Assembly (NCBI GenBank): GCA_020344415.1
Contig: CP070825.1
Coordinates: forward strand, 1,534,591 to 1,598,590
DNA from: Candidatus Aminicenantota bacterium
GTDB taxonomy: Bacteria; Acidobacteriota; Aminicenantia; Aminicenantales; Aminicenantaceae
DNA: 64,000 bases
Direction of reading: 5' to 3'
Position 1 is the first letter of the stretch. Every line of letters begins with the position of its first letter. Position numbers and translations under genes: made by a program. This document shows positions 1 through 64,000 of this stretch, in pieces. The notes under the pieces are model-generated. The model did no database searches. It was not told the DNA's origin and saw only the letters and a program-made list of their open reading frames with translations.

Positions 1-1
1 A

Positions 2-24
2 AACCCGGATTATTCATAAAAATA
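2..24. repeat. Partial copy of dispersed palindromic repeat
   Basis: The window opens with ACCCGGATTATTCATAAAA, matching one arm of the palindromic element found intact at 2649-2688, 31375-31419 and 46214-46285. The partner arm is either absent or lies before the window. It sits just upstream of the aconitase gene. Confidence 0.6.
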
Positions 25-41
25 ACTATGGAGAGGTCATA

Positions 42-2579
42 ATGCTGGAATCATATTTTAAGCATGAAGCTGAAAGGCAAACACAGGGGATCCCTCCCTT
101 GCCATTAAATCCAGAAGATGTCGGGGAGATTTGTGGACTACTGGAAAATCCACCCAAGGATAAAGAAGATCTACTCGTGAAACTCTTGAAAGAGCGAGTG
201 GCTCCAGGCGTTGATCCGGCGGCAAAGGTAAAAGCAGCTTGGTTGGAAAAGGCAGCCAAGGGCAAAATCTCTTCTCCTGTGCTGACTAAGTCAGAGGCTG
301 TCTTTCTCCTGGGTACAATGCTCGGAGGATATAACATAGAACCTTTGATAGAGCTTTTAGAGGATAGAGAACTAGCGTCTGAAGCTGTAAAGGCATTGAA
401 ACAGACGATTCTGATTTACAGTGCTTTTGTTAGGATCGTTGAAATGTCAAAAAGCAATCCTTATGCCAAAGAGGTGCTATCTTCGTGGGCCACTGGGGAT
501 TGGTTCCTCTCTAAGCCACAATTTCCTGAGAAGCATTCCCTCAAGATATTCAGAGTGGATGGAGAGGTGAATACTGACGATCTGTCTCCTGCAAAGCATG
601 CCTGGAGCAGGCCTGATATCCCTCTTCATGCCCTCTCTATGGGTGAGACGAGATTTCCCGGCGGAATTGAGACAATAAAAAAATTCCGAGATGAAGGGCA
701 TCAGGTGGCTTTTGTGGCGGATGTAGTAGGTGCTGGCTCCTCAAGAAAGTCTGCTACAAATTCCATGCTCTGGCATATCGGAGTGGATATTCCTTATGTG
801 CCCAATAAACGGCGAGGAGGAATTGTTATCGGTGGATTGATTGCTCCGATCTTCTTTAACACTGTAGAGGACTCAGGTGGGCTTCCAATAATATGTAATG
901 TAGAAAAGCTGAAAACAGGCGATATTATTATCGTGGATACAAAAGAGGAAACCATCATGAACGAATCAGGGGAGACGATGGCCTCTTTTAAGTTTCATCC
1001 TCCAACTCTCAAGGATGAATTCAGAACTGGAGGACGCTTGAATTTAATCATCGGCCGCTCACTGACAGCCAAAGCACGAAAAGCCCTTGATATACCAGAA
1101 GCAGATTTCTTCACCACCATAGAGAAGCCTTCCCCGAGGGAAGGGCAGGGGTATTCCCTGGCTCAAAAAATAGTCGGGAAAGCCTGTAGTATGGAAGGAG
1201 CGCTTCCGGGAACAGCATGCGAGCCGAAGATGACAACCGTTGGCTCACAAGATACTACGGGTCCGATGACTGCAGACGAGTTGAAAGAGCTTGCCTGTAT
1301 AGAATTTCAATCAGAGTTATTCATGCAGTCTTTCTGTCATACAGCCGCTTACCCCAAGCTCTCAGATGTCAAAATGCATAGATCTCTGGCTGAATTCATT
1401 ACCGAACGAAAAGGTGTGGCACTCAAACCAGGAGATGGGATTATTCATTCTTGGATAAATCGTTTCCTTGTTCCAGATGCCATGGGAACTGGTGGCGATT
1501 CTCATACGCGTTTCCCGCTCGGGCTCAGCTTTCCGGCAGGCTCAGGGCTTGTCGCTTTTGCAGGTGCCTTGGGCTTCATGCCTTTAGATATGCCAGAATC
1601 TGTCCTGGTTAAGTTTAAAGGAAAGCTAAATCCCGGGATCACTCTCAGAGATGTTGTGAATTCTATTCCCTATTTTGCCATCCAGGAAGGATTGTTAACA
1701 GTCTCAAAAGAGGGAAAAAGAAATATATTCAATGGCCGATTAATCGAGATGGAAGGGTTGCCGGACCTCACAGTTGAACAAGCGTTCGAGTTATCAAATG
1801 CAACAGCCGAACGTTCTGCTGCAGGAGGGACGATTGCGCTCAGCGAGGAGAGCGTAGCCGCCTATCTAACGAGCAATATCGCTTTAATGGAGAAAATGAT
1901 AGAGGATGGGTATAAGGATGCTGACACATTAAGAAGAAGGATCGATGCGTGCAGAGAATGGTTGGACACTCCAGTTCTTCTTAGGAGAGATGGGAATGCC
2001 GAGTATGCTTCCGTTCTCGAGATAAGCCTTCCGGATATCAAAGAACCGATTGTTGCCTGCCCGAATGATCCTGATGATGTAAATCTCCTCTCTGATGTTG
2101 CGGCTGATAAGATCGATGAGATATTCATCGGATCCTGTATGACAAACATTGGGCATTTCCGTGCAGCCGGAAAAGTTTTCGAAGGCGCTGGTTACTTAAA
2201 AACCCGGGTTTGGTTAACTCCACCAACCAAGATGGATAGGGCCCAGTTGATGAGGGAGGGTTACTTCACAATTTACGCCAGCGTTGGAGCGAGGACTGAG
2301 ATTCCTGGATGTTCTCTATGCATGGGAAATCAGGCGAGGGTGCGGCCTGAGACTACGATTATTTCAACCTCTACACGAAATTTTGATAACCGAATTGGAG
2401 ATGATACACGCGTTTATCTAGGTTCGGCTGAGCTTGCAGCAATAGCAGCTTTAGAAGGTAAACTTCCTACTCCAGAAGAATACTTCTCTGTGTTTAAAGA
2501 AAAGATCATTCCGAATGAGCAGGAGATTTACCGATACTTCCAGTTTGATGAAATGGAGGCCCTATCTCTGGAGTACTGA
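42..2579 (+). CDS. acnB: Aconitate hydratase B
   Basis: An 845-residue protein of AcnB type, close to the usual length of about 865. It interconverts citrate and isocitrate in the cytoplasmic TCA cycle. The N-terminal 160 residues match the AcnB helical domain; the swivel domain (about 165-380) comes before the catalytic core, which is the AcnB order. The [4Fe-4S] ligands are visible as C699 in GSCMTN and C757/C760 in GCSLCMG, spaced as in the known enzyme. The ATG follows a GGAGAGG-like ribosome site. The gene heads a plus-strand series including methylmalonyl-CoA mutase, which feeds succinyl-CoA to the same cycle. Confidence 0.95.
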   Translation: MLESYFKHEAERQTQGIPPLPLNPEDVGEICGLLENPPKDKEDLLVKLLKERVAPGVDPAAKVKAAWLEKAAKGKISSPVLTKSEAVFLLGTMLGGYNIEPLIELLEDRELASEAVKALKQTILIYSAFVRIVEMSKSNPYAKEVLSSWATGDWFLSKPQFPEKHSLKIFRVDGEVNTDDLSPAKHAWSRPDIPLHALSMGETRFPGGIETIKKFRDEGHQVAFVADVVGAGSSRKSATNSMLWHIGVDIPYVPNKRRGGIVIGGLIAPIFFNTVEDSGGLPIICNVEKLKTGDIIIVDTKEETIMNESGETMASFKFHPPTLKDEFRTGGRLNLIIGRSLTAKARKALDIPEADFFTTIEKPSPREGQGYSLAQKIVGKACSMEGALPGTACEPKMTTVGSQDTTGPMTADELKELACIEFQSELFMQSFCHTAAYPKLSDVKMHRSLAEFITERKGVALKPGDGIIHSWINRFLVPDAMGTGGDSHTRFPLGLSFPAGSGLVAFAGALGFMPLDMPESVLVKFKGKLNPGITLRDVVNSIPYFAIQEGLLTVSKEGKRNIFNGRLIEMEGLPDLTVEQAFELSNATAERSAAGGTIALSEESVAAYLTSNIALMEKMIEDGYKDADTLRRRIDACREWLDTPVLLRRDGNAEYASVLEISLPDIKEPIVACPNDPDDVNLLSDVAADKIDEIFIGSCMTNIGHFRAAGKVFEGAGYLKTRVWLTPPTKMDRAQLMREGYFTIYASVGARTEIPGCSLCMGNQARVRPETTIISTSTRNFDNRIGDDTRVYLGSAELAAIAALEGKLPTPEEYFSVFKEKIIPNEQEIYRYFQFDEMEALSLEY

Positions 2580-2599
2580 GAGAGATTGAGATCAGCAGA

Positions 2600-2624
2600 C
2601 TCTATTCAATCGCTTGCAGTGACA
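2600..2624. repeat. Short dispersed repeat (CTCTxTTCAATCGCT type)
   Basis: This 25-base stretch matches 42569-42593 at most positions, and its reverse complement resembles the start of the element at 37144. The form is like the widespread bacterial repeat beginning TCATTGCGAGCGAA. No coding role is seen. Confidence 0.4.
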
Positions 2625-2648
2625 TTTTAAAGGGTAATCTATAATTAT

Positions 2649-2688
2649 CCTGAATTATTCATAAGAAAAGAATCATGAATAATCCAGG
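2649..2688. repeat. Dispersed palindromic repeat, complete copy
   Basis: Arms CCTGAATTATTCAT (2649-2662) and ATGAATAATCCAGG (2675-2688) are inverted with one mismatch around a 12-base loop. Transcribed, this makes a long AT-rich hairpin between acnB and the SDR gene. The same arms recur at five other intergenic sites. Confidence 0.8.
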
Positions 2689-2717
2689 CTATATAATGAT
2701 AACATTGAGGAGGAGGA

Positions 2718-3476
2718 ATGATTAGCTTAGAGGGAAGGAAGGCTTTAATAACCGGTGGTTCAAGAGGGATAGGCAAGGCGACATCCCTCTTGTTTGCCAG
2801 AGCCGGTAGCGATGTTGCGATAAATTATCTTAGCCAAAGGCAGGCGGCAGAAGAGGTAAAAGAAGGGATTTCCAACCTTGATCAAGAATGTATGGTTTTT
2901 AAAGCAGATATCTCCCAAAAAAGCGATGTCATACTTATGGTCGAAAAAATCTTAGAAAGATGGGATGGCATAGATATTCTAGTTAACAATGCTGGGATAT
3001 GGACATATGGTGAGATGGGCGATATGTCTGAGGAGATCTGGGCTGAGACAATGAGGATAAACCTAGATGGAGTCTTCCATGCTTGCAGTGCAGTCGTTCC
3101 TAGCATGAAAGAGAAAAAGAAAGGATGGATTATCAATGTGTCTTCCACAGCGGCAGTGAGAGGAGAAGCATTCCATTCTCATTATGCAGCCAGCAAAGGG
3201 GCTCTCGTTTCTTTGACAAAATCTCTTGCAGTCGAGTTGGCTCCTTTCGGTATCCGAGTCAACTGCGTTGCTCCTGGTTGGGTGGATACAGATATGTGTG
3301 CTGAAGTATTTAAAAATGCGGATTTTCGGAGAGGAGTTCAAGAGTCCATCCCTCTAGGACGAATTCCTCCACCAGAAGATGTTGCAGGGCCAATTCTTTT
3401 TCTGGCATCCGACCTTGCTCGGCATATAACTGGTGAAGTCTTAAATGTGAATGGAGGCTCAGTGCTCTGCAGTTGA
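2718..3476 (+). CDS. SDR-family oxidoreductase, 3-oxoacyl-ACP reductase-like
   Basis: A 252-residue classical short-chain dehydrogenase, probably cytoplasmic and NADP(H)-dependent. It shows the Rossmann motif TGGSRGIG near residue 12, NNAG near residue 90, and the catalytic Y156-xxx-K160 in HYAASK with the preceding serine in NVSST. The C-terminus (ITGEVLNVNGG) is typical of FabG-like enzymes. The ATG is preceded by a strong GAGGAGGA site. No other fatty-acid synthesis gene is adjacent, so the true substrate is unknown; a FabG paralogue in acyl-CoA metabolism is plausible beside the mutase genes. Confidence 0.85.
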   Translation: MISLEGRKALITGGSRGIGKATSLLFARAGSDVAINYLSQRQAAEEVKEGISNLDQECMVFKADISQKSDVILMVEKILERWDGIDILVNNAGIWTYGEMGDMSEEIWAETMRINLDGVFHACSAVVPSMKEKKKGWIINVSSTAAVRGEAFHSHYAASKGALVSLTKSLAVELAPFGIRVNCVAPGWVDTDMCAEVFKNADFRRGVQESIPLGRIPPPEDVAGPILFLASDLARHITGEVLNVNGGSVLCS

Positions 3477-3547
3477 TCCCACAAACAGCTTGCCAATTTC
3501 TTGTAATTTTGATAATTTTTTAACGAGTATCCTGATAGGAGGCCTTG

Positions 3548-3808
3548 ATGGAGGAAGAAATCGGAAGGATTACCCACTTTTTTTCGAAAATAAGCGTGGG
3601 TGTTTTGGAGTTAACCAAGGGAGAGCTTCATGTTGGCGATACGATTCACTTCAAAGGTCACACCACAGATTTTTATCAGAAAGTTGAGTCAATGCAGGTA
3701 GAGCATAATGCTGTGGAATCTGCCAAACCGGGAGAGCCGGTGGGGCTTAAGGTTGAAAGCCCGGTAAGAGAAAACGACATCGTTTTTAAAGTTACAGAGG
3801 ATCAATAG
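3548..3808 (+). CDS. EF-Tu domain 2-like small protein
   Basis: An 86-residue protein resembling the beta-barrel domain 2 of translation GTPases, without any GTPase domain. The pattern GELHVGDTIHFKGHTTDF followed by a V-E-S-M-Q segment is characteristic of stand-alone 'translation elongation factor-like' proteins. I chose ATG 3548 over TTG 3545 because AGGAGG at 3538-3543 is then well spaced. It lies between the SDR and mutase genes, transcribed with them. The molecular role of these stand-alone barrels is not established. Confidence 0.75.
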   Translation: MEEEIGRITHFFSKISVGVLELTKGELHVGDTIHFKGHTTDFYQKVESMQVEHNAVESAKPGEPVGLKVESPVRENDIVFKVTEDQ

Positions 3809-3877
3809 AATCGCAGAAGAGTCAAAGACTTTCTACTCCCAACAATCAAATCGTATTAAGAATAGAGGGAGGATCAT

Positions 3878-5551
3878 TTGAAAAAGAAGTCATCATCCCA
3901 GCAGGAATTGAAAGAATTGTATAACCGCTGGAAGAAAGAAGAATACGACAAAGTATGCTCAAATGAGAGCGAAAATGAGCATACCACGGTTTCGGGGAAA
4001 AAAATAAAAGAGCTTTATACTCCTCTCGATATTCCTGATTTTGATTACAAAAAAAACCTATCTTTTCCTGGAGAATATCCTTATACAAGAGGAATTCATC
4101 CGACCATGTATCGTGGACGTTTGTGGACAATGCGGCAGTTTTCTGGATTCGGCACAGCTGAAGACACGAACAATAGATATAAATATCTTCTTTCCCATGG
4201 CCAAACTGGCTTGAGCGTTGCTTTTCATCTTCCTACTTTGATGGGAATTGACTCTGACCATCCATTGGCACAAGGGGAAATAGGAAAATGCGGCGTGGCG
4301 ATTGATTCTCTGGCCGACATGGAGGTTCTTTTTGATGGAATTCCTTTGGATAAAATTTCAACTTCTATGACAATAAATCCTCCTGCTGCAATTCTATGGG
4401 CGATGTATATCGCTGTGGCCGAAAAACAGGGAGTTTCCCCCAAAATTATATCCGGAACAATCCAAAACGATATTCTTAAAGAATACATAGCTCAGAAGAC
4501 TTTTATTTTTCCTCCTAAACCATCCATGAAGTTGATTGTTGATACTTTTGAATATGGAACCAAAGAAGTCCCGAGGTGGAACACCATTTCTATATCTGGC
4601 TACCATATAAGAGAAGCCGGGTCGACAGCTGTCCAGGAGCTCGCTTTTACCTTGAGGGATGGGATTGAATATGTTGAGTGGGCATTGGAGAGAGGTCTTG
4701 AAGTTGATGATTTTGCTCCCCGCCTTTCTTTCTTTTTTAATGCGCATAATGATTTTTTTGAGGAGGTTGCTAAGTTCAGAGCTGCGAGAAAGATTTGGGC
4801 AGAAGTTATGACAGATAGGTTTGAAGCAAAGAACCCAAGATCCTGGTGGCTTAGGTTTCACACTCAGACCTCAGGAGTCTCGCTCATGGCTCAACAGCCG
4901 CAGAACAATGTCATTAGAGTTGCCATCCAAGCTTTGGCAGCGATCATGGGTGGGAGTCAATCTCTTCATACGAATTCTCTAGATGAAACATATGCCTTGC
5001 CCTCTGAGGAAGCTGTCACTATTGCATTGCGAACGCAGCAAATAATTGCTCATGAAAGCGGAGTAGCCAACTGCATCGATCCTCTTGGCGGTTCCTATTT
5101 TGTGGAAAAACTAACAGATGAAATGGAGAAAGAGACCAGGGGCTACATTAAGAAAATAGATGAAATGGGAGGTATGGTCAGGGCTATAGAATTAGGGTTT
5201 CCACAAAAGGAAATCTCTGATAGTGCCTATTGGTATCAGAAGGCTGTGGAAAAAAAGGAGAAGATCATTGTAGGAGTCAACGCCTTTGAGATGGAGCATG
5301 AGCCTATTTCTATCCTGGAAATCGATGAGGCTGTTGCTAGACAACACTTGGCCCGCTTGAAAAAGGTCAGGAAAAACAGGAATAGCAGTCAGGTCAAAGA
5401 AAGGTTACTCGATCTTAAAAAGGCAGCCGAAGATGATCAAAATTTGATGCCTTTTATTCTGGATTGTGTCAAGAGCTATGCAACCCTGGGAGAGATTATC
5501 GATTCTCTAAAGGAGGTTTATGGGGAATACCGGGAACCCTCTACCTATTAG
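3878..5551 (+). CDS. Methylmalonyl-CoA mutase, large (catalytic) subunit
   Basis: A 557-residue acyl-CoA mutase catalytic chain without a fused B12 domain. It isomerises (R)-methylmalonyl-CoA and succinyl-CoA with adenosylcobalamin. The family signature is clear around residues 330-390: TQTSG, then [17 protein letters not shown] and [11 protein letters not shown]. The C-terminal TIM-barrel end ([10 protein letters not shown]) is complete. The start is TTG after GGGAGGATCA. The separate B12-binding subunit is encoded about 100 bases downstream. Isobutyryl- or ethylmalonyl-CoA mutase cannot be excluded without phylogeny. MeaB and the epimerase are not in the window. Confidence 0.9.
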
Positions 5552-5608
5552 AAATGAAGCGAGAAGGTGTGGAAGCCGGAAGACTTAGGATAGAAGGAAA
5601 AAATGTCT

Positions 5609-5630
5609 AATGCTTATCGCATTTTTTTTT
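5609..5630 (+). terminator. Weak hairpin with T-run between the mutase genes
   Basis: AATGC (5609-5613) and GCATT (5619-5623) flank a five-base loop and run into a T tract. The stem is short, so at most it would lower expression of the B12 subunit relative to the large subunit. Confidence 0.3.
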
Positions 5631-5660
5631 CATTGCTAGCATCGATTCGTGGAGGATAGC

Positions 5661-6077
5661 ATGGCAGAAAAGAAAATTAGAGTCTTGGTGGCAAAGCCTG
5701 GTCTTGATGGGCATGACAGAGGAGCTAAAGTGGTGTGTCGATCTTTAAGAGACGCTGGCTTTGAGGTGATATACACCGGATTAAGACGGACTCCTGAGGA
5801 AATAGTGAGTGCAGCCATTCAGGAGGATGTGGATGTCGTAGGTTTGAGTATACTTTCAGGTGCCCATAATGTTCTTTTCCCCAAAATCATCGATCTCCTC
5901 AAAGAAAAGGAAGCAGGTGATATTGCTGTAATAGCAGGAGGAATCATTCCAGAGAAGGATATTCCCGGATTGGAAAAGATTGGAATATCAATGATTTTTT
6001 TGCAGTGTAGTTCTACCCAGGATATTGTCAAATGGATTGAAGAAAATGTGGGAAAAGGATTACCAGAGAGCAAATAA
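5661..6077 (+). CDS. Methylmalonyl-CoA mutase, B12-binding subunit
   Basis: A 138-residue cobalamin-binding Rossmann protein that pairs with the upstream 557-residue chain to form a split mutase. The base-off/His-on motif DxHxxG is seen as D16-G-H18-D-R-G21, followed by GLSILSGAH and the AGGII loop. ATG 5661 is preferred over an in-frame GTG at 5649 because GGAGG (5651-5655) lies between them at correct spacing. The two-gene arrangement is known from many archaea and some bacteria. Confidence 0.9.
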
Positions 6078-6082
6078 ATAAC

Positions 6083-6110
6083 TTGACATATAATTTTTAT
6101 TATTTATCAT
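6083..6110 (+). promoter_or_regulatory. Sigma70-type promoter for the M23 peptidase
   Basis: TTGACA at 6083-6088 and TATCAT at 6105-6110 are separated by 16 bases, 18 bases before the ATG. The promoter uncouples the peptidase gene from the mutase genes. Confidence 0.6.
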
Positions 6111-6127
6111 AATCAGAGAAAAGGTCA

Positions 6128-7024
6128 ATGGCAAAGAAGTACTTATCTTTAATCGTCTGCCCTCATTATAGAGGGAAACATAGAACTCTCACTCTGTCAA
6201 AAAAGGCATTAAGAACAGTAGTAAGTCTCACAGTTTTTGTGTTCTTCCTCCTGGGGGTTTTCTTGGTTGATTATTTCACTGTAAACGTTACCCGCCAAAA
6301 GTACAGAGAACTTCTTGAAGAGAATATAAGGTACAAGGATAAAATTGCCCAACAGAAGGAGTCCATAAAAGAATTCAAAGACACTATCGAATACTTTGAA
6401 AACTACGCCAAGAAGCTCAATGTGATGGCTGGTCTCAAATCGCCGGAAGTTCTGAAAGAAGTCGGTTTGGGAGGAGGAAGCCAGAATAACAGTCAACAGA
6501 TGAATCCGATAGAATCCTCTCAATCCTTCACTTTAAAAGATATAAAGAGAATCAGTGAAAAGGCAGAAGGGATCGAAAGAAATCTGAGCCAACTGGTGGT
6601 CTTTTTTGAGAATGAGAAAGCCATTCTTGCCTCTACTCCTACCATCTGGCCAACAAAGGGATATCTAGCTTCTCATTTTGGCTGGAGAGACGATCCTTTT
6701 ACAGGGAAGAGGGCCTTCCACAGAGGATACGATATCGTTACTCATTTTGGAAATCCTGTTGTGGCAACTGCAGATGGAGTCATTATCCGATGCAGGGAAG
6801 ATAAGATTGGAGGAAAGTCAGTAGTCATTAGTCATAGGGGAGGATACACGACGCGCTATCTTCACCTGAGTAAGTGGTTAGTTAAGCCTGGTCAGAAAGT
6901 TAAAAGAGGGGATACAATCGGACTAGTCGGGAGCACAGGAAAATCTAGAGGGCCTCATGTACACTATGAGGTTCATGTTAATGGGAGACCCGTTAATCCC
7001 TATAGATATATTCTAGAAGAATAG
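6128..7024 (+). CDS. M23-family (LytM) peptidase, membrane-anchored
   Basis: A 298-residue protein with one N-terminal membrane segment (about 28-50), a coiled-coil stretch (about 55-105) and a C-terminal LytM domain. Zinc and catalytic residues are visible as H198-xxx-D202 in HRGYD and H277-V-H279. Such proteins cut peptidoglycan cross-bridges or activate amidases in the periplasm. The residues look intact, so it is probably an active endopeptidase rather than a degenerate EnvC-like regulator. It has its own promoter. Confidence 0.88.
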   Translation: MAKKYLSLIVCPHYRGKHRTLTLSKKALRTVVSLTVFVFFLLGVFLVDYFTVNVTRQKYRELLEENIRYKDKIAQQKESIKEFKDTIEYFENYAKKLNVMAGLKSPEVLKEVGLGGGSQNNSQQMNPIESSQSFTLKDIKRISEKAEGIERNLSQLVVFFENEKAILASTPTIWPTKGYLASHFGWRDDPFTGKRAFHRGYDIVTHFGNPVVATADGVIIRCREDKIGGKSVVISHRGGYTTRYLHLSKWLVKPGQKVKRGDTIGLVGSTGKSRGPHVHYEVHVNGRPVNPYRYILEE

Positions 7025-7050
7025 AGCCTTTCTAAATCTACTTTCTTTGC

Positions 7051-7983
7051 TTATCCAAATTTATCCCCTGGTTTGATTTTTGCCCCAAGAGAGAAGACGT
7101 AGGCATCCATTTTCTTTCTGTTCTCAGGCTGAAGACTCTCTATAAGAAACACACTTCCCTCTCCACAACAGACCTCAATACCCTCTTTTTTTATGCCTAA
7201 GATTTCGCCATGAGAGGAGGATTCAATTTTGCTTTCTGTCTTTCTGCCGTTGTGAATTTTAACCCGTTTTTCTCCAAGGAAAGCATATGCTGAGGGCCAG
7301 GGAGTGAATGATCTCACTTGCCTTTCTATATAGAGGGCATCCTTTGTCCAGGCAATTCTTCCATCTTCCTTTTTTATTAGAGGAGCATAAGTGGCAATGG
7401 AATGATCCTGTTTGCGCGGGGCAATTTCGTCGATCTTGGCTATTGTATCAATCAACAGCTCTGCTCCTTTTTGTGCTAGGCGAGTTTCAAGTTCTGCGGC
7501 GTCCTCGTGAGGAAGAATCTCGAATTCTTCTTGTGTGAGAATATCTCCTTCATCCATCTTTTCGTTGAGTTCAAAAATAGTTATCCCTGTTTTTGTTTCT
7601 CCGTTGAGGATAGCCCACTGGACCGGGGAAGCTCCTCTGTACTTCGGAAGGAAAGAGAAATGCACATTTACAGAATTATATTTAGGAACATAGATGATCG
7701 AGGATGGAATAATCTGGCCATAGGCTACAACAACATTGAGATCAGGTTGAATCTTCTCAATTTTTTCCAGAGCCCCAGTATCTTTTCTGATTTTTTCGGA
7801 TTGGTAGATCGGAATATTCATGTCTAGAGCGAGTTTCTTAATAGGAGGGGGGGAAACTTTTTTCCCTCTTCCGACTGGCTTATCAGGTTGAGTTATGACG
7901 AGCTCGATACTATGACCAGCTTCTCGGAGTTTTTTCAGAGAAGGAAGGGCCGATGTAGGGCTGCCGAAAAAAACGATTCTCAT
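7051..7983 (-). CDS. fmt: Methionyl-tRNA formyltransferase
   Basis: A 310-residue enzyme of normal length that formylates initiator Met-tRNA using 10-formyl-THF. It shows VFFGSPT at the N-terminus, the HFSFLPKYRGASPVQWAI active-site block and MDEGD, then the smaller C-terminal OB-like domain. Its start overlaps the stop of def by 4 bases (ATGA), indicating a translationally coupled def-fmt operon, as is common. Confidence 0.95.
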   Translation of the reverse strand: MRIVFFGSPTSALPSLKKLREAGHSIELVITQPDKPVGRGKKVSPPPIKKLALDMNIPIYQSEKIRKDTGALEKIEKIQPDLNVVVAYGQIIPSSIIYVPKYNSVNVHFSFLPKYRGASPVQWAILNGETKTGITIFELNEKMDEGDILTQEEFEILPHEDAAELETRLAQKGAELLIDTIAKIDEIAPRKQDHSIATYAPLIKKEDGRIAWTKDALYIERQVRSFTPWPSAYAFLGEKRVKIHNGRKTESKIESSSHGEILGIKKEGIEVCCGEGSVFLIESLQPENRKKMDAYVFSLGAKIKPGDKFG

Positions 7984-8495
7984 GAAATCTTGCCCGCTTG
8001 GATGCGCTTTTTCAATTTTTTTCGGATGAGACCTTTCTTGAGTGGAGAGAGTCGATCGATGAATAGTGTGCCATTTACATGATCAATCTCATGGCAAAAA
8101 GCTCTTGCTAAGAGGCCTTCGGCCTCTATAATTTTTTCGTCTCCCTTTGGATCTATCCCTTTGATAACAATGCGAGCAGGTCTCAGTACTTTTTCCTGAA
8201 TATCAGGTATAGACAGACAGCCTTCCTCTAATAAGACTTCTCCTTCCTTGTTGATTATTTCAGGATTGGCCAGTATAATCGAATTTTTGTTGTTCTCCCC
8301 CCTGGAAAGGTCAACCGTTATGAGTTGGATACTTCGGCCTACTTGAGGAGCTGCGAGGCCTAGGCCAGGTGCAGCGTACATTGTCTGGAGCATGCGTTGG
8401 GCGAATTCTTCAATTTCTTCTGTTATTTTTTTTATCTTTTCTGCTTTTTTGATAAGGATTGGATCTCCGTATTTTACAATTTCAAGGATGGACAT
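7980..8495 (-). CDS. def: Peptide deformylase
   Basis: A 171-residue metalloenzyme that removes the N-formyl group from nascent proteins. All three motifs are present: GLAAPQVG, EEGCLSIPD (metal-binding Cys) and HEIDH in the CHEIDHVNG block. It is the first gene of a def-fmt pair whose enzymes act at opposite ends of the formyl-methionine cycle. Confidence 0.95.
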   Translation of the reverse strand: MSILEIVKYGDPILIKKAEKIKKITEEIEEFAQRMLQTMYAAPGLGLAAPQVGRSIQLITVDLSRGENNKNSIILANPEIINKEGEVLLEEGCLSIPDIQEKVLRPARIVIKGIDPKGDEKIIEAEGLLARAFCHEIDHVNGTLFIDRLSPLKKGLIRKKLKKRIQAGKIS

Positions 8496-8523
8496 TTTTC
8501 AGCTCTTCTGTTTTTAACTATTT

Positions 8524-8553
8524 ATTTTAATGGAATTCTCCCTTTTTTGTAAA
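8524..8553 (-). promoter_or_regulatory. Promoter for def-fmt
   Basis: On the minus strand TTTACA (8548-8553) and TAAAAT (8524-8529) are 18 bases apart, upstream of def. Confidence 0.5.
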
Positions 8554-8587
8554 GCTGATATGAGAAATAGTGAGCCTCTCTATTTGC

Positions 8588-8693
8588 GTGACAGTTTCAA
8601 AAGCAGTCAAGCAAGCTGATGAGGAAGTCATCCAGAGGCGAGCGGGCATGGTTACCAGAAGAGGAGAGGGAGCCGAGGACCCAAGAAAAAGGG
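8588..8693. repeat. Dispersed ~105-bp repeat, copy A
   Basis: Beginning GACAGTTTCAAAAGCAG and ending AAGAAAAAGGGG, this stretch closely matches the long arm at 51246-51340 over about 90 bases. It contains a GATGA/TCATC hairpin. Its first 25 bases also match the reverse complement of 51399-51424. The element abuts the subtilase remnant, and read through in frame it gives a false N-terminus to that ORF. Confidence 0.7.
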
Positions 8694-9020
8694 GCAGACG
8701 TCATGAGCCTGAGTTTAGCTCTCGACTCGGATTACCCTGAAATTTTAGAAGCTTCAAAATACTGCTGGAAGCGGAATATTTCCATTATCTCTGCGGTTGC
8801 CGGAACCGCAGCTCTTGTTCTTTCCGCTTTTGAGCGAGCAAAAATGCAGACGCTCAAAGAGAAGCCTGGCTCTCTGGTTAAAGCTGTGCGCTCTATTCTA
8901 AGAAGAGCGTCCTCCAATAAAAAATTGGGATATGAGGCACCCGATCCCGCTTCTGGATTTGGACTCCTTGATACATTCCGGGCTTTCAGACTTGCAAAAG
9001 GCCTAAAGACTGAAGAATAA
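8694..9020 (+). pseudogene. Subtilase (S8 peptidase) remnant with internal deletion
   Basis: The frame is open from ATG 8619, but its first 25 codons lie in the dispersed repeat. From 8694 the sequence aligns by eye with the intact S8 peptidase at 46286-47641. ADVMSLSL and NISIISAVAG correspond to the segment ending at that enzyme's oxyanion Asn (N314); this is followed directly by GTAALVLSA, matching the helix after the catalytic Ser, and later GFGLLDTFRA, the family's C-terminal motif. The catalytic Asp and His blocks, the oxyanion Asn and the Ser are all missing, and about 75 codons are deleted internally. It cannot be a working protease. Confidence 0.7.
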
Positions 9021-9022
9021 TC

Positions 9023-9376
9023 TCATTTATATTTGATGAGCCGGTTTCTCTCCAGATTCTGCAGAAAGAGAGCCAGCCGATCGTAAAGAGGTTCTATTTT
9101 TTCTCCAAATCTATCTTTCATGCGTTCTGCCAGTTTTTCCACTGTAAGGGTCCCATCACAGAGCTCCCATAAGGCGCTTCCTACATCATCCAGCTTGATC
9201 TTATAGTAAGGTTTTTTTAATCGGGGGAGGACATGCTTAACCAACAAAGGATTTTTAAATTTCGGCTTAAGCAGGACAATTAGACCATCTTCTTCTTTTT
9301 TCCAATCTATGTTTCGAACTGGAATGAGGTCGAGAAGATTGATTTGTCTTCTCTTATTCTTCTCGTTTTTCACCAC
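9023..9376 (-). CDS. PqqD-like peptide-chaperone family protein
   Basis: A 117-residue protein with a PqqD-type winged-helix fold. The diagnostic segment is ALWELCDGTLTVEKLAERM followed by a C-terminal helix ending RNRLIKYK. PqqD-like proteins usually present a precursor peptide to a radical SAM enzyme, but no maturase or precursor is nearby. It starts 30 bases after the OPT transporter stop, so the two may be cotranscribed. The function here is unknown. Confidence 0.7.
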   Translation of the reverse strand: MVKNEKNKRRQINLLDLIPVRNIDWKKEEDGLIVLLKPKFKNPLLVKHVLPRLKKPYYKIKLDDVGSALWELCDGTLTVEKLAERMKDRFGEKIEPLYDRLALFLQNLERNRLIKYK

Positions 9377-9405
9377 TCAAAGCTGATGACTTTATGGCCT
9401 AGGTT

Positions 9406-11417
9406 TTAGCTCTCTTGCCCTTCGGTCTCCTCTCCATACTCACCAGCTTCGACCATCTTCTTGTAGGGCAGGTAGATCAAGATGAACCCAAGGGCGAAGA
9501 ATATCACAAGACCCAGCCATGCGCTATTCCAGACTTCTGGCATGGAAAAGTCTAAGCGTTTGCTAAGGCCTTCTATCGCTGCAGTGATAATTCCCGTAAG
9601 CGCCTGGCCGGCAATCAATCCTGAAGCAAGAAGTAGACCGATGTTTTCAACGATTTCTCTCCCTTTTGCAGTAGTCTTTTTCTTTTTAATCGGCTGTCCA
9701 GAATATATTTTATGACTCCCCCGAAGAAAATACAGGCAGTGGCGCGGAAGGGAAGGTACATCCCTACAGCTATGAGCATTGGGGAGGGGGAGCCAATAAG
9801 GATAAGGACAACAGCCAGGAGCATTCCTGAGATTACTAAAGGCCAGGCCATCTCCCCTCCGACTATTCCTTTGGACATGGTTGCCATTAGACCTGCTTGA
9901 GGTGCAGGGAGCGTTTCGGAGCCGATTCCTATGGTGTTATGCAGCAGCTGGAGAGTGAATGTTAATGTTAAGGCTGCAGCTACGACACCGATTATTCCTC
10001 CTACCTGCATCCGCCAGGGAGTCCCTCCAAGAATATGCCCGACTTTCCAGTCCTGGATCATATCTCCAGCCACACCAGCTACACAACAGACAACCGCAGC
10101 TACTCCCAGTACAGCTGCAATTCCTTCGTTTCCTTTTTGTCCCATAAGTACCATCATCAAAGCTGCGATAAGCAGCGTAGTTAGGGTTAGACCAGAAATC
10201 GGGTTGGAAGATGAACCGATGATACCCACAAGATAGCCGGCCACTGCCGCGAAAAGAAGCCCCATGATAATCATTACAACGGCAGAAACAAGAGAAGAAC
10301 CTATGTTATGAGTAAATATATTGTAAAGAATGATCATAGGGATAATCAAAGCGATAATGGCGATTACGATTGAAGGAAACGGGAGGTCTTTATCAGTCCT
10401 CAGTGTTTCTGTTTCCACTCCAGTCCGGGACTTTTTAACATCAGCTATGGAACGGCCAATTCCTGTGACGAGGCTTTTCCGCATTTTAAAAAGAGTGTAA
10501 AAAGCACCAACAAGCATGGCTCCTACAGCAATGGGTTTGATCTGAGAGTTATAAGCTGAGATAGCCATATCAGTCCAGTTGCCATCGAAACTCGTAACAA
10601 TGGTGCCCAACTCTCCGCTTATTAAGAGAAGTATAGGCATTAGGAAAAGCCATCCGAGCACTCCGCCAGAAAAAGTGAGTGCGGCTAATTTTGGTCCGAT
10701 GATATATCCGACTCCAGCCATTGCCGCATTAGCTGCAGGTGTCTCTATGAACATTCTCCCTTTGAGTCCAGCGCTTTTCGTAACTTCAACGTTATCGCCG
10801 TCGAGGTAGGTGAAGCGCGATAGGCCAGGAATCTTAAAGACGGTCCTTGCGTAGGGTGTAATAACCCTGATGCCATTATTGCTGGTGAAGAACTCAATAA
10901 ATCCACCCAAGCCCATTGCCCAGAACATATAAGCTGCGTGTGAGCCTGCTTTCTGACCAGTCTTAACCATCTCTGCGCAAGCCACGCTTTCTGGGAAGGG
11001 GAGTTCAGCATCCTCAACAAGAGTCCGTCTGACGAGAATGATGAGAAAAACGCCGAGAACTCCTCCTACGAGCATGAGAAGAGAAGATTTAACAAAGTCG
11101 AATTTTGTCCAAACTCCAGTCATTAAAAAAGCAGGGATGGTGAATATTGCTCCAGCTGCCAGCGCTTCTCCTACGGCGCCTGTAGTTCTTGCCAGATTCT
11201 CCTCCAGAATTGTACCTTTGAATGGACGAAGCACGGCCATGGCAATGACTGCTGCTGGAAAAGTAGCAGCCACAGTCATTCCTACCATTAGACCTAAATA
11301 AGCATTTGCAGCCCCGAGGATAACGGCCATGATTATTCCTAAGAAAATTGCTTTAAAAGATATCTCTTTCATGGGTTGATCCACGGGCACATAAGGCTTG
11401 TAAAGTTCATTGCTCAT
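9406..11417 (-). pseudogene. OPT-family oligopeptide transporter, frameshifted near the 3' end
   Basis: The main frame encodes an OPT transporter from ATG 11417 (AGGAGG just upstream) with about 14 membrane segments. It resembles the intact paralogue at 23923-25827; both begin with a YKPYVPxD-like block. The frame runs into nonsense and stops at 9615. Homology continues in the -1 frame from about 9680 down to 9406 (KGREIVENIGLLLASG, then GLIAGQALTGI), parallel to the paralogue's GILLGSGFIAGEGI. One base lost or gained near the A-rich stretch 9665-9690 explains this. It may be a sequencing error, a true mutation or recoding. The substrate is probably small peptides. Confidence 0.8.
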
Positions 11418-11453
11418 AACTACCTCCTCAAGTCGGGATGCTCGATTTTTTTG

Positions 11454-11483
11454 AATATATATTCCTCTATGACAAAAAGTCAA
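11454..11483 (-). promoter_or_regulatory. Promoter for the first OPT transporter
   Basis: Minus-strand TTGACT (11478-11483) and TATATT (11454-11459) are 18 bases apart, about 40 bases before the ATG at 11417. Confidence 0.55.
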
Positions 11484-11488
11484 GAATA

Positions 11489-11531
11489 ATTTAGCATTTT
11501 TATTTGCTTGAAAAGAAAAAATATGCTAAAT
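11489..11531. promoter_or_regulatory. Inverted repeat in the OPT/mreB divergent region
   Basis: ATTTAGCAT (11489-11497) and ATGCTAAAT (11523-11531) form a perfect 9-base inverted repeat with a 25-base spacer. It lies between the OPT promoter and mreB. A regulator operator is possible. Confidence 0.35.
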
Positions 11532-11558
11532 AGGTCCTAAAGGTAAAGAAGAATATAG

Positions 11559-12590
11559 ATGAGCTTACTAAGATGGCTTAAGGAAAGGCTGTTTTGTGAT
11601 TTAGCCATTGACCTCGGCACTGCCAATACTCTCGTTTTTCTAAAAGGAAAAGGAATAATTGTGCAGGAGCCGTCGATTGTGGTTATTAACAGACAGACCG
11701 GGAAAGTTGAGGCTGTGGGGAAACGCGCGAAAGATATGCTGGGAAAAACTCCGGCCAGTGTGGTTGCTATCAGGCCTATGAGGGATGGTGTCATCGCTGA
11801 TTTTGAGATTGCAGAGAAAATGCTTGATTATTTCATCAAGAAATCCACGAACAACCGAGGTTTTTTAATCAGACCGAGAATAGTTATCGGAATTCCCACA
11901 GGGATTACCCAGGTTGAAAGACGAGCAGTCAAGGACGTTGCTTTGAGAGCCAAGGCTTCTGAAGTCTTCTTGATAGAGCAGCCCATGTCAGCATCTGTCG
12001 GAGCAGACCTTCCTATCTCAGAACCCATGGGAAATATGATTGTGGATATAGGGGGCGGAACAACGGATATAGCCGTCATTTCTCTTAACGGTATCGTCTT
12101 TAACCATTCTATACGGATTGCTGGTAATGAAATGGATGAGGCCATAATCCAATATCTTAAGAAGAAATACAATTTGCTTATCGGTGAAAAGACTGCCGAG
12201 CTAGTTAAGATGGAGATAGGCTCAGCTTACCCCTTAGATGAGCCTATTACGATGGAGATTAAAGGAAGAGATTTAAGAGAAGGAATCCCTAAGACAATTG
12301 TGGTTGATGATCAAGAGATAAGAGAGGCGCTAGAACATGTTGTCTCTGCCATTATTAATGCCGTTAAGATTGCCCTCGAAAAAACACCCCCTGAACTTTC
12401 AGCAGATATAATCGACCGCGGAATCATCCTTACAGGAGGAGGTTCTCTTCTGAAGAATGTGGATAAGCGCATCCGGGAGGAAACGAAATTGCCGGTTTTT
12501 ATTACTGAGGATCCTTTGACTGCGGTTGTCCTTGGTGCGGGAAAGATGCTTGACGATTTAGACCTTTTGAAAAAAATATCTCTGATGTAA
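11559..12590 (+). CDS. mreB: Rod-shape-determining actin homologue MreB
   Basis: A 343-residue actin-like ATPase of normal length that organises lateral cell-wall synthesis. Phosphate-1 loop AIDLGTANT, phosphate-2 DIGGGTTDIAV and adenosine loop LTGGGSLLKN are all present. The N-terminal amphipathic segment (LLRWLKERL) could bind the membrane. It is first of five tightly spaced genes (mreB, mreC, mreD, mrdA, rodA) forming the elongasome operon, so the organism is expected to be rod-shaped. Confidence 0.97.
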   Translation: MSLLRWLKERLFCDLAIDLGTANTLVFLKGKGIIVQEPSIVVINRQTGKVEAVGKRAKDMLGKTPASVVAIRPMRDGVIADFEIAEKMLDYFIKKSTNNRGFLIRPRIVIGIPTGITQVERRAVKDVALRAKASEVFLIEQPMSASVGADLPISEPMGNMIVDIGGGTTDIAVISLNGIVFNHSIRIAGNEMDEAIIQYLKKKYNLLIGEKTAELVKMEIGSAYPLDEPITMEIKGRDLREGIPKTIVVDDQEIREALEHVVSAIINAVKIALEKTPPELSADIIDRGIILTGGGSLLKNVDKRIREETKLPVFITEDPLTAVVLGAGKMLDDLDLLKKISLM

Positions 12591-12604
12591 TCGATTCAAA
12601 TTTT

Positions 12605-13450
12605 ATGCCCCTTTTCTTGAAAGAGAAAAAGAGTTTAATAGTCCTTATAACACTAATCTTTATTCAGCTAGTCTTGGTTTCTCTTCAAGCCCCTTTAGGA
12701 CAGAGACAGAACTATTTTGAAAAAGCAATTTTTGCAATTTTTTCCCCTCTACAGCACGTAACTGTCTCATTCACCCGAAAAATTGCAAATCTCTGGAAGA
12801 ATTATTTTCACCTTCAGAATGTTCAAGGTCAAAATCAAAAATTGAGAGAAGAGATTTTTATTCTACAACAAGAAAACAACATCCTCCTGAATACACTGCG
12901 AAGATTTAGAGGAGAGAAAGAAATCCAGGACAACTTATTAGTGATTCGCGAAAATATTCTTGTTGCTCATGTCATAGGCCTGGATGCCAGCAATTTTTAT
13001 AAATCTTTGGTCATTGATAAAGGCTCTTTGGATGGCCTTAAGAAAAACATGGTTGTTCTTGATGGGAAAGGCCATTTAGTAGGACGGACTATAGAACCTA
13101 TCTCATTGAAGGAAGCTACAGTTCAATTAATAACTGATACCGAGAGTGGAATCAGTGTTTTTACGCAGAAAAGAGTCATGGGCGTTCTGAAGGGTGATGC
13201 TAGAGGGAGATGTTCTTTAGATTATATTCTCGCTACGACGAGAGATATTTCTATGGGAGAAGAGGTCGTTACTTCTGGTTTTGATGGGATCTATCCTTCT
13301 GGGATTAAAGTCGGCAAAATAATTTCTATAACTGAGAGCGATCCTCTCTTTAAAGGAGTGAAGGTCCAACCCTATTTTGATTTTCGCCAATTATATCAAG
13401 TAGCGGTTGTTAAAATTGATCCCAAAGACCTTTTTGACCTGAATTATTAA
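12605..13450 (+). CDS. mreC: Rod-shape-determining protein MreC
   Basis: A 281-residue bitopic protein: one membrane helix (about 10-27), a coiled coil (about 70-105) and the periplasmic beta-domain with typical GLKKNMVVLDGKGHLVG and TSGFDGIYPSGIKVG motifs. It links MreB filaments to PBP2 and RodA. It starts 14 bases after mreB. Its last codons and stop lie inside a dispersed palindromic repeat (13437-13492), so the final residues (DLNY) derive from the repeat. Confidence 0.95.
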   Translation: MPLFLKEKKSLIVLITLIFIQLVLVSLQAPLGQRQNYFEKAIFAIFSPLQHVTVSFTRKIANLWKNYFHLQNVQGQNQKLREEIFILQQENNILLNTLRRFRGEKEIQDNLLVIRENILVAHVIGLDASNFYKSLVIDKGSLDGLKKNMVVLDGKGHLVGRTIEPISLKEATVQLITDTESGISVFTQKRVMGVLKGDARGRCSLDYILATTRDISMGEEVVTSGFDGIYPSGIKVGKIISITESDPLFKGVKVQPYFDFRQLYQVAVVKIDPKDLFDLNY

Positions 13451-13492
13451 TAAAAAATGCCGATGTTAATATTTTTTGTGAATAATCTAGGT
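13437..13492. repeat. Dispersed palindromic repeat overlapping the mreC stop
   Basis: Arms ACCTGAATTATTAATAAAAA (from 13437) and the segment 13471-13492 are inverted with about 18 of 22 positions pairing. The internal AAAAAATGCCGAT is shared with the half copy at 32335. It fills the mreC-mreD gap. Confidence 0.75.
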
Positions 13493-13507
13493 TAATACGT
13501 TACTCAA

Positions 13508-13987
13508 ATGAAAACTTTTATTAAAATAAGTGCCGGCATTATCGCTGCATTTATTTTTAATATCATATTAGGCAAACTTTTTTTCTCTCCTGCTCCGCTT
13601 TTTAATTTTTTCAGTTTGGTTATCATCTACTTTGCATTGGCCAGGGGCGAGATTCTCGGCGCCTGTTTGGGGACATTTTGCGGGCTTATTCATGATGCTT
13701 TTTCTCTTGGGGTTTTTGGGTTTTCAGGTCTGTCGAAAACAATCACTGGATTCCTGGCAGGCTACATATCAATATTGATTGATGTCAGTTCTCCTTTAAG
13801 AATTTTTATCTTCATCTTTATCCTGATATTCATTGAATTAATTTTATGGTTTTTCCTTTATTCCTTCGTTTTCTCAGAAAGGCCTCACATTGGGGGCGGC
13901 TGGATATTTTTTCAGCCCTTAGCAACGGCTTTCTTAGGAGTCTTTTTATTTCGATTTTTTCGGAAGTTCAAAATTGCTAATCCCTAA
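13508..13987 (+). CDS. mreD: Rod-shape-determining protein MreD
   Basis: A 159-residue integral membrane protein with about five hydrophobic helices and the family's typical GxxxGLIHDAFSLGVFG segment. It is assigned from the length, membrane profile and position between mreC and mrdA. MreD modulates the balance of MreC and PBP2 in the elongasome. Confidence 0.88.
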   Translation: MKTFIKISAGIIAAFIFNIILGKLFFSPAPLFNFFSLVIIYFALARGEILGACLGTFCGLIHDAFSLGVFGFSGLSKTITGFLAGYISILIDVSSPLRIFIFIFILIFIELILWFFLYSFVFSERPHIGGGWIFFQPLATAFLGVFLFRFFRKFKIANP

Positions 13988-13996
13988 TTTTAAAAG

Positions 13997-15811
13997 ATGG
14001 AAAATAACAAGATTTATGAGGATCTTTCTCCTATAGTCGGGAGAACTCAGAAAACATTCATCCTTGTGGAGATATTGTTTGTATTTCTGGTTTTTTATTT
14101 CTGGAAGACTCAGATTCTTGATTATAAAAAATTTTTAAGGCAATCTGAGGCTAACCGAATCAGAGAGGTTGTCCTTCAATCCCCAAGGGGCTTAATTCTG
14201 GATCGAGAAGGTGTCATATTGGCTGATAATGAAGCCTCCTTTACGGTTTCCATAATCAGAGAAAATTGCAAAGACCTAGATAAATCATGCAAAGAAATTG
14301 CGCAGATTTTGGATCTTGAAGAAGATGTCGTCATAGAAAGAATAAAAAAGTATGAAAACTGGCCTCTTTTCCGACCTATTGTTGTCAAAGATAATCTATC
14401 TTTTGAAGAGGTTGCTTTGATTGAGGCAAGGAAATTAGAATTGCCAGAATTAATAATCGAAGCAGAACCCAAAAGGTTTTATCCCTTCAAGAATTTTGCA
14501 GCCCATGTGCTAGGATATTTGCAGGAATTGTCGCCAGAAGAGATAGAGAGCGGTAACTACGTAGGGAGACGAATGGGAGAACTTGTGGGGAAGACAGGAA
14601 TTGAGAAGGTTTGCGAAAACAGATTGGTTGGAACAGATGGAGAAAAGATAGAAATTGTGGACAGCTTAGGGAGGAGCAAAGGTGAAGTTACAAGACATGA
14701 ACCCAAAAAAGGTCAGAATATTCGGCTAAGTTTGGATTTTGAACTTCAACAGAAAGCTGAAGAGCTTTTAGAGGGAAGAGAAGGAGCAGTAGTTGTTTTG
14801 GATGCCCGGAATGGCGGAATACTTGCACTGGCCAGTTATCCTGATTTTGATCCCAATAGATTTATCAATCGTTTTACACCCGGAGAGTGGCTTGATTTAG
14901 TTAACAGCCCTGAGTTTCCTTTGGAGAATCGAGCTATTCGAGGCTTGTATTCTCCAGGGTCGATATTCAAGCTTACGATGGCGTTAGGAGCTCTTCACCT
15001 AGGTGTGATCACAGACCAAACTACTTATTTCTGCCCTGGAAAGATTCAAATCTATGGTCATCCTCGCTCATGCTGGTTTGAACAAGGCCATGGGTCGATG
15101 AATCTCTATAATGGGATAAGGCATTCCTGTAATATATATTTTTATCAGTTAGGAAAAGAGATGGGCATTGATAATATCGCCCGCATCGCAAGGAAACTCG
15201 GCATGGGGAGAAAAACAGGTATTGACTTACTTGGGGAAAAAGCAGGATTGGTTCCCGATCCTCAATGGAAGAAAAAAGCCAGGGGAGAATCCTGGTATCC
15301 AGGAGAGACAATTTCTGTTGCTATCGGTCAAGGGCCCATATTGGTGACCCCACTTCAGATTGCAGTGCATACTGCCATTATTGCGAATCGAGGATACAAG
15401 GTCACTCCATATCTTTTAATATCTGATTCTAATTCTCCATCAAAGGTAGATAAGCGAGAACACCTGGTCCAGAGCAGGGCGATTGATATTGAAGAATCTG
15501 TTTTTGAAAAGGTAATAGAAGGCATGTGGAAGGTGGTCAACGAACAGGGGACTGGAAGGGCAGCAAGAATTTCTGGGTTCGATATTTGCGGCAAGACCGG
15601 TTCCACCCAGCTAATAAGCTCCGCAGAGGAAGAAAGACTGGAAGAATTAGAGGAAGAAGTAAAGACTCATTCCTGGTTTACTGGATTTGCTCCGAGGGAT
15701 AATCCAGAGGTTGTCATAACCGTCCTTGTTGAATATGGAGGGATGGGAGGTGCAACCGCAGCTCCGGTTGCAAGATTACTTTTCGACTTGTACAGGAAAA
15801 AATATGATTGA
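13997..15811 (+). CDS. mrdA: Penicillin-binding protein 2
   Basis: A 604-residue class B PBP that cross-links peptidoglycan during elongation. It has one N-terminal membrane helix (about 20-40), a PBP dimerisation domain, and the transpeptidase motifs S322-I-F-K325, S377-C-N379 and K533-T-G535. The ATG lies 9 bases after mreD. Its stop overlaps the rodA start by 8 bases, consistent with a coupled PBP2-RodA synthase pair. Confidence 0.96.
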   Translation: MENNKIYEDLSPIVGRTQKTFILVEILFVFLVFYFWKTQILDYKKFLRQSEANRIREVVLQSPRGLILDREGVILADNEASFTVSIIRENCKDLDKSCKEIAQILDLEEDVVIERIKKYENWPLFRPIVVKDNLSFEEVALIEARKLELPELIIEAEPKRFYPFKNFAAHVLGYLQELSPEEIESGNYVGRRMGELVGKTGIEKVCENRLVGTDGEKIEIVDSLGRSKGEVTRHEPKKGQNIRLSLDFELQQKAEELLEGREGAVVVLDARNGGILALASYPDFDPNRFINRFTPGEWLDLVNSPEFPLENRAIRGLYSPGSIFKLTMALGALHLGVITDQTTYFCPGKIQIYGHPRSCWFEQGHGSMNLYNGIRHSCNIYFYQLGKEMGIDNIARIARKLGMGRKTGIDLLGEKAGLVPDPQWKKKARGESWYPGETISVAIGQGPILVTPLQIAVHTAIIANRGYKVTPYLLISDSNSPSKVDKREHLVQSRAIDIEESVFEKVIEGMWKVVNEQGTGRAARISGFDICGKTGSTQLISSAEEERLEELEEEVKTHSWFTGFAPRDNPEVVITVLVEYGGMGGATAAPVARLLFDLYRKKYD

Positions 15812-16895
15812 CAGAAGTCTGCTCCAAAATATTGATTGGATACTGATAGCACTTTTGTTGTTGAATTCCATTATTGGTGTGGCATTTATTTACAGTTCCT
15901 CCCATTATTTACCGGGGAACTATTATGTGAAACAAATTATTTGGATAGTCATTAGCTTTATCGTCCTCTTTTTATTTCTTTCTATAGACTATAAAACAAT
16001 AGTAATCTATTCTCCCTATTTCTATATAGCATCGATTGTTATGTTGGGCGGGCTGTTACTTCTTGGCAGATTCGAGGGAGGCGTAAGGAGCTGGATTAAA
16101 TTCCCCTTCATTCAGATTCAGCCTTCTGAAATCACAAAGATAATGGTGATTCTTATTCTTGCCTATGTATTCTCAGAATTCAAGATGGAACACCTTTCCA
16201 GAGGAAAAGGTGTTTTGGGCGGTATCATTATTGCCGTTCCCGTAATGCTTGTGGCCTTGCAGCCAGATTTGGGAACAGCTTTAAGCTACGTTCCCATTTT
16301 TTTAGCATCGCTCATCCTTGCTGGGCTAAAGAAAAAAACCTTAGTTTTCTTATTAGTTTTCATCTTGCTTCTTGGCTTTGTTGGATGGAATTTTGGCCTT
16401 AAAGATTACCAAAAGGAGAGATTGAAAACCTTGGTTTTTCCTGGTCAGGATCCTCTGGGTTCAGGTTATCATATTCTTCAATCAAAAATTGCCATTGGTT
16501 CAGGGGGACTTTTAGGAAAGGGATATAGAGAGGGCACTCAAAGCCAGCTAAGATTCCTCCCTGCCAGACACACAGATTTTATATTCTCAGTGATCGGTGA
16601 AGAACTCGGCTTTATAGGCGTTGTGATTGTTATTTCTTTTTACTTTTTTTTCCTTTTGAGGTTGTTTCGATCCATAGGGAAATCAAGAGATAGGGCTGGG
16701 GTATATGTCATATATATGGTAGCGGTTATGATTGCTGCCCAGTTTTTTATAAACGTTATGATGGTCGTTGGTCTATTCCCGATAACAGGAATTCCGTTGC
16801 CTTTGCTGAGCTATGGTGGCTCCTCCCTTCTTACAAATTATTTAGGAGTTTCCCTTGTTTTAAACGTCAAAATGAGAAGATTCGTTAATATCTGA
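15804..16895 (+). CDS. rodA: Peptidoglycan glycosyltransferase RodA
   Basis: A 363-residue SEDS-family polymerase with about ten membrane segments. Signature stretches include IQPSEITKIM, LQPDLGTAL and GIPLPLLSYGGSSL. I chose ATG 15804 (MIDRSLLQN) because it overlaps the mrdA stop by 8 bases; an earlier in-frame start at 15726 would lie deep inside mrdA. It ends the rod operon. Confidence 0.95.
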   Translation: MIDRSLLQNIDWILIALLLLNSIIGVAFIYSSSHYLPGNYYVKQIIWIVISFIVLFLFLSIDYKTIVIYSPYFYIASIVMLGGLLLLGRFEGGVRSWIKFPFIQIQPSEITKIMVILILAYVFSEFKMEHLSRGKGVLGGIIIAVPVMLVALQPDLGTALSYVPIFLASLILAGLKKKTLVFLLVFILLLGFVGWNFGLKDYQKERLKTLVFPGQDPLGSGYHILQSKIAIGSGGLLGKGYREGTQSQLRFLPARHTDFIFSVIGEELGFIGVVIVISFYFFFLLRLFRSIGKSRDRAGVYVIYMVAVMIAAQFFINVMMVVGLFPITGIPLPLLSYGGSSLLTNYLGVSLVLNVKMRRFVNI

Positions 16896-16903
16896 TGCCT
16901 TTG

Positions 16904-17090
16904 AAAATTATGGGGACACAAAAAATTATGGGGACACAATACTTAATTATTTATCACTGGCGGTTCCCATACGCCTCAGCAGATAATTTCATGAAAACAA
17001 TCAGGTAAGATTAAAGGTTTTTAAACTATATCTAAATCTTCATAGAAAAACATATAACCTCCTCAATTAAGATTGTGTCCCCCTAATTTA
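16904..17090. mobile_element. Non-autonomous element with GGGGACACAAT inverted ends
   Basis: The left end has two tandem copies of AAATTATGGGGACACAA (16904-16921 and 16922-16947, the latter extending to TACTTAATT). The right end (17065-17089) is the inverse, AATTAAGATTGTGTCCCC then CTAATTT. The TIR of about 25 bases encloses about 120 bases with no ORF of note. The ends resemble those near IS200-like/REP-associated transposases, and no transposase is present. Confidence 0.65.
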
Positions 17091-17194
17091 GATAATTGAT
17101 ATTTACTAATCGATGGGTGATAATTGCAGATTGATGAGTGATTAATGCTTGTTGATAGGGATACCAGCATAAAAAGAGAAATCTTGAGATAAAG

Positions 17195-19729
17195 ATGAGA
17201 AAAAAGGTTGATTTAGAAGAGCTTTTGAAAAATGTAGAAAAACCGGGCCGATATCTGGGGGGTGAATGGAATGAAATAAGAAAGAGCCCCGAGAATTCTA
17301 AAGCTAAAATCGCTCTAATCTTCCCAGACGTTTATGAGGTTGGGATGTCCTATCTTGGCCAAAAAATTCTTTATTCTGTGCTGAATGACCATCCTGACTT
17401 CTTGGCTGAACGAGTATTTGTTCCTTGGATTGATTTTGAAGAGCGCCTTCGGAGTTCAAACATTCCTCTCTACTCACTCGAGAATAGGATTCCTCTTTCC
17501 AAGTTTGACATCTTAGGTTTCTCTCTGCTCTATGAGCTTAATTATTCAAATATTATGACTATCCTTGAGTTGGGGAATATTCCGTTTTTCTCTTTTGATA
17601 GGGACCTCAAGTATCCTTTGATCATGGCAGGTGGTCCGGCTGTTTTTAATCCAGAACCTGTCGTTGATATTTTCGATTTATTTGTGGTTGGAGATGGAGA
17701 GGAGGCTTTTATAGAGATTGTGGAAAAATTCGTGAGGCTCAGGGAGGATTTAAAAGAAAAAAAGGAAATATTAAGAGAACTGAGCGATATTACAGGAGTC
17801 TATGTGCCTTCTTTGTATACGCCCTATAGGCCTCCTAAATCCTTTCTTCTAGCTGAAAAACCAATTAAGGGAATTCCAGCAAAAGTCGAAAAGAGAATTC
17901 TTTTTCCTTTTCATCAAGCCCCTTTCCCTGAAAAGATTATTGTGCCCAACGTTAAGGTCGTTTTTGATAGAGTGGCTGTGGAAGTTGCAAGAGGATGTCC
18001 ACATCAATGTCGATTCTGCCAAGCTTCCAGCATTTATTTTCCTTCGAGAGTAAAAAGTCCCTCCTTTGTTATGAAGAAAATCCTAAACAGTCTAAAGTTA
18101 ACCGGATACGAAGATACTTCTTTGTCTTCTCTTTCAGTCAGTGATTATCCTTATTTCGATGGAATTGTTGAGGCCTTGATGTCCAGGCTAGTAGATCAGA
18201 AGATATCTCTTTCTGTTCCTTCACTGCGACCTGAGGGACTCTCTTCAGAGTTGGCCAAGAACATCAGCAAGGTCAGAAAGACAGGATTTACTTTGGTTCC
18301 AGAAGCAGGGACCGAGCGATTACGTTGTGTCATCAATAAAAAATTAGGGGATGAGGAGATTTATGAAGCTTGCTCCAATGCCTTCTCTCTAGGATGGAGA
18401 TTGCTAAAACTCTATTTTATGGTAGGGCTACCCACTGAGAGGGATGAAGATTTAGAGGGAATTACAAAGCTTATCGAAGCGATTATTCGGATTGGATACA
18501 AAAATTTGAAGTCTGCGCCAAAGATTAATCTTAGTATTTCCTCCTTCATCCCCAAGCCACATACACCTTTTCAATGGCTAAAGATGGAAGATGAGAAGAT
18601 TTTAAAAGAAAAGCACAAGTTTCTTAAATCGCGTCTAAAGAGATATCCTTTTGTAAAAATAAAAAAACATCCTATTAAAAATTCTATTCTAGAAGCTGTC
18701 TTTTCCAGGGGCGATAGACGATTAAATCAAGTTTTGCTCCAAGCTTGGAAAAGAGGCGTTCGATTTGATAGCTGGGCTGATTGTTTCAACTTTCGAATCT
18801 GGGAAGACGCATTTGAATTTGAGAAAATCGATTACAAGGTTTACCTTCAAGCGCAGGATAGAGATGCAATACTTCCATGGGAACACATAGAAACGGGAAT
18901 CAAAAAATCCCACCTTCTTCAGGAGCTGGATAAAGCCCTAAAAGAAAATCGATCCTTATCCTGCTTTGAGGATGAATGTAGTCAATGTCAGGGATGTAGT
19001 TTTCCGTCTTTGCTGGAGAGAAAGTTTCCAGAGAAGATAGAGACTTTACCTGATTTTAATTCCATTTTCGGGAAGAAAACTTGGGAGGTTATTCGTTATC
19101 GAGCATTCTATTCAAAGCTTAAAGCTGTGCGGTTCATATCTCATACTGATTTAAACAATATCATCCAGAGGGGCTTCAGAAGAGCTGGCGTTTCAGTTGT
19201 CCATTCAGAAGGTTTTCATCCAAAAATGAAGGTCTCCTACCTTCCCGCACTCCCATTGGGTATGGAGGGAAAGGCCGAGGTTATTGAATTTAGATCTCAG
19301 TACTTGTTTTCAGAAAGAGAATTTGTTTCCCATGTGAACAATTATCTGCCTGAGGGAGTTAAATTCTTGGCCTTGAAGAGACTGATGTCACTAAAACCTT
19401 CTTTGACTGAAGATCTGAGAACTCTGGTCTATTCAGTTGATTTAAGGAGTCGGGAGATAAAGGAAGCCTTGAAAACGATTTGCAGAAAAGAGGGAGTTTC
19501 TTTGGATGATGATTTTGAAAAAATAGAAGGATTGGTTAATGATTATCTAACTAAAAATCAGAATGAATCAGTTGAAAGGATATCAGTTGATAGAGAGGAT
19601 GAGAAGCTTTTTCTCCATTTAAAGCATTCACCACAAAGAGCCCTTCGTCCTCAGGAAATTGTAGAGGCAATTTTGAAGGTCAAAAATCCTGTTTTTGTGA
19701 TGGCGAGAGAGAAAGTTTTATTTAAATAG
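17195..19729 (+). CDS. TIGR03960-family B12-binding radical SAM protein with DUF2344 tail
   Basis: An 844-residue fusion. Residues 1-240 form a B12-binding-like domain (IFPDVYEVGMSYLG, then GFSLLYELNYSNI). A radical SAM domain follows, with its cluster motif Cx3Cx2C in GCPHQCRFCQAS near residue 270. A second CxxCxxC patch lies near 590. About 635-844 is a DUF2344 domain (YRAFYSKLKAVRFISHTD). In many bacteria this fusion precedes rng (ribonuclease G), but no rng follows here. The reaction is not established for this family. Confidence 0.85.
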   Translation: MRKKVDLEELLKNVEKPGRYLGGEWNEIRKSPENSKAKIALIFPDVYEVGMSYLGQKILYSVLNDHPDFLAERVFVPWIDFEERLRSSNIPLYSLENRIPLSKFDILGFSLLYELNYSNIMTILELGNIPFFSFDRDLKYPLIMAGGPAVFNPEPVVDIFDLFVVGDGEEAFIEIVEKFVRLREDLKEKKEILRELSDITGVYVPSLYTPYRPPKSFLLAEKPIKGIPAKVEKRILFPFHQAPFPEKIIVPNVKVVFDRVAVEVARGCPHQCRFCQASSIYFPSRVKSPSFVMKKILNSLKLTGYEDTSLSSLSVSDYPYFDGIVEALMSRLVDQKISLSVPSLRPEGLSSELAKNISKVRKTGFTLVPEAGTERLRCVINKKLGDEEIYEACSNAFSLGWRLLKLYFMVGLPTERDEDLEGITKLIEAIIRIGYKNLKSAPKINLSISSFIPKPHTPFQWLKMEDEKILKEKHKFLKSRLKRYPFVKIKKHPIKNSILEAVFSRGDRRLNQVLLQAWKRGVRFDSWADCFNFRIWEDAFEFEKIDYKVYLQAQDRDAILPWEHIETGIKKSHLLQELDKALKENRSLSCFEDECSQCQGCSFPSLLERKFPEKIETLPDFNSIFGKKTWEVIRYRAFYSKLKAVRFISHTDLNNIIQRGFRRAGVSVVHSEGFHPKMKVSYLPALPLGMEGKAEVIEFRSQYLFSEREFVSHVNNYLPEGVKFLALKRLMSLKPSLTEDLRTLVYSVDLRSREIKEALKTICRKEGVSLDDDFEKIEGLVNDYLTKNQNESVERISVDREDEKLFLHLKHSPQRALRPQEIVEAILKVKNPVFVMAREKVLFK

Positions 19730-19938
19730 AAACTGGAAACATCTTTTTTTGTGACGGCTTAATAAGGGTATTTGGAGATGTCCTAGCTCCCGCTCAGATT
19801 TTTAACGCCATTCTCCTTTCGGCCTTCTTAATCTTCTAAGAGGAAAGGCGAGGGGCAGTTGGTGAAAAAAAACCGTTTGATAAGATGGATTTGTCTTTTA
19901 TAAAGGAAAAAAAGATGCTTCCTTGTCTACTATTTAAA

Positions 19939-19967
19939 TTGACATAGGCGTAGGATTTAAGTATAAA
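19939..19967 (+). promoter_or_regulatory. Strong sigma70 promoter for acyl-CoA dehydrogenase
   Basis: A consensus TTGACA (19939-19944), 17-base spacer and TATAAA (19962-19967), 60 bases before the start codon. The rest of 19730-20027 holds no feature I can support. Confidence 0.75.
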
Positions 19968-20027
19968 ACTTGGTGCGAATTTTAGAATGCTAAATTATCT
20001 ATACAAAGTAAGAATAAGGAGGAAAGA

Positions 20028-21176
20028 GTGATTGATTTCAGCTTAACAGAGGAGCAGAAGGCTCTTCAAGAGACGGCTCGAGAATTTGCCGAAAAGGAAA
20101 TGAAACCGAATGCTGCAAAATATGATAAAGGAGAGGAATTTGCCGAAGATGTCATGAAAAAAGCCTTTGAAGTGGGATTTCTTACCTGCACAATTCCCAA
20201 AGAATATGGAGGGGGTGGATTAGGCAAGCTTGACACTGTTATCATAAGCGAGGAATTGGCTGCACGTTGTGCGGGAATGTATACAACAATGATGGTTAAT
20301 GCATTGGCTTACACACCTATCATTCTTTTTGGAACTCATGAACAGAAAAAGAAATTCCTTACTTCGCAGACTGAAAAAATGTCTTTTGCCTCTTTTTGCC
20401 TCACCGAAAGAGAAGCAGGATCAGACGCAGGCGCTCTGAAGACCAAGGCAGAAAAAGTCGGTTCAGAATACATCATAAATGGCTCTAAATGTTTTATTTC
20501 CAACGCCGGAATAGCCAATCTGTTTGTTGTCTTTGCCAATTCGAATCCTGAAAGGGGAATGAGAGGATTGAGTGCTTTTATTATCCCTGGGGGTACGCCG
20601 GGATTAACCGTGGGAAAAATTGAGGACAAAATGGGTCACAGAGCTTCTAATACTGCGGAGCTCTTTTTTGAGGATGTAAAAATTCCAGAGGAAAATCTTT
20701 TAGGAAAAGAGGGGATAGGTTTTATCATTGCTATGAAAACCTTAGATGAAACGAGAGCGCCTGTAGGGGCAGCCGGAGTAGGCGTGGCTAGAGCAGCTAT
20801 GGAATATGCGATTGAGTATGCAAAAACGAGAGTTCAGTTTGGGAAGCCCATTGCTCTTTTTCAAAACACATCTTTTAAGATAGCTCAGATGGCGATGGAG
20901 ATAAACGCTGCCCGGCATCTTGTCTGGCATGCCGCGTGGCTTCTGGACCAGGAAAAGCCATGCGGTAAAGAATCAGCTATGGCTAAAGCATTTGGCTCTG
21001 ACGTTGCCATGAAAGTGACCACTGAGTGCGTCCAAATTTTGGGCGGCTATGGATATATGAAAGATTATCCAGTAGAAAAGCTCATGAGAGATGCCAAACT
21101 TCTTCAGATCTACGAAGGGACAAATGAGATCCAACGCTTGATTATTTCGAGAGAAGTAATTGGTCCAATGAAATAA
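20028..21176 (+). CDS. Acyl-CoA dehydrogenase
   Basis: A 382-residue flavoprotein of standard length. It oxidises an acyl-CoA to the 2-enoyl-CoA and passes electrons to ETF. Signature blocks are CLTEREAGSDAG near 125, the FAD-binding FGKPIALFQNTSFKIA, QILGGYGYMKDYPVEKLMRDAK and the catalytic glutamate in YEGTNEIQRLII. The start is GTG after AGGAGGAAAGA. It stands alone behind a strong promoter, without ETF genes. Chain-length specificity cannot be read from sequence; a short-chain or butyryl-CoA type is likely. Confidence 0.93.
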   Translation: MIDFSLTEEQKALQETAREFAEKEMKPNAAKYDKGEEFAEDVMKKAFEVGFLTCTIPKEYGGGGLGKLDTVIISEELAARCAGMYTTMMVNALAYTPIILFGTHEQKKKFLTSQTEKMSFASFCLTEREAGSDAGALKTKAEKVGSEYIINGSKCFISNAGIANLFVVFANSNPERGMRGLSAFIIPGGTPGLTVGKIEDKMGHRASNTAELFFEDVKIPEENLLGKEGIGFIIAMKTLDETRAPVGAAGVGVARAAMEYAIEYAKTRVQFGKPIALFQNTSFKIAQMAMEINAARHLVWHAAWLLDQEKPCGKESAMAKAFGSDVAMKVTTECVQILGGYGYMKDYPVEKLMRDAKLLQIYEGTNEIQRLIISREVIGPMK

Positions 21177-21265
21177 TAAACAGACTGTTCCAAAGATATA
21201 AGACCAAAAAGATTTTTTTTTGTTGAATGAGTTGAGGGAGGGGTGAAGTCGGAATCTTGAAAGGA

Positions 21266-21661
21266 TTAATTTTCTTCTTCAGTAAAATATTCTGGGATTA
21301 TCCCCAATACTTCAACTCCTGCTCCTTTTGCTAAATCGATGAGCTCAATAATACTGCTGTAGGGAAGTTTTGCGTCAGCTCTGATGAATATAGTTTTATC
21401 TTGTCGAGTGGAGTAAATGATTTTTAGCTGGTCTTGAATAAGGCCGAGATCATATTCTTGCTGGTTGATATCTACTTTCCCACCTTTATGTAAAGTCATG
21501 ACTATAACATTTGAAGGTGCTGAAGATGCATCTGCTGTGGTTTCGGGGAGCTTGATATCGATTCCTTTCTGGACCATCGGTGTTATGACCATGAAGATAA
21601 TGAGTAGAACCAGTAATACATCGCATAAAGGAACAACGTTAGGCTCAGCTCTTGCAGGCAT
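21266..21661 (-). CDS. ExbD/TolR-family biopolymer transport protein
   Basis: A 131-residue protein with one membrane helix near the N-terminus (LCDVLLVLLIIFMVITPM), including the conserved Asp that couples proton flow, and a periplasmic domain with DKTIFIRADAKLPYSSI. ExbD normally works with ExbB and TonB to energise outer-membrane receptors. No exbB, tonB or tolQ is adjacent, so this is an orphan copy. A TonB-dependent receptor does occur at the far end of the window. Confidence 0.85.
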   Translation of the reverse strand: MPARAEPNVVPLCDVLLVLLIIFMVITPMVQKGIDIKLPETTADASSAPSNVIVMTLHKGGKVDINQQEYDLGLIQDQLKIIYSTRQDKTIFIRADAKLPYSSIIELIDLAKGAGVEVLGIIPEYFTEEEN

Positions 21662-21697
21662 TCTGTCCTCCTTGTTTTCTCCTGTAGTTTCAAATTC

Positions 21698-21727
21698 ATT
21701 CTACGATAGTTCTTTTTGTTTTGTCAA
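21698..21727 (-). promoter_or_regulatory. Promoter for the orphan exbD
   Basis: Minus-strand TTGACA (21722-21727) and TAGAAT (21698-21703) with an 18-base spacer. It overlaps back to back with the plus-strand promoter at 21736. Confidence 0.6.
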
Positions 21728-21735
21728 CGTGTTTA

Positions 21736-21764
21736 TTGATTTTTTTCTCCGTAGTATATATATT
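21736..21764 (+). promoter_or_regulatory. Promoter for the TIGR04076 gene
   Basis: TTGATT (21736-21741), 17 bases, TATATT (21759-21764), 22 bases before the ATG. Confidence 0.5.
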
Positions 21765-21786
21765 CTATGGTAAGAAAGGAGGTCGT

Positions 21787-22059
21787 ATGAGAGAGCTAAA
21801 GGTAGAAGTAACAGAAATAAAAGAAAGGTGTGGAGCGAGGCATAAAGTTGGGGATGTCTTTTATATCAAAGGAGAAGGGACAATAGAAATACCGGATAAG
21901 AAGAGAGTCTGTTTATATGCTTTAAATAGCCTATTCCCATTCTTAACTGCTAAACAGAGGGAGGATGAACTGCCTCATGATGATTGGATCTCTGAGACAG
22001 AAACCCTATGTTGCCCTGATCCCAAAGGAGTGGTTTTTAGGGTGATCACCGTTTCTTAA
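21787..22059 (+). CDS. TIGR04076-family small protein
   Basis: A 90-residue protein starting MRELKVEVTEIKERCGARHKVGD, with three Cys or Cys pairs, including the family's CCPDPKGVVFRV C-terminus. I chose ATG 21787 because GAAAGGAGG lies just before it. The conserved cysteines suggest metal or cluster binding, but no function is known for the family. It faces cstA convergently. Confidence 0.75.
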   Translation: MRELKVEVTEIKERCGARHKVGDVFYIKGEGTIEIPDKKRVCLYALNSLFPFLTAKQREDELPHDDWISETETLCCPDPKGVVFRVITVS

Positions 22060-22085
22060 CCCTTAATAAAAGGGAAACACAGTAT

Positions 22086-23750
22086 TTAATTATTGAATAC
22101 CTTTTTAAACAGGATGGCTCGTGCATCGTAGACAATGATAATAGCAAGAATAATCAAGATAAGACTGACAATCCCCAGAAGGAAGCTTCCGCCCTGGAAA
22201 AAGTGATATCCTTGGTAAATAAGAGCTGCGAGTGTAGTAAGCAGCATGAAATAGGCCGGATAGACTGTGTATTTTTTCGGTCTTCTCACTCCCACGAGGT
22301 AGGAAGAAACAACAATTAAAGCCAGCGCTGCCACAAGCTGGTTTGAGGCGCCAAAGACAGGCCAGATGGCCTTATAGCCTTCAGTCCCCCCAAGAAATGC
22401 AGCAAAAACTATAATTATCGAAGAAGCAAACCATCTGTTTTTGAATAAAGGAACCTTTTTTCCCAGAAGCTCTGCAAAAATAAACCTTCCCAGCCTTGTT
22501 GCTGTATCAAGAGTTGTGAGGACAAATGCATTAAGCATTACCATACCGAAAAAGATACCTATGGCCAGAGTAAGTCCGGGAAGAGAAGAGATAAATCTTC
22601 CGTAACCTGTAGCGAAAGCTTTAATCGGATCGCCCTGTGATGTCATTAAATACTGAAAACCGAATTGATTTTCACTTGCTGAAGGATCCCAGATCAATGC
22701 GCCTGCTGCGATGAGGATAACTAGACCAGCTAAGGCCGCTTCTGTGACCATCCCCCCATAGCCGATAATCTTTCCGCTGGATTCGTTGGGCAGCTGTTTA
22801 GCCGTCGTTCCTCCCGCAACTACCGAATGAAAACCGGATATCGCACCGCACGCTATAATAACAAAAAGCATAGGCCATAGAGGTCCTCCCTGGCTTGAAA
22901 AAGAGACAAAAGCAGGGGCATCGAGTGTAGGGTGGGATACCACTAGACCAAGATAGCCTAAACCAAGGCCTAAAAAGAGAATCCAAGTGCTGATATAATC
23001 TCTCGGCTGAAGGAGAAACCAGACAGGAAGAGAGGAAGCAAAGAGAGTGTAGATAATCAAGATGTAAAACCAAAAACTTTGGCTGGAAATACCGAGTACC
23101 TGGGCTGGAAGTTTCACAGGGAGGAATTCCCCAAGATAAATCAGAGCAAAGAGGGTCAACAAAGCAAGCACAGTGGCTGTAACAACATTCATACCTTTTC
23201 TGTAGATAAGCCAGCCAAAAATCATGGCAATGAAGATCAGCCCAAATGTGGGGATGACAATCTCTGGCTGGGATACAAGCGTCTGAGAGGCGACTACCGC
23301 AAAGACAGCAATGACCAAAGCAAGGGCGAGCCAGAGGAAAATAGAAAATATGATTTTTGTTCGGAACCCTAAGGTTTTTTCAGAGATGTCCGCCAAAGAT
23401 GTGCCTTTATTTTGAACAGAGACCATAAGGGAAGAATAATCATGGACAGCTCCCAGGAAGATGCTGCCAATGGCAACCCAAAGGAGTGCACCGAGCCAGC
23501 CGAAATAAAGCACTCCCAACAAGGGACCAAGAATAGGTCCTGCACCGGCAATTGAGGAGAAATGATGGCCGAATAGAAGTGGCTTTTTTGCTGGTAAATA
23601 ATCTATCCCGTCTTTCAATTCATTGGCTGGAGTTAGACGGCTGTCATCAGCCTTAATGACTTTTCTTTCCAGAAAGCTTCCATAGATCTTATAACCTAAA
23701 ACCAACCAGAGGATAAGAATAAAAGCGACAATCAAGGAACTCATGCTCAC
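22086..23750 (-). CDS. cstA: Carbon starvation protein CstA-type transporter
   Basis: A 554-residue polytopic membrane protein with about 15 helices. CstA signature blocks are seen: FGHHFSSIAGAGPILGPLLG, IACGAISGFHSVVAGGTT and LDTATRLGRFI. CstA-type proteins import peptides or pyruvate. Shorter than E. coli CstA (about 700) but typical of the compact family. Together with two OPT transporters in the window it suggests a peptide or small organic acid diet. Confidence 0.92.
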   Translation of the reverse strand: MSMSSLIVAFILILWLVLGYKIYGSFLERKVIKADDSRLTPANELKDGIDYLPAKKPLLFGHHFSSIAGAGPILGPLLGVLYFGWLGALLWVAIGSIFLGAVHDYSSLMVSVQNKGTSLADISEKTLGFRTKIIFSIFLWLALALVIAVFAVVASQTLVSQPEIVIPTFGLIFIAMIFGWLIYRKGMNVVTATVLALLTLFALIYLGEFLPVKLPAQVLGISSQSFWFYILIIYTLFASSLPVWFLLQPRDYISTWILFLGLGLGYLGLVVSHPTLDAPAFVSFSSQGGPLWPMLFVIIACGAISGFHSVVAGGTTAKQLPNESSGKIIGYGGMVTEAALAGLVILIAAGALIWDPSASENQFGFQYLMTSQGDPIKAFATGYGRFISSLPGLTLAIGIFFGMVMLNAFVLTTLDTATRLGRFIFAELLGKKVPLFKNRWFASSIIIVFAAFLGGTEGYKAIWPVFGASNQLVAALALIVVSSYLVGVRRPKKYTVYPAYFMLLTTLAALIYQGYHFFQGGSFLLGIVSLILIILAIIIVYDARAILFKKVFNN

Positions 23751-23815
23751 TCCCTTTCTTTCATTTTATAAGCTTTGTATTTTACATGATTTCGCATGCA
23801 ATTAGCTCATGCAAT

Positions 23816-23910
23816 GGGATCAGGCTTTCATAAGTTTTATAATTTTTTGATATTCTATGTTCAATTGTCTTCTTTAAATATTGTTATAAAACTTATGAAA
23901 ACCTGACCCC
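23816..23910. mobile_element. Miniature inverted-repeat element, GGGGTCAGG type
   Basis: The left arm (23816-23842) and right arm (23884-23910) are inverted over about 27 bases with few mismatches; the core is TTTCATAAGTTTTATAA. About 40 bases lie between the arms. It sits between cstA and the second OPT gene and could form one long hairpin. No ORF is present. Confidence 0.65.
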
Positions 23911-23922
23911 GGCGCAACCTAA

Positions 23923-25827
23923 TTATTTTATTGTTTTATAAATAAGATAGCCTGCTAGAACAAGGAAAGCGGCTAGGGAAACGAGCTCACCGACATTGGC
24001 CGGCCAGACAAGACCTATTCCTGCTGGCTTTTTTGATGTTATGTAAGCATACAGGGCAACCCCCACCATAGTGATTCCTTCGCCTGCAATGAATCCAGAG
24101 CCAAGGAGGATGCCTTTCTCTTTTCTCTTTGTTTTAAGCTCTTCGTTTTTGCCTGCCGCTTTCTCGACGATTTGTCTGATGAATCCCCCGATGAAAATCG
24201 GCGTCATAGTGGAGAGAGGAAGATAGATACCAACATCAAAAGGAAGAGAAGGTACTCTGAGAAGTTCTGCCACGATGGCAAAGCTGCCTCCTATCATAAC
24301 AAGTCCCCACGGAAGATTTCCTCCGAGGACTCCCTCTATAACTGTTTTCATCAAAGTGGCTTGAGGTGCAGACAAATCTTCGGAGCCAAAGGTAAAAGAT
24401 TTGCCGAGAAGCCATACTGTCCATGCTATAGCAAAGGCCGATGCCAATACCCCTATCAATTCCGAGGTTTGCTGTCTTTTTGGGGTGGCTCCTATGATAT
24501 AGCCAGCTTTAAGGTCCTGAGAGATGTCACCGGCTATAGAAGAGCCAATGCAGACTACAGTTCCTACAGTAAGGGCTGCTGCCATGCCTAGCGTATCAGT
24601 CCATCCGAGCGCCAAAAACACAAGGCTCGTTCCGAGAAGAGTGACTATGGTCATGCCAGATGTGGGATTAGAAGTAACCCCCACCAATCCGACTATCCTG
24701 GATGATACTGTCACGAAACAAAAAGCAAAAAAGATGATACATAAGGCACCTATGAGCCGAATAATTAAAGAAGTCTGGATACCTAGTATTTGGGGAGACA
24801 GGACTATTATAACCGCTACTATGAGAATTCCGAGGCCAAGAACGGTAATGGGTAAGTCAGTATCGGTCCTTTTCTTTTTTATTTGTTCGCCTTTCCTGCT
24901 AAGAGTAAAATCTTTAATCCCCACCTTCAGTGCATTGAACATTGTTGGCAAGGACTTGATGACAGTGATGATTCCTCCAACAGCCACTGCTCCAGCACCT
25001 ATAACTCTTATATATTTATGCCAAATTTCCTGTGGAGTCATCTGGGCTATGGGAAGTCCTGTTTCAGGAAACAAAGGGATATTGAGGTTTTCCCCAAAAT
25101 AGGCGATTAAAGGAATGATACCAATCCAGGACAGAAGTCCTCCTGCTACCATGATTCCTGCAATTCGGGGCCCCAGGATAAAACCCACTCCCAATAGGGC
25201 AGGAGTTGGGTCCATACCAAGCCTGGCTTTTTTTAAGACAGGAATAGATAGAAATATTTTTTCCGGCCAGAGTTTTAGGATTGCAATAAGGCTTTTGAAA
25301 ACGGCTCCCACTCCCAAACCCAGGAATACATTTTTGGCCTTAGCCCCACCTTCTTCTGCTGATATGAGTACTTGAGCCGCTGCTGTTCCCTCTGGGTAAG
25401 GGAGGACTCCGTGTTCTTTGACAATCAGCGCTTTCCTGAGAGGAATCATGAAGAGCACTCCCAGTATCCCCCCTAAAAGTGCTAAAGTACCGATTTTAAA
25501 AATGCTTGGATTGAATCCCCAGAGGAAAAGAGCAGGAATAGTGAAGATGATTCCTGATGCGAGGGATGAGCTGGCCGATCCTGTAGTCTGAGCAATGTTA
25601 CAGTCTAAGATCGTGCTTTTTCCAAGGACAGGTGTTAAAGCTCTAAACACAGCTACGGAAATGACTGCTAATGGAATAGCCGTAGAGATTGTGAGCCCAG
25701 CTCTTAAGCCAATATAGGCATTGCCTGCACCGAAAATAACGCCGAAGATTGCTCCGATAATGACAGATCTAAGAGTAAAATCTTTAAAACTTGTGTCATG
25801 AGGCACATAAGGTTTGTGTTCTTGCAT
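23923..25827 (-). CDS. OPT-family oligopeptide transporter (intact paralogue)
   Basis: A 634-residue membrane protein with about 14-16 helices and OPT hallmarks: KPYVPHDTSFKDFTLRS at the start, GAGNAYIGLRAGLT, and GDISQDLKAGYIIGATPKRQQ in the middle. It is full length and undamaged, unlike its relative at 9406-11417. OPT proteins import small peptides or metal chelates with protons. Its own promoter lies upstream. Confidence 0.92.
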   Translation of the reverse strand: MQEHKPYVPHDTSFKDFTLRSVIIGAIFGVIFGAGNAYIGLRAGLTISTAIPLAVISVAVFRALTPVLGKSTILDCNIAQTTGSASSSLASGIIFTIPALFLWGFNPSIFKIGTLALLGGILGVLFMIPLRKALIVKEHGVLPYPEGTAAAQVLISAEEGGAKAKNVFLGLGVGAVFKSLIAILKLWPEKIFLSIPVLKKARLGMDPTPALLGVGFILGPRIAGIMVAGGLLSWIGIIPLIAYFGENLNIPLFPETGLPIAQMTPQEIWHKYIRVIGAGAVAVGGIITVIKSLPTMFNALKVGIKDFTLSRKGEQIKKKRTDTDLPITVLGLGILIVAVIIVLSPQILGIQTSLIIRLIGALCIIFFAFCFVTVSSRIVGLVGVTSNPTSGMTIVTLLGTSLVFLALGWTDTLGMAAALTVGTVVCIGSSIAGDISQDLKAGYIIGATPKRQQTSELIGVLASAFAIAWTVWLLGKSFTFGSEDLSAPQATLMKTVIEGVLGGNLPWGLVMIGGSFAIVAELLRVPSLPFDVGIYLPLSTMTPIFIGGFIRQIVEKAAGKNEELKTKRKEKGILLGSGFIAGEGITMVGVALYAYITSKKPAGIGLVWPANVGELVSLAAFLVLAGYLIYKTIK

Positions 25828-25894
25828 ATTAAATGTCCTTTTCTTGATTTAAAAATATACCACTGTCAGATTTCAACATTTGAATTACATAGGA

Positions 25895-25924
25895 GGTATA
25901 CAAAATAGAGATATTTATTGTCAA
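25895..25924 (-). promoter_or_regulatory. Promoter for the second OPT transporter
   Basis: Minus-strand TTGACA (25919-25924), 18 bases, TATACC (25895-25900), about 70 bases before the start codon. Confidence 0.5.
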
Positions 25925-26014
25925 TACTAATGCTGTCAGAAGTGGAAAGCATGCTAGATCCTGAGATCTGCTTCCAATTTTTTTGTCAATCATTTTTTCT
26001 GCTAAAGCTTAAAG

Positions 26015-27067
26015 CTAAACCGTTATTAATTTCTTGATTGTATCTTCCCAAGTCAGACGAGAAATAAATTCATAAGCTTTTTTCCCCATTCTCTCTGCAA
26101 GGTCTTTTTCCTCAGCCAATTGGTCTATTTTTTCAGCGATTTTCTTCGGATCTGGATCGAGTATGAAGCCCGTCTTGCCGTCGTTCACAAGTTCAGCAGG
26201 TCCTCCGGAGTCCGATGTTGTGATCACAGTTTTCTGAGAGGCGAACGCTTCCCCTGTAATCAGGCCATAGTCTTCTCTGAGAGGGCTGAAAAAGACGGCA
26301 AGGCAGCGAGCGTAGTGGCTGAGAATTACCTCTTCATCTTTTGAACCTTGCAGAGAAACTCTGGCCTCAAGATTGTTTTCTTTGATTTTTTGAGATAGAT
26401 TCTGTAGTTCAGGACCCTCGCCGATAATAACCGCCTTTAATTCTTTGTTTTGGACATGCTTGAATGCATCGACAAGCAGGTCTAGTCTTTTGAGCTTTTG
26501 GAGCCTGGAGATGGAGAAGACATAATTTTGATATGAGTCAGTTTTGTAGTTTCTTTGAGGAGGAGGAGGATAGAGAACTTCTGATTGGATGTTTCCCCAT
26601 TTTCTCAATCTTTCCTGGATTGTTTTCGATTGAGCAAATAATTTTGTTACATTGTGTTTGAGTAGATGAGTATCGAAGATGTGGATCATCCTTTTCCTTA
26701 GAATTTCTTTAATTTTCGTCTTTAAACCGAGTTGAGCATAGAATGCGTCCCATAAGTCATAATATTCCCTCATGCGGTGGTTGAGCCAACAGGTATGGGA
26801 AGGATGCTTAACGGCAAAGCTGGGAAACCGGAAGGATATGACTTGATGGATTTTCCTGCCTAAGCCATCTTCCTTAACATCAGTAAGCCGTGTGGCAAGA
26901 TAAGCCGGAAACTGCCGCCCGAATCTATTCTGAGGTGTCAGTATTAAATCGGCTTCACAGCCAAATTCCTTGAGTGCCTGGACAGTGCTGCGAGCTATTA
27001 TAAGATGTCCACCTTCAACAAAGGGAACATCTGAAGTAACAACAACAACCCTTCTGTGGTTTTCCAT
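26015..27067 (-). CDS. Glycosyltransferase family 4 protein
   Basis: A 350-residue GT-B enzyme. The N-half has a Rossmann-like fold with a glycine-rich loop (VVTSDVPFVEGGH). The C-half contains SISRLQKLKRLDLLVDAF, AVIIGEGPE and the E-x7-E donor-site block FSPLREDYGLITGEAF. It transfers a sugar from a nucleotide sugar, probably for a glycan or envelope polysaccharide. No complete glycan cluster surrounds it, so acceptor and sugar are unknown. Confidence 0.85.
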   Translation of the reverse strand: MENHRRVVVVTSDVPFVEGGHLIIARSTVQALKEFGCEADLILTPQNRFGRQFPAYLATRLTDVKEDGLGRKIHQVISFRFPSFAVKHPSHTCWLNHRMREYYDLWDAFYAQLGLKTKIKEILRKRMIHIFDTHLLKHNVTKLFAQSKTIQERLRKWGNIQSEVLYPPPPQRNYKTDSYQNYVFSISRLQKLKRLDLLVDAFKHVQNKELKAVIIGEGPELQNLSQKIKENNLEARVSLQGSKDEEVILSHYARCLAVFFSPLREDYGLITGEAFASQKTVITTSDSGGPAELVNDGKTGFILDPDPKKIAEKIDQLAEEKDLAERMGKKAYEFISRLTWEDTIKKLITV

Positions 27068-27123
27068 TCTTGCTCTTATTTTATTTTTTATTCAAAAATA
27101 TGCAAACTCTAATCAAAAAAACT

Positions 27124-28341
27124 TTATAATTCGGCCTTTTCTGAGTTTCTTTCGATGATAAAAGGTCGAAAATCGGAAGGATTTCGAGAGATGACAAAAG
27201 CTTCGCTGAGCTCCCTGTCTATCCAGGAGCGGTCCTTAATATTGTCAAAATATGCCTCACTCAGCACATCATCTTTTTCTACCCAATCGCCGATTTTTTT
27301 ATGGATTAAAAAGCCAGATCCATGATCAACCGGACAGGCTGACTTTTTACTAAAGATTCCCAATTCTTTTCCCACAGAATGGATTTGGTCGATTTTAATA
27401 TTTTGAACGTATCCCTTCTTTTGAGAGGCTATTTCTATTCTTTCGTTTGCTATAGGAAGTATAGAATAATCATCGATGATTCGGGCGTTTCCTTTCTGCG
27501 CTTCGATGATTTCTTTGAACTTTTCGAGAGCTTCTCCGTTGACTATTTTGCTTTTTAGATATTTTTTCGCTTCTGTTCTGTTGGAAACATTTTCAGTTAA
27601 GAGGAGCATTTCTGTTCCAAATTCTAATACGATTTTTAAGACGTCTAACGGGCCATTTCCCTTGAGTATTTCAAGAACCTCTATGAGTTCGAGAGAATTT
27701 CCGATAGCTTGACCAAGAGGCTGATCCATATTGCTGAGAATATAGGAAAAATGAATGTTCATTTGAAGGCAAATTTTCTTCAGAGATTTAGCCATATTTC
27801 TTGCATTCTGAACATTTTTTATGAAAGCTCCATCGCAAATCTTAATATCGAATACGGCTCCTTTCAACTCGCTTATCAGGATGATGGCAGTAATCGCGCA
27901 TAATAATTTTTTTGAGTCTTTCAAAGGGACGATATCTTCGGAAGGATAGATTTTTTTGAAAAAAGAACGGATTGGTTCGGGCACAGATAGGACAGCAGCG
28001 CCTGTCTTGGAGAGCTGGCTTTTGATTTCTTCTGGATTGAATAGCGTCTGAAGACCTGGGATGGATTTGAGTTTTGCCAGGGCGCTATTATTTGCAATGA
28101 TTTCATGCTCTGAGAATTTGGGTGCAGTAATTCCTGTGGAAGCTATAAGAGGGACAAGGATTAGAGAGACCTTATCAGCGGAGCCTTCTGTTGAAAAACC
28201 AGTTATTTTAGGAGCGTCTATTTCGTGAAGAGCAATTCTCTTTTTCAATGCAAACAGGCTTTCGATGAAGGACCTTTTCCCATCGACATCTGCTCTTTTA
28301 GGGAGCAATTCCTCCAAAAAAGCTCGTGCTTCCTCGCTCAT
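27124..28341 (-). CDS. Thymidine/pyrimidine-nucleoside phosphorylase homologue, degenerate active site
   Basis: A 405-residue protein with the overall order of the phosphorylase family: glycine-rich GFSTEGSADKVSL, LKSIPG, FDIKICDGAFIKN and the well-kept SNMDQPLGQAIGNSLE. K75 and S77 of the KMSGRG-type phosphate loop remain, but the following GLGHTGGT is replaced by HEIIANNSA. The Arg-Asp (RDVTAT) and S-IL-SKK substrate residues appear as K141-D and I-IL-ISE. By eye it has lost much of the catalytic set and may be a pseudoenzyme or have a new substrate. It lies between a glycosyltransferase and an ACT protein. Confidence 0.7.
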   Translation of the reverse strand: MSEEARAFLEELLPKRADVDGKRSFIESLFALKKRIALHEIDAPKITGFSTEGSADKVSLILVPLIASTGITAPKFSEHEIIANNSALAKLKSIPGLQTLFNPEEIKSQLSKTGAAVLSVPEPIRSFFKKIYPSEDIVPLKDSKKLLCAITAIILISELKGAVFDIKICDGAFIKNVQNARNMAKSLKKICLQMNIHFSYILSNMDQPLGQAIGNSLELIEVLEILKGNGPLDVLKIVLEFGTEMLLLTENVSNRTEAKKYLKSKIVNGEALEKFKEIIEAQKGNARIIDDYSILPIANERIEIASQKKGYVQNIKIDQIHSVGKELGIFSKKSACPVDHGSGFLIHKKIGDWVEKDDVLSEAYFDNIKDRSWIDRELSEAFVISRNPSDFRPFIIERNSEKAEL

Positions 28342-28389
28342 TTAGACTCGTGAGATATGCAACAGGATAAGGAAGGGATATAGATTAGA

Positions 28390-28785
28390 TTAACCCAAAG
28401 TTTCTACTGCTTTTTTGTTATTATCCGTTTTAAACACTAATAGGGCTTTGCCAATGCCTGCAGAAGTCCCGTAACAATAATCAATGTCAATATAAGCATT
28501 GCCGAGTAGAGCGCCTATTTCAGCTCCAGCACCGATGCGATCGTCAATTTCGACAGCCACTACTTCATTGGTTTTAACTTTATACCCTAACGTTTTAAGG
28601 GCCTTTTCAGCTTTTTTATTGTCTGAGGTGATAAGAAGAAAAGTCCCTTTATCTTTTTCAGAATATGCACAAAGTGCTTTTAGATTCACCCCCTTATTGG
28701 CTAGTGTCCCCAACACCCGGCCTAAAATGCCAGGCTCATTTGGCGTAATAACGTGAAGTTCAGTTTCCAGTCTTACGTTGTGCAC
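28390..28785 (-). CDS. ACT-domain protein (tandem ACT)
   Basis: A 131-residue protein with an ACT fold: ELHVITPNEPGILGRVLGTLANKGVNLKAL at the N-terminus, and a second ACT-like half from about residue 70 (VVAVEIDDRIGAGAEIGALLGNAYIDIDYCY). Such stand-alone ACT proteins sense amino acids. It starts with GTG after an AGGAGG site behind a clear promoter. The target is not apparent. Confidence 0.8.
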   Translation of the reverse strand: MHNVRLETELHVITPNEPGILGRVLGTLANKGVNLKALCAYSEKDKGTFLLITSDNKKAEKALKTLGYKVKTNEVVAVEIDDRIGAGAEIGALLGNAYIDIDYCYGTSAGIGKALLVFKTDNNKKAVETLG

Positions 28786-28811
28786 TTTCTTTCCTCCTTT
28801 ATTGAACCTGC

Positions 28812-28841
28812 ATTATACCAAAAGCAAGGTTTTAAACACAA
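28812..28841 (-). promoter_or_regulatory. Promoter for the ACT-domain gene
   Basis: Minus-strand TATAAT (28812-28817) with TTGTGT (28836-28841), 18-base spacer; the -10 is preceded by TTGG. Confidence 0.6.
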
Positions 28842-28887
28842 AGGAAAGATGAAAAAAAAGATGCTTCCATGAGGAATAAGAAAAAAG

Positions 28888-28915
28888 TTGTATTTTATAG
28901 GGGAATTCTTATAAT
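28888..28915 (+). promoter_or_regulatory. Promoter for the class I amidotransferase
   Basis: TTGTAT (28888-28893), 16 bases, TATAAT (28910-28915), 46 bases before the ATG. Confidence 0.5.
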
Positions 28916-28961
28916 TTTATGATTAAGAAGTTGACAGATTCTGTGAATTAGAGGAGCTGAG

Positions 28962-29660
28962 ATGAATGAGAATAAAGTTAAAGTGGCTATCATAGATAAT
29001 TCTATTGATTCATCAGTATATAATCCTATAGAACATTGGAAGGATTATCTGAAAGTCGAATGGGATTCCTTTAAAGCTACACAGAGCCTTTTCCCAGATA
29101 TTAAAAATGGCTATACTCATTTACTGTTGACAGGCTCTGAGGCTTCTATCTTAGAAAGGGAAAATTGGGTATATGAAGAGGTCGAGGTTATTCAGGAAGC
29201 TGTGGAAAAGGGGCTGCCTATCTTAGGCAGTTGCTATGGGCATCAGCTTCTAGCTTTCGCGCTGGCCGGCCCTTCTCATCTGCGTAGATGTATTCCTCCA
29301 GAAGTGGGTTGGATTCCCATTCAGATCAAAGAGGAAAGCCAACTTTTAGGAAAGAAGAGATGCGCATTCTCCTTTTCTCTTCATTTTGATGAAGTGGTGA
29401 ATCTGGATGATTCTTTCCTTGTTATTGCGTCCTCGGAGCACTGTGAGATTCAGGCCTTTCAGTTCAAAAAGAAACCGTTCTGGGGAATTCAGATTCATCC
29501 TGAGATAGACGTTTCTTCAGCAACCGAGCTTTTGAGAAAGCTCGCATCTCTAGGTTTGGAGACCTCATCTTTTTATGAAGAAGCTATGGAGTCTAGGCCA
29601 CAGGATTCCGGGCTTATCCATGATATCGTTCGTAATTTCATTAAATCAGAAAGGAGGTAA
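28962..29660 (+). CDS. Class I glutamine amidotransferase-like protein
   Basis: A 232-residue single-domain GATase1 protein with a full triad: C91 in GSCYGHQLL, H179 and E181 in IQIHPEID. It should hydrolyse glutamine or a gamma-glutamyl compound. No synthetase partner is adjacent, so it may resemble GMP-synthase-like amidotransferases or gamma-glutamyl hydrolases of unknown substrate. The ATG follows GAGGAGCTGAG. Confidence 0.82.
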   Translation: MNENKVKVAIIDNSIDSSVYNPIEHWKDYLKVEWDSFKATQSLFPDIKNGYTHLLLTGSEASILERENWVYEEVEVIQEAVEKGLPILGSCYGHQLLAFALAGPSHLRRCIPPEVGWIPIQIKEESQLLGKKRCAFSFSLHFDEVVNLDDSFLVIASSEHCEIQAFQFKKKPFWGIQIHPEIDVSSATELLRKLASLGLETSSFYEEAMESRPQDSGLIHDIVRNFIKSERR

Positions 29661-29766
29661 GCTCTTTTTTCTGGAAAACCTCTCTTTTTCCGCGCAAAAG
29701 GCTGTCCACAAGCCCGCCTGATAGCCTCATGGACATATCAAAGAAATAGATGGTTTCAGTTTTCCC

Positions 29767-29795
29767 TTGACAAATATAGGTCTTTTTATTTTATT
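29767..29795 (+). promoter_or_regulatory. Possible promoter for the PKD-domain protein
   Basis: TTGACA at 29767-29772 with an AT-rich TTTATT about 17 bases downstream. The -10 is weak. Confidence 0.35.
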
Positions 29796-29863
29796 CTATT
29801 AATATAAAAGGATAAATTCCCGCTAAAAATTTGTGAAAAATTTTCAGCCGGAAGGAGGAAGGC

Positions 29864-31312
29864 ATGAAAGGTAAAAAAATCGTATTCATTCTAATTGGAG
29901 CTTTGATTCTCTTTTCTTTAAGTTCCTTTGCTGAGACAAAGAAACTGAAACGAATAGGACTCTACACTCTAGTCCGAATAAAAGGTGAAGTTCCCACTGC
30001 AGAGGTTATGAAAATCCTTCTTGATAAATACACAGGAGACATCAAGTATGGATTTGACTTAGCTGGATATGGAGAATTATTTCTTCCTTTTTTAGAGCAG
30101 ATAAAAACAGCATCCTTTAAGGAAAAGCTTTTACCCCCTGGGGATAAATTAATGTGGATGCTCTTTCGCTCTAGGGGAAGAGTAAAAGTGGTGGAAGATC
30201 TTGAATGGGCAGGCAAAGCACCTCTTCCGGTTTTCTCTTTTATAGTAAAGAAAGACTATAAACATTATGAGCTCGTCATGCCGAGACCTTGTGGTAACAT
30301 ATCCCTTCGCAAGGTTGAAGAAGTCATACCAGATGCAATCTGTGCCATTAAAGTCTCACCGGCCAAAGCAAATATAAATGATCCCATATCTGTAGATATG
30401 AGCGGCTCACAACATGCTAAGACCATGGAAGTGGAAATCTTTGATTCAAGCAGTACAAAAATTTCTACAAAGAAACTCACTTCTGATTCCCCTAAATGGC
30501 AAACAAGTCTAAGCAAACCCGGCGATTATACGTTCAAAGCGAAGGCCTTTAATGTTAAAGGAAAATCCTCTGAAAATCCTTGTGACGCAAAAACGCACAT
30601 AAATTTTCCTCCTTTATGCAAATTGGAATGCGTTTCATGTGAGGAATATATCGGAAGTCCCATTACCTTTGATGCTTCAGGTTCTACTGACCCAGATGGA
30701 GAGGTCAGAAAAACAGAGTTTGAGATTGCAGATGAAGCTGGGAACATTATTGATAAATTCACTGATACCGAAATGCCTTTCGCATGGGAAAAAGTTTTTG
30801 AAAAATCCGGTGTTTATGCTGTGACAGCTATTGTGACCGATGATTTTGGGGCCATATCAGATCCAGCCAGAATTGAAGCGGTCGTGAAAGAGAAATCAGT
30901 TTATTTCTTAATTGAAGCAGGCCCATTACTTGCCCGAGGTAGCCATGGCTTGTACGGAGCTGGGAGGATAGGCTTGGTACTCAAGATTGTTTCCAACAAA
31001 TTTGATTTTGTCCTCTCTGGAGGAGGTGCGGTTGCTTTTAACGGCGAACCATGGAAATCATTCTTCATGGCCAACGCGCTTTTCAACCTCCATGCTGGTC
31101 CAGTTTTCATAGGCGCTGGAGCAGGGCTCACAACGAAAGTCAAGGAGAACAGGAATGCGGATGGCGAGCTCGTCGGCAATGTTGGATTCGACTTCCTCAA
31201 TAACTATAAATCAATAGGCTCAATATTCTTTGAGGCAAGAGCTCCGATCGGGAAAGGGCGCAACTTCTCAAAACACCACAAGTTAATGTTTGGATTTAGG
31301 TATATATTCTAG
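29864..31312 (+). CDS. Secreted PKD-domain protein with C-terminal outer-membrane barrel
   Basis: A 482-residue protein with a signal peptide (hydrophobic 6-23, then SFAET). A novel N-terminal region (25-165) precedes two PKD/Ig-like domains (about 165-250 and 255-345; the second contains FDASGSTDPDGEVRKTEF). The last 130 residues are amphipathic strands ending in RYIF, which fits an outer-membrane barrel. It would expose or hold PKD domains in the periplasm. It has its own likely promoter and a strong terminator. The function is unknown. Confidence 0.75.
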   Translation: MKGKKIVFILIGALILFSLSSFAETKKLKRIGLYTLVRIKGEVPTAEVMKILLDKYTGDIKYGFDLAGYGELFLPFLEQIKTASFKEKLLPPGDKLMWMLFRSRGRVKVVEDLEWAGKAPLPVFSFIVKKDYKHYELVMPRPCGNISLRKVEEVIPDAICAIKVSPAKANINDPISVDMSGSQHAKTMEVEIFDSSSTKISTKKLTSDSPKWQTSLSKPGDYTFKAKAFNVKGKSSENPCDAKTHINFPPLCKLECVSCEEYIGSPITFDASGSTDPDGEVRKTEFEIADEAGNIIDKFTDTEMPFAWEKVFEKSGVYAVTAIVTDDFGAISDPARIEAVVKEKSVYFLIEAGPLLARGSHGLYGAGRIGLVLKIVSNKFDFVLSGGGAVAFNGEPWKSFFMANALFNLHAGPVFIGAGAGLTTKVKENRNADGELVGNVGFDFLNNYKSIGSIFFEARAPIGKGRNFSKHHKLMFGFRYIF

Positions 31313-31342
31313 TTGCGAGTAGGCATCGGTTTGACGAGGAAG

Positions 31343-31373
31343 AGGCCAGGGAACGATTCCCTGGCCTTTTTTA
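31343..31373 (+). terminator. Rho-independent terminator after the PKD-barrel gene
   Basis: AGGCCAGGGAA (31343-31353) and TTCCCTGGCCT (31357-31367) form a perfect 11-bp stem with a 3-base loop, followed by a T-rich run. Confidence 0.92.
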
Positions 31374-31374
31374 T

Positions 31375-31419
31375 TAACCTGGATTATTCAAAATCATTTT
31401 TTATGAATAATTCAGGTTG
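31375..31419. repeat. Dispersed palindromic repeat, complete copy
   Basis: Arms AACCTGGATTATTCAAAA and TTTTATGAATAATTCAGGTT are inverted about a short loop. It lies immediately after the terminator of the PKD gene. Confidence 0.8.
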
Positions 31420-31468
31420 ATTTCAGTAAAGAATAAAAAAAGGTAATTTTTCCATAAAAAAATGTAAA

Positions 31469-32329
31469 ATGAAAATAGCAATTATTGGAGCTGATGGTCA
31501 ACTGGGGTCTGATCTGGTTAAAACTCTTAGAACAGACAGGGTCTTTCCGCTCTACTATCCAAATTTTGATATCACTAAACCTGAAATAACAAAAAAAGAA
31601 CTTTCGAAACTTGCCCCTGAAATTGTTATCAACACCGCAGCCTACAATAAGGTCGATAAAAGTGAAGATAACCCTTATGAAACTCTCTTACTCAATTCCA
31701 TAGCTGTCAAGGACCTCGCCTCAATCTGTCGTGATCTTGGTTATGTTTTGGTTCATTTCAGTTCCGACTATGTCTTTGATGGGCGTAAAGGGGATCCTTA
31801 TGTGGAGGAAGATTGCCCAAATCCTTTAAGCGTTTATGCTGTCTCTAAATTGGCAGGTGAATATTTTGTAGGCAATATCATGGAGAATTATTTCCTTATC
31901 AGGACATGCGGTCTATTTGGGGAAGCTGGCTGTTGGGGAAAGGGCTATAATTTTGTCGATGTCATGATAAATCTGGAAAAACAGGGCAAGCCCATAAAAG
32001 TTATTAATGACCAGTGGGTAACTCCTACATCTACAGCAGAACTAGCGATAAGAATCAGTGAGCTTATCAGAACAAAGCATTATGGTCTTTATCATCTAAC
32101 GAATGAAGGTCAATGCACGTGGCATGAGTTTGCGAGTGCAATCTTTTCAATGACTGGGAAAAAACCAGATGTTACACCTGTAGATTCAGAGACTTATGGA
32201 GCTAAGGCCCGGCGTCCTTCCTACTCAGTGTTAGAGAACAAAAAAGCCAAAGAGATTGGCCTAACCGAATTCTCACATTGGAAAGAGGCGCTTAAAGATT
32301 ATTTGATTAGAAAAGGATACACTAAATAA
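31469..32329 (+). CDS. rfbD: dTDP-4-dehydrorhamnose reductase (RmlD)
   Basis: A 286-residue extended SDR that reduces dTDP-4-dehydrorhamnose to dTDP-L-rhamnose. It shows IIGADGQLGSDL, INTAAYNKVDKSE, HFSSDYVFDG and the catalytic YAVSK. The C-terminal ARRPSYSVLEN block is characteristic of RmlD. RmlA, B and C are not in the window. A repeat half-copy follows. Confidence 0.92.
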   Translation: MKIAIIGADGQLGSDLVKTLRTDRVFPLYYPNFDITKPEITKKELSKLAPEIVINTAAYNKVDKSEDNPYETLLLNSIAVKDLASICRDLGYVLVHFSSDYVFDGRKGDPYVEEDCPNPLSVYAVSKLAGEYFVGNIMENYFLIRTCGLFGEAGCWGKGYNFVDVMINLEKQGKPIKVINDQWVTPTSTAELAIRISELIRTKHYGLYHLTNEGQCTWHEFASAIFSMTGKKPDVTPVDSETYGAKARRPSYSVLENKKAKEIGLTEFSHWKEALKDYLIRKGYTK

Positions 32330-32334
32330 GCTAC

Positions 32335-32363
32335 TCTGGATTATTCATAAAAAATGCCGATAC
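32335..32363. repeat. Half copy of the dispersed palindromic repeat
   Basis: CTCTGGATTATTCATAAAAA followed by AATGCCGAT matches the left arm and inner part of the element at 13437. No right arm is visible. Confidence 0.6.
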
Positions 32364-32473
32364 AGTTACCTATTATTAATGATATAAACTTATTAGCCGC
32401 ACTTGATATTTCAGAGTGCCGGACCCTTTATTCGATTTCTATAAGATGATCTTTATCAAGATTTGACGGTGCG

Positions 32474-32764
32474 TTACTCGAGGAGCTTTCCGAGTTTTGA
32501 GATTTCTTCATTGTAATATTTTCTGTATAGAATTTCCCACTCTCGACTTCCTTCTTCTATAGATTTTCTTTGAGTTTGGATTTTTTGAATTGCTTTTTTA
32601 TCTATTAAATCATACAACTTCAATTCTTCCTCAATGCTTTTTACTATGGAGAGTCTTATTTCATTGGGCTCATCAAGGAATTCGACTTGGTCATTTTCAA
32701 ATAGATTATCGAGAATCTTGCGAGCCAAGAAATTTACTTTTTCTCTGGATAATCTAGTGCTCAT
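32474..32764 (-). CDS. DUF507-family protein, second paralogue
   Basis: A 96-residue, highly charged helical protein beginning MSTRLSREKVNFLARKILD. It is a diverged paralogue of the gene just upstream, whose stop overlaps its ATG by 4 bases. DUF507 pairs of this kind occur in several anaerobic lineages. The function is unknown. No membrane or signal segment is seen. Confidence 0.75.
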   Translation of the reverse strand: MSTRLSREKVNFLARKILDNLFENDQVEFLDEPNEIRLSIVKSIEEELKLYDLIDKKAIQKIQTQRKSIEEGSREWEILYRKYYNEEISKLGKLLE

Positions 32765-33039
32765 AATACAATGTTCCTTTCTTTTGCCAGCTTTGTCTTG
32801 ATCATCCTGAACATTGTCTGGTATTCGATATTTTCTTTTCGGATCTTTTCCATATGTTGACTGAGGATTTCTCTTACTTCCTGGTCCAACTTATCCTCTT
32901 TTTGAAACTCGTCAGTGATAAGGTCTATGATCTCCTCGATCAGTTTGTTCTTATTGTCGGCGATTATTTTTTCCTCTTTGATCAGATTTCGCACTGCTAG
33001 GAATGCCATATGCTCTATTTGATTCTTACTAAATCTCAT
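32761..33039 (-). CDS. DUF507-family protein, first paralogue
   Basis: A 92-residue helical protein, MRFSKNQIEHMAFLAVRN at the start and a KEEKIIADNKNKLIEEI stretch. I place the start at ATG 33039, because the longer open frame to 33204 runs back into the inverted-repeat element at 33089-33222 and those residues are unlike DUF507. Translation is coupled to the downstream paralogue (ATGA overlap). Confidence 0.78.
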   Translation of the reverse strand: MRFSKNQIEHMAFLAVRNLIKEEKIIADNKNKLIEEIIDLITDEFQKEDKLDQEVREILSQHMEKIRKENIEYQTMFRMIKTKLAKERNIVL

Positions 33040-33088
33040 TTCTGAATTAAGATACAATACCTTGCATGAAAATTCAAGGATATTATGC

Positions 33089-33222
33089 GGGGGCAGGTCT
33101 TGTTTTTTGCCTTTTTCATGTCGTAATGTTCTTTGACACCTATCCTTATTCGAAAAAGAAGCCAAAGAACAAGAAATGATGGCTTTTTGCTTAAAAAGAG
33201 GCAAAAAACAAGACCTGCCCCC
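33089..33222. mobile_element. Miniature inverted-repeat element, GGGGGCAGGTC type
   Basis: The left arm at 33089-33116 begins GGGGGCAGGTCTTGTTTTTT and the right arm at 33193-33222 is its inverse, nearly perfect over about 27 bases with one 2-base insertion. The 134-bp element has no intact ORF. It lies upstream of the DUF507 pair and has supplied a false N-terminal extension to the first one. Confidence 0.75.
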
Positions 33223-33262
33223 ATTTAATTAGAGGGCTATTTTGGACTTGTTAGGAGATCTT

Positions 33263-33358
33263 TTACTTTTGTTTATGCTTTAAGATGAGCGTATAAATGA
33301 AACCGCCCAAGCAAAGAGCAAAGATAAAAACCATGAAAAGGATAGCCTCAAGAGTCAT
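33263..33358 (-). CDS. MetS-like NSS transporter small subunit
   Basis: A 31-residue membrane peptide, MTLEAILFMVFIFALCLGGF followed by IYTLILKHKQK. It starts inside the end of the NSS transporter gene: ATG 33358 overlaps its TGA stop by 11 bases, giving coupled translation. In Corynebacterium the tiny MetS subunit is needed with MetP for methionine and alanine uptake, and many bacterial NSS genes carry such a partner. One membrane helix plus a basic tail fits that class. Confidence 0.8.
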   Translation of the reverse strand: MTLEAILFMVFIFALCLGGFIYTLILKHKQK

Positions 33359-34820
33359 TGTTATTTGTCAATATTTTTTTTGTGATGATCTTATTTAAAA
33401 ATATAAATAGGCAGATTGCAACGGCCCATTGAATAAGGACAGTTCCGACACTGTAAGGAGAAAATACTCTGAGCCAGTTTTGAGGGTCATTATCGTAACA
33501 CTTCCAAAGCCACCATCCCAGCATGGCCAAAAACTGAAGAGGAAGAAGTATAGTGACAATTACATCAAACCATTTTCCCAGTTTTATCTTGCTGCCTGGC
33601 GTGGAGATGATTTCCTTCCGGAAATTTTTTGGCCCAAATTTGAGGACTGCAACCGTAAAGAAGAAGCCGCTCACTATTAATCCTACGCTCCAAACCCAAT
33701 CCTGGTTGTTAAAAACTCCCATGCTGATCGCTGAGGGAAGCCCGAGAAGGAATGCGCATACGGCTATCAGCATGACAGCTTTCTTTCTAGAAAATCCTGC
33801 ATCCATTAAAATCCGAGTATCAAGTTCTATCATGGATATTAGAGAAGAAAAGGCAGCAAAGGACAGCGCAAGAAAGAAGAGAGCCAGGAAGAAAGAGCCA
33901 GCAGGGATTCCTGAAAACAACTTAGGGATCCAGATAAAAGTCAGACCCTGATTATCTGCTTTCATCACTTCTTGGACCTTTTGTAGAGAAAACTCTTGCG
34001 TTGAAAAGAAGGAAAAAACAGTGGGGATAACAGCTACGGCTGCTAGGAGCGAGGCAAGATTATTTCCGAAACCAAGGGTTGTTGATGTCAGGACAGGGCT
34101 TTCTTTCTTATGAGTATAGACAGCGTAGGTGAGTATCAGTCCCCATCCTGCCCCAGTTGACCAGGCAGATTGAGTCAAGGCATTCAGCCAGACTTCATAA
34201 TCCTTCAATCTGGCGAGATTTGGGGAAAAAAGAAAATTTAGTCCCTCAAATGCAGAAGGAAGAGTTAATGAACGTACGCAAGCCACAATCAACAGAAAGA
34301 AGAGAGAAGGAATAAGGATTTTATTGGCTCTCTCTATTCCCTTAACAACGCCTGAATAAATGATAAAGGCGCCAATCCCTATGGCCGCGAGGTGAAAAAA
34401 AGCTGGTTCCCAAGAAGATGTAAAAGAAAGCCAGAATCCTTGGGAATCCTTCTTGATTAAGCCTTGAAAAGATGTTGCCAGGAAGTATTTTAGACACCAG
34501 CCTGTGACAACCGAATAATAGAACATGATCGCAGTGGTAACAAAAGCAACAAAAGTTCCCATCCAGGCAAAATTTTTGCCCATCATCTTCCCAAAAGACC
34601 CAATAACACCCAATCGTGTCTTCTTGCCGATGGATATTTCGATAATGAGGAGAGGAATAGACCATAAGAAGAGGAAAAGAAGCCAGGGAATCAAGAAGGA
34701 TCCTCCTCCTTGCTGAGAGACAATACGGGGAAAACGCCATATATTTCCCGTTCCCACAGCCATTCCTAAGCCTGCGAAAATTATAGCCCATCGAGATGAG
34801 AATAGTTCGTTTCTGTTCAT
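33348..34820 (-). CDS. Sodium-dependent neurotransmitter symporter family (NSS/SNF) transporter
   Basis: A 490-residue membrane protein with about 12 helices. The NSS signature is clear in the first helix (WAIIFAGLGMAVGTGNIWRFP), which contributes sodium and substrate sites. Bacterial members carry amino acids such as tryptophan, tyrosine, methionine or alanine. The overlapping MetS-like subunit suggests a MetP-type methionine/alanine importer, by analogy. Confidence 0.92.
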   Translation of the reverse strand: MNRNELFSSRWAIIFAGLGMAVGTGNIWRFPRIVSQQGGGSFLIPWLLFLFLWSIPLLIIEISIGKKTRLGVIGSFGKMMGKNFAWMGTFVAFVTTAIMFYYSVVTGWCLKYFLATSFQGLIKKDSQGFWLSFTSSWEPAFFHLAAIGIGAFIIYSGVVKGIERANKILIPSLFFLLIVACVRSLTLPSAFEGLNFLFSPNLARLKDYEVWLNALTQSAWSTGAGWGLILTYAVYTHKKESPVLTSTTLGFGNNLASLLAAVAVIPTVFSFFSTQEFSLQKVQEVMKADNQGLTFIWIPKLFSGIPAGSFFLALFFLALSFAAFSSLISMIELDTRILMDAGFSRKKAVMLIAVCAFLLGLPSAISMGVFNNQDWVWSVGLIVSGFFFTVAVLKFGPKNFRKEIISTPGSKIKLGKWFDVIVTILLPLQFLAMLGWWLWKCYDNDPQNWLRVFSPYSVGTVLIQWAVAICLFIFLNKIITKKILTNNNDS

Positions 34821-34845
34821 GGCTTCAAATTTATTAGTTCATACC

Positions 34846-35772
34846 CTATGGATTAAACACTAAAAAAGGATGAAGTCCATTTTTTTCAGGAACTTTTCTT
34901 GCCAGCGCCATAAGTTTTCCTTCTAAGCTAAATACCCTGAAAATTTTTTCTTCTTCATTAAATAGATCTGACGCCAGAGGTTCTTGCTCAAGGATTTTTA
35001 TGACGTTATCAGGGAAGATCATATTGCCATTTCTCGCCAAAACAGTGCCTGTTTCATCCAGTATGACTTTGGGGAATTCAGGAAGGAGTAATTCCATGGG
35101 GATGAGAAAGCTTTCTATTTTTCCTTCCTCGGTCAGTTTTTTTATTTTTTGTGTGCTGAAGCTCTCTTTGATATTGAAATTCCCCACTTCTGTTCTTTTC
35201 AGCGCAGAAAGGTGAGCTCCGCATCCCAGGCTTTGACCTAGATCATGAGCAAGGGATCGGATATATGTTCCTGAAGAGCATTTAACCCCAAAATCGAGGG
35301 AAGGGGGATTATATTTCTTCATTAGAAAATATTGGATGAAGACCTTACTCGATTTATATTTTAGATCCTTTTTTTCCCTGGCTAAAACATAAAGAGGTTT
35401 TCCCTTGTATTTCTTTGCCGAGAAAGGAGGAGCAATCTGATCAATTTCTCCTTCGAACTTTTTCATTGCTTCCAGAAGAGTATCTTTATCTGGAAATTCT
35501 TTTTTTTCTGACGAGACAGGCTCTCCTAAAGAGTCATATGTATCAGTGGAAATCCCTAATCTTATCTTTCCTTCATAGGTCTTATTCAATTTTGAAAAGA
35601 ATGGAAAAAGTCTCGTGGCCTTTCCCAGGGCAACCACCATCAAGCCTGTGGCCAAGGGGTCCAGGGTTCCGAAATGCCCGATTTTTTTGTAGCTTAAAAT
35701 ATCCCGTATTTTGACAACAATATCATGGGAAGTGAATTTTTGAGGTTTATGGACAAGGATAAGACCATCCAT
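34846..35772 (-). CDS. truB: tRNA pseudouridine-55 synthase
   Basis: A 308-residue enzyme that makes pseudouridine 55 in the T-loop of tRNAs. The active-site block HFGTLDPLATGLMVVALG holds the catalytic Asp, and SSGTYIRSLAHDLG is present. It is last of the nusA-infB-rbfA-type translation operon (31 bases after nrnA). Confidence 0.95.
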   Translation of the reverse strand: MDGLILVHKPQKFTSHDIVVKIRDILSYKKIGHFGTLDPLATGLMVVALGKATRLFPFFSKLNKTYEGKIRLGISTDTYDSLGEPVSSEKKEFPDKDTLLEAMKKFEGEIDQIAPPFSAKKYKGKPLYVLAREKKDLKYKSSKVFIQYFLMKKYNPPSLDFGVKCSSGTYIRSLAHDLGQSLGCGAHLSALKRTEVGNFNIKESFSTQKIKKLTEEGKIESFLIPMELLLPEFPKVILDETGTVLARNGNMIFPDNVIKILEQEPLASDLFNEEEKIFRVFSLEGKLMALARKVPEKNGLHPFLVFNP

Positions 35773-35803
35773 GACTCAATCAAAATTGATAAACACGTTT
35801 TAT

Positions 35804-36778
35804 TTAGATTTCTGTCTGTTTTTTTAATAAAGTGTCAACTTTTTCTGGAATTTCTTTCAGCAGTTTTTCGTATTTACCAGAGACTGTAAAGCCCGCCGCA
35901 TGGAGATGGCCACCCCCTCCAAATTTTTCAGCGATTAAGGCGGCATTGGCTGTATCTTTTGACCTTATGCTTATCCTGAACGTATCCTTACCCATCTCTT
36001 TGAAAAAAAGAACCATTTCTACGCCTTTGATAGAACGGGCTAAGGTTGTGATATCTTCAGTATCTATCTCTCTTAGGTTAAGAGATTGCAGGTTTTCTTT
36101 GAACATTGTAATAATGGCGATGTTGCCTTTTTTATTCATCTGTAAGGTTGAGAGCACCTGGCCTAAAAGCTTAATCTTTTCTGGAAGATTATTGTTAAAT
36201 AAACGATCGGAGACTTTGATCGGGTCAGCGCCCTGGTTGACCAATTTATAGCAAACTCCAAGTGATTTCGCTGTTGTGTTGGAAAACTGGAATGATCCTG
36301 TATCTGAGACTATGGCGCTATATAGATGGTTGGCTATCTGAGGGGTAAATTGTATGCCTAATTTTTCTCCCAGTTCATAGACCATTTCTCCAACCGCAGA
36401 TGCATTAGGATCGACCCAATTAATGTCTGCATAGTAATCGTTGGAATGATGATGGTCTATATTAACTTTAAAATAATTATCCAAACTCTTTTGCCCAGAA
36501 CGAGAGACGTTGGCACATTCAAGGAGGATGATCATATCAAAAGGTTGGGAAGGGACCTCTCCGATCTGAATTTTTTCGATATCAGGGAAATGGTTAAAAG
36601 GGAAAGGAATATTGTCTCTGTTAATAATTGTCACTTCTTTGCTCAAGAGTTCTCCCATGAATGATAGAGCAAGGCTGGTACATATTGAATCGCCGTCCGG
36701 TCTCAAATGGGAAGTGATGACTATTCGATTGCTTTCGATGATTTTTTTGCTGATTAGGCTAGCGGGATCATTTCTCAT
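35804..36778 (-). CDS. nrnA: DHH-family phosphoesterase, NrnA-like nanoRNase/pAp phosphatase
   Basis: A 324-residue two-domain phosphoesterase. It has the DHH motifs RPDGDS and the literal DHHHS, and the DHHA1 motif GGGGHLHAAGF. NrnA degrades short oligoribonucleotides and 3'-phosphoadenosine 5'-phosphate. Its start overlaps rbfA by 11 bases, and truB follows. This position within the rbfA-truB block occurs in many bacteria. Confidence 0.9.
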   Translation of the reverse strand: MRNDPASLISKKIIESNRIVITSHLRPDGDSICTSLALSFMGELLSKEVTIINRDNIPFPFNHFPDIEKIQIGEVPSQPFDMIILLECANVSRSGQKSLDNYFKVNIDHHHSNDYYADINWVDPNASAVGEMVYELGEKLGIQFTPQIANHLYSAIVSDTGSFQFSNTTAKSLGVCYKLVNQGADPIKVSDRLFNNNLPEKIKLLGQVLSTLQMNKKGNIAIITMFKENLQSLNLREIDTEDITTLARSIKGVEMVLFFKEMGKDTFRISIRSKDTANAALIAEKFGGGGHLHAAGFTVSGKYEKLLKEIPEKVDTLLKKQTEI

Positions 36779-37118
36779 TTTTTTTGATTTTCTTTATCGC
36801 ACTATCTATTCTTTCTTCGTATTCTATCAATGGATCCGGAGAAAAAATAAGCATTGGATTATACTTTAATTTTACTTTAGAGGCAATAGATTTTCTTAGA
36901 TGGCCTTTTCTAGCCTCTAGGCGCTCGAGAATTGTCTCTTTTTTTTCACTTCCAAAGACGCTGAAGTAGATATAGGCATTTTTGAGGTCACTACTCATTT
37001 CAACCCTAGTAACAGTGATCAAACATGAAGAGAAATCTTGAATTTCTTCTACAAGGAGACGGCCTATCTCCTCTTTTATTAAACTCCCTACTCTTTTTTG
37101 TCTTCGAGTTACGTTCAT
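36768..37118 (-). CDS. rbfA: Ribosome-binding factor A
   Basis: A 116-residue KH-fold protein needed for maturation of the 30S subunit. Recognised by RRQKRVGSLIKEEIGRLL and the LKNAYIYFSVFG block, and by its place after infB. Confidence 0.92.
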   Translation of the reverse strand: MNVTRRQKRVGSLIKEEIGRLLVEEIQDFSSCLITVTRVEMSSDLKNAYIYFSVFGSEKKETILERLEARKGHLRKSIASKVKLKYNPMLIFSPDPLIEYEERIDSAIKKIKKNEK

Positions 37119-37143
37119 TTTATCATCATTTATAAGATCAAAC

Positions 37144-37217
37144 TGTCATTGTGAGCGAAGCTTGATGATTCTACCCCCTACAATTACATGTGGGTTTGAT
37201 GAATCAAACTTCTACAA
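37144..37217. repeat. Composite dispersed repeat upstream of rbfA
   Basis: TGTCATTGTGAGCGAAGC resembles the common bacterial TCATTGCGAGCGAAGC repeat. It is joined to a tract with a perfect palindrome GTTTGAT-GA-ATCAAAC (37194-37209). This fills the ylxP-rbfA gap. Confidence 0.5.
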
Positions 37218-37227
37218 TATGGCTTGT

Positions 37228-37509
37228 CTAGAGGTAATGGATTTGGCAATCCAAGATTTCTCCTGCTATATTATCCTCTGCTTCTCCAATGATTTTGTTC
37301 AATACACTTTCAACGAGTCTTTTTTGGCTGTTGAGAGTAACTATTCCGATTTTTGTCCTTTGCCATTTGTTCTGGAAATCGAGCTCGGCAAATGCCACGT
37401 TGTATTTTCTCTTTACTCTGTCTTTAAAACTATTCAATATCTTTCTCTTTTCCTTTAGAGAATGAGAATAAGGGAAGTGAATTTCAAGAGATAGAAATCC
37501 AATGATCAT
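37228..37509 (-). CDS. DUF503 family protein (YlxP)
   Basis: A 93-residue protein with the family start MIIGFLSLEIHFPYSHSLKEKR and VAFAELD. It is placed between infB and rbfA as in B. subtilis ylxP. The function is unknown, though it is consistently linked to ribosome biogenesis genes. Confidence 0.88.
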   Translation of the reverse strand: MIIGFLSLEIHFPYSHSLKEKRKILNSFKDRVKRKYNVAFAELDFQNKWQRTKIGIVTLNSQKRLVESVLNKIIGEAEDNIAGEILDCQIHYL

Positions 37510-37523
37510 CGCAGATTTGGGAG

Positions 37524-39326
37524 TTATTCAGGCTTTACCTTTTCAGTAGTGAATACCTCTATAACGTCGCCTTCTTGAATATCTTTAAATTTTTCAAGCC
37601 CAATACCACATTCATAATCTTTAGTCACTTCAGTGACATTTTCCTTTATATGCTTAAGTGATGAAATCCGGCCCTTATGGATAACTTCACCGTCTCTAAT
37701 TATCCTTGCTTCTGCGTTTCGGGTTATTTTGCCATCGGTAACAAAGCAGCCTGCAATAACCCCTACCCTAGGAATCTGAAAAATCCTTCGGATCTCAGCC
37801 TTACCAAGGTAAGTTTCCTTGAGGATAGGTTCTAGCAATCCGCTCAGGGCTTTCTTAATATCTTCGGTTAATTGATAAATAACGTTGTAGATTCTGATTT
37901 CAACATTCTCATCTCTCGCCATATCCAGGATCTTTTGGCTTGGCTTTGTATTATAGCCGATGATGATGGCATTTGAAGCCGATGCCAGGAGGATATCGGA
38001 TTCTGTGATTTGCCCTGAAGCGAAATGGATGATTTTTATTTTGACTTCCTCGATACTTAGATTAGGCAAAATATCGGTGAGAGTATCTACGGATCCTTGA
38101 ACATCGGTCTTTATGACAAGAGGGAGCTCCTTGACCTCTCCTTCTTCGATTTTTTTGAAAAGATCATCCAACGTGAGATGTTCAGGTCGTGGCGCTTCTT
38201 CTTTTTTTATTTGAGAACGTCTGTAAGATGAGATTTGTTTGGCTGTATCAATATTGGCAACAACCTGAAAAAGATTTCCAGCTTCAGGTACGTCTGAAAA
38301 GCCAAGGATCTCAACAGGTACGGAAGGCTCTGCTTTCTTTAACGCCTTTCCGCTTTCATCAAAAAGTGCCTTGGTTTTTCCGTAGCGTGTTCCGGAAATA
38401 AAGGCTTCTCCTTGTTTGAGAATGCCGTGCTGAATAATAACTGCAGCCATAGGACCTTTTTGAGCGTCCAGGCGTGCTTCTAAAATTGCACCCTGAGCTT
38501 TTACCTTGGGATTACATTTGATCTCTATGACATCGCTCAGAAGGAGGATCATCTCCAGAAGCTCATTAAGGTTTGTTTTTTCCTTTGCTGACACCTCTAC
38601 ACTGATGATTTCTCCACCCCAATCTTCCACCAGAAGTCCTTCCTTTGATAACTGCTGTTTGGTTTTATCAATGTCAGCTTCGGGTTTGTCGATTTTGTTA
38701 ATAGCCACGAGAATGGGTATGCCTGCAGCTTTAGCATGGTTGATGGCTTCTTTTGTTTGAGGCATAACACCGTCATCTGCTGCAACAACCAGAACGACTA
38801 TATCAGTTAATTTTGCCCCTCGAGCTCTTAACTGAGTGAAGGCTTCGTGGCCAGGCGTATCGACAAATGTGATTGGACGTGCGTTGTGAAAAACTCTATA
38901 AGCACCGATATGTTGAGTAATTCCTCCAGATTCCCTCTCTACCAGGTTTGATTCTCTGATGGCATCCAAGAGTGTTGTTTTGCCGTGGTCGACATGGCCC
39001 ATTATCGTGACGACCGGAGGTTTTGGGACCAATTCTTCTTTGGCGCTTTCTGCCTGTTGTAGAATTTCTTTCTCTATGGTAATCAATTCAATCACAAGGC
39101 CAAGCTCTTCAGAAATAAGCTTGGCAAGAGGCTCATTGATCACATCATTTACACTTATGCTGTATCCCTGTTCTTTTAGCTTCTCGATAATGTCTTTAGC
39201 CTTAATTCCTATTTTTTCTGAGAATTCTTTTGGAGTGGAGCCCTCTCTGAGCGTGATTTTTTTTGGCGAAGCTTTAGTGGCTTTGCCTTTTGGTTTGGCC
39301 TTTTTTTCTTTTTCCTTTTTTACCAT
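37524..39326 (-). CDS. infB: Translation initiation factor IF-2
   Basis: A 600-residue GTPase that loads fMet-tRNA on the 30S subunit. It has a short lysine-rich start, one IF2N domain (about 30-85), and G motifs GHVDHGKTT, DTPGHEAF and NKID, then domains III and IV. The N-terminal part is much shorter than in E. coli (890). ATG 39326 (MVKKEKEKK) is more typical than the in-frame TTG at 39350; neither has a strong ribosome site. It follows nusA by about 40 bases. Confidence 0.96.
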   Translation of the reverse strand: MVKKEKEKKAKPKGKATKASPKKITLREGSTPKEFSEKIGIKAKDIIEKLKEQGYSISVNDVINEPLAKLISEELGLVIELITIEKEILQQAESAKEELVPKPPVVTIMGHVDHGKTTLLDAIRESNLVERESGGITQHIGAYRVFHNARPITFVDTPGHEAFTQLRARGAKLTDIVVLVVAADDGVMPQTKEAINHAKAAGIPILVAINKIDKPEADIDKTKQQLSKEGLLVEDWGGEIISVEVSAKEKTNLNELLEMILLLSDVIEIKCNPKVKAQGAILEARLDAQKGPMAAVIIQHGILKQGEAFISGTRYGKTKALFDESGKALKKAEPSVPVEILGFSDVPEAGNLFQVVANIDTAKQISSYRRSQIKKEEAPRPEHLTLDDLFKKIEEGEVKELPLVIKTDVQGSVDTLTDILPNLSIEEVKIKIIHFASGQITESDILLASASNAIIIGYNTKPSQKILDMARDENVEIRIYNVIYQLTEDIKKALSGLLEPILKETYLGKAEIRRIFQIPRVGVIAGCFVTDGKITRNAEARIIRDGEVIHKGRISSLKHIKENVTEVTKDYECGIGLEKFKDIQEGDVIEVFTTEKVKPE

Positions 39327-39368
39327 GATTTGCGAGTTAATGTATCTCAAAAATTAAATTATTAAAAC

Positions 39369-40397
39369 CTATTCTTGTTTGATTTCAATCTTCCAGTCAA
39401 CGAGTCTCGACGCAAGCCTGACATTGGTTCCCTTTTTCCCGATCGCAAGAGAGAGTTGGTCTTTTGAGACAATCGCTTGAAGAATTTTTTCATTTTTATT
39501 AAGAATGAAGATTTTATCCACTTTCGCTGGATTTAAAGCTGTTTTAGCAAACGTTAGCGGATTTTCTGACCATTCGATGATATCTATTTTCTCTCCCTTC
39601 AATTCACTGCTTATGGCCATAACTCTATTTCCTTTGACTCCTATGCATGCTCCGATTGGATCTATGTCTTTCTCCTTTGTCACAACTGCAACCTTTGCTC
39701 TCTCTCCAGGCTGACGGACGATATTCTTTATTTCAATGTTTTCGTTCGCTATCTCTGGGATTTCTAATTCTAGGAGTTTAGCTGAAAATTTTGGGTTTGT
39801 CCTGGAAACGGTGATTTGGGGTCCTTTGTTTTCTTTCCGAACTTGAATAATCACGGCCCTTATTCTATCTCCTCTTTTGAATTCTTCATTTTTCAATTTT
39901 TCTCGATAGGGAAGAAGCATATCGGTTTTATCCATCTCAAGGATCATGTTGTTATTTAATTCAAATCTTCTCAAAACACCTGTGATAATTTCCCCTAATA
40001 GTGGAGCGAAATGATCGTATGCTTTTTCTTGTTCTGCATCCCGAACTTTTTGAAAAATGATTTGTTTGGCAGCTTGTGCAGCAATGCGGCCTAACATATC
40101 TGAGGGGAGATCGATTTCAATCGATTCTCCGACCGAAGCAGAAGGGGAAATTTTTTTTGCATCTTCAAGGGAGATTTCAGTCGCTAGATCATTTGGTTTT
40201 TCATTCACTCTCATGACAGTATATACTCTTAGTTCGCCCTTTTCAGGAAGAAAAGAGATGTTTATCTTTTCATTGTGGGTAAAGTATTTGGAAGAGGCGG
40301 CTTTAAGGGATTCTACGATGGCATTGATGATGACGGCTGCATCTACTCCTCTTTCTCTGCTGAGCTGCTGAATAGTATTCCACACGTTGATCTTCAT
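39369..40397 (-). CDS. nusA: Transcription termination/antitermination factor NusA
   Basis: A 342-residue NusA with an N-terminal RNAP-binding domain, an S1 domain (GEIITGVLRRFELNNNMILEM) and two KH domains (IGACIGVKGNRVMAISSELKGEKIDII, then LAIGKKGTNVRLASRL). It lacks the C-terminal acidic repeats, as many bacteria do. It leads the operon behind a near-consensus promoter. The usual upstream rimP and the downstream ylxR are absent here. Confidence 0.96.
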   Translation of the reverse strand: MKINVWNTIQQLSRERGVDAAVIINAIVESLKAASSKYFTHNEKINISFLPEKGELRVYTVMRVNEKPNDLATEISLEDAKKISPSASVGESIEIDLPSDMLGRIAAQAAKQIIFQKVRDAEQEKAYDHFAPLLGEIITGVLRRFELNNNMILEMDKTDMLLPYREKLKNEEFKRGDRIRAVIIQVRKENKGPQITVSRTNPKFSAKLLELEIPEIANENIEIKNIVRQPGERAKVAVVTKEKDIDPIGACIGVKGNRVMAISSELKGEKIDIIEWSENPLTFAKTALNPAKVDKIFILNKNEKILQAIVSKDQLSLAIGKKGTNVRLASRLVDWKIEIKQE

Positions 40398-40439
40398 CTT
40401 TTTGCCTCAATTTAAACGCCAACAAGCTAAAGAGCGAGA

Positions 40440-40468
40440 ATTATAACTAAAATAAAGAAGAATATCAA
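40440..40468 (-). promoter_or_regulatory. Strong promoter for the nusA-infB operon
   Basis: Minus-strand TTGATA (40463-40468), 17 bases, TATAAT (40440-40445), about 42 bases before nusA. Confidence 0.75.
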
Positions 40469-40490
40469 ATAGTAAAAGGGGATGTTCCCA

Positions 40491-42482
40491 TTACATGATT
40501 AGAGGAGCAAAAACAAGGCTGACTACAGCCATAAGCTTGATAAGGATATTCATAGAAGGCCCAGACGTATCTTTTAGCGGGTCGCCGACTGTATCTCCTA
40601 TCACAGCAGCGGCATGAATTTCTGTCCCTTTTCCGCCTAAATTTCCTTCTTCGATCCATTTTTTAGCGTTGTCCCAGGCTGCTCCTGCATTGGCCATGAA
40701 TATTCCCAAGAGAACTCCAGTAGAAGTCGCGCCGGCCAAAAAGCCTCCCAGAGATTCAGGCCCGATCAAGAATCCAATAAGGAGTGGGGTTATCACAGCC
40801 AGTAGGCCGGGCAGAATCATTTCGGCCAAAGCACCTCGAGTCACGATATCTATGCATCGATTAGAATCAGGTTTGGCCTTTCCTTCCATTAGTCCTTTTA
40901 TTTCTTTGAATTGCCTTCTTATCTCAACGACCATTTTATCACCCGTTTTTCCCACTGCTTTGATCGTAAGAGAGGCAATAACAAAAGGCATGAGCGCGCC
41001 AATGAGCAGACCTATGACTGTATCAACATTGGTTAGGCTAATCTTGAGTATATCTTTGCCTGCTTTTTCTAGATAGGAATTTACTGTGTTTTGGTAGGCA
41101 GAGAAAAGAGCAAGAGCTGTTAGAGCGGCTGAGCCTATCGCAAATCCCTTGCCAATGGCTGCTGTTGTATTGCCCAACGCGTCAAGTTTATCAGTGATTT
41201 TCCTGATATTCGGTCCGGCTTTGGACATTTCAGCGATTCCTCCAGCATTATCCGCAATAGGTCCGTAGGAGTCTGTGGACATGACAATCCCGATAGTTGC
41301 CAGCATTCCTACTGCTGAAAGAGCTATACCATAAAGCCCTGCTAATTTATAAGAGACGAAAATAGCAGCCGCAATAGTAAGTAGAGGAAGGATTGTACTC
41401 TGAAAGCCTACGGCTAAGCCTGTGATTATAGTGGGAGCGCTTCCCGTCTGAGCCCTTCTTGCAATTGTTTTAACCGGGGGGCCAGAAGTAAAATATTCGC
41501 TTTCTAAGCCTATCAAGACTCCGGCGATCATTCCACTCAGAACTGCCCAGAATACACCCAGGTCATCTAGAATGAGCTTTATGGAGAAGAAGGCTCCGGC
41601 CAAGAATAAAATTCCACTGATATAATAGGCATTCCTCAGGGCAGATTGAGGATTGATGTTCTTCAAAATATTGATGGAGAATACTCCGATAACAGAACTA
41701 ATAAGACCAATCACAATCAGAAAAAGAGGAAGGGACATATGATTCAGGGCGGGGCTCATGGTCGAGCCGATGGCCATTGATGCGATGACAGAGCCAACAT
41801 AAGATTCAAACAAGTCCGCTCCCATCCCTGCTGTGTCCCCCACATTGTCGCCGACATTGTCAGCAATGACTCCAGGATTTCGAGGATCATCCTCAGGTAT
41901 ACCAGCCTCAACTTTTCCAACAAGGTCTGCACCTATATCTGCACTTTTTGTGTAAATTCCGCCTCCGACTCTGGCAAAAAGAGCCACTGAGCTTGCACCC
42001 ATAGCAAAGCCATTAATGATCAATGGGTCTTTTGTGAAAATATAGAAAATTCCAATCCCCGCAACTCCCAAGGCTGCCACTGAGATTCCCATTACAGCTC
42101 CTCCCTGGAAAGCAATGGTGAGGGCCAAAGGTGTTCCACCAGTTATGGCTCCCTGGGTAGCCCGGACTGCAGAACGGGTAGAGCCTTTCATGCCGATATA
42201 ACCTGCAAACATGGAACAAGATGCTCCTGTCAAAAAAGCAAGACTGGTATAGATTGAGAAGAGCTTCCAGAGAACAATAAAAATGACGACAACGAAAATT
42301 GATATATAGATATACTCTCTTTTCAAAAAGACCATGGCTCCAGAATGAACGGCTTCTGCAATTTCGTTCATGATTTCGTTTCCCTTGGGATATCTCTTGA
42401 TAAAAAAGTATAAGAGCAGAGCAAAAAAGAGCCCAAGAAAGCCGAAGATAGATGAATAAGGAACCAAATCTAGTATTTCCAT
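40491..42482 (-). CDS. hppA: Membrane-bound ion-pumping pyrophosphatase, potassium-dependent type
   Basis: A 663-residue M-PPase with about 16 membrane helices. It hydrolyses pyrophosphate and pumps protons or sodium. The catalytic blocks [20 protein letters not shown] and [20 protein letters not shown] are intact. The segment [18 protein letters not shown] carries Ala, not Lys, at the potassium-determining position (GNTTKA in independent forms), which marks the potassium-dependent subfamily. Whether H+ or Na+ is pumped is not clear by eye. It has its own strong promoter. Confidence 0.95.
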
Positions 42483-42513
42483 GGGTTACTTCCTCTAAAA
42501 AAATTTAAATCGA

Positions 42514-42542
42514 TGTATAACACAAAACAGTCCATTTTGCAA
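42514..42542 (-). promoter_or_regulatory. Promoter for the membrane pyrophosphatase
   Basis: Minus-strand TTGCAA (42537-42542), 17 bases, TATACA (42514-42519), about 30 bases before hppA. Confidence 0.6.
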
Positions 42543-42568
42543 TTTTTCAAGAGAAAAGGATCACTACA

Positions 42569-42593
42569 CTCTCTTCAATCGCTCGTGATGACG
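42569..42593. repeat. Short dispersed repeat (CTCTxTTCAATCGCT type)
   Basis: Closely similar to 2600-2624. Lies between miaB and hppA. Confidence 0.4.
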
Positions 42594-42618
42594 TAGTTCC
42601 CCACCGCTATTTGATAAT

Positions 42619-43947
42619 TTAAAGAACGATTTCCCCGATAAGGCTATAGGGTCCGCAGGAAGTGATACAAACATCCACAAATTTTCCTATGAAGTCCTTC
42701 TTTGATTTGAAATTCACAACCTGGTATCCTTCGTTCCTTCCGGAAAAGATGCGAGGGGCTTTTTTGCTTTCTCCGAGACAGAGGACCTTCATGATGCTCC
42801 CGATGAGGGATTGGTTATGCTCGAGTTGAATTTTTTTCTGGAGAGATTGAACTTCAATGAGCCTTCTTCTTTTTTCCTCGAGAGGAACGGTGTCCTGTTT
42901 CTTTGAAGCGGCAGTCTTAGGGCGAACTGAGTAACGGAATGAGAAGATATTAGTGAAGCGGACTTTTTCCAAAAGGATGAAGGTCTCTTTGTACTCTTCA
43001 TCCGTCTCCCCAGGAAAACCGACTATGATATCTGTGCTGAGGTTGATGTCAGGCATGAGGTCTCGGAGCAGCTCAATTTTTTCTAGATAGTCCTCTCTTG
43101 TGTAGCCTCTATTCATCCTTTTAAGAACTGAAGAGGATCCAGACTGAACAGGGAGGTGGAGTTGGCGGCAGACTTTTTCCGATTCCTTAATGGCAAATCC
43201 AATCTCTGGAGAGAAATTTTTCGGATGAGAAGTAATGAATCTGATCCATTCTATGCCATCAACTCGGTTGAGTTCCCTCAGAAGCGCTGAGAAATCTTTT
43301 CCTGTCTGAGGATCCCTGTAAGAATTAACATTTTGACCCAAAAGCTGGATTTCCAGATATCCTGTATCTGCAAGGTCTTTGACTTCATGGATAATATTTT
43401 GTATAGGCCTACATTTTTCTCTTCCTCTAGTAAAAGGGACAATACAATAGGAACAAAAATTGTTGCATCCTTCCATGATGGTGACATAGGCACTGACCTG
43501 GCTTTCTCGAAAGATTAACTCGCTAGGAGTTTCTTGCCATTCCGGACTCCAGCTTGTTGAAAGGATCTTTTCTCCAATATTGTCGGAAATTATTTGAGGA
43601 AGTTTTTGGTAATTGTCGGGTCCAATGACAAAGTCGACAAAGGGCTTTTGCTCTGAAAGCTCTGACCCATAGAGCTGGGCCACACAGCCGGCTACTCCGA
43701 TAGTGATATTCTTTGTTTTTTTGAGAGAAGCCAAACGTCCTAAAAAGGAGTAAAGTTTTTCTTCTGATTTTTCGCGTACTGCGCAGGTATTAAGGATGAT
43801 AAGATTGCTCTCTTCGAGCAAAGCTGATATCTTCGCTCCTTCCTTTGTTAAGATACCAGCTATACGTTCTGAGTCATTTTCATTCATCTGACAGCCGAAC
43901 GTGTGGATATAGAATTTGTAATTTTCTAAATCACGAGTTTTTTTCAT
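42619..43947 (-). CDS. miaB: tRNA-2-methylthio-N6-isopentenyladenosine synthase
   Basis: A 442-residue radical SAM methylthiotransferase that modifies A37 of tRNAs. It has three domains: UPF0004 with Cys in HTFGCQMN, NTCAVRE and AGCVAQ (auxiliary cluster); radical SAM with MEGCNNFCSYCIVPFTRGRE; and a C-terminal TRAM domain. The YIHTFGCQMNENDSE start is typical of MiaB rather than RimO or MtaB. Confidence 0.93.
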   Translation of the reverse strand: MKKTRDLENYKFYIHTFGCQMNENDSERIAGILTKEGAKISALLEESNLIILNTCAVREKSEEKLYSFLGRLASLKKTKNITIGVAGCVAQLYGSELSEQKPFVDFVIGPDNYQKLPQIISDNIGEKILSTSWSPEWQETPSELIFRESQVSAYVTIMEGCNNFCSYCIVPFTRGREKCRPIQNIIHEVKDLADTGYLEIQLLGQNVNSYRDPQTGKDFSALLRELNRVDGIEWIRFITSHPKNFSPEIGFAIKESEKVCRQLHLPVQSGSSSVLKRMNRGYTREDYLEKIELLRDLMPDINLSTDIIVGFPGETDEEYKETFILLEKVRFTNIFSFRYSVRPKTAASKKQDTVPLEEKRRRLIEVQSLQKKIQLEHNQSLIGSIMKVLCLGESKKAPRIFSGRNEGYQVVNFKSKKDFIGKFVDVCITSCGPYSLIGEIVL

Positions 43948-43977
43948 TTAAGTTTGAAGATTTGAGGATAACTTATT

Positions 43978-44412
43978 TTATAATATTTGCTCAAGAATCT
44001 CTGCTGCGTTCTGAACGAACTTAGGGCAAGCATTTTCGAAAAGCTCTTTTTTCTCAGCAAGCTTCATTCCTTCTGGAGTGCCCAGGTCGAATCCTAATAG
44101 CTCTGTGCAGTTGACAGAACCGTGGAGAGATTTAAACCTCTTCACAAATTCTTGGACTAGCTCATATGTTTTCTCTTTAGCCTCAATATCTTCGGCTTCG
44201 ATCCTGCCATACTTAAGTCCAATGACCAAAAATGCTCCGGTGACAGCTCCGCACATTTCACCCATGTGAGCTATGCCTCCTCCGAAAGACTGTGAAATCT
44301 TTAGAGCCAACTCACGGTTCAGTCCGAACAATTCTGAATAGGCTGAAAATACTGCTTGAGAGCAGCTAAATCCTTCTTTAAAACATGATACTGCGGTCTC
44401 GACTCTATTCAT
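43978..44412 (-). CDS. C_GCAxxG_C_C family redox-type protein
   Basis: A 144-residue protein with the family pattern: a Cys in CFKEGFSCSQAVFSA, the GGGIAHMGEMCGAVTGAFLV block, then Cys in VNCTELLG and ENACPKFV. These proteins probably bind a redox centre or metal; the function is not established. It lies between miaB and recN, with an AGGAGG ribosome site. Confidence 0.82.
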   Translation of the reverse strand: MNRVETAVSCFKEGFSCSQAVFSAYSELFGLNRELALKISQSFGGGIAHMGEMCGAVTGAFLVIGLKYGRIEAEDIEAKEKTYELVQEFVKRFKSLHGSVNCTELLGFDLGTPEGMKLAEKKELFENACPKFVQNAAEILEQIL

Positions 44413-44505
44413 AGCTCATTTTCCTCCTATTTGATCTTGAAATAACCTCAGTTTATTAATTTTTCTATTCAGAATGGAGAAAGAACTCTTCGTAACAGCC
44501 GTCTA

Positions 44506-46191
44506 TTACTTATTCAGCTTTAGATTGTGGATAAGCATTTCTCGTGCGTTCTGAAGAGTGGCCTTTGTAATATGAGTTCCAGCCAGAAGGTGGGAGATTT
44601 CAGAGACCCTCTCTTCAAAACTGAGCTTTTTGACGGTTGTAAAAGTCCGTTCCTTTCTTACTGTTTTTCCAATGTTATAATGATGAGTTGCGAAGGAAGC
44701 GATCTGAGGCAGGTGGGTTATGCAGATTACCTGGTGGTGCTTTGATAATTCCTTGAGTTTTTGAGCAACGAATTCTGCGGTCTTTCCCCCTATGCCTGAG
44801 TCAATCTCATCGAAAATCAGGGTTTTGAGCTCCTCCCTCTCTTTTCCCAGTGTTTTCAGGGCAAGCATGACCCGAGAAAGCTCGCCTCCAGATGCAATTT
44901 TGCGCAGAGGCCTCAGCTCCTCTCCTGGATTTGGACTGATAAGGAATTCAACTTCGTCTATACCGCTATCCTTGGCCTTTTCCATGGTGTCTGCACTGAG
45001 AGGAATTGAGTTGATTTTTATTTTGAATCGCGCTTTCTTCATTCCAAGAAGGCTGATTTCCTTTTCTATATTTTTTTCAAGTTCGCGGCCGAATTTTGTC
45101 CTTGATTCAGAAAGCTTTCCTGCATTCATCTTGTATTGGCTATATTTATCTTTGATTTCAACGCCTAAATCCGTCAATTTTTCTTGGCTGGTACTGAGGA
45201 TTTTGTATTCCTCTTTGGCATTTTTTAAATGGGAGAGGATATCATTGATGCTGTTTCCGTATTTTCTTTTCAGCTTTTCTATCTGGCTCAGACGTTCCTC
45301 GAGCTTTTCCAGTTTTTCTGGAGCAGCAGCTTGCCTGTCTTTGAACTTTATGAGGAAGTCGGAAAATTCTCTAATTGTGATAGCGAATTCATTTAAGGTT
45401 TCTTCTGTCTCTTTAAAGGCTTTATCATAGGACCGAAGCTCGCTGACAATGCTTTGCAGCTTGGATAAGAGCGGGGAGATGGAATTTTCTTGATTGTATG
45501 AGATGTTCAATGCTTCATCCACAAGAGAGCTTATTTTTTCCGCATTTTTGAAAATGTTCCTTTCATGAAGAAGCCCTTCGTCCTCACCCTGTTTGAGTTG
45601 AGTTTTTTCGATTTCTTTTATTTGAAAGGCAAGGAAATCGAGACGTTGTTCTCTTTCCCTTTCTTTGTTCTCGAGTTCTCTTTTTTCTCTGATGAGTTTT
45701 CTGAGTTCTTGGCCATTGCGAGAGATCTCGCGCCTTAAAGAAATAGCACCTGCATAATGATCAAGATAATTCAATTGATATTCAGGATTCCTGAGGAATA
45801 CATGATCACTCTGTCCGTAAATATCAACGAGACCGATACTCATTTCCTTCATTTTTTTGATAGGAACAAGGATTCCGTTTATGTATCCTTTCCCTGCTCC
45901 CTCCTCGGCGATCGACCTCTGGACAAACATTTCATTTTCTAAATCAGTAAGAAGATCACTCGAGCGGATCATGTCTTTTGGAGGTTGGAAAATCGCCTCT
46001 ACTGACACCTCTTTTTTCCCAGTGCGAATCATGTCTGAGGACCCTTTTTCCCCTAAGACCAATCTTAGGCCGTCAATGATAATGGATTTTCCCGCTCCGG
46101 TTTCTCCAGTGAGTATGGAGAATCCCTCTTTGAAGCCTAGTTCTATTTCATCAATGGTGGCTAAATTTCTGATGCGAAGGGATTTAATCAT
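44506..46191 (-). CDS. recN: DNA repair protein RecN
   Basis: A 561-residue SMC-like ATPase that acts in double-strand break repair. Walker A GETGAGKSIIIDGLRLVLGE, long central coiled coil (about 160-375), ABC signature ASGGELSRVMLALK and Walker B TLIFDEIDSGIGG are present. Full length. Confidence 0.95.
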   Translation of the reverse strand: MIKSLRIRNLATIDEIELGFKEGFSILTGETGAGKSIIIDGLRLVLGEKGSSDMIRTGKKEVSVEAIFQPPKDMIRSSDLLTDLENEMFVQRSIAEEGAGKGYINGILVPIKKMKEMSIGLVDIYGQSDHVFLRNPEYQLNYLDHYAGAISLRREISRNGQELRKLIREKRELENKEREREQRLDFLAFQIKEIEKTQLKQGEDEGLLHERNIFKNAEKISSLVDEALNISYNQENSISPLLSKLQSIVSELRSYDKAFKETEETLNEFAITIREFSDFLIKFKDRQAAAPEKLEKLEERLSQIEKLKRKYGNSINDILSHLKNAKEEYKILSTSQEKLTDLGVEIKDKYSQYKMNAGKLSESRTKFGRELEKNIEKEISLLGMKKARFKIKINSIPLSADTMEKAKDSGIDEVEFLISPNPGEELRPLRKIASGGELSRVMLALKTLGKEREELKTLIFDEIDSGIGGKTAEFVAQKLKELSKHHQVICITHLPQIASFATHHYNIGKTVRKERTFTTVKKLSFEERVSEISHLLAGTHITKATLQNAREMLIHNLKLNK

Positions 46192-46213
46192 GCCTAAACT
46201 CTATTTTATATTT

Positions 46214-46285
46214 ACCTGGATTATTCACGAGTCGGGGTTGCTGTAGTTGCAGAGTGTGTTAGCATTATTTATGAATAATCCGGGT
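46214..46285. repeat. Dispersed palindromic repeat, long-loop copy
   Basis: Arms ACCTGGATTATTCAC (46214-46228) and ATTTATGAATAATCCGGGT (46267-46285) enclose a 38-base GC-richer centre, longer than in other copies. It fills the gap between the subtilase and recN. Confidence 0.78.
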
Positions 46286-47641
46286 TTATTTAGAGGTCTT
46301 GATTTTAATCGGAACAAGCGCTTTTTCCATGTTTATGCGGCCGTATCCAATAAAATCATCCGTTCCAGGATATTCTGACTCATTGATATCGTCGGCTGAG
46401 TATCGGATGATATTCATAATTTCTGAGGCTGTGAGCCAGGGCTTTATACTCTTTAACAAAGCAGAAAGCCCAGCAACATGAGGAGTCGAGAGTGAAGTTC
46501 CAAAGCCATAAGCATATGGGATTGAGTCTGGTCCCCAAAACCACGTTGGAACAGGACCTATAATTCTTTCACCTGGGGCTGCAACATCAATTTCCGGGCC
46601 AAAATTGGACCAATCAGGGATTAAGTCATTATAATCTGATGCTGCAACAGCCAAACAGTAATCATCATAAGCGGCGGGATAAAGAACGGATGACCCATCG
46701 TTCCCTGAAGCAGCTGCGACGATAACACCATTATTAAAGGCATATTGCACAGCACCTTGTAGGCTTTGCTCATGGACATCTCCTCCTGCGCTGATATTAA
46801 TTACATCAGCTCCATTATCTACTGCCCAGATTATTCCCTCAATTATCCAGCTATAGTATCCTTCGCCATCTGCTTCTATGACTTTTATAGGCAGAATTTT
46901 GCAGTTCCATGCTACGCCTGCAATGCCTTCATTGTTGTTAGTTTCAGCAGCGGCAATTCCAGCCACGTGTGTTCCATGACCGTTATCATCCGTAGCATCA
47001 AAATCCTCATTTACAAAGTCTCGTCCGCTGGAGTAAATTTTGTTTTTCAGGTCTGGATGCTCCAGATCTACGCCGGTATCAAGTACTGCAATGAGGACTT
47101 CCTCATCGCCCTTTGTTTCTCCCCAGGCTGATGTGGCTTTTATATCAGCTCTTTCTTTTCCTTGAGGACTTCCTGGTACTCCGATAGTCTGACTAGAATT
47201 GTAGAGGGCGTATTGCCAATCAAAAAAAGTGTCATTGGGTGTTACGGCTATGTATGCGATATAGTTAGGTGTGGCATATTCTATATCAGGATTTCGGCTC
47301 ATTACATATAAAACATCTTCTACATTTTCACCCTTTGGGATTTGAAGCTGATAGATGTTAATGCGAGGGATTCTTTTTATCTTTTTTGTCTGATAAGCAG
47401 CAATAGTGGCTTTGATGTTTTGTTCTGATATAGAGGCCTTGAACTTGACCAGTATCTGATCGGGAGCATAACGCATTCCTTTAGAACGATAGGGCTGGCC
47501 TTTGTTGAGAATTCTGATTTCTTTGTGACGCAGATGTCGCTTTGGATTTTTGTTTGTATCAAAGCGGGAATGCTGGAAGCTTACTGAGGTAAAAAAGATA
47601 TAGATTATGAAAACGATAAATGACAGTTGGTTTCTCTTCAT
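46286..47641 (-). CDS. Secreted S8 subtilisin-like serine peptidase
   Basis: A 451-residue protease with a signal peptide (hydrophobic 5-20), an inhibitor-like propeptide (about 58-125, QILVKFKASISEQNIKATI) and a catalytic domain. The triad is visible as D188 (VLDTG), H222 (HGTHVAG) and S383 (GTSLSTPH), with oxyanion N314. It should act in the periplasm or outside. Alignment with the remnant at 8694-9020 shows that piece to be a decayed relative. Confidence 0.92.
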   Translation of the reverse strand: MKRNQLSFIVFIIYIFFTSVSFQHSRFDTNKNPKRHLRHKEIRILNKGQPYRSKGMRYAPDQILVKFKASISEQNIKATIAAYQTKKIKRIPRINIYQLQIPKGENVEDVLYVMSRNPDIEYATPNYIAYIAVTPNDTFFDWQYALYNSSQTIGVPGSPQGKERADIKATSAWGETKGDEEVLIAVLDTGVDLEHPDLKNKIYSSGRDFVNEDFDATDDNGHGTHVAGIAAAETNNNEGIAGVAWNCKILPIKVIEADGEGYYSWIIEGIIWAVDNGADVINISAGGDVHEQSLQGAVQYAFNNGVIVAAASGNDGSSVLYPAAYDDYCLAVAASDYNDLIPDWSNFGPEIDVAAPGERIIGPVPTWFWGPDSIPYAYGFGTSLSTPHVAGLSALLKSIKPWLTASEIMNIIRYSADDINESEYPGTDDFIGYGRINMEKALVPIKIKTSK

Positions 47642-47665
47642 TATGTCCTCCGCATAAGGTTAGAA

Positions 47666-48475
47666 TTAGAAAACATACATTGTTTTGAACAGAACTCCCA
47701 GATCGACTCCACCTTTATAAGGCATAAAGCTTGCTTCTCCTTTAATGCTGAAAGAGTCTGTGAGCGCATAGATTGCCCCTAAAGATATGCTGATGACGCT
47801 TTTTGCAGATATTTTTTTATCTTCACTTCCTTTTAAATCTTCAACGATCTGATCCATCTTATATTTTCCCCAGAGTTTGTTGAAATTTACGTAAAAATAA
47901 GGGAAAAAGTAGTCATAGGCTCTATACGTGAACACTGGACCGATCGAAGCTCTCATCCAAGAAGGAGTCCCTTCCACCGTGCCTTCCACGACCAATCCGG
48001 GTATTTCCCATTCTTGTTCGGTTCCCATATAATAGATAAACTGTCCTATAAGCTCTGTCTCAAAGTTTCTGATATAAAAAAGACTTTTTCTTATTTCTCC
48101 TCCGAATAGAAGCCCCCCGATTTGACCGGTTTCTAATTCCACAGAAAAGGGCAATTTTCTGAATACAATGGAGTCGAGCTCGGAAAATGCATATCCAAGG
48201 ATGGCAGCTGCAAAGAGTCCTTCCTGGATTTCAAACTCTGCTGTTAATGTGAAAAAATAGGATTTGAGATTGAAACTATCTTCATCTTTGTCCCAGGTAT
48301 TGTTATCTGAGTTGAGCGTAAACGTATCTATTGACCGATTAAAAAACTCAAAGCCAAGACCTGTTTTTACAGATACTTTTTTAAAGAGACTTTCCTCTGG
48401 TGTCTGAGCAAAAGTAAAGCGGCAAATAAATAAGGAAAGCAGAATAATCGCAAAAAGATGAAAGCTTCTTTTCAT
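47666..48475 (-). CDS. Outer-membrane beta-barrel protein
   Basis: A 269-residue protein with a clear signal peptide (KRSFHLFAIILLSLFICRFTFAQ) and alternating amphipathic strands ending in a terminal aromatic (TMYVF). GGAGGT precedes the ATG. The first 95 bases overlap the C-terminal codons of the bamD-like gene in another frame. No specific function is recognisable. Confidence 0.8.
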   Translation of the reverse strand: MKRSFHLFAIILLSLFICRFTFAQTPEESLFKKVSVKTGLGFEFFNRSIDTFTLNSDNNTWDKDEDSFNLKSYFFTLTAEFEIQEGLFAAAILGYAFSELDSIVFRKLPFSVELETGQIGGLLFGGEIRKSLFYIRNFETELIGQFIYYMGTEQEWEIPGLVVEGTVEGTPSWMRASIGPVFTYRAYDYFFPYFYVNFNKLWGKYKMDQIVEDLKGSEDKKISAKSVISISLGAIYALTDSFSIKGEASFMPYKGGVDLGVLFKTMYVF

Positions 48476-49322
48476 TTAGACCTCCACTCTTAGAAAATTC
48501 AGCAAGTTTTTTGCCAAGGTTTTTATTTTTTATTAGTGTTATTTTTTTTTCTATTTCTTCCAATATTTTTTTGGCTTTCTTAGCAAATTTACTCTGAGGA
48601 AAATCGGAGACCAACTTAGTAAAATAAGGAACACTTTGTTCTGTCTGTTTCCATTTATAAAAAGAGTCGCCTAGGTAGAAATAGACTTTATCCATTTTTG
48701 AAAAATTAGGGTAGCTAGTAAGAATCTCTGTTAATCTGCCTACTGCTGCCTTAAAGGCCTTCATTTTATAGTAGACTTCTCCTATGCCAAGAGTATGTGC
48801 TGCCAGTCTCTCTTCACAATCAAGGATTCTTTCTCGAGCTAAACTGGCTTGTTCGCTCGTAGGATAATTGGTGATAACTTTTTTGAATTCTGCAAGAGCA
48901 AGAGTCGTCTTTGTCTGATCCCTTCCGGGTTTCAAAACTTTCTTGTAAAAGGTCATTGCAATTTGAAATTGAGCATAAGGAGCAGAAGGGCTATAGGGGA
49001 AAAGAGAGATGAACTCTCTGTATTCTGATGCAGCAAGTATCATGCTTCCTTCATCGCCCTTATTGAAATAAGAATCAGCAATAGCCAATTTTGCCTGTTG
49101 TGCATAAAAACTTTTTGGAAATGAATCTATGACCTGCCTTAGATATAGACGTGCTTTTTCTGGGTCTTTTTTCAAAAATTGCTCTCCAAGCCTGAATAAT
49201 TCTTCATCTGAAGAGGCTATATCGGGTGAGATCTCGGCCTTTTTTCCTCCGCAGCCGTAGCCAATCATAATAATTAGGAAAAGAGTTGTGAGGATAAGTT
49301 TTTGCTTTTTCATGGTCTTCAT
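48381..49322 (-). CDS. bamD: BamD-like outer-membrane assembly lipoprotein
   Basis: A 313-residue lipoprotein with TPR repeats. The signal peptide ends in a lipobox (IGYGC, Cys about 24). Residues 40-250 hold the repeated tetratricopeptide pattern typical of BamD/YfiO. BamD works with BamA to insert barrels. The last 31 residues (from about CDYSAFLIY) read through the signal-peptide region of the downstream barrel gene in another frame. That tail is unlike BamD and may reflect a lost stop or a frameshift. Confidence 0.8.
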   Translation of the reverse strand: MKTMKKQKLILTTLFLIIMIGYGCGGKKAEISPDIASSDEELFRLGEQFLKKDPEKARLYLRQVIDSFPKSFYAQQAKLAIADSYFNKGDEGSMILAASEYREFISLFPYSPSAPYAQFQIAMTFYKKVLKPGRDQTKTTLALAEFKKVITNYPTSEQASLARERILDCEERLAAHTLGIGEVYYKMKAFKAAVGRLTEILTSYPNFSKMDKVYFYLGDSFYKWKQTEQSVPYFTKLVSDFPQSKFAKKAKKILEEIEKKITLIKNKNLGKKLAEFSKSGGLNEKKLSSFCDYSAFLIYLPLYFCSDTRGKSL

Positions 49323-49369
49323 CCTTTTCTAATTAGCATGAATAACCCATGCTCATATCTACGTTTTTA

Positions 49370-50311
49370 TTAAGAATAAAGTTTTTGAATCCATCGCCAT
49401 TCTTCTTTCAGTCCCTCCTCAAGCTTGGTTAGTGGAGAATAATTCAAATCCTTCCGGGCCTTCTCAATGTTGGAGTATGTATGAGGAACATCTCCTTTTT
49501 GCCTTTCTTCCTTTTTAATTTCTATTTTTCTCTGACAAATGTCTTCCATAGTCGGAAAAATGTCCTCTAGCTTTTTGCGCACTCCACCTCCAACATTGTA
49601 TGCCTCGCCCACTTTTCCTTTCTTGAGAGAAGCGATGTGGGCTTCGATAACGTCATCGATAAATGTAAAATCTCTGGTCTGTTTACCCTCTCCATAAACA
49701 GTGATTTTTTTGTTTTCGATTATCGCCTTGAAGAACTTGTGGAAAGCCATATCAGGACGTTGTCCTGGGCCGTAGACAGTGAAAAGTCTCAACGAGAGTG
49801 ATGGAACCCCGTAATTTTTATGGTACAGGAAGCAGAGCTGTTCAGCTGAAAGTTTAGTGACCCCGTAAGGCGAATATGGATGGAGTGGACTCGTCTCGGA
49901 CATAGGAAGATCAGGACAGAAGCCATACACTGAGGAGGAAGAGGCATAAATAAGTTTTTTGAGCTGATTCTCTTTCGAAGCTTCTAAGATTTTTTGGGTG
50001 GCTTCAATGTTGTTATTTATATATGCAGAAAAATCTTGTCCCCAGCTTGTCCTCACCCCTGCCTGTGCAGCAAGATGTAAGACATATTCTGCATTTTTTA
50101 ATAGTTCTTTTAAATCAAGCTCATTTATATCCTTGGCAATAAATTTAAAGTCTTTTTTCTTCATTAAAGGCAGAATGTTTTTCTCTTTTATCCACTTGGG
50201 ATAGAAATCAGTAAAAGAGTCGATTCCCACCACTGGTATTTTTTCTTTGAGGAGTCTTCTGCAGAGGTGAGAACCGATGAACCCTGCAGCTCCAGTAACC
50301 AAACAGCTCAT
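49370..50311 (-). CDS. NAD-dependent nucleotide-sugar epimerase
   Basis: A 313-residue extended SDR with VTGAAGFIGSHLC, LHLAAQAGVRTSW, the YGVTK catalytic pair and RLFTVYGPGQRPDMAF. The last block is typical of UDP-glucuronate 4-epimerase-like enzymes. It would make a sugar for envelope glycans. ATG 50311 overlaps the stop of the rpe remnant. Confidence 0.85.
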   Translation of the reverse strand: MSCLVTGAAGFIGSHLCRRLLKEKIPVVGIDSFTDFYPKWIKEKNILPLMKKKDFKFIAKDINELDLKELLKNAEYVLHLAAQAGVRTSWGQDFSAYINNNIEATQKILEASKENQLKKLIYASSSSVYGFCPDLPMSETSPLHPYSPYGVTKLSAEQLCFLYHKNYGVPSLSLRLFTVYGPGQRPDMAFHKFFKAIIENKKITVYGEGKQTRDFTFIDDVIEAHIASLKKGKVGEAYNVGGGVRKKLEDIFPTMEDICQRKIEIKKEERQKGDVPHTYSNIEKARKDLNYSPLTKLEEGLKEEWRWIQKLYS

Positions 50312-50405
50312 TGTTTTTTGTATTTTTTTGTGATTTCTTTCATTTTGAAAGCTTCTTCGATCTTTGCAAAATCAGCAGAAAGAATTGGGGTACGATCTGA
50401 GTCAT
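50308..50405 (-). pseudogene. rpe: Ribulose-phosphate 3-epimerase remnant with internal deletion and frameshift
   Basis: After the PASTA gene a TAATG stop-start begins MTQIVP, and one frameshift later the text reads ILSADFAKIEEAF then KMKEITKKYKKQ. The first half is the well-known Rpe N-terminus (IVPSILSADFA). The second resembles the Rpe C-terminal helix (EEAxKxLKEIxxKYxK). About 180 codons between them, including the active site, are missing. rpe follows PASTA genes in several bacteria, which fits the location. It is about 32 codons and cannot be functional. Confidence 0.6.
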
Positions 50406-51121
50406 TATTTGCTTACCTCTAAAGTGATTAGGTTTCTTTTTTGGATACGGTAGCCATGGGGAGGAGTCTGCTTGATGACAATTCCAGACCCAAGGCGGGG
50501 ATAATAAGCGTAGCGTACGTCTCCCACATTGAAATTCATTTCCTTCAACTTGGCGATAACGAAGTCTGCCCTTTTTCCGATCAGATCAGGCATGAGATAT
50601 TTTTTTTCATTTTCTCCTTGACTGACTAGGAGACTCACATTGGTGTTTCTCCCTACTTCTTCGGATGCCAGAGGGTATTGAGCGATTATTTTCCCAGCAG
50701 CAAACCTGGATGTATGGACTTGGGATGTTTTCCCTTTTCTTAATCCCGCTTCTCTAAGGATTTCCCCTATAGATTGAAGGTTCTGTCCTATAAGTCGAGG
50801 AGCTTCGACCTTTTCAGAGCCTGCGCTCAGGATTACTTTTACAACTTTGTTGATCTTAATTTTTGAGTTTGGAGAAGGATCCTGATAAATGACCTTTCCT
50901 TTCTCCCAACGGTTGTTAAACTGGACTCCTCTTTGAGCTATAGATAGCTTTTTTCTTGCCAGCTCGTTTTTGGCTTCCTCCAGGCTTTTTCCAATTAAAC
51001 CTGGAAGTGTTACCATTTCACCCTTCAAGGTTACTTGATAGGAGAGGATGGAACTCAAAAAGATAATATTGAGAAAAATAAGGATATATATAAGGGAATT
51101 AAAAATCTTTTTTATCTGCAT
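50405..51121 (-). CDS. PASTA-domain membrane protein
   Basis: A 238-residue protein with one N-terminal membrane helix (about 9-27) and three consecutive PASTA repeats (about 36-100, 103-170, 172-238), each with the P-x-L-x-G pattern such as VTLPGLIGKSLEEAKN. PASTA repeats bind peptidoglycan or lipid II-type ligands. There is no kinase domain. Its stop overlaps the ATG of the rpe remnant (TAATG). Confidence 0.88.
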   Translation of the reverse strand: MQIKKIFNSLIYILIFLNIIFLSSILSYQVTLKGEMVTLPGLIGKSLEEAKNELARKKLSIAQRGVQFNNRWEKGKVIYQDPSPNSKIKINKVVKVILSAGSEKVEAPRLIGQNLQSIGEILREAGLRKGKTSQVHTSRFAAGKIIAQYPLASEEVGRNTNVSLLVSQGENEKKYLMPDLIGKRADFVIAKLKEMNFNVGDVRYAYYPRLGSGIVIKQTPPHGYRIQKRNLITLEVSK

Positions 51122-51245
51122 AAGCCGAATTCAAAATTAGTCGAGTCAAAATTTATTAATACCATAGATTCATAACCAAGTAAACAGAGAAAAGGTTTCA
51201 AGGAGCGTTTCTGAAAGCATCTCCAAAACCGTGATGCAGTAGCAA

Positions 51246-51424
51246 TCAGGCAAGCTGATGAGGAAGTCATCCGGAGGCGAGCGGGAATGGTTCCTCGAAG
51301 AGGAGAGCGAGCCGAGGACTGCAAAGAAAAAGGGGCCAGTCCCCTTTTTTTCAACAAAGGGGACTGTCCCCTTTTTCTTTGCGGGCTTACGAATTAGCTT
51401 GCCTAGCTGCTTTTGAAACTGTCA
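51246..51424. mobile_element. Composite inverted element carrying copy B of the ~105-bp repeat
   Basis: The left arm (51246-51340) closely matches 8601-8693. The right arm (51380-51424) inverted reads GACAGTTTCAAAAGCAGC, then AGGCAAGCT, again as in copy A. They meet at a GGGGCCAGTCCCC / GGGGACTGTCCCC palindrome with T/A runs (51335-51377). Together with flanking 51122-51245 this explains the 391-base gap between the PASTA gene and ltaE. No intact ORF is present; a small open frame across it (to 51357) is just repeat. Confidence 0.7.
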
Positions 51425-51454
51425 GGGAAGATGCTTACGGCGTTTCTTATGGAT

Positions 51455-51483
51455 TTGCCGAGAGAGTGTTTTTCTTCTATAAT
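51455..51483 (+). promoter_or_regulatory. Promoter for threonine aldolase
   Basis: TTGCCG (51455-51460), 17 bases, TATAAT (51478-51483), 29 bases before the ATG. Confidence 0.65.
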
Positions 51484-51512
51484 GATGGCTCGATTTAGGA
51501 GGAGAGGGAATT

Positions 51513-52550
51513 ATGACACAATACTCAGATTTCAGGAGCGATACGGTTACCCGACCCACTGAAAATATGAGAAAGGCCATGGCTGCGGCAGAGGTAGGAG
51601 ATGATGTGCTTGGTGACGATCCCACTGTCCAGAAACTCGAGTCTATAGCCGCAGATATGATAGGTAAGGAAGCTGCCGTATACGTTCCCTCTGGCACAAT
51701 GGCAAATTCTATCGCTATAAAATGCTGGACAAATGAGCTTGACGAAGTCATCGTGGAAGAACGGGCTCATCTCTACAACATGGAATCCACCCATATGACA
51801 TTTATTGCAAGAGTTACACCTCGTCCTCTCTCTTCAAACCGCGGAGCCATGAATCCTGAAGAAGTGGAGAGAAATATCAGAAAACCTTCTGTCCACATAC
51901 CTCGAACCTCTCTTATTTGCATTGAGAATACTCATAATAACTGGAGTGGGGCTGTTGTTCCCATGGAGAATTTAAAAGCAATAAGGGAAATTGCTGATAG
52001 GCATGATGTCAAGGTTCACTTTGACGGTGCTCGTGTGTTCAATGCCTGCCATGCTACTGGTATCCCTGTAAAGGAATATGGCAAGATTGGTGACTCATTA
52101 ATGTTTTGCCTATCCAAGGGACTTTCTGCTCCGGTGGGTTCTGTATTGACCGGCCCGAAGGATTTTGTTGATTATGCGCGCCGGATAAGAAAAGCTCTAG
52201 GCGGAGGGATGAGACAGGTTGGGGTTCTTGCTGCACCTGGAATAGTCGCGCTTACGGAAATGGTGGATAGATTAAAAGAAGATCACATCAGGGCAAAGAA
52301 GTTAGCCTTGACCATTCAAGATTTACCTGGAATTGATCTCAATCCAGATCACATTGATACAAATATCGTTATCTTCGGGTTCAAGCACCCTGAAATTTCT
52401 ATCCCAGACTTTTTGGAAAAGCTGAAGGAACGTGGAATCTTAGCCTTGGCTACCACAGGCGAAAGGATCCGTTTTATCACTCACAAAGATATCGATGATA
52501 AAAATCTTGAGAAAGCCATCTCTGGTTTTCAAGAGATATTATCTCGATAG
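51513..52550 (+). CDS. ltaE: Low-specificity L-threonine aldolase
   Basis: A 345-residue PLP enzyme that cleaves threonine or allo-threonine to glycine and acetaldehyde. Signatures: DFRSDTVTRPTENM at the start, GDDVLGDDPTVQKLE, VHFDGARVFNA, and the PLP lysine in FCLSKGLSAPVGSVL. The ATG follows AGGAGGAGAG. It is monocistronic by position, on the opposite strand to both neighbours. Confidence 0.95.
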   Translation: MTQYSDFRSDTVTRPTENMRKAMAAAEVGDDVLGDDPTVQKLESIAADMIGKEAAVYVPSGTMANSIAIKCWTNELDEVIVEERAHLYNMESTHMTFIARVTPRPLSSNRGAMNPEEVERNIRKPSVHIPRTSLICIENTHNNWSGAVVPMENLKAIREIADRHDVKVHFDGARVFNACHATGIPVKEYGKIGDSLMFCLSKGLSAPVGSVLTGPKDFVDYARRIRKALGGGMRQVGVLAAPGIVALTEMVDRLKEDHIRAKKLALTIQDLPGIDLNPDHIDTNIVIFGFKHPEISIPDFLEKLKERGILALATTGERIRFITHKDIDDKNLEKAISGFQEILSR

Positions 52551-52627
52551 TAGATAACGATTATAGAGTAAGGGGCAAGTTTAAACATTGGAAGATTTAA
52601 TATGGAGATTTTTGCAGGGGAGAAATG

Positions 52628-54643
52628 TTATTTAGCGGATTCGACAGAAGGAGCTGGCTTTTTCTCTGCTCCGAAGATAGCCATTTCTACAAGCTCCACA
52701 ATATCCCAGATCTTTAGCTTTTCCTCCAAGCTTTTGTCCTTTATTGCGTCATCGAACATGGTAACGCAGAAAGGGCATGCAGTAGCGATCCACTCCGGGT
52801 CTGCGGTAAGTGTGTCTTCCAGACGATGAATGTTAATCCTTTTACCGATTTTTTCATCCATCCACATCCAGCCCCCTCCGGCCCCGCAACAGAGGGCGTC
52901 GATTCTGGAGTGTTTCATTTCTCTAATATCTAGAGAAGGTATGGACTTGAGCACTTTCCTTGGTGGTTCGTAAATTCCGCTGTACCGTCCGAGGTAACAG
53001 GGATCATGGTAAGCGATCCTTTTAGGAATGGAATGCTCTAGCGTTAGGCGTCCATTCCGGATATTTTCCTGCAGGAATACTGCGCTGTGGATAACCGTGC
53101 AGTTGAAGCCGAGCTGCGGATATTCGTTTTTGAAGGTGTTATAACAATGGGGACAGGTGGTAAGAATTCTTTTTATTTTAAAACGGTTAAAAGTCTCGAT
53201 ATTAGTCTGGGCAAGGATCTGGTACAGATATTCGTTGCCCACGCGTCTAGCTGGGTCGCCGCAGCAACCTTCTTCCATTCCCAGGATAGCAAATTTAGTC
53301 CCGAGATGTTTGAGGATTCTTGCCATAGCGATGGCGACTTTCTTGTTTCGGTCATCGTATGAGCGGATACAACCTACAAAAAACAGGTAATCAATTTCTT
53401 TATCCTCGATCTCTGACAAAATAGGGACGTCTAGCTCACTTATCCAGTCTGCTCGGGTATTGAATCCTAAACCCCAGGGATTAGAGTTTGTTTCCAGACC
53501 TTTGAACGCCTGGGTGAGTTCTTCCGGAAATTTGCTTTCCATCAGAACTTGATAGCGTCTCATATCTATAATCTTATCGACATGTTCGATGAAGACAGGA
53601 CAGTGCTCCATACAAGAACGACATGTTGTGCAGGTCCAGAGAGCATCTTCTTCTATGGTACTGCCAACGAGAGATGGGACTTCCTCAACTTCTTTTTTCT
53701 TGGCTTTAGCTTCGAGTATTTGAGCTCCCCTTGTATGCAAATGTTCTTTCAGGTCAGTGATGACTTTCTTTGGGGATAAAGGCTTTTCGGTCAAGTGGGC
53801 AGGACAATGATCCTGGCACCTTCCGCATCGGGTACAGGCATCCAAGTCCATGAGTTGTTTCCAGGTAAACTCTTCGATTTTAGCTACTCCAAAGCTCTCT
53901 GCCTCTTCATCCTCCAGGTCCATATGGGAGAGAACCCCCTTAGGTTCCAGTGAGCGATGTATCATATTCATGGAAGAGCTGATTATGTGGAAGAGTTTAG
54001 AGTAGGGGATATAGGCAATAGTAGCGAGAACGAGAAAGAGATGAATGCGGAATACAACCATCGCAAGAACGCTCTTTGTATGACCAGCTAATCCTGTTAG
54101 ATTGAAAAAGGCGGCTAACGCTTGTCCTGCAGGTGCCCATGCGTGGCTATCCTTGCCGATTACAGATAGTCTCAAGCCTTCAAGCGTAAATCCGGTCAAA
54201 AGGATAAGGATGAAAAGAGCAAGGGAGATAAAGTCATCTGCCTTGTTGTCCAGCCTGGAAGGGCGGGATATATACCGGCGGTACATCGCCAATAATATAA
54301 AGGCTACAGCAGCTAATCCGATGGTATCGAGGCCGACGGAAACGAGCCGTGCTAACAAAACCGACAAAGTAAAAGTGAGCTGGGTTAGAATAATAATTAT
54401 AAGTGGGACCAGGAAGCCTAAGAAAATAAACAGATGTATAGTGCCAGGATAGGGGTCCTTGAGAATCCTCCTGTGAATTATTCCCTCCACCAGGAAGGAT
54501 TTTATCCTCGCCCACATATTGCTTGATCGGTTTTCCTCTTTTCCTATGCTCCATAGTCGAGCGCGTCTGTATATTCCCCAGGAGAAGATTGCGAACGCGA
54601 GCAGGATGAAGAATATGTCGAATGCTTTAATCATGTCATACAA
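52628..54643 (-). CDS. NarI/HdrD fusion iron-sulfur protein (DUF224-type quinone oxidoreductase)
   Basis: A 671-residue membrane protein. The N-terminal 230 residues have about six helices of the NarI (haem b, quinone) type. Two [4Fe-4S] motifs follow (CTRCGRCQDHCP and CTTCRSCMEHCP), then two CCG domains (CCGDPARR and CCGAGGGWMW, each with a trailing CPxC). Related DUF224 proteins carry electrons between EtfAB and menaquinone or act as HdrD-like disulfide reductases. It ends the redox operon and would provide its cytoplasmic-side redox module. Confidence 0.88.
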   Translation of the reverse strand: MYDMIKAFDIFFILLAFAIFSWGIYRRARLWSIGKEENRSSNMWARIKSFLVEGIIHRRILKDPYPGTIHLFIFLGFLVPLIIIILTQLTFTLSVLLARLVSVGLDTIGLAAVAFILLAMYRRYISRPSRLDNKADDFISLALFILILLTGFTLEGLRLSVIGKDSHAWAPAGQALAAFFNLTGLAGHTKSVLAMVVFRIHLFLVLATIAYIPYSKLFHIISSSMNMIHRSLEPKGVLSHMDLEDEEAESFGVAKIEEFTWKQLMDLDACTRCGRCQDHCPAHLTEKPLSPKKVITDLKEHLHTRGAQILEAKAKKKEVEEVPSLVGSTIEEDALWTCTTCRSCMEHCPVFIEHVDKIIDMRRYQVLMESKFPEELTQAFKGLETNSNPWGLGFNTRADWISELDVPILSEIEDKEIDYLFFVGCIRSYDDRNKKVAIAMARILKHLGTKFAILGMEEGCCGDPARRVGNEYLYQILAQTNIETFNRFKIKRILTTCPHCYNTFKNEYPQLGFNCTVIHSAVFLQENIRNGRLTLEHSIPKRIAYHDPCYLGRYSGIYEPPRKVLKSIPSLDIREMKHSRIDALCCGAGGGWMWMDEKIGKRINIHRLEDTLTADPEWIATACPFCVTMFDDAIKDKSLEEKLKIWDIVELVEMAIFGAEKKPAPSVESAK

Positions 54644-54675
54644 ATCCCATTCAAATCATGCATTGATCATTTATA

Positions 54676-55266
54676 TTACCAGGTTTTCCCTGGTGCCAGC
54701 ATAACATCGTGACAATTGAGACATTTTTGGTTTTTCGGAGGCCCTACGAATTCTCTGCGGTGACATTCGACACATTCTGAGACCGACGGACGATTTGTCC
54801 CATTCGTCATATACTCATGTCCTGAAGACCGATGACATCCCACACAATCCAGATCCTCTTGATGGTGAAACCGGTGATTGAATTTTATGACCTTTTTTTT
54901 GACGTCATATCCCAAATTGAGCACATCTTTATGACAATCCAGGCATCTCTGAGAAGTCAGTTTATCATCTGCAAGATATTCAGGAGGCACGAGCTGGTCA
55001 CGTGCGTGTCTTATGAAATTCCACTCTTTAGGGAGGATCCTGTTCCCAGGGGAATGGCATTGAAAACAGGTGGTTTGTCCAGCCGGATGCCCCTTTGAGT
55101 TTTTCCACATCTCTACTATCTCAGGATGGCATTGTCCACAGATGCGCTCATTCGTTACGGAATAGCGTATGAGATAGGCGCCAGTGCTTCCGCCTCCGAT
55201 CAAGACAACAAGTATGAGAGTGCCGAGAAGCATCCAAGCCTTTTTTTTGTATTTAGGAGAAGACAT
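54676..55266 (-). CDS. Multihaem cytochrome c, six haem sites
   Basis: A 196-residue protein with an N-terminal signal or anchor helix (about 10-30) and six CxxCH motifs: CGQCH, CFQCH, CLDCH, CVGCH, CVECH and CLNCH. The layout resembles NapC/NirT or NrfH-like small cytochromes, with more haems than usual. It would sit on the periplasmic face and relay electrons within the module. Spacing to neighbours is short (6 bases after the propeller gene). Confidence 0.9.
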   Translation of the reverse strand: MSSPKYKKKAWMLLGTLILVVLIGGGSTGAYLIRYSVTNERICGQCHPEIVEMWKNSKGHPAGQTTCFQCHSPGNRILPKEWNFIRHARDQLVPPEYLADDKLTSQRCLDCHKDVLNLGYDVKKKVIKFNHRFHHQEDLDCVGCHRSSGHEYMTNGTNRPSVSECVECHRREFVGPPKNQKCLNCHDVMLAPGKTW

Positions 55267-55272
55267 TTTTCT

Positions 55273-56583
55273 TTATTTCATATCAATTCTAAGCATGTAT
55301 ATTTCAGGCGTTTGCTTGCCTTGCGGAGGGCCAACGAGCAGGATTCTATTTCCGTCATGGCTCATAATCTTTGGTGCCCAGAAGGCTGGAATACGAGGAA
55401 AATCCATCGGGATTAAGCCTTTGAGATAACCTGGAGTTTTCTCATCAAAGGCCACTGCTTCTTGGCCCGTATGAAGGTCAAGTATCATTCCTGTATATAT
55501 ATGTTTAAACAGTATAAACTGGCCATTCCCTGAGAGATCGAAAAGCTCTACCCTGGCTGCTACTCTGGATTCTTGAAATTCTAATCCTGTTCCATCGCTA
55601 TTTATGGAATATGTTCCTATTCCTTGTTTCTTGCTTCCGTTATAGAAGAAAACAATCTTTTTTCCATCATAGCTGATATCAGCCAGAGAGAACCAGCGAT
55701 CATGAAAATCGGTTATTTTTTTTATTTCTAGGTCTTCCCAATCGGTAACATAAAGGTCGTAATCAATCTTTTCTGAAGATGACTGTGCGCCAAAGACAAT
55801 CTTTTGACCATTTCCGCTCATGCAAAATGCCCAGCCTCCCCCAGTGAGAGGGCGGCGTGGGAATGAGGACCATTCCCATTCTTTTCCATTGAATTCTGGA
55901 GCGAGAGTAGTTCTCTTTTGTCTGCTTTTGGCATCTATAAGGACGATGCCACTTGGGTTGCCATATCTGCGTGGTCCCAAATGTCCCTTCAATGCACATG
56001 CAATGCGGCTGCCATCGCCACTCACTGCATAATTGGATAGCCTTTCCCAATCTTTGCCAGTAAACTCGAATGATCTCAGATCTCTTTCTGCTAATGCATC
56101 GATTGGAAAATTGATGAGCCAGAAATCAGACCCATCGTTTTTGATGACGGCCAAGTAATGATCAAGAATATGAAAGGGCTCGCCCACGCTCAATGAAAAC
56201 ACAGCCACTTGACCATTCCCGCTTAGAACAGGCGGCTTTGAGCCGATATAGAGAAATGCATTCTCATATGGAGCCAAGGCTTTCCTCTTTCCATCACGGA
56301 AGAGCTCTGTCTCTTTCCCGTTTTCAAGATTCATTATCCTTATTGCCTTTGGCGGTTCTTCTCCATCCTTGATCTCTATTGTATAGAGCATCCAGCGGCC
56401 GTTGCTGCTCAGGCATGGATAATGCGCGATATTATTTCCAGAAAAGGTTAGCCTTTTAATCTCTCCGCGGAGCTGCTTGAGTTCATTCATATTAATCTGA
56501 GCATTAGCAGTAATGAATGATGAGAGCATCCAGAAAAGACTCACAGCGGCAGTGATTTGTATGTATTTCTTGATCGTTATCAT
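55273..56583 (-). CDS. Periplasmic TolB-like (PD40) beta-propeller protein
   Basis: A 436-residue secreted protein with repeated PD40/WD40-like blades, e.g. YPCLSSNGRWMLYTIEI, PVLSGNGQVAVFSL, YAVSGDGSRIACAL, FCMSGNGQKIVFGA and DISYDGKKIVFFYN. I set ATG 56583 (MITIKKYIQ) because GGAGG lies 9 bases before; the TTG at 56592 would be too close to it. Signal peptide about 4-28. Propellers are not standard members of Psr, Qrc or ACIII complexes, so its role in this operon is unexplained. Confidence 0.82.
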   Translation of the reverse strand: MITIKKYIQITAAVSLFWMLSSFITANAQINMNELKQLRGEIKRLTFSGNNIAHYPCLSSNGRWMLYTIEIKDGEEPPKAIRIMNLENGKETELFRDGKRKALAPYENAFLYIGSKPPVLSGNGQVAVFSLSVGEPFHILDHYLAVIKNDGSDFWLINFPIDALAERDLRSFEFTGKDWERLSNYAVSGDGSRIACALKGHLGPRRYGNPSGIVLIDAKSRQKRTTLAPEFNGKEWEWSSFPRRPLTGGGWAFCMSGNGQKIVFGAQSSSEKIDYDLYVTDWEDLEIKKITDFHDRWFSLADISYDGKKIVFFYNGSKKQGIGTYSINSDGTGLEFQESRVAARVELFDLSGNGQFILFKHIYTGMILDLHTGQEAVAFDEKTPGYLKGLIPMDFPRIPAFWAPKIMSHDGNRILLVGPPQGKQTPEIYMLRIDMK

Positions 56584-56610
56584 TTTTCTCAAGCCTCCAT
56601 AATCTCAGAG

Positions 56611-58887
56611 TTATGTTTTCTCTATACGAACTACTGTATCTTTTAATCCTAGGCCCATGCTGATGGGATCTGTTCGTGGTTCAATAATTTCATTGGGATT
56701 CACGCCGTTCCCTTTCTTTTCCCACCAGAGGAGATTTGTATCTTTGTCCTTGCTCTTGAAACGCTTAGCTTTGGCAATATTTCCCACTGCTTTATGACCA
56801 AGACCCTCTGCTAAAGCAACAGAATCTGGGTGAATCCGGTGGGTTGTGAGCACCCGGGTGATTAGGCTCCCCACTGGTGATATCACACGGACTCTTTCCC
56901 CATTCTTGATTCCAAGCCTGACAGCTGACTCTTTATTTATCCATAAGTGGTTTTCATGCAGTATCTCTCGTGCCCATTTACTGTTGGCAGTCCCTCTGGT
57001 TATGAGATTGGATTTGAATGGTGTGAGAATGAATTCATTCTCATTTTTCTTTTTGTGTAAGGCTACAGGTTGATACACAGGCAAGGGGAGATGGCCATCC
57101 CGCTTCAAGGTATTAGAATATATTTCGATTTTTTCATTTGCACGGGAAAGCCTTTTGTTGGAACTATATATGTAGAAACCATTTTTCTTTAGAGCTTTAA
57201 GGCCTCCCTGCTTTAGAAGTAAAGGAGACGAAGAAGCTGCTTTCGCCGCATAATCTTCAGTGTCTTTAAAAGGGAGGCTAGCTAGGATTTTCCCGCCAAG
57301 TCTATGAGCTATTTCGAGACAAAAGTTCCCAATCTCTTTAGCTTCACCTCTGGGTTTGAAAGAAGAATCAAGGAGCTTGTTTACATCAAAGAGGGTCGAT
57401 CTGAGGACTTCAGCATCACTTAAAAGAGAGATAACAGGCTGTCTGAGACTGAGTATCGATTCCATATCCAAGGATGGAACCTTCTTTATTCCCCACCCTT
57501 CCAGAAAAGTAGCAGCTGGAAGAATCACATCAGCCATCATAGCGGTTTCAGTAAAGTGAGTATCCATTACCGCTAGAAAAGGGACAATTTTTTCATCTTT
57601 TAACAAACGCAAGGTTGTTTGACAGTCTGGATCTTCGTAGATCGGATTAGAGAGATAGGCGAAATAGGTATCAACACGAGAATTTGTTTTTGTAAGATCA
57701 AAGATTCCTTTAATTACTTTACTTGATTTTTTTAGAGTAGGTTGAGAGGGAGCCGTTTCTTCTGGAAAACGGGGATAGAAAATTCCGCCTTCCTTCTCGA
57801 GATTTCCGACGAGACAATTCAATAGGGCGATGCATCTTGCATTTTGGCTTCCATTCTCATGTTCGCTTGCCCCTCCTCCAATCATGGCCAAAGAGGGTTT
57901 CTGTGTTGCAAACTCCACTGCCAGGCGTTCAATTTCTGCGGCATTTATACCGCTCTCCTTTTCTGCAGCTTCTGGAGTGTACTTCGAGAGATGTGGTGTT
58001 AACATGGTGAGAGGATAGTTGGTCGTCCTGTCCCAGAAATCTTTATCTGCAAGCCCATTTTTTATGATCACGTTGGCTATGGCTAAGGCAACGATACCAT
58101 CAGTCCCAGATTTGATCGGATACCAGGCCTCGCTCTTTGCCGCAGTTTCAGACATCCGAACATCAAAGGTGAAGAGCCTCGCTCCTTTCTCCACTTGAGC
58201 CATAACAAGGCGGCGGGCTATTCCAATGAAATGATCGTGATTTGCATAAGGATTGGAGCCGAAATTTAAGATAGTCCGACTTCTTCCAACGTCTTCAATG
58301 AAAGACTCCGACCTCATCATGGAAGTGAGGGCTTTCGCTCGGTTGAGATTCTTTATAGCAGCTCTGTCGATGATATTTGTTGACCCAACTGCAGAAATAA
58401 ATTTATTAAATAAAGGTTCATCTTTCCCCTTATCAAAAACAAGCTCGTTTGTTCTTCCGCTCTTCATTATCTCTTTGAAGCGTTTGCTCAATATCAGATA
58501 CGCTTCATCCCAAGTAATCTTGGTCCATTGGCCACTACCTCTTGAACCGATCCTCTTCATGGGCTGCAGCAGTCTTTCTGGATCATTGACAAGATTTATT
58601 GCGGCAATGCCTTTCGCACATATCCCTCCCTGGTTGTTAGGATGGAGTGGATTTCCAAGAAGCTGGACAAGGCGTTCGCCATTCAAGTAGGCAATGATGC
58701 CGCAGCCTGCTGGGCACTGCTCACATGTGGTGGGGATAGCGCGAAGGCGCTTGAGAGATGTTCGAGACACGCCAGCAATTTCCTGCGCAGCTTTTTTTTG
58801 AAATGCGTCGAAGCCTGCTGCTGTACCTGCAACCAAGAAGAATCCACTCTTCATGAATTTTCGTCTGGAAATCATTTTTTTTATCAT
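56611..58887 (-). CDS. Molybdopterin oxidoreductase-family protein, Tat-exported, Mo ligand apparently absent
   Basis: A 758-residue DMSO-reductase superfamily protein. A Tat signal (SRRKFMKSGFF) starts it, then a [4Fe-4S] site: C55, C58, C62, C90 (CEQCPAGC). The MopB body contains ILNFGSNPYANHDHF and the C-terminal molydopterin-dinucleotide domain (NSKWAREILHENHLWINKE). At the place where I expect Cys, Sec or Ser to bind Mo (GSTNIIDRAAIKN), residue 179 is Lys. QrcB and ActB likewise lack Mo, so this may be a structural electron-transfer subunit. It lies between the NrfD and propeller genes. Confidence 0.85.
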   Translation of the reverse strand: MIKKMISRRKFMKSGFFLVAGTAAGFDAFQKKAAQEIAGVSRTSLKRLRAIPTTCEQCPAGCGIIAYLNGERLVQLLGNPLHPNNQGGICAKGIAAINLVNDPERLLQPMKRIGSRGSGQWTKITWDEAYLILSKRFKEIMKSGRTNELVFDKGKDEPLFNKFISAVGSTNIIDRAAIKNLNRAKALTSMMRSESFIEDVGRSRTILNFGSNPYANHDHFIGIARRLVMAQVEKGARLFTFDVRMSETAAKSEAWYPIKSGTDGIVALAIANVIIKNGLADKDFWDRTTNYPLTMLTPHLSKYTPEAAEKESGINAAEIERLAVEFATQKPSLAMIGGGASEHENGSQNARCIALLNCLVGNLEKEGGIFYPRFPEETAPSQPTLKKSSKVIKGIFDLTKTNSRVDTYFAYLSNPIYEDPDCQTTLRLLKDEKIVPFLAVMDTHFTETAMMADVILPAATFLEGWGIKKVPSLDMESILSLRQPVISLLSDAEVLRSTLFDVNKLLDSSFKPRGEAKEIGNFCLEIAHRLGGKILASLPFKDTEDYAAKAASSSPLLLKQGGLKALKKNGFYIYSSNKRLSRANEKIEIYSNTLKRDGHLPLPVYQPVALHKKKNENEFILTPFKSNLITRGTANSKWAREILHENHLWINKESAVRLGIKNGERVRVISPVGSLITRVLTTHRIHPDSVALAEGLGHKAVGNIAKAKRFKSKDKDTNLLWWEKKGNGVNPNEIIEPRTDPISMGLGLKDTVVRIEKT

Positions 58888-58900
58888 ATCTAAAAGCCCT

Positions 58901-59797
58901 CTATAACAGTGGGACGAATTCTCCAGCTACCACAACGACGTATCGCATATAAAAAATACCAACGACCACAAGGATTGAAGCAATTATGATTGTGGGCAAT
59001 TTCCTGAATCGAGGCACAACCAAGAGAATAAAGGGCACTATCTTTCCCAGCAGGTTTTCAATAATGAGAAACATGAAACTGAATTTTCCACCCAGGATCA
59101 GGTGTGCCGCTGCTTGAGCATCCGAATGGGATATGGAAAGAACTATAAGATCACTGCCTACGAGAAAAAGGTCAAATACGATCATCCATGCCAGCAGTTT
59201 ACCAAGACTCGAGATTAGCTCTCTATTAACTTTTTTTTCCTTGGAAAAGAAACGGTCCTTAATTGTGCATACAAGGATCATCAGAGCTATACCTGAAACA
59301 ATGGCTGAGGCGAGGAAGAGAATAGGCATTATGGCCGTATTCCAGAGTGCCCTTGCTTTGCCAAAAGCCAGGATGAATCCAGTATACCCATGAACCGATA
59401 TAGCAAGGGGGATCCCGATAAGTCCAAAGATTCGAGTGCGCCTCATATTCTCCTTAAACATGTAATATCCATAGATGATGCAGTTTATCGGGTAAAGAAC
59501 AAGCAAGAATGAACCCCATGTGATGGGAGAAGACATATTGAGATAGACAAAAAGATGCCAGGCACGATAGGGCATTCCGATATGAATAAGGAGGAATAGG
59601 GGAGCTATGATGAGAACTGCGGTTGCCAGCACAATTCCTGTTTTGCCGAGGGGTTTGTACTGAGCCATCCCGAAACCATAGGCTAATGTAGACAGGATAA
59701 AAGACCCTGCGCTCAAGCCCGTAAGATAAAAGTATATGGCGATATTAAGGCCAAAAGCCTCTTGTTGAAAGATGTTGTAGAGAATCTGGCTATCCAC
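58901..59797 (-). CDS. NrfD/PsrC-family quinone-interacting membrane subunit
   Basis: A 298-residue protein with about eight membrane helices. It is assigned from its membrane profile, from features such as YFYLTGLSAGSFILS, and from position beside FeS and MopB genes. NrfD subunits bind quinol and connect to the ferredoxin subunit. The start is GTG (MDSQILYNIFQ) after AAGGGG. Confidence 0.88.
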   Translation of the reverse strand: MDSQILYNIFQQEAFGLNIAIYFYLTGLSAGSFILSTLAYGFGMAQYKPLGKTGIVLATAVLIIAPLFLLIHIGMPYRAWHLFVYLNMSSPITWGSFLLVLYPINCIIYGYYMFKENMRRTRIFGLIGIPLAISVHGYTGFILAFGKARALWNTAIMPILFLASAIVSGIALMILVCTIKDRFFSKEKKVNRELISSLGKLLAWMIVFDLFLVGSDLIVLSISHSDAQAAAHLILGGKFSFMFLIIENLLGKIVPFILLVVPRFRKLPTIIIASILVVVGIFYMRYVVVVAGEFVPLL

Positions 59798-59886
59798 AAT
59801 ACCCCTTTACAGTTCGGCCTTTTCCCTGGAACCAATAATTTTTAACCCTAGTGTCAAAATATTCATTTTAATCTCTGCAATCCAAT

Positions 59887-60480
59887 TCATTCATTCTCCT
59901 CTTGTTTTGCCTCAACTGCCAAAATCTCAAGACCGATATAATAAGCTTGGGGGCTTGTACCGATTTCGGGCTTAATAACCTGCACTGCATTTTTAGCCAT
60001 GGCTTTTGAAATATCACTTTCAGGATCATTCAGATCGCCGAATTTGATGGCTCCAGTGGGGCAGGCGATCACGCAAGCAGGCTTGAGATTGGCGTCTATC
60101 CGGTGGTGACACCAATAGCATTTCTCAGCGATTTTTTTTGTGGGATTGATGTATCTTACACCGTAGGGACATGAGGCCATGCAGTAGCGACAACCTATGC
60201 ACCTGTGGGGATCGATGTAGACAATTCCATCTGGCCGCTTGATACCCGCGTTAACCGGACAAACCGTAACACAGATGGGCTTTTCACAGTTGTTGCACAC
60301 TACGGGCAAATAATATTCCTTTGCATTCGGATAATTTCCTTTCTCAATCTTTTTAACCCAGCTTCTCCAGACCCCCAGCGGCACATTGTTTTCACTCTTA
60401 CAGGCCACAGCACAAGTATTGCAACCTATGCACTTCCTTAAGTCGAACAGCATGGCCAATCGCTTTTTATCTTTTCTCAT
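59887..60480 (-). CDS. Four-cluster ferredoxin subunit (DmsB/PsrB family)
   Basis: A 197-residue protein with 16 cysteines in four groups: CIGCNTCAVAC, CNNCEKPICVTVC, CIGCRYCMASC and CYWCH with CVIACP. This makes four [4Fe-4S] clusters. It has no signal peptide, so export by riding with a Tat-bearing partner such as the MopB protein, as in Psr and Dms complexes, is likely. It passes electrons between NrfD-type quinol sites and the MopB subunit. Confidence 0.93.
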   Translation of the reverse strand: MRKDKKRLAMLFDLRKCIGCNTCAVACKSENNVPLGVWRSWVKKIEKGNYPNAKEYYLPVVCNNCEKPICVTVCPVNAGIKRPDGIVYIDPHRCIGCRYCMASCPYGVRYINPTKKIAEKCYWCHHRIDANLKPACVIACPTGAIKFGDLNDPESDISKAMAKNAVQVIKPEIGTSPQAYYIGLEILAVEAKQEENE

Positions 60481-60491
60481 CGTTTTTGGTT

Positions 60492-61385
60492 TTATTTTTT
60501 ACTTTCCTCGCCTTCCTCTTCTTGTCCTGTCTTTGGAGGCTCCTTTTCCTTTATTTTCATGCTATCCCACCAAGTCTTTAGCCCCTCCACTATTCCCTTT
60601 CTAGATTTATACCCTACAAAAACGACTGCCCCAATAAGGAAGAGGACAACCAAGCCTCCACCTGTGTAATTGAGCCACAGCCATCTCTGTGAATCGAGGT
60701 GTGTTGGTCCCATTACGGTGTTACCTTTTGAACGAACATCATGGCATCGAGAACAGAATTCTTTGTAGGCACGTTTGGCCCCATGAGCAGAATCGCCATA
60801 GTGACAATTGATGCATACTTTCATATCAAATCTTTCTCCGAGATCCCCTTTGCGGTGTCCGGATATTTTTCCTAGAGAAGTACCTTTCAAGATTCCTCTT
60901 ACCATGACTTCGGGATGGCATACACCTACACCACAGGTGTTTCCCACATTTTCCTCGTGCACAGAAGACAATGGATTGTCGTGGGGAAGGATGTGGTGTT
61001 TGGTATGGCAGTGGTAGCATAAGGGGAGTTCTTTGTTTTTACTGGGAACGGGGAAGGTTAAATGGATATTTTTCTGGTATTCCTCTGCTTCTTCAGGATG
61101 ACAGCGGGCGCAATCTGCGTCTATGTAACCCTCGCTGAAATGAATATAGGGATTGGCGTTTGTGTGGCAATCTACACAGGTTATTTTACTATTTCGGTGG
61201 ATATCTTGAGACCATTCCTCTGGATTCACGAAGATGGAGCGTGCTATGCCTTCCTTTGTAACCTGGGAGATGCCTGGTTTTCCATGGCAAGAAAGGCAGT
61301 CTTGGTCGGTGAACCTAGATTGTTGAGCAAATGAGTAATTAAAGAGGAAGATGAGGAGGACGAATATACATCTTTTTGAATACAT
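60492..61385 (-). CDS. Membrane-anchored multihaem cytochrome c
   Basis: A 297-residue protein with a signal peptide (RCIFVLLIFLFNYSFAQ), six CxxCH sites (CLSCH, CVDCH, CARCH, CYHCH, CINCH, CSRCH), and a seventh CGVGVCH in which four residues separate the Cys pair. A C-terminal helix (about 245-268) anchors it, followed by an acidic cytoplasmic tail. It leads the seven-gene redox operon. QrcA and ActA of related complexes are also multihaem. Confidence 0.9.
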   Translation of the reverse strand: MYSKRCIFVLLIFLFNYSFAQQSRFTDQDCLSCHGKPGISQVTKEGIARSIFVNPEEWSQDIHRNSKITCVDCHTNANPYIHFSEGYIDADCARCHPEEAEEYQKNIHLTFPVPSKNKELPLCYHCHTKHHILPHDNPLSSVHEENVGNTCGVGVCHPEVMVRGILKGTSLGKISGHRKGDLGERFDMKVCINCHYGDSAHGAKRAYKEFCSRCHDVRSKGNTVMGPTHLDSQRWLWLNYTGGGLVVLFLIGAVVFVGYKSRKGIVEGLKTWWDSMKIKEKEPPKTGQEEEGEESKK

Positions 61386-61601
61386 GCCTAAAAAATAGCC
61401 TGTTTAAGCACTGTTTTGTTGGCCGCGAAACTGTTTATAGATATGCCTGCCTTCGCTCTTGAATTTTTTGCCTGTAGTAACAATCTGTTGGACAGCACTT
61501 GGTAACACAATGCAGCCGCGATGTCAAGATAAGGCTAAATCTTCAATGGTCGCAAGTGCTATTCCCCAAAATCTTTTTGTGTAATTGGGAATATTTCAGG
61601 C

Positions 61602-62429
61602 TTAAAAAGGTATGGCGATGCCCCAGATGAATTTATAGAATTCTTTCTGGTTGCCCATTCGACTGCGCGTAGTATCCTTCCAGAGGGTTCCCCCAAGAGA
61701 AAGTTCGATCCATTCTAAAAGCCTTATCCGTAAGATAAGGTCTCCCCAGAAAGCCTGCCCAAGGGAAAAGAGCTCTTCAGTCTGAAAGAACATTTGAAGA
61801 TTCAAACTCAGGGGGTCTATCGGACGCAAACCGACTCTTATTCCATACTCTTGTTTCAGTTTGTTTCCTGATTGATCGAGATGTCCTCTCTGGTTTGTGT
61901 GATGGAAAAACCATGTGAAAGGTTCTATATAAAAATTGTTTCCTTCAAAGGGAATTCCAATGCCGACATAGTTCCTGTTGGTGAAAAAAGGCTTTTTCTT
62001 CTCTGGATCCAGGCTCTGATAGTCAGAATCATGGTTACTATCGTGCCCCACAATTAATACAAAGTTTTTTAATAATAGACATCGAAAAGAGAAATGCCAG
62101 TCAAATTTTGTCCTTTTGTGGCCGTCATCATGTGTGATGAGTTGGGCGAGGATCGAGGTGTTTTCAGTAAGAAAGACAAGATTTTGGAATCCAAAATTAA
62201 ATCTATCTTCTGGTCCGCTGAGGTCGTTATAACTGGGAAATGTGGAAGGGAGTTGGAGCTGAGCGAAAAGCTCTCCGTGAAGATAGAGCTTTTTCTCCCT
62301 GAAGAGCGGTTTTTTTTCTATGCCAGGACGATAGATGAAGATCTCGTAAGCATAAGATAGCTGTGGGATAAAAAAGCAGAAAATCAATAAAGATAGAGAA
62401 GCTTTAAGAAAGAACTTCTTAAAATTCAT
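61602..62429 (-). CDS. Predicted outer-membrane protein
   Basis: A 275-residue protein with a signal peptide (KKFFLKASLSLLIFCFFIPQL then SYAYE). I set ATG 62429 (MNFKKFF) so that the signal peptide starts the protein; the longer frame to 62525 overlaps the TonB receptor gene. The remainder is rich in aromatic amphipathic strands ending FIWGIAIPF. Probably a small beta-barrel. It follows the TonB receptor with an 11-base overlap, so the pair may be functionally linked. Confidence 0.7.
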   Translation of the reverse strand: MNFKKFFLKASLSLLIFCFFIPQLSYAYEIFIYRPGIEKKPLFREKKLYLHGELFAQLQLPSTFPSYNDLSGPEDRFNFGFQNLVFLTENTSILAQLITHDDGHKRTKFDWHFSFRCLLLKNFVLIVGHDSNHDSDYQSLDPEKKKPFFTNRNYVGIGIPFEGNNFYIEPFTWFFHHTNQRGHLDQSGNKLKQEYGIRVGLRPIDPLSLNLQMFFQTEELFSLGQAFWGDLILRIRLLEWIELSLGGTLWKDTTRSRMGNQKEFYKFIWGIAIPF

Positions 62430-64000
62430 AGGATAATCCCAGGCGAAAAACTCTCGGAGATTGAATCTCTGTGGCGAAACGAAGAGGATATTCAGGCCCT
62501 GTCCATTCGTTCTCTTCTGTGGCAAGGCCCCTGTTCAGGATGTTGAAACCATCCAGGATGATCCTCAATTTTGCCTTTCCGAGGTCTACGCTTCTTTCCA
62601 ATCTTATGTCCACTGTTCTGTTATATTCATATCTCGAGACGCCGCGAGCATGCGCCTGGATAAAGAATGGCCCTTGGTTCATCCCTCTAACAATGATTTT
62701 TCTGGAAAAAGGTTGTCCATCATAGTATTTGATAACACATCCGACTCTAATATTAAAAGGTGCCAAATAGTTGAAGCCAGCTCTTCCAGTATACGCTCTA
62801 TCAAAACGCGTTCTGCCCTTGGCGTTGATGAGGGTATTCGGATTATCATAAAGGCTCCCAATCACTCCGTCGTCGTTTTCCCATTCTGTGTTGCCAGGGC
62901 TTGTTTTTCCCACAGCAGAGGTAGCTGTGAAAGAAAAGAAAAACGAGAATCCAGAACTGTATTTCTTGATGACAGTAATATCGAAACCGTGATATCTGGA
63001 TCTTCTTTTTCCTGGCTCATGGTTGGTGAGAATAAAAAAGTCCTGCCCCAGTGTTTCTTCCTTCTGATTATAGGCAATGAAGCTAAGGTCGTCGTTGGTA
63101 TTGGCAACTCTGTCATCTCCGATGTCGAAAATTTCTAATGGATTGTAAGCAGAAAGGGGGACTCCCGTGTTGAAAGTTTCAACCAGGTTTCTGTACTCTC
63201 TATAAAATCCTCCCACAGATAAGTACCAGTTAGAGCCAAAATAGTGAACCAAAGAGATCGTATATTCATCCGAGTATGGTCTTTTCAAGTCGGCATCTAT
63301 TGTGGAAAAAAAGGGACCTTCTCGCCTGAGAAGCCTTCCTGCCTCCCCCTCTTGGTACTGCCCGTCTTCATTTTCATCGTTCCAAGAATACGCCAGCCCT
63401 CCGAGAGCGTTGGGATTCCCATACGTGAGGTAGACAAGAGGAAGAGTGAAGTAGTAGCGAGCCGCAGATACCTTCAGAGCCAATGATTTTGATCTGGTTA
63501 AGGGCAGAACGAACCCGATGCGAGGGGAAATGTTTAGCCAATTAATCTTTCCTTTTTCTCTTGAGAAACCGAAATCTTCTTCTTTGAAAGAGGAGCTGGG
63601 CTTCTGAGGGGTCCACCCCAGACTGGCGGCAAGGTTGAATCCAAGGTAAAAAGAGATAAAGTTGGAAAAAGTTAAGCTATCCTGGGCGAAAAGATTCACA
63701 TGGAGAGCCCGTTCACCGTGATCGACAGGAGTATTGTATTTAATGATTTCTAGAGGATTACTTTCAAAATAGCGGAGATGCAGATTGTCTAAGATTTCCT
63801 TATGAGAAGAAGAAAAGCAGTGTTGAATTTTAAGGCCGTATTGAAACCTGTGCCATGCTTTAAAGAAGCTTCTAGCTAGAGAATCTCCCCTTATGAGAAG
63901 GGTGAGAGAGTTCCGTTTATCTCTATATGCAAGGGGAGCCGCGCCAGAAGGAATGTTCTGAAGAATCTCACTGCCATGCTGTTCGTTAAAGCCATCTTGG
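62419..64000 (-). CDS. TonB-dependent receptor, C-terminal part (truncated at the window edge)
   Basis: The open frame runs from the stop at 62419 to the window end with no start, so at least 527 residues of a larger receptor are present. Typical barrel features include NLFAQDSLTFSNFISFYLGF (a TonB barrel strand signature), PRIGFVLPLT, KRPYSDEYTISL, RSRYHGFDIT and a terminal LSYEF. A start at GTG 63699 would cut through conserved barrel. The plug and signal lie beyond the window. The receptor class seems to be the carboxypeptidase-regulatory-domain type common in Acidobacteriota; the ligand is unknown. Confidence 0.85.
   Translation of the reverse strand, partial: QDGFNEQHGSEILQNIPSGAAPLAYRDKRNSLTLLIRGDSLARSFFKAWHRFQYGLKIQHCFSSSHKEILDNLHLRYFESNPLEIIKYNTPVDHGERALHVNLFAQDSLTFSNFISFYLGFNLAASLGWTPQKPSSSFKEEDFGFSREKGKINWLNISPRIGFVLPLTRSKSLALKVSAARYYFTLPLVYLTYGNPNALGGLAYSWNDENEDGQYQEGEAGRLLRREGPFFSTIDADLKRPYSDEYTISLVHYFGSNWYLSVGGFYREYRNLVETFNTGVPLSAYNPLEIFDIGDDRVANTNDDLSFIAYNQKEETLGQDFFILTNHEPGKRRSRYHGFDITVIKKYSSGFSFFFSFTATSAVGKTSPGNTEWENDDGVIGSLYDNPNTLINAKGRTRFDRAYTGRAGFNYLAPFNIRVGCVIKYYDGQPFSRKIIVRGMNQGPFFIQAHARGVSRYEYNRTVDIRLERSVDLGKAKLRIILDGFNILNRGLATEENEWTGPEYPLRFATEIQSPRVFRLGLSYEF

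Follow-up and report, generated by a model that had tools for sequence, protein, structure and literature searches.

A conserved seven-gene redox block at the EMO locus of Candidatus Aminicenantes, probably an electron bridge from ETF to periplasmic cytochromes

The seven open reading frames at positions 52628-61385 of the window (the whole stretch of 64,000 nucleotides that was analysed, from contig CP070825.1) probably encode an ETF-to-cytochrome electron bridge, in which electrons from acyl-CoA and ETF would pass via menaquinone to periplasmic cytochromes. All seven lie on the minus strand in a single tight operon, with 6-89 bp between neighbouring genes and reading frames free of internal stops. 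The class of each gene was assigned from Pfam and NCBIfam matches and from motif counts, and the sequence-only reading of this region as a seven-gene redox module was borne out, both in the positions of the ORFs and in their classes. Two classes were refined, namely the first cytochrome, which has seven haem motifs, and the MopB protein, which is without the Mo-ligand cysteine. The genes, two sites in MopB and the flanking genes are as follows.

51513..52550, plus strand: flanking threonine-aldolase-type gene, which adjoins EMO with or without the module; a marker of the locus, outside the module
52628..54643, minus strand: gene 7, read as EMO/EtfD-type; NarI-like cytochrome b domain, two [4Fe-4S] sites and two CCG domains
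54676..55266, minus strand: gene 6, CytB6, hexahaem cytochrome c with an N-terminal membrane anchor, weakly NapC/NrfH-like
55273..56592, minus strand: gene 5, PD40, exported or anchored beta-propeller with a TolB/WD40-like fold; TTG start
56611..58887, minus strand: gene 4, MopB, molybdopterin-oxidoreductase-like subunit exported by Tat; keeps the FS0 cysteines but has the Mo-ligand cysteine replaced
58351..58353, minus strand: codon for MopB Lys179, which falls in the alignment column of the PsrA/PhsA (2vpw) Mo-ligand cysteine
58849..58869, minus strand: MopB Tat motif SRRKFMK, residues 7-13, from the sequence
58901..59797, minus strand: gene 3, NrfD, NrfD/PsrC-family membrane subunit of 298 aa (Pfam NrfD, 166 bits); GTG start
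59887..60480, minus strand: gene 2, FeS4, ferredoxin-like subunit of NrfC/PsrB/DsrO type whose cysteines suffice for four [4Fe-4S] clusters
60492..61385, minus strand: gene 1, CytA, exported heptahaem cytochrome c with a C-terminal membrane anchor (Pfam Cytochrom_c3_2/Cytochrome_C7, haem motifs and hydropathy)
61602..62525, minus strand: flanking gene for a small protein in the cluster cl17 position, on the opposite side of the ancestral EMO locus
62419-63699: flanking TonB-receptor-like gene, which comes after the small protein

EMO/EtfD is the ETF:(methyl)menaquinone oxidoreductase of beta-oxidation, examples being the Syntrophus EMO and Mycobacterium Rv0338c. The product of gene 7, which had been described as an HdrD-like addition, is indeed an HdrD-like CCG protein, but is best read as EMO/EtfD and as the anchor of the locus rather than an extra. 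This reading rests on the EtfD architecture of its best PDB match and on plasmid homologues located beside etfBA. Gene 7 carries its NarI-like, [4Fe-4S] and CCG domains in one chain, and it matches PDB 9ojn, which from its length and architecture appears to be EtfD, over its full length (2e-149 across the NarI, ferredoxin and CCG domains). This is above other CCG families, as HdrB chains were matched only at 5e-11 and the scores against the NCBIfam DsrK, HmcF and TmcB models (69.5, 44.5 and 76 bits) were all below the cut-offs of 400, 750 and 735 bits. EtfD, the partner of EtfBA, has the same domain order (PMC8593149). Homologues sharing 31-37 % identity over approximately 95 % of the query adjoin etfBA on four plasmids, which belong to Paenibacillus, Niallia, Azoarcus and Haloterrigena and represent three phyla, and acyl-CoA dehydrogenase genes are also present beside two of the four. 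Only three histidines in the cytochrome b domain, H70, H201 and H219, are invariant across all EMOs compared, and a fourth b-haem histidine common to all of them was not identified. H57, H279, H347 and H446 are specific to the module EMOs.

All seven genes recur in identical order in 11 fully covered loci in Candidatus Aminicenantes (10 in one family and one in another), and nine further loci truncated by contig ends carry the same gene set and order. As this order is kept across many genomes, a chance array is ruled out. The propeller, the second cytochrome and the HdrD-like gene, regarded previously as additions to a core of four, accompany the other four in every genome that could be checked, and none is missing from any locus where the contig allows it to be seen. 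This joint inheritance in a fixed order is consistent with one functional unit or complex.

EMO is present in 117 of 142 genomes of the class, nearly always as a single copy, and ETF in 133. Relatives without the module have an ordinary EMO at the same spot, in the order threonine aldolase, EMO, TonB-like, lpd, nuo, and in module genomes the seven-gene block occupies the chromosomal position of this resident EMO; in the genome studied here there is no second EMO besides gene 7. The EMOs of the module group in a single clade, which spans two families and is nested, as are the other module genes, within one of them (family f1). In one relative (genome G005), the EMO is a hybrid, module-type to approximately residue 370 and resident-type thereafter, though this could be a binning or assembly artefact. 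The shared chromosomal spot, the single two-family clade and the hybrid together show that the block replaced the resident EMO, moving as one unit. Gene 7 is associated with ETF and beta-oxidation in two ways, by the etfBA neighbours of its plasmid homologues and by the replacement of a single-copy resident EMO in genomes that encode ETF. Whereas known EMO genes stand alone or lie beside etf or beta-oxidation genes, the module EMO is in an operon with six cytochrome, NrfD and MopB genes. Here, etfBA genes are found outside the operon, at 3.82 Mb and 2.17 Mb, the latter adjoined by its own FixC-like gene and an acyl-CoA dehydrogenase-like gene.

Gene 4 was rejected as a catalytic molybdoenzyme. 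Cysteine is absent from the Mo-ligand alignment column in every module MopB, but is retained there in a Mo-type MopB paralogue from a relative (genome G004). C55, C58, C62 and C90, predicted from sequence to hold the FS0 cluster, are invariant across all module MopBs, and the twin arginine of the Tat motif is kept in all relatives. The module MopB appears to have come to resemble that of Qrc, in loss of the Mo site, by convergence.

FeS4 does not have its own signal peptide. Its Tyr99, in the motif CRYC, is invariant and occupies the same type of position as QrcC Tyr113, the role of which has been described (PMC13059093). NrfD has approximately eight long helices, as judged from hydropathy and from a low-confidence structure model (mean pLDDT 57) that was used solely for counting helices. 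In an alignment to 6f0k_C, Ser90 of NrfD aligns with the quinone-site residue Ser164 of ActC and Arg285 with ActC Arg395, and both this serine and the helix-8 arginine are conserved. A search of plasmids for relatives of NrfD recovered only distant molybdoenzyme anchors (26-29 % identity).

The membrane anchor of CytA is predicted from hydropathy at residues 240-258, approximately. Of its haem motifs, six are CXXCH and the fifth is C-X4-CH in this genome, while in relatives all seven are CXXCH. The propeller has a signal or anchor helix and an all-beta AlphaFold model (pLDDT 82.8), and matches no Pfam family. Foldseek returned only generic propellers (TolB, WD40, oligogalacturonate lyase and S9 peptidase; TM-score <=0.66), so no enzyme can be named for it and a catalytic role was rejected.

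Kinship to Qrc, Psr and alternative complex III (ACIII) had been proposed for the module, and part of the gene classes do match. However, for Qrc and ACIII the kinship is functional rather than familial, as the NrfD subunit is a short eight-helix form and all of the Qrc, Act, Dsr and Hmc cut-offs tested were missed. Membership of the Qrc, Psr/Phs, Ttr, Dsr, Hmc and Tmc systems was rejected, since every NCBIfam cut-off was missed. The scores were 19.9, 185, 126 and 58 bits for QrcA, QrcB, QrcC and QrcD (cut-offs 180, 440, 400 and 570), and 88 bits for a DsrP/HmcC-type NrfD (cut-off 350). The module shares with QrcABCD a multihaem cytochrome, a Mo-less MopB, a four-cluster FeS protein, an NrfD-family subunit and quinone-site residues, but QrcD has 10 helices, the QrcABCD MopB is without any redox cofactor, and only the module has two cytochromes (seven and six haems), a propeller and an EMO. 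It shares with PsrABC, PhsABC, TtrABC and NrfCD an eight-helix NrfD, a TtrB/NrfC-like FeS protein and a MopB nearest to PhsA/PsrA, but these have no cytochromes, propeller or EMO, and the module has lost the Mo-ligand cysteine. Like ACIII (ActABCDEF), it combines a cytochrome, an inactive MopB, an FeS protein and an NrfD protein, with quinol-to-cytochrome chemistry proposed for both. However, ActB is a MopB-FeS fusion, ActC and ActF have 10 helices, and ACIII has ActD and ActE and neither EMO nor propeller, whereas in the module MopB and FeS4 are separate genes and there is one short NrfD, only 25 bits to ActC, with no further NrfD-type subunit. In DsrMKJOP, Hmc and Tmc, a cytochrome c, a DsrO-like FeS protein, NrfD, a NarI-like domain and a CCG protein are likewise clustered, but gene 7 belongs to the EtfD branch and has its NarI and CCG parts fused, and MopB and the propeller are extra in the module. 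Geobacter CbcSTU is also similar by description, being a three-gene complex of a periplasmic multihaem cytochrome, a 4Fe-4S ferredoxin and an inner-membrane subunit; the table that describes it lists no MopB, propeller, second cytochrome or EMO (PMC10989804). No known system with the full set of seven genes was found, in keeping with the first impression that the set was unfamiliar, and a literature search did not find a published description of the cluster.

A redox loop formed by EMO and a periplasm-facing quinone enzyme is established in Syntrophus (PMC8805022), and Qrc is an electrogenic NrfD machine (PMC13059093). In the mechanism proposed here, EMO would accept electrons from ETF, and hence from acyl-CoA dehydrogenases, at the cytoplasmic side, and its CCG and [4Fe-4S] clusters together with its b haems would carry these electrons to menaquinone. 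On the outer face, electrons would pass between menaquinone and the pair of NrfD and FeS4, and the Mo-less MopB would serve as a scaffold or a single-cluster wire between this pair and the two membrane-anchored multihaem cytochromes, with the propeller perhaps aiding the building or docking of the periplasmic part. The two halves would make up a redox loop locked in one operon, in which a proton path through NrfD may let the membrane potential drive electrons. Electrons most likely flow outward, starting at acyl-CoA and ending on cytochromes in the periplasm or outside the cell.

A central question in syntrophy is how the relatively high-potential electrons from acyl-CoA dehydrogenation reach low-potential carriers, and the known solution pairs EMO with a formate dehydrogenase or hydrogenase in the periplasm. 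In the module, the other half of the loop is apparently a cytochrome-reducing NrfD/MopB machine, locked by the operon to an EMO, and this operon has displaced the ordinary EMO and crossed family boundaries, illustrating the recombination of respiratory modules. If correct, uncultured bacteria that are widespread in sediments gain a testable path by which electrons from the oxidation of fatty acids or amino acids could reach cytochromes, and perhaps also minerals or partner cells.

The flow could instead be reversed, with H2, formate or an extracellular partner reducing periplasmic cytochromes that feed MopB, FeS4 and NrfD and then menaquinone, and EMO using menaquinol to reduce ETF and enoyl-CoA ('enoyl-CoA respiration'). 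Qrc runs in that direction and is electrogenic (PMC13059093), the EMO loop of Syntrophus does so on crotonate (PMC8805022), and the sequence leaves the direction unfixed. However, no donor enzyme gene lies inside the operon, the genome yields just three matches to Pfam Molybdopterin, one of them the module MopB, and its abundant multihaem cytochromes, many of them large and including an MtrA/DmsE-like decahaem protein, suggest outward flow, making reversal unlikely. Both psr/phs and iron-reduction potential have been ascribed to Aminicenantia in general (PMC12740246). That MopB is an active Mo/W reductase (of polysulfide, thiosulfate, arsenate or similar) with a non-cysteine ligand, and EMO a mere operon neighbour, seems very unlikely. 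Its best curated match is PhsA (301 bits, cut-off 694), its best PDB match is PsrA, and the FS0 cysteines are retained, but neither Cys, Ser nor Asp is common to module members at the Mo-ligand column, no TorD-type chaperone gene lies within the seven-gene block, and EMO moves and recombines with the block.

The sequence-only reading allowed the quinone pool and periplasmic cytochromes to be linked to either ETF or thiol-type carriers; the link fits gene 7 as an EMO/EtfD, and ETF is favoured because DsrC has its own HmcF/TmcB/DsrK-like partner elsewhere in the genome. A block of Dsr/Hmc type with MopB added, in which gene 7 serves a thiol/disulfide carrier (DsrC trisulfide or similar) in the manner of DsrMK, HmcEF or TmcBC, would have the same classes of part, including a DsrO-like FeS protein just below its cut-off (194.9 bits, cut-off 200). 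A DsrC gene is present, and the first CCG motif is complete in module EMOs but incomplete in the ETF-linked plasmid homologues. Nevertheless, the protein encoded next to DsrC scores 255-312 bits to the HmcF, TmcB and DsrK families, against 44-76 for gene 7, which is far nearer EtfD and sits in the EMO locus of a genome with no other EMO. DsrC was rejected as the main partner of gene 7, and the thiol alternative as a whole is very unlikely.

With ETF-to-cytochrome transfer as the preferred reading, the seven products may still be two machines, an ordinary EMO and a quinol:cytochrome c reductase that meet via the quinone pool and share an operon for regulation only. This is a serious possibility, if somewhat short of even, and is compatible with the main mechanism, competing solely with one complex of seven proteins. 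It is more doubtful that a supercomplex physically unites EMO with a Mo-less NrfD machine of Qrc type across the membrane, with the membrane potential driving beta-oxidation electrons directly onto multihaem cytochromes in the periplasm or outside the cell; such a respiratory supercomplex, previously undescribed, would connect fatty-acid oxidation with extracellular electron transfer and need neither H2 nor formate. Both halves are similar to complexes that act alone (EMO on one side, Qrc and Psr on the other), as two machines would be. However, the resident EMO was replaced along with the arrival of the cassette, and the membrane half of the module EMO is the part most diverged from resident EMOs (identity of 15-32 % across residues 1-200 but 36-68 % over most of the second half), which suggests adaptation to a partner.

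The seven module genes are all on the minus strand, arranged head to tail and separated by 11, 89, 13, 18, 6 and 32 bp, in a genome consisting of one contig (4.43 Mb). The protein classes that the sequence-only reading assigned to them were each correct, and are listed below in order of transcription.

Gene 1 (CytA, window 60492-61385), minus strand: heptahaem cytochrome with a C-terminal anchor
Gene 2 (FeS4), minus strand: ferredoxin-like four-cluster protein without a signal peptide
Gene 3 (NrfD), minus strand: NrfD protein, 298 aa
Gene 4 (MopB), minus strand: MopB protein with a Tat signal
Gene 5, minus strand: exported propeller
Gene 6 (CytB6), minus strand: hexahaem cytochrome with an N-terminal anchor
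Gene 7 (window 52628-54643), minus strand: NarI-like/ferredoxin/CCG protein

Haem motif 5 of gene 1 is C-X4-CH (CGVGVCH) where the aligned relatives have CXXCH, a difference that may reflect either a small insertion or a variant form of haem site.

Judged from its sequence, gene 7 is most likely an ETF:(methyl)menaquinone oxidoreductase (EMO or EtfD). It matches PDB chain 9ojn (E 2e-149) across the cytochrome b, ferredoxin and both CCG domains, and the methanogen HdrB chains at about 5e-11. From its length and architecture, 9ojn appears to be an EtfD. Gene 7 has its domains in the order reported for EtfD, which partners EtfBA at the membrane in mycobacterial beta-oxidation (PMC8593149), and its cofactor class is that of the Syntrophus EMO (PMC8805022). 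Four annotated plasmid homologues (Paenibacillus, Niallia, Azoarcus and Haloterrigena; 31-37 % identity, ~95 % query coverage) are all beside or near etfBA, two of them inside beta-oxidation clusters. Within the class, 117 of 142 genomes have an EMO, nearly always as a single copy, and 133 have ETF. Of the two etfBA pairs in the window genome, one is accompanied by a FixC-like protein and an acyl-CoA dehydrogenase-like gene and the other stands alone. In the EMO alignment, the first CCG motif is complete in module EMOs (C425, C460-C461, C497, C500), which also have module-specific histidines (His57, His279, His347 and His446). The ordinary EMOs of genomes without the module, referred to here as resident EMOs, have Gly500, and the EtfAB-linked plasmid homologues have lost most cysteines of this motif.

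When 60 relatives were searched, propeller orthologues (47-69 % identity) were found in 15 genomes of the same family (f1) besides the window genome; another two or three matches were weak and not orthologous. The same genomes carry the MopB gene (49-68 % identity) wherever the contig continues, and in tblastn searches with the seven parts over wider loci the gene order was identical at all loci. Complete sets are present in the window genome, G032, G002, G010, G018, G005, G030, G024, G012 and G060, and also in G109 (L112), which belongs to another family (f12) of the same class. Truncated but consistent sets are present in G022, G035, G001, G011, G020, G033, G006, G023 and G029. Among the genomes compared, no otherwise complete block lacked the propeller, hexahaem cytochrome or gene 7, which upholds the earlier proposal that these added genes belong with the other four. 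At L112:985-2334 in G109, a divergent reductive dehalogenase-like gene adjoins the block.

Outside the class, one related FeS-NrfD pair was found among 396 sampled genomes of the phylum (G386, L130:5780-10542), accompanied by a weaker MopB and a heptahaem cytochrome, with no propeller or EMO. Inside the class, G099 (L113:633-5420) has FeS-NrfD-MopB and a 12-haem cytochrome, with no propeller or EMO alongside. Both look like relatives of the core minus the added parts, and are possibly ancestral forms. In G386, the heptahaem cytochrome gene adjoins genes for FAD_binding_2 and FeS proteins.

Both halves of the module are already known singly. Curated families, the literature searched and the genomes scanned outside the class yielded no example of the seven genes in this fixed combination, of such a cassette taking the place of EMO, or of the propeller and hexahaem additions. 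As the search collections were limited and records carrying the propeller were sought with two peptide patterns, wider occurrence is possible. Of the named records carrying the propeller, all except one are Candidatus Aminicenantes MAGs. One carrier record (L061, JADFWA010000401.1), with a propeller 69 % identical to that of the window, is titled Proteobacteria and is probably a mislabelled Aminicenantes MAG.

The block has replaced the resident EMO. At EMO loci without the module (L166, L168, L169, L170 and L171, from f1 and other families), the order is a PASTA-type gene, threonine aldolase, EMO, in some cases a small protein, a TonB-like receptor and a lipoamide dehydrogenase-like gene, with nuoABCD next at several. 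At module loci L024, L026, L027, L030, L038 and L117 the seven genes stand between these same neighbours, the module EMO occupying the site of the resident one, and no resident-type EMO is left in module genomes. In a maximum-likelihood EMO tree, one branch (support 87/90; recovered in 100 % of 200 bootstrap trees) parts all 17 module EMOs from all 18 non-module EMOs. The EMO of G109 nests in the f1 module clade, far from the resident EMOs of its own family, and in the MopB+NrfD+FeS tree G109 again falls inside this clade, as sister to G012 (98/95). The block has therefore probably moved horizontally.

The EMO of G005 (L030:4717-6720) is a hybrid: roughly its first 370 residues are of module type and the rest of resident type, the changeover falling at about residue 350-400. 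Over residues 1-405 it shares 57-69 % identity with module EMOs and at most 40 % with resident EMOs; over residues 406-671 it shares 71 % with the resident EMO of G004 and 46-49 % with module EMOs. This pattern is consistent with recombination between the incoming and resident genes, though a binning or assembly artefact could possibly have produced it. Read as a recombinant, the hybrid points to a cytoplasmic, electron-accepting half that can be exchanged with that of an ordinary EMO and a membrane half that goes with the module. The window EMO is 15-32 % identical to the resident EMOs of its family over the first 200 residues and 36-68 % over most of the second half.

For the outer parts, none of the subunit cut-offs of the curated Qrc, Phs, Ttr, Dsr, Hmc and Tmc families was reached, that for DsrO being narrowly missed (194.9 of 200 bits). 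MopB keeps the FS0 cysteines (C55, C58, C62 and C90), and Lys179 occupies the column of the PsrA/PhsA Mo-ligand Cys. As no module member has Cys there, the module MopB is probably not a molybdoenzyme; a paralogue in G004 retains this residue. QrcB, likewise not a molybdoenzyme, is described as wholly cofactor-free (PMC13059093), whereas the module MopB has its FS0 cysteines. The FeS protein carries a CRYC tyrosine (Tyr99) at the same kind of position as a tyrosine essential in QrcC (PMC13059093). NrfD is short, with eight long helices predicted from hydropathy and a low-confidence model, and in this resembles the PsrC/NrfD/TtrC group, not the 10-helix QrcD/DsrP/ActC/HmcC group (PMC6303296). 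Its Ser90 and Arg285 align with ActC Ser164 and Arg395, which are linked to the quinone site and proton path (PMC8076601). The propeller fold was modelled confidently (pLDDT 82.8), but its only likeness is to generic propellers, TolB among them.

In Syntrophus, an EMO inside and a formate dehydrogenase outside form a menaquinone redox loop driven by membrane potential (PMC8805022). The parts of the module suggest, by analogy, a loop of this type with a different outer half, in which electrons would pass from ETF via EMO, menaquinone and NrfD/FeS/MopB to the hepta- and hexahaem cytochromes. We infer the direction, proton coupling and assembly as one complex. Outward flow is considered more likely because Aminicenantia have been predicted to respire iron (PMC12740246), and because the window genome has several clusters in which 9-19-haem cytochromes accompany Rieske/cytochrome b genes, as well as an MtrA/DmsE-like gene. 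Other redox genes in this genome are as follows.

L192:7689-14714, L193:8371-15253 and L194:4996-8444: three similar clusters of cytochrome b-like and 9-haem cytochrome genes
L195:7450-11091: decahaem MtrA/DmsE-like cytochrome, 622-aa protein and pentahaem cytochrome in a row
L196:2592-8437: group-3b hydrogenase-like four-gene set (judged by eye), adjoining a cytochrome with 9-11 haem motifs
L120:8020-10346 and L118:8201-10229: DsrC gene, HmcF/TmcB/DsrK-like CCG protein and small membrane protein
G000:C1:225353-226468 (L189, L197): strongest other Molybdopterin-domain match, with an in-frame TAA and flavoprotein-like neighbours

The clusters at L192, L193 and L194 represent a bc-type complex that recurs with multihaem partners; the Rieske gene is readable in L192 and L193 and masked in L194, and two of the three clusters include further 11-19-haem cytochromes. 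The L195 row is a candidate porin-cytochrome conduit, in which the decahaem gene scored 165 of 192 bits and the 622-aa protein, which has no Pfam match, is a possible outer-membrane barrel. The DsrC arrangement is partly duplicated, the second copy having only a DsrC fragment, and both copies adjoin near-identical cysteine-desulfurase-like genes. Only three Molybdopterin-domain matches, including that of the module, were found in the genome, and the one interrupted by TAA may be a formate dehydrogenase or hydrogenase gene that is broken or was mis-sequenced.
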